DNA from: a virus
Length of the DNA stretch: 36,213 nt
Strand: one strand, 5' to 3'
Virus record (IMG/VR): IMGVR_UViG_3300008448_000289
Location: 1 to 36,213 of that record
The translations under genes were made by a program, and so were the position numbers. Of this stretch, positions 1 to 36,213 are shown in pieces. How positions within the stretch are numbered: position 1 is the first letter of the stretch; every line of letters begins with the position of its first letter. The notes below the pieces were generated by a model, which ran no database searches, was not told the origin of the DNA, and saw nothing but the letters and a program-made list of their open reading frames with translations.

Positions 1-26
1 AATCACTAGCGAGACAATTTCTACCC

Positions 27-389
27 ATGTTCCCCGCCTTTTCTGTTCACGTTATGCCGGGAGATTTTAAGGCTATCGAATGGGAGGGCTTCACAATTCG
101 CGCCACAATTCACCGCGACGAAACAACCCGCCCGGATGACTTCGACTGCTACAGCCCGGACGATATCGCCGCGTGGAAGTGTGGCGAATGGGAATATGTG
201 GGCGTGGTTTTGTCCGTTTGGGTGGACGATATTTGTCTAGACGATCATGCCGCAAGCCTTTGGGGTATCGACTGCAACTACCCCGGAGCCGATAACCTTT
301 ATTTGTCCGAATGTGCGGATGACTTACTCGGGGAAGCTCTCGGAGCCGCCCGCACCGCTCGCGTCAAACTGTTAGCCAAACTCAAATAA
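27..389 (+). CDS. Hypothetical acidic protein, possibly 5'-truncated by the window edge
   Basis: I do not recognise this 120-residue protein. It is acidic and rich in Asp, Trp and Cys, with no membrane segment or nucleotide-binding motif. The ATG at 27 has no clear ribosome binding site and the frame stays open to the left edge, so the true start may lie outside the window; an ATG at 54 is another option. It ends 31 nt before the zinc-ribbon gene at 421 on the same strand and probably shares its operon. Confidence 0.6.
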   Translation: MFPAFSVHVMPGDFKAIEWEGFTIRATIHRDETTRPDDFDCYSPDDIAAWKCGEWEYVGVVLSVWVDDICLDDHAASLWGIDCNYPGADNLYLSECADDLLGEALGAARTARVKLLAKLK

Positions 390-420
390 ACCAATCCAAC
401 CTCACCAAAGGAAAAAGCCA

Positions 421-1230
421 ATGCAAACTCAAAACATTTTCGCCGCCTCAACTCACGAGACCGGCGACACCCTCAAAGTATCCATCCTCGCCGCCTTGCG
501 AAAATTTATAGGCCAACGGCCGGGGCTAGACTTTGCCAATTATGGAGACGCGGCAAGCTATCGCGCCGAATCGCGCTCAATCACGCAAGACTTGAATCAC
601 GCAAAAACATTATTGCGAAAGGTCGAAACGGCCTCCGGAATCTCGGGGCTTAATTTGATCGAAGCGACACGGGGTAGCCGGGTCAAGATTGAAACCGTGC
701 GGGATTGGGAATGTAACTGCGGCGCGAAATACAGCGCACCCGTGAAAACGGGGACAACGGCTAACCTATCCGGGGAGGCCACCGCATGGTGCCCGAGATG
801 CAAGGCGCGTCCGGTTATGGGTTCCGCGCATAGGATTAGAATTGACTACACAACCGGGCAATACTTCCCGACTGAATACCGGGCGGCGGTTGCTAGACTT
901 TGCGCCAATGCCTTATGGGACTATATCCGCGAGTCATCCATGCCCTCTCCGGTCTACTTTGTGGAGTGGCAAAACGAGCGCGGCGAGTATGTCCGGGCTA
1001 ATCGGGAGCCTTTTAAATATCAGGACGCGGCAGAAGCTCAAGCCAACCTAACCCGCCGCATTAAAGAGCAAGAAAAAGCCGCATTCACCACACCCCCGCA
1101 CGGCTACGGATTCACCACGATTCGGGAAGCCTACAGAACCCCAAAGGGCTATATATCGGGCGGCGATTGGCTCCGGGCATACTTTGTCCGCGAGTTGGGG
1201 CGCGGCATTGCTTCACGGTTTTTTAATTGA
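421..1230 (+). CDS. Phage/plasmid accessory protein with a central zinc ribbon
   Basis: This 269-residue protein has a helical N-terminal part with the stretch RPGLDFANYGDAASYRAE (33-50), a pattern I associate with uncharacterised phage and plasmid proteins. A four-cysteine zinc ribbon follows: C98-x-C100 and C124-x2-C127. The C-terminal half is mixed with a basic end. The start is backed by AAAGGAA about 8 nt upstream. The zinc ribbon suggests nucleic-acid or protein binding, but the function is unknown. It ends where the next gene's ribosome binding site begins. Confidence 0.75.
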   Translation: MQTQNIFAASTHETGDTLKVSILAALRKFIGQRPGLDFANYGDAASYRAESRSITQDLNHAKTLLRKVETASGISGLNLIEATRGSRVKIETVRDWECNCGAKYSAPVKTGTTANLSGEATAWCPRCKARPVMGSAHRIRIDYTTGQYFPTEYRAAVARLCANALWDYIRESSMPSPVYFVEWQNERGEYVRANREPFKYQDAAEAQANLTRRIKEQEKAAFTTPPHGYGFTTIREAYRTPKGYISGGDWLRAYFVRELGRGIASRFFN

Positions 1231-1244
1231 GAGGGGGCGGGACA

Positions 1245-1709
1245 ATGAAAACGAAGCTAGAACAATGGAAGCACCCCGAGAATTATGCGGGTGAAGTGTG
1301 GCCGGGCTATCGCATATTCCTAACCCAAAACCGAGACTCGGACGCCCTCACCCGGTCGAATTTCGAGCGCGGCCTTGCGCTTATCGGCGGCGAGTCTGAA
1401 ACCGTGCAAGTCGTCCGCGAGCGTCATTGGGCTTGCGGTTGGGTTGAGTGGATAGGGATACATGAGGACGACGCGCAAGCCATAGCGAAGGCTGAAGCCA
1501 TACTCGAAAAGCTAGACGGCTACCCGGTGCTCGATGACGATCACTTTTCGGAGCTTGAATGGAATGAAGCTCATGACGTATGGGCGGGGTTGAGCTTGCG
1601 CGAGCGGGTAGACCTTTGCAGAGAGGCAGGGCTATCCATATTCGCCGCCCGTTATCCTGATATGCCCCGCGACGATAGCGGCTACATTTTCGAGAGCTTG
1701 CGGGGTTAG
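1245..1709 (+). CDS. Hypothetical protein, last gene of the left operon
   Basis: The frame opens at a TTG at 1227, but the ATG at 1245 is preferred because GAGAGGGGG lies just upstream of it. The 154-residue product is acidic and Trp-rich (for example the WACGWVEWIG stretch near 64-73) with no recognised domain. The C-terminal part, with DVWAGLSLRERVDLCREAGLS, looks helical. A strong intrinsic terminator starts 20 nt after its stop, so it closes the transcript that includes the 27 and 421 genes. Confidence 0.7.
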   Translation: MKTKLEQWKHPENYAGEVWPGYRIFLTQNRDSDALTRSNFERGLALIGGESETVQVVRERHWACGWVEWIGIHEDDAQAIAKAEAILEKLDGYPVLDDDHFSELEWNEAHDVWAGLSLRERVDLCREAGLSIFAARYPDMPRDDSGYIFESLRG

Positions 1710-1728
1710 GTTTTCCGGGTAGGTTTTT

Positions 1729-1757
1729 GGGGCGGGACGATACCGCCCCCCTTTTTT
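1729..1757 (+). terminator. Rho-independent terminator closing the left operon
   Basis: A 7-bp GC stem is formed by GGGGCGG (1729-1735) and CCGCCCC (1743-1749) with a 7-nt loop. It is followed by CC and six T residues (1752-1757). It sits 20 nt after the stop at 1709. Confidence 0.85.
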
Positions 1758-2017
1758 ACTAGGTTTTTGCCTGTTTTGTCCGGGTGCGAACGCGCCGCCG
1801 AGTATTTTTTACCGGGCTTTTTAGGTTGACAGGGATTTTTTCCCGGTGCGAACGGGTTTCAGGTTGGGTGCGTACCCGTGCTGAAAAAGCCTAGCAAAAA
1901 GGGATATTAAAAAGTATTGAAAGGCGATTTGAACCCCTTGACAGGGTGCGAACGCGAGCTTATTGTCGAGACGTTGTTAAGATTCTTTAACTAACTAGGA
2001 AAAAGCGAGGTGCGAAC
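1758..2017 (+). promoter_or_regulatory. Regulatory intergenic region carrying the GGTGCGAACG motif cluster
   Basis: About 260 nt without an ORF. It contains exact GGTGCGAACG at 1783-1792, 1845-1854 and 1945-1954, a fourth exact copy at 2009-2018 that runs into the GTG start of the next gene, and the variant GGTGCGTACC at 1867-1876. Two copies lie in small hairpins: CCCG(1842-1845)/CGGG(1853-1856), and GGGT(1866-1869)/ACCC(1874-1877). A TTGACA at 1826-1831 has no good -10 partner; a second one, at 1938, does. The region probably controls the small-gene operon that follows. Confidence 0.6.
1938..1966 (+). promoter_or_regulatory. Sigma70-type promoter for the small-gene operon
   Basis: TTGACA (1938-1943), a 17-nt spacer and TATTGT (1961-1966). 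The spacer contains a full GGTGCGAACG copy (1945-1954), so anything binding the motif would compete with RNA polymerase. Expected transcription start is near 1973, about 45 nt before the GTG start at 2018. Confidence 0.6.
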
Positions 2018-2164
2018 GTGAGTGAAGAACAGAAACGGGCATTAGATGCCATCCAGAATTTCATCATCTGGTACACAAGCGACGAGACTTTGCGCGAGCG
2101 GATGAATGATGCCGCCGTGGATTACGTCGAAGAGGATCACGTTTTAAATGAGGTGCGGGCATGA
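2018..2164 (+). CDS. Small hypothetical acidic protein with GTG start
   Basis: A 48-residue ORF beginning VSEEQKRALDAIQNF and ending HVLNEVRA, below the usual 60-residue cutoff. The start is fixed by GAGGTG at 2008-2013, five bases before the GTG. The stop overlaps the next start (ATGA at 2161-2164), which supports a real, coupled gene. It looks helical and acidic. No function recognised. Confidence 0.65.
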   Translation: MSEEQKRALDAIQNFIIWYTSDETLRERMNDAAVDYVEEDHVLNEVRA

Positions 2165-2358
2165 AAAAGTTTGTGGTGTCACTCGCCCGGATCGAACACC
2201 GGGTCTACCAGATTGAGGTCGAGGCCAACGATAAAGACGAGGCCGAAGAATTAGCCCTCGAAACATGGTACGAGGATGACGAAGCCTTTATGGACTGCGG
2301 GTGCGTACACGCCGAAGAATTTATTAATGATGTTGAAGAGCAGCGGGAGGCAGCATGA
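2161..2358 (+). CDS. Small DpnD/PcfM-like protein
   Basis: A 65-residue protein with a beta-strand pattern at the N-terminus (KKFVVSLARIEHRVYQIEVEAND) followed by an acidic helix with DKDEAEELALETWYEDD. This strand-strand-helix shape with a VEAxDxDEAEE motif resembles the small DpnD/PcfM-type proteins of phages and mobile elements, whose role is unclear. GAGGTGCGGGC precedes the ATG. It overlaps the genes on both sides by 4 nt. The next gene is a shorter paralogue. Confidence 0.7.
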   Translation: MKKFVVSLARIEHRVYQIEVEANDKDEAEELALETWYEDDEAFMDCGCVHAEEFINDVEEQREAA

Positions 2359-2525
2359 AAACTTATAGCGTGACGATCCGAGCGACCGTCGTAAAGACTT
2401 TGAGAGTTGAAGCTGAAGACGAAGAAACCGCCACCACAATGGCGCACGAAGACTTTACCGTTCAGCTAACTGATGACCTTGAAGATTACGAGGAAGAAAC
2501 TTTGCGCGTGGAGGAGGCTGCATGA
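2355..2525 (+). CDS. Small DpnD/PcfM-like paralogue
   Basis: A 56-residue ORF starting MKTYSVTIRATVVKTLRVEA and ending ETLRVEEAA. It has the same layout as the preceding gene (K-x-[FY]-x-V-[ST] start, then VEAxDEETA and an acidic tail), so the pair looks like a tandem duplication. Both junctions are ATGA overlaps, and GGGAGG lies upstream of the start. Short length hides it from size-filtered gene callers. Confidence 0.65.
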   Translation: MKTYSVTIRATVVKTLRVEAEDEETATTMAHEDFTVQLTDDLEDYEEETLRVEEAA

Positions 2526-2773
2526 ACAACCTGATCCCCGAGCCGAACGTCGGCAAGCGTAAAGACAAGGTGAGTACCGGACTGACCGAGGCACAGATGA
2601 GTGTGATCCGGTGCGCTTTTGCGGACTTGTGCGGGTCGATGCAGGTTTATTTGCAGGACGATATCACCGCGCATGATTGGCGAGCGCACATGACAACCAT
2701 CTTGGAGTTGCAAGAGGCGTTCGATTTTGTCGGTGCGTTGCCGCCTGACTTGGATGATGGTGATTTGTCATGA
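2522..2773 (+). CDS. Hypothetical protein, 83 residues
   Basis: The start is supported by GAGGAGG about 5 nt upstream and by an ATGA overlap with the previous stop. The sequence is mostly helical (residues 22-72, with TEAQMSVIRCAFADLCGSM) and ends in an acidic tail PDLDDGDLS. No recognised domain. It is coupled to the next gene by another 4-nt overlap. Confidence 0.65.
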   Translation: MNNLIPEPNVGKRKDKVSTGLTEAQMSVIRCAFADLCGSMQVYLQDDITAHDWRAHMTTILELQEAFDFVGALPPDLDDGDLS

Positions 2774-3009
2774 CCAACGAATTAAAACCCCCACAGACTC
2801 CGCAAGAGGCGTTAGAGCTTGCCTTGACTCTGGCTGCGACTGCACCGGACGGCGAGAAGATGATGCAAGCGGCGCGGATTGCGTTTGATATCGCCCGGTC
2901 TATGTCGCTTGAAGAGTTTGCGGAAGCGATGGATACCATCGAGGCGCGGACAGATATGCGAGAGCGTGCCCTCTTTGGTGACACCATCGAAAACTTGAAA
3001 ACGCATTGA
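2770..3009 (+). CDS. Hypothetical helical protein, 79 residues
   Basis: A Pro/Gln opening (PPQTPQEALELALTLAATAPDGEK) leads into two amphipathic helices. No catalytic motif is visible. It is translationally coupled to the gene at 2522 and followed 9 nt later by the GTG gene at 3019. Confidence 0.65.
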   Translation: MTNELKPPQTPQEALELALTLAATAPDGEKMMQAARIAFDIARSMSLEEFAEAMDTIEARTDMRERALFGDTIENLKTH

Positions 3010-3019
3010 GGTGCGAACG
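3010..3019 (+). promoter_or_regulatory. GGTGCGAACG copy acting as ribosome binding region
   Basis: Exact 10-mer running into the GTG start of the 59-residue gene at 3019. With the copy at 2009-2018 and the close variants before 2161 and 3209, it shows that the motif is used as part of a translation-start module GAGGTGCGNRC(N)TG. Confidence 0.55.
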
Positions 3020-3198
3020 TGAAAACATTTGAATTACGGAACGACTGGGTTATCCCGGTCAAGGGTGACAACGAGTATGACATCGATCTGGAGTTGTATG
3101 AGCTACGCGAATGGTGGTGCAGACCTCGCCAGATCACGCGGCAGTTAGAGTTGCCATTGGATGAGCCGCGAGAGTTTATTAACTACAAGCCGTTTTGA
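3019..3198 (+). CDS. Small hypothetical protein with GTG start
   Basis: A 59-residue ORF, MKTFELRNDWVIPVKGDN... to ...EFINYKPF. The GTG start follows GAGGTGCGAAC (3008-3018), the same 14-nt initiation module seen at 2008-2021. The arrangement TRQLELPLDEPREFINYKPF is conserved-looking but not one I can name. The stop overlaps the ribosome binding site of the next gene, again in the form TGAGGTGCG. Confidence 0.6.
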   Translation: MKTFELRNDWVIPVKGDNEYDIDLELYELREWWCRPRQITRQLELPLDEPREFINYKPF

Positions 3199-3208
3199 GG
3201 TGCGAGCC

Positions 3209-3403
3209 ATGATGAACGACAAAGAGATGGTGCAAGCGATACTCGACTACGAGTTGTATCTACACCCGGATGACATTCACGAGCGGTACAAAACAGTTTT
3301 GAAGTACGGGTTCTATGGCTTGGTTCATCAGCCGTTCATCACACTTCAACAGATGTGCCGTGAGCGCGGGATCGACTACGAAAGACGGTGTGATGAGGAT
3401 TGA
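3209..3403 (+). CDS. Small hypothetical protein, 64 residues
   Basis: The open frame begins at an ATG at 3161 inside the previous gene, but the ATG at 3209 (followed by a second at 3212) has GAGGTGCGAGCC directly upstream and avoids a long overlap, so it is preferred. The product is MMNDKEMVQAILDYELYL... with Tyr- and Asp-rich helices. Last gene of the operon that starts at 2018; no clear terminator follows before the promoter at 3431. Confidence 0.6.
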   Translation: MMNDKEMVQAILDYELYLHPDDIHERYKTVLKYGFYGLVHQPFITLQQMCRERGIDYERRCDED

Positions 3404-3430
3404 TTGAGGTTCGATCAAAGAATGAGGGGC

Positions 3431-3459
3431 TTGACTAATTAGTAAAGCTATGTTATACT
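3431..3459 (+). promoter_or_regulatory. Strong sigma70-type promoter
   Basis: TTGACT (3431-3436), an exact 17-nt spacer, and TATACT (3454-3459). The perfect palindrome ACTAATTAGT (3434-3443) overlaps the -35 box and could be a repressor site. The predicted start point, near 3466, falls on the inverted repeat at 3466-3484. Confidence 0.8.
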
Positions 3460-3465
3460 ATGCTC

Positions 3466-3484
3466 CGGTTGAATGGTTCAACCG
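3466..3484 (+). promoter_or_regulatory. Inverted repeat at the transcription start
   Basis: CGGTTGAA (3466-3473), TGG, TTCAACCG (3477-3484): a perfect 8-bp inverted repeat with a 3-nt centre. It could be an operator over +1, or a hairpin at the very 5' end of the transcript that protects the mRNA. It lies 24 nt before the ATG at 3509. Confidence 0.55.
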
Positions 3485-3508
3485 ACTATAACTAATCGGA
3501 GAAAGCAC

Positions 3509-3742
3509 ATGACTAACCTCACCAAAGAAAACCTCATCAAGAAGTACGACGCGCCCGAGGGCTACCGTTATCTCATCGTCGCCCAGAGGAACGATGACTT
3601 GCTTTGTGTGGCGAACGATATGCAGGACATATTGGATTGGTACTGGAAGTACTTCGATGTGATCTCGGAGAAAGCCGCCAAAGATTATTTAGTCATTGAT
3701 ATTGAGAAAGGCCGACGATTCAGCATTAAGAATATGCACTAA
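3509..3742 (+). CDS. Hypothetical protein in a monocistronic unit
   Basis: The frame is open from 3473, but the ATG at 3509 follows CGGAGAAAG at good spacing, whereas an upstream start would begin inside the hairpin at the transcript's 5' end. The 77-residue product MTNLTKENLIKKYDAPEGYRY... has no recognised domain; residues 37-52 look helical and aromatic (DMQDILDWYWKYFDV). It has its own strong promoter and terminator, so it is probably expressed early or at high level. A host-takeover role would be a guess. Confidence 0.7.
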   Translation: MTNLTKENLIKKYDAPEGYRYLIVAQRNDDLLCVANDMQDILDWYWKYFDVISEKAAKDYLVIDIEKGRRFSIKNMH

Positions 3743-3748
3743 CCGCGT

Positions 3749-3778
3749 GGGGGCGGGTGCGAACTCGCCCCCTCTTTT
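3749..3778 (+). terminator. Rho-independent terminator with a GGTGCGAACT loop
   Basis: GGGGGCG (3749-3755) pairs with CGCCCCC (3766-3772), followed by TCTTTT. The 10-nt loop is GGTGCGAACT, one base from the motif repeated upstream. It lies 6 nt after the stop at 3742. Confidence 0.85.
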
Positions 3779-3795
3779 GAACCTAGATAAACACG

Positions 3796-4080
3796 ATGAC
3801 ACCAGAAGGCAAAGTCAAACAGAAGGTCAAGAAGTACTTGACCGAGATGGGTTGTTACTACGCGATGCCCGCCACAGGTGGGTACGGGTTGAGTGGTACG
3901 CCGGACTTTCTTGTGTGTTATCGGGGTGCGTTCGCGGCCATTGAATGTAAGGCCGGTGGGAACAAGCCGACTGCGCTGCAAGAGGCAGCGATGCAAAGGA
4001 TTCGAGATGCGGGCGGACTCGCCCTCGTCATTGATGAGACCAACGTGGATCAACTAAAGGAGTTGTTTGGGTATGAATAA
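3796..4080 (+). CDS. VRR-NUC domain nuclease
   Basis: A 94-residue stand-alone VRR-NUC protein of the PD-(D/E)XK superfamily. The catalytic core is visible: GTPDFL with D37, then IECKAGG with E50 and K52, and a downstream Gln (Q62) in LQEAAMQRI. The N-terminal helix has Glu4 (TPEGKVKQKVKKYL). Stand-alone VRR-NUC proteins are common in phages and are thought to cut branched or recombination-intermediate DNA. No strong ribosome binding site is seen, and the gene starts 17 nt after a terminator, so its promoter is unclear. It is coupled to the DUF3310 gene by an overlap. Confidence 0.9.
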   Translation: MTPEGKVKQKVKKYLTEMGCYYAMPATGGYGLSGTPDFLVCYRGAFAAIECKAGGNKPTALQEAAMQRIRDAGGLALVIDETNVDQLKELFGYE

Positions 4081-4447
4081 GAAGCCGTCGAGAATTTTAG
4101 ATTCGGTGCAGGAGATGAAAGCTGCGCTCGATGCACTCGATGCGTTGGGGAAGCCGAAGAAGTCAAAGGCAATACAAGAGGGCAACGACTTGGCGAATAA
4201 AATTTTCCAAGAGACTTACGACAAATACCACCCCGACCTCGTTAACAACCCGCCGCATTACACAGCGGGGGGGATAGACTTTTTAGATTTTGCTGAAGCG
4301 AAGGGGCTGACCGAGAATGCGTACCTGTTCAACGTCGTGAAATACGTTGTTCGAGCGGGCAAGAAGGTCGGTGTCGATCCGATTCAGGACTTGGAGAAAG
4401 CAGAGTTTTACTTAAAGCGAGAGATCGCACGGAGGAAGCAAGCATGA
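4073..4447 (+). CDS. DUF3310 family protein
   Basis: The C-terminal half matches DUF3310, a small phage domain of unsettled function sometimes annotated as a nucleotide kinase. Signature parts are VNNPPHYT (57-64), the helix VKYVVRAGKK (89-98) and DLEKAEFYLKREI (106-118). Residues 1-50 are a Lys-rich helical extension. The ATG at 4073 is chosen over the in-frame TTG at 4067: AAAGGAG at 4056-4062 serves it, and it overlaps the VRR-NUC stop. No Walker motif is present, so kinase activity is not supported by sequence. Confidence 0.85.
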   Translation: MNKKPSRILDSVQEMKAALDALDALGKPKKSKAIQEGNDLANKIFQETYDKYHPDLVNNPPHYTAGGIDFLDFAEAKGLTENAYLFNVVKYVVRAGKKVGVDPIQDLEKAEFYLKREIARRKQA

Positions 4448-5013
4448 AGACGATTGAGGTAGAGATCCGTGGCAACACGCCACTTTTGATTCACCGCTTT
4501 GCTGAACAGGCAGAGCAAGGCAAAGCCACACGCCGAGTCATGGTGGATAGTTCTAATCCGCGTGATGAAGCAACCAAGAACGCATACGTTGCGTCCGATG
4601 GGACGTATTACTTCAACGCCTTTTCGATCCCGGCGACGATGGCGAATGCGGGCGTGAACCACAAGATGCGTGGGAGCCGCAAGACTTTGAAGTTCATCGT
4701 GCCTTCGGCTGTGCGAGTGGATACCGACACCATCACCATACTGGGTGAGGATGGGAAACCTGCGCCGAACTTCGAGGTGGATGGTCGTCCGGTCACGATC
4801 CCGGCAACGAAGGGTCGAGTGATGCGATACCGCCCTCGCTTTGATAAGTGGGGTGCGAAGTTCCGCTTGATCCTGAACGATCAGATGTTGTCATCCGAGG
4901 ACGCGCATCGCTTGTTAAATGAAGCGGGTGAGAGCATGGGTATCGGTGATTTTAGGCCAGAGAAACGTGGCCCATTCGGAACATTCCGCGTGACAAGTTT
5001 TCGAGAGATTTAA
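4444..5013 (+). CDS. Conserved phage protein with RAMP/Cas7-like hints
   Basis: A 189-residue protein recognisable as a conserved phage type of unknown function. The first strand runs into a turn, EIRGNTPLLIHRF (7-19), and the C-terminus has a glycine-rich stretch GIGDFRPEKRGPFGTFRV (166-183). Both features recall RAMP proteins such as Cas7 (a first strand ending near PLLIH, and a late Gly-rich loop), but this is only pattern resemblance. Basic residues (RGSRK 76-80; KGRVMRYRPRFDKWG 123-137) suit nucleic-acid binding. It overlaps the DUF3310 stop (ATGA) and is the last gene before the pentanucleotide array. Confidence 0.65.
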   Translation: MKTIEVEIRGNTPLLIHRFAEQAEQGKATRRVMVDSSNPRDEATKNAYVASDGTYYFNAFSIPATMANAGVNHKMRGSRKTLKFIVPSAVRVDTDTITILGEDGKPAPNFEVDGRPVTIPATKGRVMRYRPRFDKWGAKFRLILNDQMLSSEDAHRLLNEAGESMGIGDFRPEKRGPFGTFRVTSFREI

Positions 5014-5131
5014 TTTGAGGCAAGGTCTGGCGCGGTCTGGCGAGGTTGGGCAGGGTCTGGCACGGTGCGGTGAGGTAAGGTGAGGTGGGGTGAGGCCGTG
5101 TGAGGTGGGGCTATGTCTGGTGTGGTTTGGC

Positions 5132-5153
5132 TTTTAGGGGGCAAAGAATTTTT
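5132..5153 (+). repeat. Spacer repeat copy 1 within the pentanucleotide array
   Basis: First of three copies identical over 22 nt: four T, AGGGGGCAAAGAA, then at least five T. It separates pentamer blocks A and B. Confidence 0.9.
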
Positions 5154-5258
5154 AAGGCGGGGCAAGGTGAGGTTGGGTCGGGTCGGGTATGGCTCGGCGG
5201 GGTCTGGTGAGGTGAGGTTAGGCGATGCCCGGTGTGGCGAGGCGCGGTAGGGTTTGGT

Positions 5259-5280
5259 TTTTAGGGGGCAAAGAATTTTT
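5259..5280 (+). repeat. Spacer repeat copy 2 within the pentanucleotide array
   Basis: Second copy of the 22-nt core, starting 127 nt after copy 1 and flanked by one extra T on each side. It separates blocks B and C. Confidence 0.9.
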
Positions 5281-5406
5281 TGAGGCGTGGTGCGGTCAGG
5301 CTCGGCGTGGCTCGGTTGGGTGTGGTGAAGTTAGGTAGGGTGGGGTACGGCGTGGCGTGGTGGGGTCGGGCATGGTCGGGTAAGGCGGGGCATGGTGAGG
5401 TTTGGT

Positions 5407-5428
5407 TTTTAGGGGGCAAAGAATTTTT
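5407..5428 (+). repeat. Spacer repeat copy 3 within the pentanucleotide array
   Basis: Third copy of the 22-nt core, starting 148 nt after copy 2. It separates blocks C and D. Block D ends differently, in GGTTTTATTTTTACGAGG, which supplies the ribosome binding site of the gene at 5557. Confidence 0.9.
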
Positions 5429-5556
5429 TAGGTGGGGTCTGGCTATGCGAGGCGTGGTCGGGTTAGGTTAGGTCTGGCAAGGCAGGGTACGGTGTGGCGT
5501 GGCGTGGTCAGGCCGGGTTTGGTTGGGTATGGTTTTATTTTTACGAGGTAACAAGT

Positions 5557-6198
5557 ATGAATTCAGTACAGATTGGACGACAACGATTCAGTAACATCTT
5601 CTGGGGCATCGTGGATGAGCGGGTGGATGACTACCCGTATGAGGTCATTGAGAAGATTGTTGAGGATCAGCAGAAGCTGCGTGCTGATGCAGACTACAAC
5701 ACCGGGTCAGTCCCGTATGACGATGCGGTAGAACTCTATAAGTTGGCGAAGTTCTTTCAGCCGAAGATCATTGCCGAGGTGGGTACGTTCATCGGTGTAT
5801 CGACGACCGTGATGTATGAAGCTTGCAAAGGAGAGGTAGATATCTACACCTGCGATGTGTCGAACGACATCAAGCTCAACCTACCGTTTCATGTCCACCA
5901 ATACCCCAAGACATCATCGACAGATATGTTCAAGGACTTGGCCGATAAGAAGGTCAACGTGGACTTGCTGTATCTGGACGGTCGGTTGCAGCAAGAGGAC
6001 TTCCAGTACTTCCCGAAGATTATTCATGACCAGACTATCTTTGTGTTCGACGACTTTGAAGGCATCGAGAAGGGCGTGGTCAACGCGATGATGTTGGAGG
6101 GTGCGAACCGACTGCTGATCTATCCGCGTGAGAGCAGGAAGACGGCGGTATCACTTCCGTTCACTTTGTTGCATTTTGTGCCGCAGGAGGCCACATGA
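5557..6198 (+). CDS. Class I SAM-dependent methyltransferase-like protein
   Basis: A 213-residue protein with a Rossmann-type methyltransferase core: glycine motif EVGTFIGVST (74-83), acidic residue at the end of strand 2 (CD at 99-100), DLLYLDG (136-142) and FVFDDFEG (162-169). It resembles the Methyltransf_24 type, which acts on small molecules or sugars rather than DNA; the substrate is not visible. The frame is open upstream, but ACGAGGTAAC fixes the ATG at 5557, and upstream residues come from the array. It is followed by an ATGA overlap and by glycosyltransferases, so glycan modification is plausible. Confidence 0.75.
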   Translation: MNSVQIGRQRFSNIFWGIVDERVDDYPYEVIEKIVEDQQKLRADADYNTGSVPYDDAVELYKLAKFFQPKIIAEVGTFIGVSTTVMYEACKGEVDIYTCDVSNDIKLNLPFHVHQYPKTSSTDMFKDLADKKVNVDLLYLDGRLQQEDFQYFPKIIHDQTIFVFDDFEGIEKGVVNAMMLEGANRLLIYPRESRKTAVSLPFTLLHFVPQEAT

Positions 6199-6311
6199 TC
6201 AGGTGGATACTGGGTTTATTCAAACGTGCTGACGAGTTTCGCAAGAAAGAATGGGCACATGTGCCGCCCCCTGCATGGGGAGCAAAGCGTGGTGGGAGGG
6301 ATTACTGGTGA
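6195..6311 (+). CDS. Small hypothetical basic protein, 38 residues
   Basis: A short ORF, MIRWILGLFKRADEFRKKEW to the end GGRDYW. It has a textbook ribosome binding site (GCAGGAGG, 5 nt before the ATG), an ATGA overlap with the methyltransferase stop, and its TGA stop overlaps the GTG start of the next gene. The N-terminal WILGLF patch followed by basic residues could touch a membrane. Function unknown. Confidence 0.6.
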   Translation: MIRWILGLFKRADEFRKKEWAHVPPPAWGAKRGGRDYW

Positions 6312-6913
6312 GTGACTATCGCGTAAAAATTAGTGTATCAAATGCGCGTATCAGACGAGCGATGGAAGCAGCGGGATATACATCCATACAGGCCATGTGC
6401 TTAGAACATAAACTGCGGCTCGACATAGTTTATAAGCTGGTCAACATGAAGATGTCACCGCTAGGTAATGACGGAAGGTGGCACTCCACGACGCTAAAAC
6501 TAGCAGATGCTTTAAATGTTTTACCTGACGACCTGTTCAGCGAACGACAAAAGACTGTTACGTTGAAGACCAACGAAGGGCATCGAGACGTAACAGAGTC
6601 AGAACTAGCTGCGATTGCCGCTGAGCAAAATTGGAACGAGCGGCTTGAAGATATGCGGGACAATGACGCGATCAACCAGATCGCTTCAGAAGAGACTGGG
6701 AAAGTGTTGAATGCTGCGATGGAGCATTTACTTACCCCGAAAGAGACAGAAATTATAAAGTGGCGGTACGGTTTTGAAGGTACACGCAAATCACTGGATG
6801 AGATAGGCGCAAAATATAATGTTTCCCGTGAGCGAATAAGACAAATAGAAAACAAAGCACTTAGGAAATTACGAAGGCCGTATGTGCAAAAGTTTTTTGA
6901 AGAAAATACATGA
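6308..6913 (+). CDS. HTH-sigma70 region 4 fusion transcription factor
   Basis: A 201-residue protein from the GTG at 6308, which has GGGAGGG upstream and overlaps the previous stop. Residues 12-78 form an XRE/Cro-like helix-turn-helix (ARIRRAMEAAGYTS... to ...LADALNVLPDDLFSE). Residues 142-190 are a clear sigma70 region 4: LTPKETEIIKWRYG, then the helix-turn-helix SLDEIGAKYNVSRERIRQIE and ALRKLRRP. Regions 1-3 of a sigma factor are absent, so it cannot open promoters alone. It likely binds DNA and the beta-flap or -35 region to redirect host RNA polymerase, perhaps for late genes. It is embedded in a glycan-modification operon. Confidence 0.88.
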   Translation: MSDYRVKISVSNARIRRAMEAAGYTSIQAMCLEHKLRLDIVYKLVNMKMSPLGNDGRWHSTTLKLADALNVLPDDLFSERQKTVTLKTNEGHRDVTESELAAIAAEQNWNERLEDMRDNDAINQIASEETGKVLNAAMEHLLTPKETEIIKWRYGFEGTRKSLDEIGAKYNVSRERIRQIENKALRKLRRPYVQKFFEENT

Positions 6914-8796
6914 GTTCAAAACAAATGAGTGAGAAGAAAGGGCAGACCCTAGCAGATGCAGCGAAGTCTATCTTCGACAAAGGCTTGGCAACGGCGGGTG
7001 AAGGCAAGTATGACGAGGCCATCGGCATCCTTGAGAACATCAATCAGATTCACCCTGCCTTTGTTGCATCGGCTTTGCAGACCGGGCGTTGTCACTGGGA
7101 GATGCATCGTTGGCAACCGGCGAGAAAGTATTTTGAATTAGCGCAACGTCTCGACCCGACCAACGATGACACGGGCTGGACTCTGGGTTTGCTTGCTTTG
7201 CAGATGGGCGACTTCAAAGCTGGGTGGGAAGGTTACGAGCGACGATGGGGTAGCAAGACTTTTAACTCTCCTCGCATCTCTACGATCCATCCGCAGTGGG
7301 AGCAGGGTCTTGGCTTGGAGCGCCCGATTGTGTGGACGGAGCAGGGCATCGGTGATCAGATTCTCTACGCATCGCTCATCGAGGCGTTGGCGAAGGAGGT
7401 CGAGTCCGTTGTTGTGCTAGTGGATATGCGGTTGGCTCCGCTGATGCAGCGTGGCTGCAAGGCCGAGAACGTGACGTTCCTGCCGCACAATGCCAAGGTC
7501 AAGATGACGGAGCATGACTCGCACATCCCGATTGCAAGCCTTGGTAAATACTTTATCAATAGTGTTTACGACATCTTGCCAACCCGTAGTGAGAGTTACA
7601 TCAAGGCTGACCCGCACCGGGTTGGACTGTTGAAGAAAGAACTCAAATTGGAAGGCAAGCGAGTGATCGGCCTGTCATGGGCAAGTACTGCACCTGCCAT
7701 CGGTGAGCATAAGTCTGTGGGATTGGAAGGGTTCAGGTCGCTGTTCGATATACCCAACAGCGTGTTCATCAATCTTCAGTACGGCAAGCCGCAGGAAGAG
7801 GCGAAAGACTTTCACCCGAACCTGATCACGACGCACATTGATACCTTCTTGGACTTGGAGAACGTCGCTGCGCTTATGGAGTTGTGTGACGTAATCGTTT
7901 CTCCGTCCAATGCCAACGTGCATCTGGCTGCTGCGATGGGAAAGCCTGTCATGCTGCTCGATGCGAACAAGTTGTGGTACTGGAACAATCGAGCCGGGTA
8001 TCGGAGTCTTTGGTATCCCGAGGTGAAGATCTTTCAGCGCGAGAACATGAACGCTCCGTGGGACTTGCAGGTTCGCCAAGTCAAGGAAGAGTTGGAACGG
8101 ATGTATATGCTGCGTGATCCCTCGTACAACCACTTTGCTTTCTTCCATGTGGGCGATGACATTTCTCAGCCACAGAAGATGGTGAAGTCGCTGCTACGGC
8201 ACAATCCTGATGCCTTCATCACGATGTATACGGATTGCTACACACCAGATGTGATGGGTATCACGCGACGAGTGGAGAGCGAAGTTAATCGGGAAGAGTT
8301 GTGCTATCACCGAGTCAAGGCATACGCCGAAACCTACGCGAGTTCAATCCTCCCCGCCATGTACTTGGATACGGATATGTTGGTGCAGGACAAGATCGTG
8401 GTGAAAGACTTGTTGGAGCCATACAAAGATGTAGTGTTCCTGCGAAGAGAGTTTCAGCGTGACGCGATCTTCAATGTTGACCAACGTGGGATCAACTTCT
8501 CCGAGTATGAAGGCAAGACGATTGACGAGGTGTATCCGTACGTAGGCTGCACAATCGTTGCCAAGAATCCGCAGGTGTGGAAGGACTTACTGGCGATCTA
8601 CGATGCGCTCGATCCAAAGTTCCGCAGATGGTACGGCGACCAAGAAGCGTTACGTATCTATGCCAAAAAGTATCCCGAGCGGGTGAGCGAGATCAATGAG
8701 TCTGTGTATGGTTGTTTACCTGAACACAAGACCGACGATGCCAAGATCCTGCACTTCAAGGGCGAAGCACGAAAGAAGCTGTTCGAGGTGGCGTGA
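6910..8796 (+). CDS. Three-part TPR / GT-B-like / GT-A-like glycosyltransferase
   Basis: A 628-residue protein. Residues 12-110 are TPR-type repeats (LADAAKSIFDKGLATAGEGKY; ARKYFELAQRLDPTND; LGLLALQMGDFKAGWEGYE). Residues 135-395 resemble the GT-B/heptosyltransferase-like module often found after bacterial TPRs, with EQGIGDQILY (145-153) and SPSNANVHLAAAMGKPV (331-347). Residues 405-628 look like a separate GT-A domain with YLDTDML (485-491), whose DxD would hold the metal and nucleotide sugar. The start overlaps the sigma-like gene's stop. A role in glycosylating phage or host surface structures is inferred. Confidence 0.8.
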   Translation: MSSKQMSEKKGQTLADAAKSIFDKGLATAGEGKYDEAIGILENINQIHPAFVASALQTGRCHWEMHRWQPARKYFELAQRLDPTNDDTGWTLGLLALQMGDFKAGWEGYERRWGSKTFNSPRISTIHPQWEQGLGLERPIVWTEQGIGDQILYASLIEALAKEVESVVVLVDMRLAPLMQRGCKAENVTFLPHNAKVKMTEHDSHIPIASLGKYFINSVYDILPTRSESYIKADPHRVGLLKKELKLEGKRVIGLSWASTAPAIGEHKSVGLEGFRSLFDIPNSVFINLQYGKPQEEAKDFHPNLITTHIDTFLDLENVAALMELCDVIVSPSNANVHLAAAMGKPVMLLDANKLWYWNNRAGYRSLWYPEVKIFQRENMNAPWDLQVRQVKEELERMYMLRDPSYNHFAFFHVGDDISQPQKMVKSLLRHNPDAFITMYTDCYTPDVMGITRRVESEVNREELCYHRVKAYAETYASSILPAMYLDTDMLVQDKIVVKDLLEPYKDVVFLRREFQRDAIFNVDQRGINFSEYEGKTIDEVYPYVGCTIVAKNPQVWKDLLAIYDALDPKFRRWYGDQEALRIYAKKYPERVSEINESVYGCLPEHKTDDAKILHFKGEARKKLFEVA

Positions 8797-9464
8797 TGAA
8801 AATCTTTATCGGTTGGGACAGTCGTGAGGACATTGCATATCAGGTATGCAGAGAGTCGTTGGCTAGAAACTCTTCCGAGTGGCTCGACATCAAGCCGATC
8901 AAGCAGCAGGAGATGCGCGAACGGAACCTGTACTGGCGGGAGCATGACCCTCTCTCCTCTACCGAGTTCTCTTTCACCCGTTTCCTCGTACCGTATCTTG
9001 CAGGATACGAAGGGTGGGCACTGTTTATGGACTGTGACTTCCTCTGGCGAGGCGATGTGGCAGGGATCATGGACTACGCTGACCCGAGCGTTCCTGTCAT
9101 GGTGGTGCAGCACAGATACAAGCCGAAAGAGACGATCAAAATGGACGGTGCGGTACAACACCAATACCCGAGAAAGAATTGGTCGAGCCTGATGCTGTTC
9201 AACTGCGGCCACGAGAGTGTGAAGCATGGGCTGACATTGGAGCAGGTCAACATCGGCACTGGGATGTACTTACATCAACTGAAATGGGCGGGGACACACA
9301 TCGGTGCGCTGCCGATTGCATACAACTACTTGGAAGGGTGGCATACGAAGAACGACTGCCCGAACCCCGTGGCTGTTCACTTCACACGAGGTGGCCCTTG
9401 GTTCAAAGACTGGGGCAACGTGGAATACGCCGACGAATGGTTAGCAGTAGCGAAGGAGATGTGA
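8796..9464 (+). CDS. GT-A fold glycosyltransferase
   Basis: A 222-residue protein like GT8-type glycosyltransferases: MKIFIGWDSRED start, STEFSFTRFLVPYL (55-68), LFMDCDFLW (77-84) with the metal-binding DxD at D79-D81, and HFTRGGPWFKDW (195-206) as the C-terminal loop. The ATG at 8796 follows GAGGT at good spacing; a GTG at 8793 would add one residue. It overlaps the previous stop (TGATG). It resembles the C-terminal module of the 628-residue neighbour, suggesting that two sugar transfers are made in sequence. Confidence 0.82.
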   Translation: MKIFIGWDSREDIAYQVCRESLARNSSEWLDIKPIKQQEMRERNLYWREHDPLSSTEFSFTRFLVPYLAGYEGWALFMDCDFLWRGDVAGIMDYADPSVPVMVVQHRYKPKETIKMDGAVQHQYPRKNWSSLMLFNCGHESVKHGLTLEQVNIGTGMYLHQLKWAGTHIGALPIAYNYLEGWHTKNDCPNPVAVHFTRGGPWFKDWGNVEYADEWLAVAKEM

Positions 9465-9465
9465 C

Positions 9466-9735
9466 ATGGCAAGAGTAGAAGCAGCGGTGAAGCCGCCGAA
9501 GGATGCAGAGTACGCCGAGTTGATCGTGGATAAGACCCACGTGAAGGCTGTGCCGAGCGAGACGGTATGGGCAAAGATTGGTGACAACGGCGATCTTGAA
9601 GTCATCCGGTGGGACATCATCGAGATGTATGCCAAGCAGTACGACATCGACAATAACAATCGTACGCAGTCCCATGTGATGTGCAAATTATTAGTATTGG
9701 TGCGAGATGAAACGAGGAAAGAAAATCGAGGGTAA
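9466..9735 (+). CDS. Hypothetical protein, 89 residues
   Basis: Starts 1 nt after the glycosyltransferase stop, with AAGGAG upstream. It has a beta-rich middle (AELIVDKTHVKAVPSETVWAKIG) and a charged tail. No domain recognised. It overlaps the following HTH-like gene by 29 nt. Confidence 0.65.
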   Translation: MARVEAAVKPPKDAEYAELIVDKTHVKAVPSETVWAKIGDNGDLEVIRWDIIEMYAKQYDIDNNNRTQSHVMCKLLVLVRDETRKENRG

Positions 9736-10138
9736 GGTCTACACGAGGCTATCGAGGTTCAACGTGGTTCTTACATTCGAGCAGTATAAGTTTTTACTGG
9801 AACGCAAACGTATAGCACGAGAATTTGACGAGCGTGTGAAATACAAAGATTTAGTGGAGCTATGGGGTATTGCTCAATACCACATGGCAGGTGCAGTTCA
9901 CCGAGGTATAAAACAGTATGACGACAGAATCAAAGCCGAGGGTGGTAACGGAAACGTCAATGATTGTAGACAATCTGTCCCCGCCCGGCGCGTGGAAAGA
10001 CGAACTGAAAGCTGCCCCTTGGGGCTATGGTCAAAGTCAGCAGAAGCGCGTCGAGCGATCCTTGCAGAATATACGGAGAGCGGGACTGTTCGACGAGGCT
10101 ACAGTCCTCTCGTTAGAGTTGAGTACTTTGAAGACTGA
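9707..10138 (+). CDS. Small protein with a helix-turn-helix-like segment; long tail overlaps the next gene
   Basis: A 143-residue ORF starting MKRGKKIEGKVYTRLSRF. Residues 45-72 (KYKDLVELWGIAQYHMAGAVHRGIKQYD) have the spacing of a helix-turn-helix, so DNA binding is likely. From about residue 72 the ORF overlaps the ORF at 9918 in another frame for 221 nt. That tail (CRQSVPARRVERRTESC...) is Arg-rich and looks like non-coding-frame translation, so it may be a by-product of the overlap or of a lost stop codon. Confidence 0.55.
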   Translation: MKRGKKIEGKVYTRLSRFNVVLTFEQYKFLLERKRIAREFDERVKYKDLVELWGIAQYHMAGAVHRGIKQYDDRIKAEGGNGNVNDCRQSVPARRVERRTESCPLGLWSKSAEARRAILAEYTESGTVRRGYSPLVRVEYFED

Positions 10139-10184
10139 ACTGGATCACTTGCGGGAAAGGGTGGAGATGGCAAAATTTAAATAG
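9918..10184 (+). CDS. Hypothetical protein with C-terminal coiled coil
   Basis: 88 residues: MTTESKPRVVTETSMIVDN, then PPGAWKDELKAAPWGYGQSQ and a C-terminal leucine-patterned helix LSLELSTLKTELDHLRERVEM. It reads as a natural protein throughout, better than the overlapping frame. GAGGT at 9902-9906 is a possible ribosome binding site at rather long spacing. Function unknown. Confidence 0.6.
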   Translation: MTTESKPRVVTETSMIVDNLSPPGAWKDELKAAPWGYGQSQQKRVERSLQNIRRAGLFDEATVLSLELSTLKTELDHLRERVEMAKFK

Positions 10185-10200
10185 GGTAAAATCATGACCT

Positions 10201-10626
10201 ATGAAGATCACCTATGGGCAAGTTGATCCTTCAGATCCGGGCATCAAGCGGCAACTAAAAGTGCTGCAAAAGGCGTGTCTCCCGGCGGATGGTCTGTACT
10301 TTCCCGAGGACGGGGTGTGGTGGATGGCGCACCACAGGGCTACCCCAGTTGGATTTAGTTGTCTGTCGCCATCACAGCAAATGGAAGACGGGATATATCT
10401 GGGTCGTTGTGGTGTGCTGAGTGCCTACAGGGGGTACGGTATTCAGCGGCAGATGATCCGGCTGCGAGTTCAGTGGGCTAGAAGGCATGGGTATAGATGG
10501 GCTGTGTCGGATACCACCGACAATATACCGAGTGCCAACAACCTGATCTCGTGTGGCTTCAGGCTATACACCCCCAAAGTTTTGTACTCGTTCGCAAGAG
10601 CGTTGTACTGGAAGAAAAGACTTTGA
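10201..10626 (+). CDS. GNAT-family N-acetyltransferase
   Basis: A 141-residue GNAT. The acetyl-CoA loop is RGYGIQ (77-82) within GRCGVLSAYRGYGIQRQMIRL, preceded by the strand GIYLGRCGVL, and the late motif DNIPSANNLISCGFRLY (107-123) is typical of the family. The substrate cannot be told; in phages such enzymes may acetylate host proteins or small molecules. It lies between small DNA-binding-type genes and the HNH gene. The ribosome binding site is weak. Confidence 0.85.
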   Translation: MKITYGQVDPSDPGIKRQLKVLQKACLPADGLYFPEDGVWWMAHHRATPVGFSCLSPSQQMEDGIYLGRCGVLSAYRGYGIQRQMIRLRVQWARRHGYRWAVSDTTDNIPSANNLISCGFRLYTPKVLYSFARALYWKKRL

Positions 10627-10635
10627 GGGGGGTTG

Positions 10636-11016
10636 ATGCCATACAAGGACGAGGCCGTACGCAAGGCCAAGCAGAAGCTGTACTCACGGAAGTGGTACGA
10701 AGGAAATCGGAAAGAAGTTATTAAAAGAGCGAGAAAGGACAGAGATAAAAACAGAGTAGAGTGGATCGCATACAAGTCGAAGCAGCGGTGTAGTCATTGT
10801 CGGAAAAAGCACCCGGCTATCATTGACTTTCACCATGTCATCAAAGAAGGTAAGCGATCTGTTAATTACTTGGCTGTGAGACAAAGAAACATAACCGAGG
10901 CAATCAAGGAAGCAGAGGAGAAATGCATACCGCTCTGTGCCAACTGCCATCGGATACTGCACTGGATTGAGACGAGAAGAGCGATGTACAAAAGGAGAAA
11001 GAAGGGTGGAAATTGA
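10636..11016 (+). CDS. HNH-type zinc endonuclease
   Basis: 126 residues with a basic N-terminal half and a C-terminal zinc-bound HNH core: C52-x2-C55, DFHH (64-67), then C101-x2-C104-H105 and H109. This fits the DFHH...LCANCHRxxH subtype. The ATG at 10636 (GAGGGGGG upstream) is used rather than an in-frame TTG at 10633. It may be a free-standing homing-type nuclease or a phage nuclease used in DNA metabolism or packaging. Confidence 0.83.
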   Translation: MPYKDEAVRKAKQKLYSRKWYEGNRKEVIKRARKDRDKNRVEWIAYKSKQRCSHCRKKHPAIIDFHHVIKEGKRSVNYLAVRQRNITEAIKEAEEKCIPLCANCHRILHWIETRRAMYKRRKKGGN

Positions 11017-11212
11017 GGACGATATCTTGGATTTGATTCAGGCATTACCCACTGAAATCAACGATGCTTCGACGACAACAGAGATGAAGTTTCTCACTGT
11101 GGGCAGCGTGTTGTGGGCTTGTCGGGACGAGATTATTTGGTTACGCAAAGAGGTAGCGAGGTTGAAGAATGACAGTCGTCGTAAAAAAGCAAAGAAGATG
11201 TACGGAGTGTAA
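11006..11212 (+). CDS. Small protein with C-terminal basic coiled coil
   Basis: The GTG at 11006 is preferred over an upstream in-frame ATG at 10937, because AAAGGAG (10991-10997) sits at correct spacing and the overlap with the HNH gene falls to 11 nt. The 68-residue product has an acidic helix (EIEDDILDLIQALPTEIND) and a leucine-patterned basic end (EIIWLRKEVARLKNDSRRKKAKK). No function recognised. Confidence 0.65.
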   Translation: MEIEDDILDLIQALPTEINDASTTTEMKFLTVGSVLWACRDEIIWLRKEVARLKNDSRRKKAKKMYGV

Positions 11213-11354
11213 GCGTAAGTTCGCTACTCCAGAATCGTTCAGAGCACATCGTTATAAGTTCGGCAGTTGCCGGTCGGTCGAAGCATTGGGCATCGCCGGT
11301 TTTGTGGAAACAGCAAAGGGTTGGCATCTAATCAGGATGAAGGTAGCTAAATGA
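11169..11354 (+). CDS. C2H2-like zinc finger protein
   Basis: A 61-residue protein with CTECKRKFATPESFRAHRYK (11-30) followed by C34: a C-x2-C...H...C zinc-finger-like pattern, as found in small phage proteins next to DNA polymerase genes. It overlaps both neighbours (44 nt with the preceding gene, ATGA with the polymerase). Binding of DNA or of the polymerase is possible but not shown. Confidence 0.7.
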   Translation: MTVVVKKQRRCTECKRKFATPESFRAHRYKFGSCRSVEALGIAGFVETAKGWHLIRMKVAK

Positions 11355-13213
11355 GTTTTGTCACGTTAGATTTTGAAACCTACTATGCCCCGGACTACGG
11401 GCTGAAGAAGCTCACGACCGAGGAGTACATCAACAACCCACGCTTTGAAGTGATCGGCGTGGCGATGAAGATTGATGACGATGCTCCCGTGTGGTTCAGC
11501 GGTACGAAGGAAGAGACCAAGGCTTGGCTCAACCAAGTTGATTGGACTAACTCCGCACTGCTTTGCCACAACATGCAGTTTGATGGAGCGATCTTGTCGT
11601 GGTACTTCGGGATCACGCCTGCTAAATATTTCGATACGCTGTGTATGGCTCGGGCTATTCATGGTGTCGATGCAGGTGGATCGTTGGCTGCGCTGGCAGA
11701 GCGGTATGGTCTTGGTAAGAAAGGTACGGAAGTTGTCGATGCCCTCGGTAAACGCCGCGCTGACTTTAGCAAGGAAGACTTGGCGCGTTATGCAGGATAT
11801 TGCATAAACGATGTAAACCTAACCTACAAACTTTTCATTCGGCTTCTCGAAGAGGGGTTCCCGTCACCCGAGCTTGACCTAATCGACATGACTTTGCGGA
11901 TGTACACGCAGCCGGTGTTGACGGTTGATGATGCGTTACTGGTAACGCGGCTTGAAGAGATCAAGCAAGAGAAGTCTACGCTGTTGTCTGGGCTGATGAG
12001 CAAGCTGGGCTGCGAGACAGAGGAAGATGTCCGCAAGAAGTTGGCCAGCAATCCGCAGTTCGCTGCGCTCCTGACCGAGTTTGGGATCACGCCCCCGACT
12101 AAGATCAGCCCGACTACGAACAAGGAAACATTTGCCCTTGCCAAGAATGACGAGGGTTTCATCGAGCTAACGGAGCATGACGATCCGTTTATTCAGCAGT
12201 TATGTGCCGTTCGTCTCGGCACCAAGTCAACCATAGAGGAGTCACGCATTGAACGCTTTATTCATATTGGTGCTAGGAATCGCGGCAGGCTACCTATCCC
12301 GCTCAAGTATTACGGCGCTCACACGGGTCGTTGGGCAGGCTCGGAAGCCGTCAACTTTCAAAACCTTCCTTCAAGAGACAAGAGAAAGAAGGCACTCAAG
12401 AATTCAGTGGTGGCTCCGCCAAAGCATGTCATTATCAACTGCGACTCCTCGCAGATCGAGGCTCGCGTCCTTGCGTGGTTGGCTGGCCAAGAAGATGTAG
12501 TCAAGCAGTTCCGTGATGGCGAGGATGTGTATTCGATCTTTGCCACGAAGATCTACAAGAAGCAGATCAGCAAGGCCAACCCGGTCGAGCGGTTCGTCGG
12601 TAAGACCTGCGTCCTTGGACTGGGCTACGGCACCGGAGCGAAGAAGCTTCAGCATACGTTGAAGACTCAACCTCCGGGGGCTGACCTGCCTGAAGAGGAA
12701 TGCAAGCGCATCGTCGATCTGTACCGCAGTGCCAACCACAAGATTCCGGCGTTGTGGGAAGAGTGCGACAGGGCTTTGGTGCATCTGTCTGGTTGGCCAA
12801 CCGGAGCCAAAGAGTATTCCATCGGTAAGCACAAGTGCTTGTGGATCACGCCGCAAGGGATTCGCCTGCCGAATGGATTACATATCCGCTACTCGAAGCT
12901 GCGTAAGAGCAACGACCGGTTCATCTATGACTCACGCAAAGGTATCCAGTCTATCTGGGGCGGAGCGATGGTCGAGAACGTGGTGCAGGCTTTGGCTCGC
13001 ATCATCGTGGGTGAGCAGATGCTAGAGATCCAGAAGCAGGGTTATCGCCCTGTGTTGACGGTGCATGACGCGGCTGTGATCGTGGCACCAAAAAGCGATA
13101 TGGAACATGCGCTTACGACGATTACTCAAGTGATGTCAACGCCACCTGCGTGGGCTGAGGGCTTGCCCGTCGCGTGTGAAGCAAAGTATGGTGAGTCTTA
13201 TGGCGAATGTTAA
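11351..13213 (+). CDS. Family A DNA polymerase with 3'-5' exonuclease domain
   Basis: A 620-residue replicative polymerase. The exonuclease domain is intact: DFET (D7, E9), NMQFD (N74, D78) and YCIND (Y150, D154), a DEDDy set. Polymerase motif A is NCDSSQIEAR (363-372, catalytic D365). The O-helix is RFVGKTCVLGLGYG with R414, K418, L422 and Y426, so the position equal to E. coli Phe762 is Leu. Motif C is VHDAAVIV with D573, but the usual following Glu is Ala574. There is no 5'-nuclease domain. It is coupled upstream by ATGA and overlaps the Cas4-like nuclease gene. Confidence 0.95.
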   Translation: MSFVTLDFETYYAPDYGLKKLTTEEYINNPRFEVIGVAMKIDDDAPVWFSGTKEETKAWLNQVDWTNSALLCHNMQFDGAILSWYFGITPAKYFDTLCMARAIHGVDAGGSLAALAERYGLGKKGTEVVDALGKRRADFSKEDLARYAGYCINDVNLTYKLFIRLLEEGFPSPELDLIDMTLRMYTQPVLTVDDALLVTRLEEIKQEKSTLLSGLMSKLGCETEEDVRKKLASNPQFAALLTEFGITPPTKISPTTNKETFALAKNDEGFIELTEHDDPFIQQLCAVRLGTKSTIEESRIERFIHIGARNRGRLPIPLKYYGAHTGRWAGSEAVNFQNLPSRDKRKKALKNSVVAPPKHVIINCDSSQIEARVLAWLAGQEDVVKQFRDGEDVYSIFATKIYKKQISKANPVERFVGKTCVLGLGYGTGAKKLQHTLKTQPPGADLPEEECKRIVDLYRSANHKIPALWEECDRALVHLSGWPTGAKEYSIGKHKCLWITPQGIRLPNGLHIRYSKLRKSNDRFIYDSRKGIQSIWGGAMVENVVQALARIIVGEQMLEIQKQGYRPVLTVHDAAVIVAPKSDMEHALTTITQVMSTPPAWAEGLPVACEAKYGESYGEC

Positions 13214-13859
13214 ATGGTCATTCAGTAGTTTGAAGGACTTCATCAACTGCCCCAAGCAGTATCACGAGGTCAAGATCAAACAAAACTTCGTGAAGAAAGT
13301 CACGGAGCAGATGATGTATGGGACGGAAGTTCACAAGGCTCTGGAAGATTACGTGCGTGACGGTACTCCGTTGGCTAAGAACTACCAGCGGTTTCAGCCG
13401 ATGATGGATGTGCTGAGATCCACGCCGGGTGAACACTACCCCGAGTACAAGATGGCACTGAATGCGAACAAGGAGCGATGCGACTTTGACTCACCTGACT
13501 ACTGGGTGCGTGGCATCGTGGACTTGCTTGTGGCGGACTATCAACAAGCCTACATCGTTGACTACAAGACGGGCAGCAATCGCTATCCTGATCCGAAGCA
13601 GTTGAAGCTGATGGCGTTGATGACCTTTGAACATTTCCCTGACGTTGAGTACATCAAGGGTGGCTTACTGTTCGTTGCACACAATTCGTTTGTGTCCGAA
13701 GAGTATGAACGTGAAGACATTCCGAAACTTTGGTCTGTCTTTGAACCCGAACTGAGGAGATTAGAAATCGCTTTTGTATCTGACAAGTGGCCTGCAAGAC
13801 CGACTCCGTTGTGTGGTTGGTGCCCGGTCAAAACTTGTGAGTTCTACAAGGAGCGATAA
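13200..13859 (+). CDS. Cas4/RecB-like PD-(D/E)XK nuclease with probable Fe-S cluster
   Basis: 219 residues. The nuclease core shows GTEVHKALE (H45), RGIVDLL (D108), YIVDYKTG (D121, K123) and Q134. C17 in NCPKQY and the C-terminal C205-x2-C208-x4-C213 make the one-plus-three cysteine set that holds an iron-sulfur cluster in Cas4 and AddB-type nucleases. The start at 13200 gives the usual short lead-in (MANVKWSFSSLKDF); ATGs at 13176 and 13188 are possible. It likely processes DNA ends with the SNF2-type helicase downstream. There is no CRISPR array or cas1 in the window. Confidence 0.9.
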   Translation: MANVKWSFSSLKDFINCPKQYHEVKIKQNFVKKVTEQMMYGTEVHKALEDYVRDGTPLAKNYQRFQPMMDVLRSTPGEHYPEYKMALNANKERCDFDSPDYWVRGIVDLLVADYQQAYIVDYKTGSNRYPDPKQLKLMALMTFEHFPDVEYIKGGLLFVAHNSFVSEEYEREDIPKLWSVFEPELRRLEIAFVSDKWPARPTPLCGWCPVKTCEFYKER

Positions 13860-13860
13860 C

Positions 13861-14015
13861 AGAATCCACACAAGGCATGAGTGTGTAGGATAGGGAGTTG
13901 CTACCTCACTCCTGCGTAACACCCAACGCATAACCGTGCCTGCTTAGAACAGTTTTATAAAGCAATGCTTTTTCCGGGCTGTGTCTAAGCCGACTGGCCC
14001 CCGTAAGGGGCTTTT
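13861..14015 (+). ncRNA. Candidate structured RNA or leader upstream of the helicase gene
   Basis: No ORF is present in 13860-14027. The stretch can fold into successive hairpins: CACAC/GTGTG (13867-13871/13881-13885), GGAGT/ACTCC (13894-13898/13908-13912), TGCGT/ACGCA (13913-13917/13926-13930), and a large one with outer arms 13942-13951 and 13980-13990. That one pairs GCTTAGA with TCTAAGC, then ACA with TGT across a bulged G, and holds an inner hairpin AAAGC-AAT-GCTTT. A terminator-like hairpin with four T ends it at 14015. It could be a phage small RNA or an attenuating leader. I match it to no known riboswitch. Confidence 0.4.
13997..14015 (+). terminator. Short GC hairpin with T run before the helicase gene
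   Basis: CCCC (13999-14002), loop GTAA, GGGG (14007-14010), then C and TTTT. The stem is short, so termination may be partial. It ends 12 nt before the helicase ATG, so it could attenuate helicase expression. Confidence 0.55.
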
Positions 14016-14027
14016 GTGAGGAAACCT

Positions 14028-15620
14028 ATGAACATCGTAGATAACAAAGCGTTACAAATGGTGCTGCCGACTCCGATGGCAAACGCCGCGCTTACACACA
14101 TAGCCAAGAGCAAATCCTTGGGCGGCGATGCGTACAGCAAAGAATTGCTGGTGTACTGGGATTATCCTGAAGCTGCATCGTTGGCATTCTATGTAGACGA
14201 ACAAGCACCAGACAGTGCGCTGCCGAACGTTCCGTCACCGATGCTGCGGGACTACAACTGGCCGGGTATCTATAAGCCGTTCGAGCATCAGAAGGACACA
14301 GCTTCGTTCTTGTCGCTGCGCCAGCGAGCGTTCTGCTTCAACGAGGCAGGTACAGGCAAGACCTCTGCGGCTATCTGGGCTGCGGATTACCTGATGAATC
14401 TGGGGCACATCAATCGTGTCCTTGTCATCTGCCCGTTGTCGATCATGTATTCCGCATGGCAAGCCGACATCTTCAAGACTGCTATGCACCGGACTTGTGG
14501 CGTAGCCCACGGGTCACAAGAGAAACGTCGCAAGCTAATCAAGGGCGACTACGAATTCATCATCATTAACTTCGATGGTGTGCATACGGTCTTTGATGAT
14601 CTGGCCAACGGCGGCTTTGATCTCATCATCGTAGACGAAGCTAACGCTTATAAGAGCGCAACGACGCGGCGCTGGAAGACGTTGGCTAAGTTACTGAAGC
14701 CCAGCACTCGGCTCTGGATGATGACGGGTACGCCAGCGGCGCAGTCACCTGTCGATGCGTTTGGCTTGGCTAAGCTGGTTAGTCCGACCCGAGTGCCCCG
14801 CTATACCGGTGCATGGAAGGACATTGTGATGTACCAAGTCAGCCGGTTCACGTGGAAGCCAAGGCTCAACTCGGAGCGTCGGGTGCACGAGGCATTGCAG
14901 CCAGCCATCCGGTATACCAAGGCAGAGTGTCTCGACCTGCCACCTGTTGTGTACCAGACACGCGACGTACCTTTGACGCCACAGGTCGCTGCCTTCTATA
15001 AAAACCTGAAAGCTCAACTACTTGTAGAGGCAGCAGGCGAACAGATCAGCGCGGTCAATGCTGCCGCTGCGCTCAACAAACTCCTACAGATTTCAGGCGG
15101 TGCAGTCTACACAGACCAAGGCCAGACCATCGAGTTTGATGTGAAGCCCCGCCTCAATGCGCTCAAAGAAGTGCTTGATGAAACGTTAAACAAAGTTGTA
15201 GTATTCGTAGGGTTCCTACATACTATCGGTGTAGTAACCAAGTTTTTGAACAGTGAGGATATCAGTTGTGAAGTCATACAAGGTTCAGTCTCCGCCCGCG
15301 AACGCTCGCAAATCATTGAGCGATTCCAAACTCAACCAGACCCTCGCGTTCTAGTGGTGCAGCCTCAGTCTGCATCGCACGGCATCACTTTGACTGCTGC
15401 TGACACGGTAGTTTTCTGGTCGCCTGTGATGAGTGTAGAGACTTACCTGCAATGCGTTGCGCGTATCGACCGTGTTGGTCAGAAGAACAACATGACCGTC
15501 GTCCACCTGCAAGGCAGTGAAGTTGAGAAGAAGATGTATCGAATGCTGCAAGGCAAAGTCGATAACCATCAGAAGTTAGTAGACCTGTATAAACAAGAGT
15601 TGGAGGATAACGATGAGTAA
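14028..15620 (+). CDS. SNF2/DEAD-like superfamily 2 helicase
   Basis: 530 residues from the ATG at 14028, chosen because GAGGAAA is 5 nt upstream (an in-frame GTG at 14016 sits in the T-run region). Motifs: Walker A NEAGTGKTS (105-113), DEAN (203-206, in place of DEAH), motif III TGTPAA (233-238) and motif VI QCVARIDRVGQ (475-485), an SNF2-like arrangement. Phage proteins of this kind act in replication or recombination by remodelling forks or branched DNA. It is coupled to the next gene by an overlap and sits after the polymerase and Fe-S nuclease. Confidence 0.92.
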   Translation: MNIVDNKALQMVLPTPMANAALTHIAKSKSLGGDAYSKELLVYWDYPEAASLAFYVDEQAPDSALPNVPSPMLRDYNWPGIYKPFEHQKDTASFLSLRQRAFCFNEAGTGKTSAAIWAADYLMNLGHINRVLVICPLSIMYSAWQADIFKTAMHRTCGVAHGSQEKRRKLIKGDYEFIIINFDGVHTVFDDLANGGFDLIIVDEANAYKSATTRRWKTLAKLLKPSTRLWMMTGTPAAQSPVDAFGLAKLVSPTRVPRYTGAWKDIVMYQVSRFTWKPRLNSERRVHEALQPAIRYTKAECLDLPPVVYQTRDVPLTPQVAAFYKNLKAQLLVEAAGEQISAVNAAAALNKLLQISGGAVYTDQGQTIEFDVKPRLNALKEVLDETLNKVVVFVGFLHTIGVVTKFLNSEDISCEVIQGSVSARERSQIIERFQTQPDPRVLVVQPQSASHGITLTAADTVVFWSPVMSVETYLQCVARIDRVGQKNNMTVVHLQGSEVEKKMYRMLQGKVDNHQKLVDLYKQELEDNDE

Positions 15621-16014
15621 CATCAATACGGAAGAAGCGGTTCAGGCGTATCTCAATATTCGTAGCGAGCGCGACAAGATCTTGCGCGAGTACGAGGCGA
15701 AGGACGCCAAGCTAAAAGAGGACATGTCCAAGATCGAGGCGTTGCTGCTCGACGTATGCAACAACATCAATGCAGACAGCATCAAGACTACGCACGGCAC
15801 GATCATGCGTAAGCTCAACGAGCGGTTCTTCTGCCAAGACTGGGACAACTTCAGGAAGTTCATCATCGAGAATGCCTCGTTGGAACTTCTGGAGAAACGA
15901 ATTCATCAGGGCAACTTCAAGCAGTACATGGCCGAGAACGAAGCCGATGGCCTGCCGCCCGGTGTTAGTGTGATGCGCGAGTTTGGCATCACGGTGCGTA
16001 AGGCTAGTAACTGA
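15613..16014 (+). CDS. Conserved phage protein with N-terminal coiled coil
   Basis: 133 residues. A charged helix (7-48, with RSERDKILREYEAKDAKLKEDM) is followed by the stretch DSIKTTHGTIMRKL (55-68), a helical region and LPPGVSV (114-120). This layout recurs in replication clusters of podovirus-like phages, but its function is not known to me. GGAGG at 15602-15606 supports the start, which overlaps the helicase stop by 8 nt. Confidence 0.75.
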   Translation: MSNINTEEAVQAYLNIRSERDKILREYEAKDAKLKEDMSKIEALLLDVCNNINADSIKTTHGTIMRKLNERFFCQDWDNFRKFIIENASLELLEKRIHQGNFKQYMAENEADGLPPGVSVMREFGITVRKASN

Positions 16015-16025
16015 GGAGTTTGAAG

Positions 16026-16874
16026 ATGAGTAACAGCATTATTGCAAGCATCCAGAATCAGCTTGCCAACGTTGAGCTTGGTCTGGACGAAGATACAAAA
16101 GCCATTGCCGGTAATAGTACCGGCGGTAACAAGCGTATCTCTATCAAGGGCGGCGTATTCCGCAAGATGGCAGGCGGTAAGGAAGTCGGTGCTATCGAAG
16201 ACCGTCACATGAACGTGATCTTCGTGAAGATGGCACACAACCCGAGCCGTACCTACTACACGGGTGCATTCAAGGAAGGCGAGAAGGTCAGCCCTGCTTG
16301 CTGGTCGTCGGACTCCAAGGTGCCTGATCCCGAGGTGAAGAACCCGCAAGCATCGTCATGCGACAAGTGTCCGTGGTCGGTGAAGGGATCGGGTCAGGGT
16401 GGTACTGGCGCAGCGTGTCGTCTGTCATGGCGTACCGCAGTGGTGCTTCCGAACGATCCGAGCGGCGACATCATGCAGTTGGTTCTGCCTGCTACGTCTG
16501 CCTTCGGTGATGAGGACAACGGTCGCTGGCCGTTCCGTGCCTACGTCAAGATGCTGGCCAACCACAACATCTCGGCTGGTCGCGTCGTCACTAAGATGCA
16601 GTTTGACACCAAGGCTACAGCACCTCGCGTGTTGTTCTCGCCTGTGGCGGGTGTACCGGCAGACATCATTGATGTCCTCGCCAACCAAGCCAAGAAGCCC
16701 GCTGCTGAAAATGCAGTGAAGTTGACGGTATATCAGCAGGATGAGGGTGATGCTCCTGCTGCTCCTGCCGCCCCCGAAGCGTCGGTCGCTGAACCCGTTG
16801 TGACGAGCAAGGCTAAGAAACCTGCACAGGCAGCGGATGTGGCTGACGTTTTGAAGGAATGGACAAAGAAGTGA
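16026..16874 (+). CDS. Putative phage ssDNA-binding-type protein with zinc-like cysteines
   Basis: 282 residues. The core has strands (KRISIKGGVFRKM 36-48) and four cysteines, C92, C112, C115 and C131, around CDKCPWSVKGSGQGG, possibly a zinc site. The end is an Ala/Pro-rich linker (about 238-265) followed by a charged tail. Position between helicase and primase genes and a core-plus-flexible-tail layout suit a single-strand DNA-binding protein, but that is inference; the tail is not as acidic as in typical SSBs. The ATG at 16026 has GAGGAGTTTG upstream; a TTG at 16020 is less likely. Confidence 0.55.
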   Translation: MSNSIIASIQNQLANVELGLDEDTKAIAGNSTGGNKRISIKGGVFRKMAGGKEVGAIEDRHMNVIFVKMAHNPSRTYYTGAFKEGEKVSPACWSSDSKVPDPEVKNPQASSCDKCPWSVKGSGQGGTGAACRLSWRTAVVLPNDPSGDIMQLVLPATSAFGDEDNGRWPFRAYVKMLANHNISAGRVVTKMQFDTKATAPRVLFSPVAGVPADIIDVLANQAKKPAAENAVKLTVYQQDEGDAPAAPAAPEASVAEPVVTSKAKKPAQAADVADVLKEWTKK

Positions 16875-16882
16875 GGTAGCTC

Positions 16883-17194
16883 GTGGCTCGCCCATACAGT
16901 GAAAGATTCCTACTAAACCTGCAAAGAGCGGACGGAGGTAGTCTCGGCGTCCAACTTGGCAGGCTGTGTGTAGAGGCGAACCTGCCTGCGGCTTACGTTG
17001 CTAAGGCTTTGGAAACCTCACGCATCAGCGTGTACAACTGGTTCCGAGGCAGGGGCATTCGTGAGAACAAGCGTAAGACCGTTGAGGTTTTCATGGATCT
17101 TGTTAAGCAAGACATGAAGGCTGGCTATCTTCCTGCTCGTACGATCATTGACGCCAAGATTTACATCGAGTCGATGATAGGAGTGAAGATTTGA
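16883..17194 (+). CDS. HTH DNA-binding regulator
   Basis: 103 residues from a GTG start with GAGG 6 nt upstream. Residues 22-58 (GVQLGRLCVEANLPAAYVAK, ALETSRISVYNWFRGRG) fit an XRE-like helix-turn-helix. A strong terminator lies 15 nt after the stop, so the gene ends the replication transcript; it may act as a feedback regulator. Target unknown. Confidence 0.78.
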   Translation: MARPYSERFLLNLQRADGGSLGVQLGRLCVEANLPAAYVAKALETSRISVYNWFRGRGIRENKRKTVEVFMDLVKQDMKAGYLPARTIIDAKIYIESMIGVKI

Positions 17195-17209
17195 TTTGAC
17201 CTTTCGGTT

Positions 17210-17237
17210 GGCGGGGGGCCTTCGCCCCCGCCTTTTC
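17210..17237 (+). terminator. Strong Rho-independent terminator
   Basis: GGCGGGGG (17210-17217) pairs with CCCCCGCC (17225-17232) over a 7-nt loop, followed by TTTTC. It separates the HTH gene from the primase-helicase gene, which therefore needs read-through or its own promoter; none is obvious in the 18 nt that follow. Confidence 0.9.
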
Positions 17238-17255
17238 TGTCTCTGCGAGTTGAAA

Positions 17256-20081
17256 ATGTTAAGACAATTTTACGAGAAAGCATTGCCATCGCAGGGCGTG
17301 TACTGTGTAACCGGTATCAAGGACAAGAAAGTTCAGAACCGGTTTGCTGAAACGCTCGATGATTTGATCAACATTATTGAGGAGTTAAAGGCTCAGGAAT
17401 ACAACCTATTCGTCGCGTTAAGTTCGTTCAATAGCTACAGCCGCAAGGCTGATAACGCGGCATTCTCGCGGTCGTTCTTCATTGATCTTGACGTAGATCC
17501 GGAGAACCCGAAGAAGTACAACAGCAAGGAAGAAGCCCTTGCTGCGCTAGATGAGTTCTTGCAGATATCAAAGTTTGCTCCGCCTATCCGCGTCGATTCG
17601 GGTGGCGGTGTCCATGCCTATTGGTTGCTGGATCAAGACGTACCTATCGTTGAGTGGAAGAAGTACGCCGAGAAGTTCAAGAAGTTCTGCGCTGAACATA
17701 TCAAGATTGATATGGCGGTGACGGCAGATGCTGCCCGTGTCCTGCGCTGCCCAGATACTTTGAACTACAAGACCGATCCGCCACGCGAAACGAAGTTAAT
17801 AGACACAGATCTGGGGCAGTACAGTTTCCACCAGATCCAAGAGTTCCTTGGGGTAATACCGCCTACGGTCGAAGAGATTCTGGCATCCATCGAGCCAGAC
17901 CTGCCGCCGAAGCCAGACAATTTCGAGTACATCTTTTCCGATATCGTGGTGCAAAGCCTGACCGGGCAGGGCTGCAACCAGATCAAGAACATCGTTCTGA
18001 ACCAAGCACTGGTTGAAGAGCCGTTGTGGAGAGCGGGGTTATCCGTAGCGGTGCGTTGTATTGATGGCAAAGAAGCCATTCATCAGATGTCCAACAAGCA
18101 TCCGGGCTATTCACCGGATATGACGGAGAGCAAAGCGAATGAAACGCTCAAAGCGGAGTGGGCTTACGGATGCACCAAGTTCGAGGAACTTTACCCTGCC
18201 GGTTGTGACGGTTGCCCCTTTCGAGGAAAGTTCGGTAAGTCCGGACCCATCCAACTCGGAAAGCGACTTAAAGAAGCCCCGTCAACCGAGACAATTAGTG
18301 AAGAGGACACAGTTCGGATTGAACAGAATCCCGAAGAAGTTCCGCTATTTCCTACTGCGATCAGTCCCTATGTACGAGGGGCCAATGGAGGAGTCTGGTA
18401 CAAACCCAAACCCGAAGTAGATGAAGACGGGAACATCGAGCAGGTCAAGCCGTATCAGTTGATTGCGAATGATCTGTTTGCCATCAAGCGTATGCACAGT
18501 CCGACCGAGGGCGAGTGCTTGTTGATGCGGTACATCTTGCCGAAAGACCCGACCAAAGAGTTCTTGTTTCCGATGCGGTATGCGTATGCCTACGACAAGT
18601 TGAAAGAAACCCTAGCCTTCCACGGTGTCGGGTTCTCGCCAGAGATGGTGAAGCTTGTATCGGAATACTTGAGAAAGTGGAACGAGTTCCTACAAAACGT
18701 TAAATCAGCAGAGATCATTCGTATGCAAATGGGATGGACAGAAAACTACGATGCCTTCATCACGGGGGCTTTAGAGATCATGGCTTCAGGCGAGGAGCGA
18801 CCAGCAGCGACTTCGCCTCTTGTCAAGAACGTGTCGAAACTATTCCGACCGACAGGCAGCTACGAGAAGTGGCAGGAGTCTGCCAATGCCTTCAACATTC
18901 CAAGCCTTGAGCTACACGCGCTGGGTTTGCTTGCTGGGTTTGGTTCGCCCTTGATGCGTATGACCTCGACGGCAGGCGGCGTGATTAGCTACATGAGTCC
19001 CGAGACCGGTATTGGTAAAACTGGATCTATGTATGCCGGACTCAGTGTGTTTTGTGATCCTTACTACATCAGCTTGGCCGATGGCTCGGCTACAGATAAC
19101 GCTCTAACGGGGCGGTATCTTGCTATCAAAAACATTCTGTTCGGCCTTGACGAAGTGTCGAACATTGATAGTGAGATACTGTCCCGCCTCATCCACCGCA
19201 TCTCGCAGGGTCGTGCCAAGGCTCGTATGCAGTCCTCGGTCAATGCCGAGCGTGAGATCGAGATGGGTGCGGCACTCATCGCTGTCATGACTACTAACCA
19301 GTCTTTGTACGACAAGCTCAAGCAGGTCAAGAAGAGTCCGGACGGTGAGATCGCACGTACCATCGAGTTCCGACTTGAGATGCCGCAGGCATTCATCGAC
19401 GATCCCGGCCTGTCCAAGAAGATCGTAGACCCGCTGCGTTTCAACTACGGTCATGCAGGGTCGATCTTGATCCGCCAGATCTACAAGCGGGGCGATACCG
19501 AGGTCCGGGCGATCATCGAGAAGTGGGCAGAAAAGTTCCGTGATGACTACGGCAGGAACCCGGCATACCGGTTCTACGAGAACATGATCTCGTGCTGCTT
19601 TGCTGGCGGTGAACTGGCCGTGGAAGCGGGCATCGTTGACCTAGACCTGAACCGGATCTACCGGGTGGTCATGCGGACGATGAACGAGATGAAGAAGCAG
19701 GTCTTCAACCTGAATGACATGGACTACAAGTCCCTCATCGCGGACTTTTTTAACAAGTACCATACCGGCTTCTTGATCTTCAACGAAAGCCAAGTCATCA
19801 ACGAGCCTCGCAGTGCCATCGTGGGACGCATCGAGGTGCATAACAGTGTGCAGTACATCAGCAAAACAGAGTTCCAGAAGTATCTGGCCAGCCCCGGCTT
19901 GCAGATTAGTAGCACTGCGGCTGAACGCGCTTGGCTGAAGAACGGCATTCTGAAGGAGATTAAGAAGCAGCGCCTGACGACGGGCTGGAAGCAAGGCACT
20001 CACCAAGCTGCCGTATCCTGCTACGTATTCAACACGGAAGGACTGCCGGAGGACTACCTTGACAAGCCCTCGTCTGACTGA
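17256..20081 (+). CDS. AEP-type primase fused to a P-loop helicase
   Basis: 941 residues. The N-terminal archaeo-eukaryotic primase part has FFIDLDV (74-80; D77, D79), SGGGVHAYW (115-123; H120) and RVLRCPDTLNYK (161-172). A linker region has cysteines C306, C317 and C320 (GCDGCPFRGK), probably zinc-binding, as in PriCT-like modules. The C-terminal ATPase, DUF927-like, has Walker A SPETGIGKTG (581-590), Walker B ILFGLDEV (627-634), sensor MTTNQ (678-682) and R701 as a candidate arginine finger. It would prime and unwind DNA for the family A polymerase. The ATG at 17256 is chosen because the in-frame start at 17196 would translate through the terminator hairpin. Confidence 0.88.
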   Translation: MLRQFYEKALPSQGVYCVTGIKDKKVQNRFAETLDDLINIIEELKAQEYNLFVALSSFNSYSRKADNAAFSRSFFIDLDVDPENPKKYNSKEEALAALDEFLQISKFAPPIRVDSGGGVHAYWLLDQDVPIVEWKKYAEKFKKFCAEHIKIDMAVTADAARVLRCPDTLNYKTDPPRETKLIDTDLGQYSFHQIQEFLGVIPPTVEEILASIEPDLPPKPDNFEYIFSDIVVQSLTGQGCNQIKNIVLNQALVEEPLWRAGLSVAVRCIDGKEAIHQMSNKHPGYSPDMTESKANETLKAEWAYGCTKFEELYPAGCDGCPFRGKFGKSGPIQLGKRLKEAPSTETISEEDTVRIEQNPEEVPLFPTAISPYVRGANGGVWYKPKPEVDEDGNIEQVKPYQLIANDLFAIKRMHSPTEGECLLMRYILPKDPTKEFLFPMRYAYAYDKLKETLAFHGVGFSPEMVKLVSEYLRKWNEFLQNVKSAEIIRMQMGWTENYDAFITGALEIMASGEERPAATSPLVKNVSKLFRPTGSYEKWQESANAFNIPSLELHALGLLAGFGSPLMRMTSTAGGVISYMSPETGIGKTGSMYAGLSVFCDPYYISLADGSATDNALTGRYLAIKNILFGLDEVSNIDSEILSRLIHRISQGRAKARMQSSVNAEREIEMGAALIAVMTTNQSLYDKLKQVKKSPDGEIARTIEFRLEMPQAFIDDPGLSKKIVDPLRFNYGHAGSILIRQIYKRGDTEVRAIIEKWAEKFRDDYGRNPAYRFYENMISCCFAGGELAVEAGIVDLDLNRIYRVVMRTMNEMKKQVFNLNDMDYKSLIADFFNKYHTGFLIFNESQVINEPRSAIVGRIEVHNSVQYISKTEFQKYLASPGLQISSTAAERAWLKNGILKEIKKQRLTTGWKQGTHQAAVSCYVFNTEGLPEDYLDKPSSD

Positions 20082-20265
20082 GCCTGAATGGTTGCTGCCA
20101 TTCGACGCAATGTATGTCGGAGATAGCTTCTTCGTCCCAACCTTGAAACCTGCGGAGTTGATCTACGTGATTGACACGCGGGCCAAGGTTGCGGGCGTCA
20201 AGATCAAGGCATACGCCACGACCAAGGATGGTCTACTTGGCGTCAGATGCTGGCGTATCCGATAG
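20059..20265 (+). CDS. Small hypothetical protein with TTG start
   Basis: 68 residues, starting at TTG 20059 with GGAGG at correct spacing and a 23-nt overlap with the primase gene. It contains EPEWLLPFDAMYVGDSFFVP, a pattern seen in small phage proteins of unknown function, then a beta-rich end. Last gene of the plus-strand block; it stops 4 nt from the end of the convergent polyvalent gene. Confidence 0.65.
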   Translation: MTSPRLTEPEWLLPFDAMYVGDSFFVPTLKPAELIYVIDTRAKVAGVKIKAYATTKDGLLGVRCWRIR

Positions 20266-20269
20266 GATA

Positions 20270-23200
20270 CTACTCCTCGGGGAACCGGTAGTACTTGTAA
20301 GTCTCCACGAAGTTACGCTTGATAGCGTCCTCGTTGTATTGGATATCGTCCAAGTATTCTTTGCGTTCCTTTGGCGTCAGACTCGGATCACGCTGGATCT
20401 GTTTCTTCATAGTACTGATCTCGCGTAGCTGACCGTTGACAACGCTCTCGTATGCCTCAGTCAAAACGTCGATGTTTGGATTGGCTTCAAGATACCGATC
20501 TAACTGTTCAGGATCTGAGTAGTCACGGAATGTACGATAGGGCCGCGCATGAGACTTGATCCACTCTGACGCTTCGCGGAATTGTGCGGCGTCATAGTTG
20601 GACATTTTACCGATAAAGCGTTTGATGAACGGGATATCTCGTTTGATATCGCTTTCTTTCTGGCCGTTAAGTACCAAAGCCATATTGAAAATGTTCTCGG
20701 CAAGTGCGTTGGGACCATCTGCGTAAGTATTCAAGGCAAAGGCAATCGTGTCCGGCTCCCAGTCAACGTTACCGTTAGTTTCTTCAAGTAAAATTTTAGC
20801 TGCCATGTTGTGCCATTCGGACGGTCTGCTACCACCAGAATAAGCATCAGCATATTTGCCCATTCGTGAGTCATAGATTGGATTGCCGAGGCTATCCATG
20901 TTTACGGTATATTCAAAGAGGGGTCGTGCCGCAGATGGTAAGACGGTACTAACCAACCATGCCGGGAAATGCTCAGTCATACTGATACGAGAGGCTGGCA
21001 GCGGCATGAACGAGTCCAAACCGATCTCAACCATGTTGCTCGCAAAATCCTCAAAGCTCTGATTGCCTGAGAATAGAGCAGCGAACTGCGCTCCCGCAGC
21101 GGGGAATGCACCTGCACCAAATCCCCACGGCATCTGAAGGAAGTTATCTTTACCGTCTTCGCCTTCCAAGAATGGAACCGGTAAGCGCATGTAACGTGTC
21201 CAGCGAGACATACTATCGGTCGCAATTTGGTTGCGCCCTTCGTCATCATCCGGAGCCATCGCCGCTGCCATTGCATATATAAGTGCGCCTGATGTAAAAA
21301 AGATAGGCGCAGCAACAAGGGCGTTCTTACGACGTTGGTTATAGTTCTCAATAAACCTACGGCGGTTCTCATTCTTTTTGTCGATACGGTTCTGAAGTTC
21401 AGCGATTTTATCTGGGTCGGCTTTGGGATTCGCTTCTTCTTTCTGTAGCGCCTCTTCATCGTACTGAGTATCCATCTGCGCCCAGACGGACGGTTCAGCA
21501 TTTTTAATTGCGTCCTCAGCGGAAGTAGTCGCGGTACGTATTACTTTGATAAAGTTGACGGCACCGGTCGCAGCAGGTTTGAAGAACATGTAAAACGCGG
21601 ACATCTTTCTGCCCCACGTACCAATCTTACGGAAGTTCATCAGTTCAAGAGCGAAGGTTGCTGCCTCACGCTTGAGATCAGCCATGATGTCTGGATTATT
21701 GACATCAACATTCTGTGCCTTAGCTTTGGCAACATTATCCTTGAGCCTTGTGGTGTATGCCGCCACACGACTAGTGTATTCAAACGTCGCACCGAAGACA
21801 TCAAACCAGCGACTCAAAGCCTCCTTGGTACGAATAATTTTACTCGGACCAACTCGCTTCATGAGTGCTTCGACTTGATCTTCGACGTTGAACCCTTGCG
21901 GATAAAGTGCACTGCCACCGTACTCGATAAAATCTAAGGCATCTCGGTAGAAACCATCCTTAGACATCAATCTTTCCAACGCCGCAGAATCTCTGGAAGT
22001 CGTTACACGAGACAGGTTGAATGACTTTGCCATCAATCCGGTACGGAGTACGTTACCGATAAGCTCAGCAGCGTACTTACTACCTTGACCAAATCCTTCC
22101 TTAAACGTAATCAACCCGAAATTGGTCATGCTATTGACCAAAAAATCCATCGGGGGGAAGTTCAAGTTAAAACGGGTATGGAATTGCCCAATCAGACTAT
22201 TGAAATCAGCGAGGCGTCTGAGTACAGGGTTAGCTTTTTCGTACGGCGTCTTGATAGATTCAAGCTGCCTTTCATCCGTCAGTTCATAGACATGGACATC
22301 GCCGTTAGGCTGGTAATCCAAAATCTTGTTCTTGCCTTTAAGAACACTTAAATCAAAGTTGGGGTCATTACGCTCATCAAACGTAACAACTTCAGGATCT
22401 TTCGATTTGACCTTGATGAATCCCTGCTTGATGTTGTTAACAAGGACAGGCAATAAGTCCTTTCGCCCTGCTTGAGAAGCAGCTACATAAGCGTTTGCAA
22501 ACGATTGCAAGATGGGATCTTCAAAGTCAGTTTTACGCCCTTCCCATGACTGCTCTACTTCCGCCAGTTCTCCTGACAATCTTTGGGAACTGTAGTCAAG
22601 ATCTTGATCAGATCCCGGCAGACCTTGGAACGGCACGTAAGTATCGCCCCATTGATAGGACGCAACGATGCTATCAACTTGAGGTGCCCAGTAGTTTGCT
22701 TCCTTACTAAGCTCGCGTTGAAGTTCTTGTACGCGGTTCAACTTCGCACGTACGTCGTCAATTAGCGGCTTCAAGGGACCACTATTGTTGTACTCGTCAA
22801 TCTTAGCCTGCAACGCTTCAGGCGTATACAACGGCTCATCCTTTGTTCCGCGTGGAATGACATCGTAGATCTTGTCATTGATGTCAATGGACATCTTCTT
22901 GCCACGGGTACCAACAGGGCTATACCCAGTCTCAGACTTGAACTTATTGACGAGCACACGCATGACATCTTGAATCTGCGCTGCTTGATCAGGCGGCAAC
23001 TTGCTACGTTGTTTTTCAAGGAAGGCACGATAATCAGCCGGGGTCATATCTGCTGTACCAGCGGGTACAAACGGAAGCCCTGCTGAGGGGATCTTAATAT
23101 CGTTCCGCAACGGAACTTCACGCAGATACTTGGTTTCTCTGCGCTTCATCTCGTGCTGTGCGATGAAGATCTTACTGAGCCTATTTATAGCCGCCTTCAG

Positions 23201-26200
23201 GCTAAGTCCAGAATTGAGAGCAAACTCCTTGATAGCATCCTGTACTTCACGGATAGCCGGATCAACTCGTCTGACAATAATGTAATCAGTGATGTTGGGC
23301 GCACGAGCAATCTCAGATGCAATGTTATTACGATCTGGTCCCGTAATAATTAACGTGCCCTGCAACCCCTTTTCATCATCCATCGTGTCAATCACGATGT
23401 GCTTATTCTGGAACTTGCGTACAAGATCTTTAAACAAAGTCTTGTTTTGGAATTGCTCAGAGAGTTTCTTGATGAGACTAGAGATACCGCCACCACCAAG
23501 TGATGCAGGGGCAAAGTCTTCAAGATCGTGCGGCTTCTTGCTTGGCTTCTGACCGGGCTTCTTGCTCGGCTTTTTGCCGGGTTGAACAGATAAATACACC
23601 GGAACTTCAGAAAGCATTTCCTCGGTTCGATATTTACCGTCCGCCTTGGCGAGGCTATCCAGTGCGCGAATGACAGCAGCATCAGACTTTAGGCCAAAGA
23701 TGTCTTTAGCTTTTTCGATGAACTCACGTAACCATCGCTTCAACTGCCCGACAATAGTCGGGGAAAGACCATAACGACCAGCTACGATACGCGACCCGTT
23801 GACTGCCCAGAACTCAGATGGGTTGACATACTGATAGTGCGACTTAGGAACATCACCGTTTTTGATGGCACTAAGAGCTTTGTCATATTCAGCCTTCTTG
23901 TTCGCTGCACCCGTTAGGTAGTGATAATTAACGATAGCGTTGAAAAAGGCTTTTTCAGCTTCAGTCTTCGCGTTTTTCTGAGCCTTTAACAACTGCCGTG
24001 TATATGCTTTGTGTATACCCGCACGGATATTAGTCGGCATCAACCGTTCAAGGTGGTGCAGGATTTCATGCGTAGCAGTATTGGTATCACCCACGCTAGA
24101 AAAAACGGTGGCAATACGGCTGGCAGAATCATAAAACCCAGCAACTCCTTTCATGCCTTCCGGCTGCTGTCGTATTGAAATACCTAAGTCGGCAACAAGC
24201 AGAGGATTTTGCCGTACAAACCACTCAGCAAGATCGGCGCTTTCATCGGACAACGTGCCAATACGTTTGGCATTCAGTAAACGCTCACGAATGTACTCAG
24301 CACCTCGTACGCGAGGGCGAACCATACGTTCTTTCTGAGTTTTAACCAGCAGATCACCAGCACGGTTAGCAAAGTCGTCCGCTGTCAATTCACCCGCATC
24401 GTATTCGGCTTTTGCTTTGCTTAGCTCACGCCGCAAAGACGGTGCCCGCTCCTGAGTCTGCTCAGGTATGGCAGGTGTAGCTTCGTTCAGTTCATCGAGG
24501 CTGAGGAAGCGTTGTTCGGTAGGCTCTAATGCAGCGGGGCGTGGCGCTTCTCCTTCATCAAGTCGTTCAGGAGCACGGCTAACAGGCTCCAGTCCTGCAA
24601 CGGGAGGTTCTGTAACTTCTGGTCCTGCGGGTCCAACTCGTGGTACAGGCAGTCCAGTGCCTCCTGCAACTGCTCCAGTGACAGCTTCGCTAACACCTGT
24701 TGGTACTGGTTCACTGGGCACCTCCGCCTTGGGAGCCTTGGGTTCAATAACATTCAGTGCAGCGAGATACCCCTTTTGAAATCCGGGTATTTCAAGCTCA
24801 TAAGCACCCTGTACGCTACCGGTTTCAGCAATAGCATTCATCGCTTGCTTCACAATTTGTGAAGCCTGTTCTTCGCGCATAGGTTGGGCTTTCTTTACCG
24901 CAGCCTCCATCTTCATGATGGGGTACGTATCGCCCATATCTTCAATTTTAAAGACCGGAACTTCCTTAGCGCCTAACTCACGTAACGCTTCAAGCCTGTG
25001 CTGACCTTCTATGACGTTATTATTTTGGTCTACAATGATGCGACTGAAATAGCCATCATCACTTGCAATCTGTTTAGCAAGCTCATCAACGCGCTTACGT
25101 TCACCTGACTGTTCCGAAACACCGCCCTTGAGTTGCTCAATCGGTACAGTCTCGTTACCAATCATGCGCGGATAATTAAAATTGGCGTCGGCTACTTCAT
25201 AAACATCATCGGTCGGCGGACGGATATCCTTCCCTGCCAACACATCAACCTGTACCGCTTCTGGCGCTGGTATTTCTGGCAACGCAGGGGCTTCAACAGC
25301 CGGTGCCTCAACAGGCGCAGCTAAGACTTCACGCAACGCATTCAGCGTGGTCTCTTTGTTGGCGTTCTTATCAAGTTCAATGCCGAGTTGCTTAGCAAGG
25401 CTACGCGCACGGAACAGTGCAATCGGCTTACCTTCATCAGCAAGCTTGAGTAGTTGCTGAGCGTCGTCTACTACGGCAGGAGGCAAGCCCTCGGTGACTT
25501 CCGGAGGTGCTTCAATAGCCTCGATACCGCGCAGCGCGGGGGCAAGCTCACTAGGCGGAGGCGGGGCTTCTCTAGCACGGACAGGTTCAACACCCGGTTC
25601 AATCGGCGCTGGTTCTTCTGGAAGTGGTTCTTCCGGCGGCGGTTCAAACCCACCCTTTTGGTCACGTTCTCTAACAGCAAGATAAGTAGCAGCAGCAATC
25701 GGACCACCACTGACAGCCGTAGCAATGCCCGTTAAAGCCTGACGACGAGCCTGAATTGCTAGTTTTTCCTCAAAGGTTTCAGCCGCTTCAAGTTCTTGAT
25801 CTAATTCATTTGCATAAGCATTGACAGACTGACCGAACGTAGCAATCTGCTCAGTAGTCATGTCGCCTGCGACAAACTTTAGAAGCTGTCTCTTAGCACC
25901 GTCTAAGGTCTTAACTCCAAGAGCGTCAATCAAAAACTTGGTCGGCAAAAGTTCCGTGCCGACTTCGATGGCAGCATCAACACCAGCATAACGTGCAGCT
26001 TCAGGTGCGGTCAGCCCTTCAGCACGAGCCTCGCCGTATGACTCAGCACCAGTCTGAAGTCCAGCAGAAGCCAGAGCAGGTAGCGGATTGCGTGTAGCAA
26101 TCGAGGCAACAATACCCGGCAAGTTACGAACAAGGCTCTCACCGCCACCACGAATACCCTGTTCAAGCAAAGTCAGATCATCCGGGGTCGCTTCCGCAAC

Positions 26201-26707
26201 GCGCTTTTCACTGGCCTTGCGCTCTTCCTTCAGGCGTTCCGTAGCCTGCTTCTTAACCGCTTTTAGTTGCTCGTTACTCGTAATGCCATAGACCTGTTCC
26301 CAGTAAGCACGAAGACCGCCGACGCGATCCACATCTTCATAAGATACGCCGGGAGGCAGTTGGTCGATGGAGTTGGGTAACTGGTCAATGATGGACTGGC
26401 GGACGCCGCCCACACCCTGCTTAGCACCTTCGGCAAGCTGAGTGCCGAAACCCTTGGTCAAACCCTTCCCGCTCAGGCTATACCAAGCCCGACCTTCTTC
26501 CTCGGGGGCTTCTTCAGGTTTAGTCTCAGCCGGTTTCGGTGCCGGTGGCGTAACAGGTTTTGCAGCCTCAGCCCGCTGAGCCGGAGTCAGCAATTGATCA
26601 ACGTCATATCCTGCACTGCCAAGCCGATTAAGAAACTCTTCCCTTGAGATATTATCAGGGACGTTCCTAATCAACGTGCCATTCGGCATCCGAACATTGC
26701 GGGGCAT
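20270..26707 (-). CDS. Giant phage polyvalent protein (ParB-like, zincin-like and LPD38-like parts)
   Basis: 2145 residues. The N-terminus (RNVPDNISREEFLNRLGSAG) resembles the lead-in of virion proteins. Then a Pro-rich linker; a Gly/Ala-rich helical part (about 190-260); another Pro/Glu linker; a ParB-like domain near 500-600 with VIEGQHRLEALRELGAKEVP (about 560-580); a metallopeptidase-like HEILHHLE near 879 (HExxH); a Lys/Pro linker near 1045-1060; and a long C-terminal part (about 1560-2145) resembling LPD38, with a hydrophobic segment near 1792-1815. Polyvalent proteins are thought to be injected with the DNA and to act on host defences or genome processing. Last gene of the minus-strand operon. 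Confidence 0.8.
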   Translation of the reverse strand: MPRNVRMPNGTLIRNVPDNISREEFLNRLGSAGYDVDQLLTPAQRAEAAKPVTPPAPKPAETKPEEAPEEEGRAWYSLSGKGLTKGFGTQLAEGAKQGVGGVRQSIIDQLPNSIDQLPPGVSYEDVDRVGGLRAYWEQVYGITSNEQLKAVKKQATERLKEERKASEKRVAEATPDDLTLLEQGIRGGGESLVRNLPGIVASIATRNPLPALASAGLQTGAESYGEARAEGLTAPEAARYAGVDAAIEVGTELLPTKFLIDALGVKTLDGAKRQLLKFVAGDMTTEQIATFGQSVNAYANELDQELEAAETFEEKLAIQARRQALTGIATAVSGGPIAAATYLAVRERDQKGGFEPPPEEPLPEEPAPIEPGVEPVRAREAPPPPSELAPALRGIEAIEAPPEVTEGLPPAVVDDAQQLLKLADEGKPIALFRARSLAKQLGIELDKNANKETTLNALREVLAAPVEAPAVEAPALPEIPAPEAVQVDVLAGKDIRPPTDDVYEVADANFNYPRMIGNETVPIEQLKGGVSEQSGERKRVDELAKQIASDDGYFSRIIVDQNNNVIEGQHRLEALRELGAKEVPVFKIEDMGDTYPIMKMEAAVKKAQPMREEQASQIVKQAMNAIAETGSVQGAYELEIPGFQKGYLAALNVIEPKAPKAEVPSEPVPTGVSEAVTGAVAGGTGLPVPRVGPAGPEVTEPPVAGLEPVSRAPERLDEGEAPRPAALEPTEQRFLSLDELNEATPAIPEQTQERAPSLRRELSKAKAEYDAGELTADDFANRAGDLLVKTQKERMVRPRVRGAEYIRERLLNAKRIGTLSDESADLAEWFVRQNPLLVADLGISIRQQPEGMKGVAGFYDSASRIATVFSSVGDTNTATHEILHHLERLMPTNIRAGIHKAYTRQLLKAQKNAKTEAEKAFFNAIVNYHYLTGAANKKAEYDKALSAIKNGDVPKSHYQYVNPSEFWAVNGSRIVAGRYGLSPTIVGQLKRWLREFIEKAKDIFGLKSDAAVIRALDSLAKADGKYRTEEMLSEVPVYLSVQPGKKPSKKPGQKPSKKPHDLEDFAPASLGGGGISSLIKKLSEQFQNKTLFKDLVRKFQNKHIVIDTMDDEKGLQGTLIITGPDRNNIASEIARAPNITDYIIVRRVDPAIREVQDAIKEFALNSGLSLKAAINRLSKIFIAQHEMKRRETKYLREVPLRNDIKIPSAGLPFVPAGTADMTPADYRAFLEKQRSKLPPDQAAQIQDVMRVLVNKFKSETGYSPVGTRGKKMSIDINDKIYDVIPRGTKDEPLYTPEALQAKIDEYNNSGPLKPLIDDVRAKLNRVQELQRELSKEANYWAPQVDSIVASYQWGDTYVPFQGLPGSDQDLDYSSQRLSGELAEVEQSWEGRKTDFEDPILQSFANAYVAASQAGRKDLLPVLVNNIKQGFIKVKSKDPEVVTFDERNDPNFDLSVLKGKNKILDYQPNGDVHVYELTDERQLESIKTPYEKANPVLRRLADFNSLIGQFHTRFNLNFPPMDFLVNSMTNFGLITFKEGFGQGSKYAAELIGNVLRTGLMAKSFNLSRVTTSRDSAALERLMSKDGFYRDALDFIEYGGSALYPQGFNVEDQVEALMKRVGPSKIIRTKEALSRWFDVFGATFEYTSRVAAYTTRLKDNVAKAKAQNVDVNNPDIMADLKREAATFALELMNFRKIGTWGRKMSAFYMFFKPAATGAVNFIKVIRTATTSAEDAIKNAEPSVWAQMDTQYDEEALQKEEANPKADPDKIAELQNRIDKKNENRRRFIENYNQRRKNALVAAPIFFTSGALIYAMAAAMAPDDDEGRNQIATDSMSRWTRYMRLPVPFLEGEDGKDNFLQMPWGFGAGAFPAAGAQFAALFSGNQSFEDFASNMVEIGLDSFMPLPASRISMTEHFPAWLVSTVLPSAARPLFEYTVNMDSLGNPIYDSRMGKYADAYSGGSRPSEWHNMAAKILLEETNGNVDWEPDTIAFALNTYADGPNALAENIFNMALVLNGQKESDIKRDIPFIKRFIGKMSNYDAAQFREASEWIKSHARPYRTFRDYSDPEQLDRYLEANPNIDVLTEAYESVVNGQLREISTMKKQIQRDPSLTPKERKEYLDDIQYNEDAIKRNFVETYKYYRFPEE

Positions 26708-26710
26708 TAA

Positions 26711-28129
26711 CTAACCCTGTGGAAAGGCCGAAGGAAATTCTATCTCATCTATACCGCCACCAATTTGAAATAGCGATTTAATATCTTCCTTCTCACGCTG
26801 GAGAATCTGATCTATTGCGGTTTGAGCAGCCTTTTTCTGCTCGGCAGTCGCATTCTTATTCCGCAACACTTTCTTAGCATCCCGATAGTCTTCAGGTGCA
26901 TTGAATGCGTTCTTATCCCAATCCTTTTGCTTATCAAGAAGTTTGGCTGTGACGTATCTATCTAAATTAGCAGCGCGTTCAGCCGCCCGAGCCGTTGCAC
27001 GCTTTTCGTCACCAAGCTCTTGGATGCGGGTACGCGCTGTTGCTGCACCCTCGGAGTACCGCAGACGCTCCATAGCCAACTCGTTCTCGCCCAGCGTTTT
27101 AGCCAGAGCATTAACCTCGCCACGAGCCTGATTAGCCAGAGCACGGGCTTCCTTGTCGTACCCAGCCTGACGCAGTTCTTCAGCCTGCTGGAGGTCCAAC
27201 ATCCGGTCTTCGTAACGCTGACGTAATTCACGCTCACGCTGCTGAAGCTCCATCATGGCCGGAATGCCACGGGCGAACCCAGCACCAATCGAACCCAATC
27301 CTGTTGCACCGGGACGCGAAGCAGCCTCCATAATCTGGGCACCGATCTGAGCCAACGCCAAACCACGTGTCCGCTTACTCTCAGGCTCGATCTCTTCGCC
27401 ACGCTTCTGCAACCGCTCACGCATGGCCTGAGCCGCTTTGCCTTCCCCTCTTGCTTCTGCCTCGGCACGAAGTTGAGCGGCGTATCCCGCAACCGGACGA
27501 TTCGCACGTTCTAGCGCGGTTTCGTATTGCTTCGATATGGGAATGATCTGGTCATTTGAACGTTTGCCAGTTTCTTCACGGACTGTCGGACCTTCTGCCC
27601 GTCGTGTCTTAGCCTGCTTAATCTGAGGATCAAGGTAGCGACGCACGGCGTTCTGTTGATTGGGCGACATCGTTTCAAATTCAGGTACAAACTGTTTGAT
27701 GATGTCCAGTTCTTCCGCATTACCCAACAGATCGCCATTAGCCAACGCGACCACGCCACCACCCGCAAACTTCGGGTACTCCATACGGCCAGCATCAATC
27801 GCACCAAGTCCACGATCCATCGGCTGCGGAGCCGGGGGAGGTGCCTGCATACCGGCAATACCGCCTTGCTGACGCTGCATTTGTTGCTGCTGTTCAGCCA
27901 TGTTCAACTGATCTTTAATTGTCGGCGGCGTCTGCGGGGGCTGAACCTGTTGCTGCTTCAGTCGCTGGAACTGATTCATCATGGCGTACAGATCCGTCAG
28001 CGGAGCCACGCCCTGCGTAGCCATACTCTTGACGTACTGAATAGCCTGATCAGGCGGCATACCCTTGGACATGGCCTGCTGAAGCGAAGCCATCATTGCA
28101 CGACCCGTGCCGCTAACTGGACCGATCAT
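26711..28129 (-). CDS. Ejection/virion-type coiled-coil protein
   Basis: 472 residues. The N-terminal part is rich in Met, Gln and Pro (QQQQMQRQQGG), then comes KFAGGGVVALANG (about 122-134), and residues 180-430 are long charged helices (for example RAEAEARGEGKAAQAMRERLQ), consistent with coiled coil. The G-rich motif and the position beside the polyvalent protein suggest a virion-associated or ejected protein. The specific role is not visible. It is followed by the polyvalent gene with a 3-nt gap. Confidence 0.6.
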   Translation of the reverse strand: MIGPVSGTGRAMMASLQQAMSKGMPPDQAIQYVKSMATQGVAPLTDLYAMMNQFQRLKQQQVQPPQTPPTIKDQLNMAEQQQQMQRQQGGIAGMQAPPPAPQPMDRGLGAIDAGRMEYPKFAGGGVVALANGDLLGNAEELDIIKQFVPEFETMSPNQQNAVRRYLDPQIKQAKTRRAEGPTVREETGKRSNDQIIPISKQYETALERANRPVAGYAAQLRAEAEARGEGKAAQAMRERLQKRGEEIEPESKRTRGLALAQIGAQIMEAASRPGATGLGSIGAGFARGIPAMMELQQRERELRQRYEDRMLDLQQAEELRQAGYDKEARALANQARGEVNALAKTLGENELAMERLRYSEGAATARTRIQELGDEKRATARAAERAANLDRYVTAKLLDKQKDWDKNAFNAPEDYRDAKKVLRNKNATAEQKKAAQTAIDQILQREKEDIKSLFQIGGGIDEIEFPSAFPQG

Positions 28130-28132
28130 TGT

Positions 28133-29632
28133 TTATTTCCCCGTGGTTGAGCCGAGACCACCAAACAGACCGCCCAAGCCTAATCCAGCACCGACAATCT
28201 GACCGAACATACTACCCGGTGCTTGATACATCGTCTGCGTCTGACCTGTTGCCGGGAGACCACGCAGGATACCCGACATGAACTCTGCTTGCTGATACGG
28301 CAGGCGCTGCTGGTTAAGGAAGTCTTGATACTGCTGATTGAGCAACTCTTGACCAAACGCTTGCTGCTGTCCGCCAGCACCCAGTTGAGCAGAGGTAATG
28401 CCCATCTGCTGCTGATACTCCTGCTGACCCAAGTTACCCAACATACCCGCCGCAGCCAACTGCTGCTGAAGACCCTGCATACCCAAGCCAGCCCCAAATT
28501 GACGGGACTGTTCGGCAAGGTTCGCACCCGACAGACCGTACTGGGCACGCTGCATTGCATTCTGCTGCGAGAACTGATTGGCCTGAGCCAACTGAGCCAG
28601 AGCCTGTTGCTGAGCCTGAAGCTGCGCGGCCTGATTCATCTGCTGTGCCTGCAAGCCCTGACCCGCACCAAACTGCTGCTGATTGATCAATGCCTGAAGG
28701 TTAGTCTGACCCGCCTGCTGTTGAGCAGCCTGATTAGCCAATGCAGCCTGAAGACCCGACTGAGTACCAAGCTGCTGAACGCCAAGCAGTGCGGCCAGAT
28801 TTTGCTGACCCGTGGTGAGTCCCGCTTGTTGGTTAGCCAGTCCAGCCTGAAGCATACGAGCACGGTCAGCGTTGTACTGAGCCTGTGCCTGCTGGAATGC
28901 ACTCTGGCTACCCTGTGCCTGAATGTCGCCTAACTGAGAAGCAAGGTTACGTCGTGCTTCAGACTCCAGAATGGCCTCACGAGTGCCGCCCGATGCACCG
29001 GCACGAACACCGGCTGCTTTGAGTGAAGGGAGTTGGCGGGCATAATCACGGACAGCAGCTTGTTTCTGTCGGTCAACAACTTCCTGCATGTACGGCGACA
29101 TGTATTGAGAAGCCGCACCAAGACCAAACTGATCCGCACTAACGCGCTCAGCCGGACCCATCTGATACTGCTGCAACGCGCCAATACCGACACGCTCCGG
29201 GCCAGCCATTTGATACGAAGTACCCGGCGCAGCTTGAGCGCGCTCAAAGGTAGTCCCCATCCGCTCAAACTGGGGAGATTCGTAGAACTGACGTTCTGCT
29301 GCGGGGGTGTATTGCCCTAGTCTGGCAGCATCAATACCTGCAAGTCCGGCAAGACCTGTAGCCTGAGTAAGTTGATCTGAAGGCCGCATCCCCGCAATGC
29401 TTCTAAATGCCTGCTCTTGCAGGGGGCTAAATCCTTCCAGACGCTGGATAGAATCCATGACTGGTTTGCCTTGAGCATCCAGTACAGGCTTACCTTCAGC
29501 ATCCAATCTTGGACGCGCATACGGCTGATAGCCCTGCTGCGACAGAACCTGAGCCTGACCTACTAGCTGAAGGATTGGGTCTCGCAGCCAGCTAGGAATG
29601 TTGGTTTGAATTTGTTCAGTAGGAGTAGCCAT
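28133..29632 (-). CDS. Gln/Ala-rich repetitive virion protein
   Basis: 499 residues. A short N-terminal doublet DAEGKPVLDAQGKPVMD is followed by an ordinary region and then, from about 230 to 440, a Gln/Ala/Leu-rich repetitive helical stretch with units such as LANQQAGLTTGQQNL and LANQAAQQQAGQTNL. It ends in a Gly-rich hydrophobic tail (GQIVGAGLGLGGLFGGLG). The layout fits long helical ejection or tail-needle-like proteins of podoviruses; the exact role is unproven. It is separated from its neighbours by 3 and 12 nt. Confidence 0.6.
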   Translation of the reverse strand: MATPTEQIQTNIPSWLRDPILQLVGQAQVLSQQGYQPYARPRLDAEGKPVLDAQGKPVMDSIQRLEGFSPLQEQAFRSIAGMRPSDQLTQATGLAGLAGIDAARLGQYTPAAERQFYESPQFERMGTTFERAQAAPGTSYQMAGPERVGIGALQQYQMGPAERVSADQFGLGAASQYMSPYMQEVVDRQKQAAVRDYARQLPSLKAAGVRAGASGGTREAILESEARRNLASQLGDIQAQGSQSAFQQAQAQYNADRARMLQAGLANQQAGLTTGQQNLAALLGVQQLGTQSGLQAALANQAAQQQAGQTNLQALINQQQFGAGQGLQAQQMNQAAQLQAQQQALAQLAQANQFSQQNAMQRAQYGLSGANLAEQSRQFGAGLGMQGLQQQLAAAGMLGNLGQQEYQQQMGITSAQLGAGGQQQAFGQELLNQQYQDFLNQQRLPYQQAEFMSGILRGLPATGQTQTMYQAPGSMFGQIVGAGLGLGGLFGGLGSTTGK

Positions 29633-29644
29633 TATCGCTCCCGA

Positions 29645-32600
29645 TTAAGCAGGTAACAGTCGGTCAGTTTTCACAGCAGGGGCTTGCTTAGTTTTGCCCG
29701 TACGTGCCTTCCGAACCTGCGCCATCATTTGATACAGTTTTTTGGCTCCTGCCTTAGTGGAGCCATTACCGAGATGCGATACCACATCAGCCGGGATGAC
29801 GAACTCGCCATCAGCCAACGCAGCACGTTGTACACTCTTGCCACGAATCACAGCAGGGATATCGTCAGACATTCCATCGCCGGGACCGTCTAGCAACTTA
29901 CCGCCAGCCTTGTACTCAGGAAGGCTACCAAGTCCGCCAGCAGCAAAGCCAAAGTTGTAATCTTCACCGATAGCCCCGCCATCAGCAAACTGCATTACAT
30001 CCCCATACGGATTCTGGGCTTGCATGAAATCGGCAAGAGCAGCGGGGTCCATACTCGGTCCCATGCCTTGAGTATTAGCTTGCTGAGTCTGCTGAGTAGT
30101 GGCAGGGGGAGCACCAGCATAAACAGGTCTTTCACTGACAATTTTAAATTTCTTGTCGCCCTTGACCTGCGCGTTACTGATCGGCTTGCCCTGCATAAAG
30201 TTATGGATCAGATCCGTCATCATGAAGTCTTGGATGCGACGAGCATCTTCGTTTTGCGGACCTGATCCCATCGAGTTCAGCCACGGCTGTACGACCTGTC
30301 GATACATGACATTAGCATCTGCATCTTTGGGAACAACGCCATTCTTCACAGCATTGTTGATGACCTGCGTCATGTCGTACACAAAGTCTTCGTTGCCCGT
30401 ACGTCCGTACTTCTCTTGACCAGCAAATTCGTTTTTGTTGGTGCGGTAGAAATTGATAAAGCCTTGAGCAAGTTCTTCAGGCGGAGCAGCGCCTAACCCA
30501 CGACCTTTATCAACCGCGTCCCAATAATTACGCAGGGCTACATCACCGTACTCTTTGGTGTTGACAAGAGAAGCACCAATAGCAGCAACAGCCGCCGCTG
30601 CCAACGCAGTGACGGGACCACCAAATTGAGCAGCGGTCATAGCCGCATTAAACGCGGCTCGCCCTTCTTTACCGGATTCAATCGCCTTAGCGGTATTGTA
30701 TGCCCCGAGCGCAGCCGTTGCTGCACCTGTCGGAGTTCCAAGACTGGAGAAGTCCACACCTGCTTTTAAATTACCAAGACTGAAACCTGCTTTAGGATCA
30801 GTCAGCGCCCAGTTTTTGAATGCATCAGCATACTCAGTCGGCATTCTTTGTAGTGCAGCAGATATTCCTTCGGTGCCGCCCATCTGTCCGGCTTTCACTA
30901 ATGCTTGGAAAGCAGGCATACCGATCTTGGAGATCAACATACTTTGCTGGAGACTTTCGCCAGCCGTACCGCCACCGGTAGTGGTAGTAGTATCTCCGCC
31001 ACCCGAGGTATCACCGCCGCCACCACCCGGAGGAGTTGGAGTATACGGGCTTCTTACTGGGGCAGTAAAAGCCATGAATTCGGGATTCTTCGCCCGGCGA
31101 TTTAATTCAGCCACGTAGTCCATCGTCGGCTTGGTATCAACCGGCGGCTTGGGCGGAGCATTGACCATCTCCATATATCGCTGCCGTTGATCTGCAAACG
31201 GATTCTCAGGAGGCAAAATCGCTGGGGGTGATGGCTTAGGTTGCGGGAGAGTCAGCAACGGATTCTCAAAACGAACATCCGAGTTATCTCGGTTTGGATC
31301 AACCACCGCCGGGTCTTCATATTTCGGTGCCGGATCAAATACTGCACCGCCGTCAGCAAACCGCTCTTCACCCGTAAACGGGTCAACCTTCGTATCGTAA
31401 CCAGACAACACCTCGCGGGGCTGCGGCACGTTCGACAGGTACTGTGGCGAGTAGTTGGCCTTGACAACCGTGGAAAGCGGGTAGTTTTGGTTCGGATGCG
31501 GGTATGCCATCGGCAGGTTCATATCCTGACCAGATGCCTGCACAGACCCACCAGCGGCGTAACCCGGTGCCAATTCATACGGGTTGTAGGGTACAAGACC
31601 TTTTTTGGTTCTCTTGTAGTACGTTCCCGGCAAGAAGTAACCGTACTCTTTACCGTACCCATACATCGGGTTAAAGCCGCCCGGTATATACATCGTGTCA
31701 TCGCCGTAAGGACTATCTGACGGCATCTTGTACTCAGGCGTAAAGGCGTCTGCTACACCCGCAAATGTGGCGCTTCTGGACAAACTCCTACCAAAGTCAG
31801 ACTCAAAACCGCCACCGAGCCGGTCGATGAATGTGCTACGAGCCTGCGGGGATTTGAACAACGAGGTAATACCCTCGCCTATACCTCGAAGCCCCGTATT
31901 AGCGGCGGCATCAGGAGCCATATAAGCAATGTTTGCTGCGCGTCCTGCGGCTAAATCTGCGGCTGTGGGAGCACCCTTGAATGCGTTGGCCGACTTGAAG
32001 AAATCAAGTCCATCCGAAGAGGGAGGAGGCGCAATTTTGATAGGTATCTGACCACCCATACCAGAAGCCACATCTGGCGGACCCATCAAATCTGCCGGGA
32101 CAGTCGGATTAACTACAGGCGTGGCACCCACCGTCTGCTTGGCAGCTTCAATAGCCTTATTTGTTTTGGCTACCTCTTCAGCAGAAACACGGGGAGCGGC
32201 CTCCGTCAAGGATGCGCCTTGCAGGGCTTGGGCGATATTGGCCCCGCTGTACGCACCCAGACCCGCCATCAAACCTTTTTGCAAGTCGCCTTCAATGAGG
32301 CCAGTAACTCCGCCAACCAACAGACCCGTGCCGATAGCCTGATTACCGAACCCAATAGTCTTGGCAACACCAGCCAAAGCCGGTCCAATAACCGGAATGC
32401 TGGGCAGGATCGCCCCAGCGATCATCGGCAGAATCTTCTTGAGGAACGAGAACTGGGGTTCGCCCGTCACTGGGTCATACAGATCCCGCTCGTTGGCACC
32501 GTAGGCCATAGCAAGTTGTTGCAATCCCGCCACTTCACGGGGGGTCATCTTGACCCGCATTACGTCCGAGTCAGCATACGGAGACGCAACCAAGGAGCCT

Positions 32601-32647
32601 AACCCGGCCTGAGATGGATTCATGTATTGCGGGTCGTTGTTGTACAT
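29645..32647 (-). CDS. Large ejection/internal virion-type protein
   Basis: 1000 residues. Hydrophobic Gly/Ala segments lie near 72-135 (ILPMIAGAILPSIPVIGPAL; GTGLLVGGVTGLI) and again near 665-700 (AALAAAAVAAIGASL-like), fitting proteins that enter membranes during DNA ejection. Repeated motifs YAAGGSV, FADGGAV, FADGGAI and FAAGGLG are present. The C-terminal 90 residues (GPGDGMSDDIPAVIRGK, then ALADGEFVIPADVVSHLGNG, AGAKKLYQMM) match a domain I recognise at the end of many phage virion proteins. A GGGGGGAG ribosome binding site precedes it. Confidence 0.7.
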   Translation of the reverse strand: MYNNDPQYMNPSQAGLGSLVASPYADSDVMRVKMTPREVAGLQQLAMAYGANERDLYDPVTGEPQFSFLKKILPMIAGAILPSIPVIGPALAGVAKTIGFGNQAIGTGLLVGGVTGLIEGDLQKGLMAGLGAYSGANIAQALQGASLTEAAPRVSAEEVAKTNKAIEAAKQTVGATPVVNPTVPADLMGPPDVASGMGGQIPIKIAPPPSSDGLDFFKSANAFKGAPTAADLAAGRAANIAYMAPDAAANTGLRGIGEGITSLFKSPQARSTFIDRLGGGFESDFGRSLSRSATFAGVADAFTPEYKMPSDSPYGDDTMYIPGGFNPMYGYGKEYGYFLPGTYYKRTKKGLVPYNPYELAPGYAAGGSVQASGQDMNLPMAYPHPNQNYPLSTVVKANYSPQYLSNVPQPREVLSGYDTKVDPFTGEERFADGGAVFDPAPKYEDPAVVDPNRDNSDVRFENPLLTLPQPKPSPPAILPPENPFADQRQRYMEMVNAPPKPPVDTKPTMDYVAELNRRAKNPEFMAFTAPVRSPYTPTPPGGGGGDTSGGGDTTTTTGGGTAGESLQQSMLISKIGMPAFQALVKAGQMGGTEGISAALQRMPTEYADAFKNWALTDPKAGFSLGNLKAGVDFSSLGTPTGAATAALGAYNTAKAIESGKEGRAAFNAAMTAAQFGGPVTALAAAAVAAIGASLVNTKEYGDVALRNYWDAVDKGRGLGAAPPEELAQGFINFYRTNKNEFAGQEKYGRTGNEDFVYDMTQVINNAVKNGVVPKDADANVMYRQVVQPWLNSMGSGPQNEDARRIQDFMMTDLIHNFMQGKPISNAQVKGDKKFKIVSERPVYAGAPPATTQQTQQANTQGMGPSMDPAALADFMQAQNPYGDVMQFADGGAIGEDYNFGFAAGGLGSLPEYKAGGKLLDGPGDGMSDDIPAVIRGKSVQRAALADGEFVIPADVVSHLGNGSTKAGAKKLYQMMAQVRKARTGKTKQAPAVKTDRLLPA

Positions 32648-32652
32648 ACTCC

Positions 32653-32665
32653 CCCCACGGGGTCA
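32653..32665. promoter_or_regulatory. Short inverted repeat between fibre and ejection genes
   Basis: GGTCAA-G-TTGACC lies in the 39-nt gap upstream of the minus-strand gene at 32647. On the minus strand a weak TCGAAT-17-TACTAT promoter-like pair lies just before it. It could be an internal promoter with operator, but the match is weak. Confidence 0.3.
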
Positions 32666-32686
32666 AGTTGACCGGATAGTATCATT

Positions 32687-33301
32687 TCAGGTAGAGACAT
32701 TCGACACCCACGTAACTGTGATAATAACTGACGGGATCTCGGGAATGTTCCCCGAAGCGGGGGCGGCAAGCAGGATTACGTTTGTATCCGGTGACTGCCA
32801 AGCAATCTCAAAATAGTCCCCATCAGACATCGTAATGACCCAGTTCCAAGCAGCAACGATTTCGTTGTTGGGGCCGTCTATAACTATTTTAGTGGCGGAG
32901 TACGCCACGTTGTTCCCGTTGACCCGTAACCATATAAATACGTCCGTTGCTCCACCGCCAGTTTTGTCTAGCTGTGCCGAAAACTGAATGTTGTATACGG
33001 CGGTTTCCGAAACGTATACCCGGTTCGTATCCTTGCTAACGCTAAATACAGTTTCTTGGTTGTCGTAGGTGCTATTAACCTTCATCAAGTTAACAGTATT
33101 GGCAACCGGGTTCGTCTGCGTAGTCGTATCGTAAAAAGATCCGTGCGGCTTGGGTGCGTTGAACGAGTTCGATACGAGATTGAAGAAAAGGCGCAGGATG
33201 TTAGAGAACTGATCCTGATAACGTTGTTCATACGCATTCGGAGCCACCGGTAGGTTCGGGGCCACAAGGTTACGAACTTTTTGTAACCGCGTATTACTCA
33301 T
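32687..33301 (-). CDS. C1q/TNF-like jelly-roll fibre-head protein
   Basis: 204 residues. A helical N-terminal stalk (YEQRYQDQFSNILRLFFNLV, about 23-45) leads to a beta-rich domain with TNRVYVSETAVYNIQFSAQL, DVFIWLRVNGNN and SDGDYFEIAWQS, the pattern of C1q-like trimeric heads in phage neck and tail fibres. A receptor- or glycan-binding role is likely. It overlaps the neck protein gene by 4 nt and precedes the ejection protein by 39 nt. Confidence 0.75.
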   Translation of the reverse strand: MSNTRLQKVRNLVAPNLPVAPNAYEQRYQDQFSNILRLFFNLVSNSFNAPKPHGSFYDTTTQTNPVANTVNLMKVNSTYDNQETVFSVSKDTNRVYVSETAVYNIQFSAQLDKTGGGATDVFIWLRVNGNNVAYSATKIVIDGPNNEIVAAWNWVITMSDGDYFEIAWQSPDTNVILLAAPASGNIPEIPSVIITVTWVSNVST

Positions 33302-35625
33302 CTACGACCATCCGGACGTACGTCGATACGCATCATACCCATCTGCCACGCAACGCCAAGATCAACCGAATCAAGTCGGAAGGACATCTGACGGCCACGG
33401 ACACGGGTATATACCTGACCGGTATACTGCTCAATCGGTATCTTCGAAGTCTCCTGAACAGTCGGACTGTCAGCAGGGGCGTAATTAGTGCCTGAGTTCT
33501 GACGAGCCTTGACTGTCAAAGTTACGCTTGGGGTATTCGACGATGAGTTGTTGAACGTCAGGTCAGGCAGGATGCGCCACACGTACCCAAAAGACTGCCC
33601 GTCTTGAATATCAAAATCTGACGACTCGATGTAAGCAGCAATAGGACGGATTTCGATCAAGGACCGATCATCATTACCGTACTCATGGTTCATGATCTGA
33701 TTGGGTATCTCGTAGGTTACCCGCGAGTACTGAATATGGCTTGCCGCAGTCGTGCCGTTATAACCACGAACACATCCGGTCAGAGAAGTAGACGTAATAC
33801 CTGTGTAGTAAATTTGCTCCGAATCAATTGTTACAATACCCGGGACCGGATAAGTGGTAGCATTTAGCAGAGTAATATTGGTAACAGACGAGTTTATTGC
33901 CGAACTCAAATAAGAAGTCTGTAAGCTAAAAGCAGCCATTGGATACTGACGCAGCGGCGAATCCAGCCAGTAACTGCGGGGCAAATTACCGTAGTACCAA
34001 ATCTGTTCTAGGTGGTTATAAATCACGTATCGGTCGTTAGTGAGGCTATTGGACGACGGGTAAAACCACCAAATTTCGTTATATCCTTGGTTAGCTCCAC
34101 AAACAACTTGAGAGATCTGCTCTGGATTTATGTCAGTGAAGATGTACTGACGAAGGGTGCAAGGCAGCGTCTCCACACGACCTGAATACATATAGAACTT
34201 ATCCGTACCCATCCAGTACGTCACGTTGTTAATTGTGATCGCCGCATTCGGGGAGATGATGGAGATATTGTCCATCAGCAAGTTGATACCCCACACATAC
34301 GGAGGGCCGAGGTACTGCATAGAGAACAGCGCGGCGTCGGTCCAAATCAGGATTTCCTGACGAGTGTCCGTAGAAGCAACAACGTACGAACCGTACGAAA
34401 GCCGGGTCTCACCTGACTGATTCAGGGTTGATGGCACCCACTCAAACGGATTATCAGCATCTGACCAGCGAATCAAAAGCGGGTCAAAAGTCTCACTAAA
34501 GTTGGTTGGATTGTATGGGTTAGATCCGAAGGCAATACAGAAGTTACCGGAGCTAGATGTAGCCACCTGATAAGTCGTGTTTGGTACGTGTTGCCCTGCG
34601 TAACTAAACGTGTAGCTACCCGCCGAACCTGACGTAGTTGCGGCTGAGATGGGTACAGAAGTACTACCCAAGACATAAGCAGTCGTGACGTAAGTCCCCG
34701 CCGGAATCCCAGTACCCGTAACGACAGCGCCAGTATCAATCCCGGTGGGGTCCGAAACAGTTATTGTAGTTACACCGCTTAAAAACGTAGCCGCCGTAGT
34801 GTGCTTGACCTGCGTATTGGCGTATGAGTTGAGCGTTACCGCCCGTGCCCAAGTCGAAGTGTCTTTGACCCAATAATAAATCGGACCGCCGCGAGGGTTG
34901 ATCAATAGGTTTTCTTGATCGTTATCTTGTGACCAAAGACGTAGTTGGTTAGAAATAGCAGACCCAACACCCCATCCGCCGAAGCCCCACGGACCGTAAC
35001 CCCAACCAAGACCACTAGAGTAGGTGGCACTACCCGCGTCGATTTCCAAAGCAGCCGTAACTGCACTGCCACCACCTGTGCCTGTACCTGTTGCAGCAGT
35101 AGAACCTACTATAGCGAATGTAGTGCTAGATGGGGTCTCAATAACTTCAAACGAACCAATACCCAACGCAGCCGAATACAGCGTGATGCCGTTAACTGTG
35201 ACAGGAGTTCCGGCAGGGCTATTAGTAAATGTAACCCACGTACCTATTGTCAGATCATGGTTAGCCGAAGTTGTGACGATAACTTTATAGCTACCGTTCG
35301 TCGTGGCAAACGGATCAGTGGGTAATGTAACTGTAGAAGCCAGCGGGGTAATGTCGTGGTAGATACCTAAATACTCAACATAAAACTTCTGGTTGGTACC
35401 CAGACCTAAAAGGTTTTCGGTAACAAGTGTGATCCAATTGAACAGCGACCGGCAGGTACCAACAAACGTATTGGTCGGGGCGGTTTGGTTGATCCAACCG
35501 CCGATCTTTTCTGCATACCCCGAACGGAACCGAACCTTGTCGCAAGCAAAGTAGCCACCTTCGTTAGCGTAGCTAGTCGATTCCTTGTTAACCCCCGGAC
35601 GGAGCGTAAGTTTTTGTAACGGCAT
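33298..35625 (-). CDS. Neck / DNA stabilisation protein (P22 gp10-like type)
   Basis: 775 residues. The opening MPLQKLTLRPGVNKESTSYA and FACDKVRFRSGYAEKIGGW, plus the Gly/Trp-rich GWGYGPWGFGGWGVG (about 205-220), match a family of phage head-tail stabilisation proteins with a beta-propeller. An Ig-like or adhesin-like insertion sits near 285-345 (VSDPTGIDTGAVVTGTGIPA). This protein would close the portal and attach tail parts after packaging. The rest is beta-rich. Minus strand, overlapping the fibre and lysozyme genes. Confidence 0.72.
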   Translation of the reverse strand: MPLQKLTLRPGVNKESTSYANEGGYFACDKVRFRSGYAEKIGGWINQTAPTNTFVGTCRSLFNWITLVTENLLGLGTNQKFYVEYLGIYHDITPLASTVTLPTDPFATTNGSYKVIVTTSANHDLTIGTWVTFTNSPAGTPVTVNGITLYSAALGIGSFEVIETPSSTTFAIVGSTAATGTGTGGGSAVTAALEIDAGSATYSSGLGWGYGPWGFGGWGVGSAISNQLRLWSQDNDQENLLINPRGGPIYYWVKDTSTWARAVTLNSYANTQVKHTTAATFLSGVTTITVSDPTGIDTGAVVTGTGIPAGTYVTTAYVLGSTSVPISAATTSGSAGSYTFSYAGQHVPNTTYQVATSSSGNFCIAFGSNPYNPTNFSETFDPLLIRWSDADNPFEWVPSTLNQSGETRLSYGSYVVASTDTRQEILIWTDAALFSMQYLGPPYVWGINLLMDNISIISPNAAITINNVTYWMGTDKFYMYSGRVETLPCTLRQYIFTDINPEQISQVVCGANQGYNEIWWFYPSSNSLTNDRYVIYNHLEQIWYYGNLPRSYWLDSPLRQYPMAAFSLQTSYLSSAINSSVTNITLLNATTYPVPGIVTIDSEQIYYTGITSTSLTGCVRGYNGTTAASHIQYSRVTYEIPNQIMNHEYGNDDRSLIEIRPIAAYIESSDFDIQDGQSFGYVWRILPDLTFNNSSSNTPSVTLTVKARQNSGTNYAPADSPTVQETSKIPIEQYTGQVYTRVRGRQMSFRLDSVDLGVAWQMGMMRIDVRPDGRR

Positions 35626-36113
35626 TAGCGTACTCCAGACAGGTACAACGCCCGTTCATCATTGCGACGTTTGACCAGACCCGGCAGCACTCGACCACCG
35701 GCCTTAGTCCATTTCAAGAATTCATCTGCTGCCTCGTCAAAGTCTCCCCGGTTTGTCTTCATCCGGAGAGAAGATCTCTGAAGATTTCCCAGTCCCACGT
35801 TGAAGGCAAAACTAACGAGAGAATCAAAGACTCCTTGGCGACCAGAAGCAGCAGGGCAAAGTCGAAGAACACCACGCTCAAACCGGCGAAGATCCTCAGC
35901 AAGAATAGAATCCACCTCTCCCATAGAGATGACGCGATTCCAACCCTCGGGTATCGGTAGATTCTTGCGCTCATGGAATGGGACGTTTGCGTGTGTTGAG
36001 TCAATTACATGGCCGACACCGATAGTCCACAAGAGGGCAGGGCAGCGGTAAGGTTTATTCCTTACCCCCTCATGGTGTTTGATCATGTCAATGGCGGCAG
36101 CGGAGACTTTCAT
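35625..36113 (-). CDS. GH24 phage lysozyme (endolysin)
   Basis: 162 residues. The catalytic pattern E-8aa-(D/C)-5aa-T of T4-type lysozymes is met by E15, C24 and T30 in HHEGVRNKPYRCPALLWTIGVGH. The C-terminal part has FAFNVGLGNLQRSSL and a basic end. There is no signal or SAR segment, so it should depend on a holin to reach the peptidoglycan. It begins in an ATGA overlap with the holin-like gene upstream. Confidence 0.93.
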   Translation of the reverse strand: MKVSAAAIDMIKHHEGVRNKPYRCPALLWTIGVGHVIDSTHANVPFHERKNLPIPEGWNRVISMGEVDSILAEDLRRFERGVLRLCPAASGRQGVFDSLVSFAFNVGLGNLQRSSLRMKTNRGDFDEAADEFLKWTKAGGRVLPGLVKRRNDERALYLSGVR

Positions 36114-36213
36114 CGCTTGCGCTTGTGCTTCTTGGCTGTCGCAACTGTAAAGGTCAGGGCAATGATGGACAGGCAGATATTCAGCGCCGTCTCACCTATC
36201 GTTCCAATGCTGG
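36110..36213 (-). CDS. Holin-like protein, 5' part outside the window
   Basis: Only the last 33 residues are present: a hydrophobic segment (ALNICLSIIALTFTVATA) followed by a basic tail KKHKRKR. Membrane span plus basic tail directly upstream of, and overlapping with, the lysozyme gene is the usual holin arrangement. The start lies beyond the right edge. Confidence 0.65.
   Translation of the reverse strand, partial: SIGTIGETALNICLSIIALTFTVATAKKHKRKR

Follow-up and report, generated by a model that had tools for sequence, protein, structure and literature searches.

The segment at positions 5019–5535 of the window, i.e., the complete stretch of 36,213 nucleotides analysed here, is very probably the guide array of a phage-encoded Viral Interference Programmable Repeat (VIPR) system, of which the Vipr protein is encoded at 4444–5013. 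VIPR has been described as a phage-carried, CRISPR-like system (bioRxiv 2026.04.26.720920; PMC13142463; doi 10.64898/2026.04.26.720920), in which the RAMP protein Vipr binds RNAs (vrRNAs) consisting of alternating GGY and NN elements and a 3′ tail; the NN dinucleotides base-pair with DNA and skip one base in between, usually the one at the codon wobble position, and silencing by the complex is directed at competing phages and prophages (doi 10.64898/2026.04.26.720920). The published vrRNAs comprise 9–16 repeats in the SUSP1 and P. fulva clades, other types allow other architectures, overlapping guides occur in staggered arrays, and VIPR has been proposed as ancestral to CRISPR (doi 10.64898/2026.04.26.720920). 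The locus in the window is a member of this already described kind, and the details that are new in it are blocks of 21–25 units, no accessory gene detected with the vap1 model, and the location of the cassette in a variable slot. Furthermore, the locus was recognised from the array alone, independently of the structure-based discovery of VIPR, and this array-first route provides evidence of an association, across phages, between the GGY/NN array and the Vipr family. The features of the locus are the following.

4067–4447, + strand: DUF3310 gene of the phage backbone, 5′ edge of the slot, outside VIPR (PF11753, E 1.5e-15)
4444–5013, + strand: vipr gene, predicted 189-aa RAMP-like Vipr protein (phrog_4652, PDB 36pp_D, predicted fold)
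5019–5535, + strand: GGYNN array, 90 units in four in-register blocks
5019–5133, + strand: putative guide block 1, 23 GGYNN units, the last one or two extending into the tail
5131–5153, + strand: tail or inter-guide element, copy 1, CTTTTAGGGGGCAAAGAATTTTT; the same element lies in L005 between blocks with unrelated NN
5156–5260, + strand: putative guide block 2, 21 GGYNN units
5258–5280, + strand: tail or inter-guide element, copy 2, repeat of the 23-nt element
5284–5408, + strand: putative guide block 3, 25 GGYNN units
5406–5428, + strand: tail or inter-guide element, copy 3, repeat of the 23-nt element
5431–5535, + strand: putative guide block 4, 21 GGYNN units, complete tail copy absent
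5557–6198, + strand: methyltransferase-like gene of the phage backbone, 3′ edge of the slot, outside VIPR (Methyltransf_24, E 3.2e-5, just below the cut-off)

The original prediction, made from the sequence alone, had described an array of about 90 NNGGY units between two genes of the same strand, and this description was borne out: the array comprises 90 units, and vipr and the methyltransferase-like gene flank it, both on the + strand. Base identity at lag 5 over 5017–5535 is 0.52 vs 0.25 for the whole window and is still high at lags 10, 15, and 20; GG occupancy at period 5, counted in segments of 100 bp, reaches up to 95% in the array vs a mean of 13%, and a scan for period and pattern found the period-5 GGYNN pattern confined to the array and absent from the rest of the window. 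The entropies of the five positions of the unit (0.35, 0.00, 0.95, 1.92, and 1.92 bits) imply an invariant second G, a pyrimidine (C or T) at the third position, and near-random bases at both N, in agreement with the predicted contrast between a held GG(Y) and two nearly free N. None of the 90 units departs from the second G or the pyrimidine, and five have lost the first G and read TG or AG. A simple microsatellite, which had also been doubted at the outset, is ruled out by the N entropy of approximately 1.92 bits and by the contrast with true GGYNN microsatellites of genomes; coding sequence is ruled out by the 5-nt period with stops in the array. The non-coding stretch 3′ of vipr measures 540 nt. 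Within the window, no Rfam match to a known structured RNA and no tRNA were found, and scan scores for terminators or a promoter array were not above those of shuffles. The same array is present in the IMG/VR contigs L004 (99.94% identity over 8.3 kb) and L006 (100% identity over 13.7 kb), and equally designed arrays that differ in content occur in more than 80 further viral contigs as well as in cultured phages, which argues against the assembly artefact that had been considered as a refutation.

The three 23-nt tails had been overlooked in the original prediction. This element (TTTTTAGGGGGCAAAGAATTTTT) is present in three near-identical copies, which divide the array into four guide-sized blocks, and corresponds to the invariant 3′ tail of vrRNAs in that it follows blocks 1–3 and recurs with different guides in contig L005. 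Fold prediction gave a weak hairpin for the tail, with z-scores of 0.05 to 0.95 in a model that leaves pseudoknots outside. The Vipr of L005 is 96% identical to that of the window, and the same tail lies at the same place, accompanied by two blocks with wholly different NN; the intact scaffold and the same tail with new NN point to a recent exchange of guides. Guide content has thus been replaced between near-identical Vipr loci while scaffold and tail remained constant, and the N positions, which the original prediction had described as varying almost freely, would carry the guide information and not be filler. Among 389 guides, most comprise 8–16 units and a minority more than 20; the blocks of 21–25 units in the window may be single long guides or, alternatively, overlapping guides such as those in the staggered arrays of the preprint, and they raise the question of the maximum length of a VIPR guide.

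The excess of these blocks over the published 9–16 units could also be explained by an orphan or decayed array of VIPR origin, in which guides have fused or eroded into the long blocks and are no longer processed into working guide RNAs; the loss of the first G in five units, the missing full tail of the last block, and the target search described below, which yielded no target, are compatible with this explanation. Nevertheless, decay is very improbable, as vipr has an intact, well-conserved reading frame, no unit of the array deviates at the second G or the pyrimidine, L005 combines the same tail and an intact scaffold with new NN content, and the published SUSP1 guides likewise include units without the first G.

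The assignment as a VIPR locus is further supported by the predicted protein. The stop codon of vipr lies 6 nt 5′ of the array, and its ATG overlaps the stop codon of the upstream DUF3310 gene (ATGA). The protein matches phrog_4652 (PHROG 4652, function unknown) with an E of 4e-22, and a Pfam search with the window protein returned no match; phrog_4652 is also matched by all 88 aligned family members. Homology to the Vipr of SUSP1 is indicated by PDB 36pp_D (E 2.4e-7 with the window protein alone) and by PDB 36pp, "SUSP1 Vipr protein" (E 1.1e-42 with the family profile of 88 members). The AlphaFold model (pLDDT 91.2) suggests a RAMP fold of the Cas7/Csm3 type, since the top Foldseek matches are Csm3/Cas7 RAMP subunits (probability 1.00, E about 1e-6), and a glycine-rich GIGDFRPEKRGPFGTF segment precedes the last strand; the protein thus appears as a small, single-RRM RAMP homolog with a G-loop, by which a Vipr is recognised. 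In the tree, it groups with L005, L083, L098, L007, L122, and L049/L070 (99/99 support), apart from SUSP1. The locus is virus-borne, in an IMG/VR virus record with phage genes, and vipr has a long non-coding flank. The nearest neighbours of the array are the DUF3310, methyltransferase-like, sigma-70 region 4, and TPR/glycosyltransferase-like genes.

By analogy with SUSP1, the following mechanism is proposed. The vipr gene (4444–5013) would be expressed as a small RAMP protein with a Cas7/Csm3 fold, and the transcript 3′ of vipr would be cut or ended at the repeated tail to give four guide RNAs. Successive Vipr subunits would then grip the scaffold that the GGY triplets form, and base pairing with DNA would involve the NN dinucleotides in the register NNxNNx..., with the skipped base mostly at the codon wobble position. 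Finally, binding of the complex would silence genes of competitors, be they phages, prophages, or satellites. Transcription, processing, Vipr binding, the skip rule, and the silencing of rivals are all presumed for the window member from the published system.

The linkage between array and protein was assessed across viruses and genomes. IMG/VR was scanned for nine consecutive GGYNN units, which gave at least 120 stretches; nearly all of those listed have near-random N, and many have their own constant separators. When 85,000 genomes of bacteria and archaea were searched for 14 GGYNN units, at least 118 loci were obtained; those listed are almost all true microsatellites, with degenerate N in only six loci. 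Among the loci listed, an iterative HMM seeded with the window protein found homologs at 86 of the 109 viral loci with arrays and at each of the six array-bearing loci from bacteria or archaea, vs none of 112 microsatellite loci that a pattern of this kind had also retrieved and that served as controls. Array and vipr homolog share a strand in 93 of 94 cases, with a median of 33 nt between them; since the array pattern was the sole criterion by which loci were chosen, the linkage is not built in. Cultured phages with arrays beside Vipr homologs include the Escherichia phages wV8 and SUSP1, the Gordonia phages Ecliptus and UmaThurman, Mycobacterium phage Brocalys, and Pseudomonas phage Medea1.

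This linkage also bears on the structural roles proposed in the original prediction, i.e., two-layer G-quadruplexes, a transcription pause array, or a ribosome/anti-Shine-Dalgarno decoy. These are suggested by the GGN3GG spacing and the G-rich sense strand, but they are extremely improbable and also unneeded: none of the three requires an exact 5-nt unit with a fixed Y, repeated 23-nt tails, close linkage to one RAMP family, or blocks in which NN changes while GGY stays constant between near-identical Vipr loci, and RNA folding of two of the three array blocks tested was no better than that of shuffles. A packaging or replication site likewise gains no support. A protein-coating site was rightly among the options originally listed; the array would provide the guide RNAs of the adjacent Vipr.

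Several further loci were noted in the course of these scans. In Listonella phage phiHSIC (L248 3150–3400), a Vipr homolog adjoins a 5-nt array (period-5 score 0.87) with a GCANN-like instead of a GGYNN unit, so protein and unit may have co-diverged. In Gordonia phage Trine (L251 3080–3400) and in L252 (2300–2500), tRNA-like 3′ halves (GGTTCGACTCC...) separate the array blocks, and ARAGORN calls tRNA-??? at L251 3283–3351; these halves could act as signals for the processing of guide RNAs. No Vipr is recognisable at eleven viral array loci with good flanks, including L014, L056, and L080, or beside the 144-unit array of L119 (3096–4308); these represent either orphan arrays or loci of a more distant protein. 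Arrays of 123–248 units in L023, L068, and L126 adjoin a protein with the helicase-type motif VIPTAGGKTPVIA and are possibly helicase-bearing VIPR types. In Escherichia phage wV8 (L246), the depositor-annotated DR_4 repeats (2759–2816 and 4152–4209) sit in array-bearing non-coding regions that flank the vipr gene and its neighbour. The 250-bp alternating GGTTY-GGCCA minisatellite of L120 (5147–5396) fits the array pattern and is a true simple repeat.

The content of the NN positions was compared with codon usage and with candidate targets. For 389 distinct guides pooled, the NN log-likelihood is −13555 for codon positions 1–2, −13688 for 2–3, and −14303 for 3–1, and the corresponding correlations are 0.66, 0.16, and −0.29. 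The best phase per locus is 1–2 in 98 of 121 loci (2–3 in 18, 3–1 in 5), and per guide it is 1–2 in 254, 2–3 in 106, and 3–1 in 29. This preference for codon positions 1–2 is in line with wobble skipping, and the signal could be partly compositional, e.g., through selection against C in a G-rich RNA. Five decoded patterns of 16 bases (8 units), i.e., one for each of blocks 1–4 and a second one from block 3, were searched against 2.9 million viral contigs with all matches rescored over the full guide, and gave only chance-like matches; with viral contigs and exact 16-base cores as its scope, this search could miss a diverged or prophage target. The decoded peptides of blocks 1–3 had no tblastn match in named phages, and when every guide was compared with every fetched locus at skips of 0–3, only the arrays themselves rose above background. 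Decoding of block 2 into a NUMOD4/HNH-like peptide was unsupported by any match.

A TRAP-like autoregulation, in which Vipr binds its own GGY-NN message and controls operon expression without targeting, has to be weighed against the guide reading at this point. TRAP binding sites have an NAG plus NN geometry. The triplet with a 2-nt spacer matches this geometry, and the array occupies the 3′ portion of the vipr transcript unit; however, several tailed blocks per locus with hypervariable NN, arrays 5′ of vipr in other loci, the codon-phase signal, and direct experiments on SUSP1 (doi 10.64898/2026.04.26.720920) speak for guides, so that autoregulation alone is very improbable.

Among known systems, the VIPR of Escherichia phage SUSP1 (type II; PMC13142463) provides the closest described parallel for the guide reading. 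Both are phage-carried and have a RAMP protein of the same family (phrog_4652), same-strand GGY/NN guides that adjoin the gene, and a conserved element repeated after guides; the SUSP1 locus, as read in this analysis, has the layout that the preprint describes. By contrast, pairwise homology between the two Vipr proteins is partial (37% over 65 aa), the blocks comprise 21–25 instead of 9–16 units, and all guides are 3′ of vipr in the window, whereas SUSP1 has one 5′ and three 3′. The tail of the window is unrelated and has no significant predicted fold, whereas that of the SUSP1 clade is structured (pseudoknot). The vap1 gene of SUSP1 is absent from the window; the vap1 model matches 26 loci, none of them in the window or its Vipr clade. 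Since types with different architectures are provided for in the preprint, the block length separates the window from the SUSP1/P. fulva clade and not from VIPR. Class 1 CRISPR RAMPs (Cas7/Csm3) resemble Vipr in predicted fold and in that repeating subunits bind guide RNA with periodically interrupted pairing, whereas the guide in the window is a pentanucleotide code instead of a repeat-spacer unit, with no CRISPR array in the window and no cas genes among the nearest neighbours of the array.

The slot of the cassette was compared in 26 contigs retrieved through the methyltransferase gene 3′ of the array, and two of these contigs are the window phage itself. Neither vipr nor array is present within the stretch fetched in 22 of the 26 contigs, i.e., 22 of the 24 relatives with the methyltransferase-like gene lack VIPR, and the DUF3310 gene is kept in such relatives. 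The absence of the array from related phages had been named as a refutation; it is true of most relatives, and is explained by an optional vipr-array cassette. L303, L307, and L308 show the empty site, at which an ATGA overlap joins the DUF3310 gene directly to the methyltransferase gene, and the ATGA overlap at the start of the window vipr is the same type of junction. The two remaining relatives, L293 and L294 (the same contig as L044), have a different VIPR (L044 6738–8160) at the same slot (DUF3310 to methyltransferase gene) of the same backbone, with most neighbouring genes 92–98% identical. Their Vipr is about 18–22% identical to that of the window, the array lies 5′ of vipr with guides of approximately 7–10 units and GGCATCGCA-type 9-mer separators, and an additional gene lies downstream. 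The vipr gene and array are thus an optional, exchangeable cassette at a fixed phage slot, and the locus documents exchange on two levels, of the guides alone while scaffold and tail stay constant, and of the entire cassette. Tentatively, and with somewhat more doubt than confidence, the window locus may represent a VIPR subtype with single very long guides (21–25 dinucleotides, footprint of approximately 60–75 bp) and no accessory protein, which is swapped as a vipr-plus-array cassette at one fixed slot where other members of the lineage have an unrelated VIPR, other genes, or nothing. In relatives (L295–L316), the DUF3310-to-methyltransferase slot is occupied by different small genes (of 114, 271, and 269 aa), which makes it a general cargo site.

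Follow-up and report, generated by a model that had tools for sequence, protein, structure and literature searches.

The giant gene and its setting

The window, by which we mean the whole 36,213-base stretch of DNA that was analysed, is a virus record whose minus strand carries one intact open reading frame of 2145 codons, running from an ATG to a stop and encoding the giant protein that we call P0001 (Table 1). The original prediction placed a 2145-residue protein here and omitted its strand; the plus strand of the same interval contains many stops throughout. The gene was also expected to close a virion operon, and the gene order agrees with this. The late operon on the minus strand encodes, in order, a lysozyme, a 775-aa virion structural protein, a 204-aa protein, a 1000-aa protein, a 499-aa DNA-ejection-like protein, a 472-aa protein and, last, P0001, whose gene converges with a primase-like gene on the opposite strand beyond it. 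A near-identical record of 46,756 bases, which is 99.6-99.9% identical to the window over the stretches compared and 100% identical in the giant protein, extends the operon with terminase-, portal-, scaffold- and capsid-like ORFs, these being named by size and order only.

Along the chain, P0001 is ordered as tag, alanine-rich module, linker, ParB/sulfiredoxin-fold domain, linker, zincin-like domain, helical middle region and core. It has two marks of a polyvalent protein, several unrelated domains in a single polypeptide and a gene that sits among virion and late genes. The original prediction listed the ParB-like, zincin-like and LPD38 parts but overlooked the tag, the alanine-rich module and the greater part of the core. 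The linkers that it described as joining the parts correspond to two P/E/A-rich stretches found by composition. Searches of P0001 against Pfam and NCBIfam gave, beyond LPD38, no zincin, ParB or module name and only weak or chance-level rows, and no meaningful match came from PDB sequence searches with the whole protein or with profiles of its zincin, core and module.

Table 1. Features of P0001 and of the neighbouring late genes, with positions in the window.
Feature	Residues	Position	Strand	Basis
Giant polyvalent protein gene (P0001), 2145 aa, ATG to stop		20270..26707	-	ORF list and translation
N-terminal tag (MPRNVRMPNGTLIRNVPDNISREEFLNRLGS)	1-31	26615..26707	-	profile E 4.8e-8, P0001 itself a seed
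N-terminal alanine-rich module ("Nmem")	101-335	25703..26407	-	tblastn
P/E/A-rich linker	346-490	25238..25672	-	17% P, 15% E, 16% A
ParB/sulfiredoxin-fold domain (predicted); EGQHR 567-571	511-593	24929..25177	-	PHROG and fold match
P/E/A-rich linker	660-772	24392..24730	-	composition
Zincin-like metallopeptidase domain (putative); HEILHH 880-885	794-1032	23612..24328	-	conserved residues
Helical middle region	1041-1343	22679..23587	-	recognised in five close relatives only
C-terminal core	1344-2145	20273..22678	-	AlphaFold2, BFVD, JC1 gp69 homology
Hydrophobic helix in core	1797-1815	21263..21319	-	Kyte-Doolittle 1.81
LPD38 domain	1832-2028	20624..21214	-	Pfam PF18857 E 2.8e-13
472-aa protein, directly upstream of giant gene in operon		26711..28129	-
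499-aa DNA-ejection-like protein		28133..29632	-	PHROG 4287 E 1.4e-4
1000-aa late-operon protein		29645..32647	-
775-aa virion structural protein		33298..35625	-	PHROG 3287 E 2.1e-56
Lysozyme		35625..36113	-	Pfam PF00959 E 2e-35

The C-terminal core

The predicted LPD38-like part is recognised by PF18857 at 50.8 bits, compared with a curated cut-off of 27, and the same domain is matched by all 40 rows aligned over the core. LPD38 is, however, one piece of a larger core of about 800 residues. An AlphaFold2 model of this core (pLDDT 75, pTM 0.68) matches 55 predicted viral proteins in BFVD at E ≤ 0.001, a protein of Escherichia phage PTXU04 being one of the fold matches, while a fold search against the PDB returned a best E of 0.55 and VIA-align a best Z of 7.2 over 96 residues, nothing meaningful in either case. 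The core includes a hydrophobic helix whose mean hydropathy is at least 1.2 in 34 of the 40 aligned sequences and below that value in the other six.

A profile of the core matches residues 3775-4501 of the 4515-residue gp69 protein of Burkholderia phage JC1 (E 1.2e-112). According to the available part of the JC1 report, gp69 was detected in CsCl-purified virions by 51 unique peptides covering 15.61% of the protein (PMC9144972). Judged by this homology to a virion protein, the class of core that P0001 carries would also be placed in the virion. Position at the end of an operon is common for core-bearing giants: of the 62 that have at least 1.5 kb of downstream sequence, 49 are followed by an ORF on the other strand and 13 by one on the same strand, by a crude choice of ORF.

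The zincin-like domain

The sequence HEILHH occurs once in P0001, and shuffling the giant protein produced an HExxH in only 10 of 2000 cases. H880, E881, H884 and E887 are invariant in 46 of 46 aligned rows, as are S964, E965, W967, A968, V969 and N970 in the downstream stretch NPSEFWAVN (residues 962-970), where E965 is the candidate third ligand and would bind the metal. A conserved HExxH with a conserved acidic residue downstream, which is the pattern of a zincin, is therefore present in the 46 rows. The motif that was taken as zincin-like is thus real and invariant, but the zincin fold itself is unconfirmed: the stretch preceding HExxH has a pLDDT below 50 in an AlphaFold2 model of residues 490-1343, a PDB fold search with that model had no metallopeptidase among the matches listed (ParB/sulfiredoxin-type structures were the only notable ones), and a Pfam zincin match was found in none of the 46 members.

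The occurrence of HExxH was also counted in classes of proteins that had not been recruited via the zincin. The motif is present in 59 of 62 giants of at least 1500 aa that carry the module only (2.5 expected by shuffling), in 10 of 11 with both module and core, and in 4 of 6 with the core only. The residues flanking HExxH differ between these groups, so they probably represent different zincin families. Since the motif is near-universal whatever the cargo, a zincin looks all but obligatory, and it is more likely to be a part for processing or entry than an optional weapon, one of the several anti-host activities of the original prediction. A similar general view was reached from a domain network by Iyer et al., and the accessible text of that paper proposes metallopeptidase (MPTase) processing of polyvalent proteins (PMC5512222). 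In a scan based on the core, the zincin family of P0001 was found in none of 16 non-self loci, which disfavours a single fixed chassis; most proteins of at least 1500 aa at the core-scan loci carry a different HExxH.

The ParB/sulfiredoxin-fold domain

The ParB-like part stands on two observations. ParB-like PHROG families match residues 536-593 (best E 2.7e-6), a region that includes the single EGQHRLEAL of the protein (residues 567-575), and the model of residues 490-1343 (mean pLDDT 63.8) places a beta-alpha domain at residues 511-593. When compared by VIA-align, the modelled domain resembles sulfiredoxin 6ky4 (Z 9.0, rmsd 2.8, 76 residues aligned), the CTP-binding ParB 7bnk (Z 8.9, 72 aligned) and the free serine kinase 5x0b (Z 8.6, 83 aligned). 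A predicted beta-alpha fold together with a GxHR-type motif supports membership in the ParB/sulfiredoxin superfamily. Because sulfiredoxin, CTP-binding ParB and free-serine kinase fit about equally well, nuclease activity of this domain is not established. The best NCBIfam score for the corresponding domain of one close relative is to the serine-kinase model SerK (E 2.3e-4), a score that falls far short of the model's cut-off. Pfam contains a model for the DdrB-type ParB of polyvalent proteins; the Pfam search of P0001 gave no such row at E ≤ 1.

ParB-like cassettes with a GxHR-type motif are found at varying positions in 21 of 175 proteins, as counted with an iterated profile that drifted, such that 7 of its 30 matches at E ≤ 1e-5 lacked the motif and were left out of the count; the E-values of this profile are optimistic because it was built on a small set. 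The domain is best read as optional cargo.

The N-terminal tag and the alanine-rich module

From its sequence, the tag probably has a beta-beta-alpha shape. A profile was built from 12 N-termini, those of P0001 and 11 relatives picked by eye, and was iterated against 18,263 ORFs of at least 60 aa from the loci and the window. It matches 29 of these ORFs, every one a zincin-bearing giant, 12 of the matches being seeds and 17 non-seeds, several of them close to seeds. The tag lies at the start of the frame in 28 of the 29, and in L169 it is internal and occurs twice. Of the 65 zincin giants whose N-terminal end is complete, only 25 have a recognisable tag. Among 693 ORFs of another eight loci, taken from bacterial assemblies, the one strong match is in L196 (E 2e-8). 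The N-terminus of L195 matches weakly (E 0.14), and two matches, one internal to L191 (E 0.15) and one to an ORF of 114 aa in L193 (E 0.02), are likely due to chance.

In phage P1, the first 30 residues of DarB send a reporter to the capsid, as stated in the part of the study available (PMC9024508). This capsid-targeting N-terminus offers a possible functional analogy for the tag. Literature searches, which were not aimed at the tag sequence, found no paper on it.

The alanine-rich module matches Vibrio phage MZH0603 by tblastn (41%, E 4e-36) and recurs, at about 32-47% identity, close to the N-terminal end of giants from Vibrio and Caulobacter phages, with 91 relatives in IMG/VR. It has no Pfam match and a weak match to PHROG 9880, a family of unknown function. 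We infer that the module acts on a membrane.

Exchange of parts among relatives

The survey covered 178 of 186 loci, eight copies of P0001's genome having been left out, and yielded 3258 distinct ORFs of at least 150 aa. Profiles matched 96 of these for the module, 75 for the zincin, 70 for the core, 5 for the middle region and 1 for the ParB region, and 175 proteins in all carry any profiled part; because the loci were recruited by single domains, counts of domain co-occurrence are biased. The 40 non-redundant proteins that contain both zincin and core share a layout of variable front, zincin, gap, core and end. In these proteins, some frames of which are open at the 5' end and one (L139) at the 3' end, the gap between zincin and core is 181-310 residues, the core stops 2-29 residues before the end of the frame, and the stretch preceding the zincin varies from 67 to 2750 residues.

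In matches that include the zincin and core, P0001 shares 36-48% identity with its five closest relatives (L109-L113). When L109, L111, L112 and L113 are compared among themselves, their C-terminal parts are 73-82% identical and their fronts 36-67%. Five relatives scanned for cargo contain ART-PolyVal, GNAT, DNA methylase and strawberry-notch helicase parts, and a further scan of nine relatives gave one MORN repeat and no match of any kind in the other eight. Parts are thus swapped among relatives, but hardly any of these proteins lack an HExxH motif.

A proposed role for P0001

We propose that P0001 is a polyvalent protein that is packaged in the virion and ejected together with the DNA, with a core that delivers, a zincin that cuts and an N-terminal cargo that is freed, and we assign this reading a probability of roughly 0.6. 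The tag would aid recruitment of P0001 to the head, the core, with its conserved hydrophobic helix and LPD38 domain, would be the virion and ejection part, and the alanine-rich module may interact with the membrane during entry. The zincin, which lies just ahead of the core, would cleave P0001 either inside the head or once entry has taken place, and the cut would free the N-terminal cargo, a putative nucleotide-binding domain of the ParB/sulfiredoxin fold, in the host.

Alternatively, the zincin and the ParB/sulfiredoxin domain may both be host-directed weapons, the former a protease that degrades proteins of host defence and the latter a nuclease. Targeting of host proteins and DNase action are listed as possibilities in the available text of Iyer et al. 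(PMC5512222), and the ART-PolyVal, GNAT, DNA methylase and strawberry-notch helicase parts of relatives are plausible effectors. HExxH, however, is near-constant in the company of unrelated cargo, unlike the ParB-like cargo (21/175), and the fold of the latter suits a sulfiredoxin or a serine kinase as well as a ParB; we consider this alternative unlikely. It is similarly improbable that the zincin acts on the cell envelope at entry, or matures virion proteins, instead of cutting its own cargo free: the near-universal motif and the position in a virion operon are what such a role would have, but the P/E/A-rich linkers between modules suit self-processing. That P0001 is made late and works in the producing cell without being part of the virion is very improbable, given the operon position of the gene and the homology of the core to a protein reported from virions in the available account of JC1 (PMC9144972).

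Under the reading that we prefer, in which P0001 is packaged and co-ejected, the several anti-host activities originally proposed are retained in part. A polyvalent protein with ParB/sulfiredoxin, zincin-like and LPD38 parts does lie in a late operon, but the activities themselves go beyond the evidence, and LPD38 is a piece of a core for which no activity is known.

Little is understood of the giant proteins that phages send into the cell together with their DNA. Three of the new findings are the most useful: the tag, which is the most testable of them; the size of the core and its relationship to a protein proven to be in virions; and an HExxH that is nearly universal. If tag, zincin and core are constant delivery parts and the rest is cargo, it becomes clear which parts to test for packaging, for release and for effects on the host, and new cargo domains could be discovered by reading between tag and zincin. 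A bolder and rather doubtful extension is that the tag can be transferred as a signal for head packaging and that the zincin and LPD38 core form a general delivery-and-release chassis, a natural plug-in system for injecting varied cargo with a built-in protease to release it.

Comparison with known systems

The class to which P0001 belongs, the polyvalent proteins of Iyer et al. (2017), is already known, and the layout of P0001 is an unusually clear one. Of eight papers listed in a literature search on LPD38, two concern phages (PMC5512222, PMC9144972). P0001 shares with these proteins, as the available part of that paper describes them, the joining of unrelated domains in one chain, adjoining virion genes, a zincin-like MPTase, a ParB-type domain and LPD38; a recurrent tag, the alanine-rich module and the extent of the roughly 800-aa LPD38 core were not found in that part (PMC5512222).

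JC1 gp69, a DarB-like protein of the Bcep22 type, resembles P0001 in having a full-length homologous core at its C-terminus and, in the available text on JC1, in that its gene closes the virion module (PMC9144972). It differs in its length and in its other cargo, given there as LT-like, LPD3 and helicase-like parts, and the zincin family of P0001 was not detected in it (E 0.54). The DarB-like protein of Erwinia phage PEp14 has a zincin domain that is 36% identical to that of P0001 over about 270 aa, but it is 4914 aa long and does not match the core profile. The giants of Vibrio phages MZH0603 and PS25B.1 and Caulobacter phage RapA have the alanine-rich module and a comparable operon position, but no meaningful match to the core, and in the two Vibrio phage proteins the HExxH flanks are unlike those of P0001.

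T7 gp16 and the N4 virion RNA polymerase are large co-ejected proteins. Homology of P0001 to either is not supported by hhalign with single-sequence templates, which gave probabilities of 0.2% for both core and module with T7 gp16, and of 1.7% for the core and 2.8% for the zincin with the N4 polymerase. By inspection of gene order, both proteins are, like P0001, encoded at the end of the virion gene set.

Repeat array and virion-operon protein

The array of GGYNN pentamers is a striking feature of the window and is non-coding in appearance. Its runs comprise 6-17 units each, the longest run in 200 shuffles being 6, and the third base is T in 49 pentamers and C in the other 28. Blocks of the array are set apart by (T)TTTTAGGGGGCAAAGAATTTTT, which is present in three copies (at 5132, 5258 and 5406). 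Runs of GGNNN that resemble this array are found in three other loci (L120, L123 and L136). The sigma-factor-like gene lies a few hundred bases from the array.

The 1000-aa protein of the virion operon (29645-32647) ends in a conserved C-terminal module of ~115 aa. Its final ~100 residues show 34-85% identity to counterparts in 31 loci of other phages, and most of the sequence outside this segment is not conserved among these same loci.

Features and their coordinates
Feature	Location	Detail
GGYNN pentamer array	window 5019-5535	77 units, six runs
Sigma-factor-like gene	window 6251-6913	PHROG 351, E 1.8e-18
Zincin giant in two reading frames	L197:7501-13539	602 + 1410 codons
Partial ORF	L008:11264-11755	right end of twin contig

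Related loci

The giant polyvalent zincin protein of L197, a Burkholderiales assembly, is divided between two reading frames, reflecting either a frameshift or an assembly error. In a 2310-residue ORF of L169, another related locus, the ~31-residue tag motif of some zincin giants occurs twice, at residues 208 and 245, and is internal rather than N-terminal. The partial ORF of L008, the near-identical twin contig, may encode a 2-oxoglutarate oxygenase.
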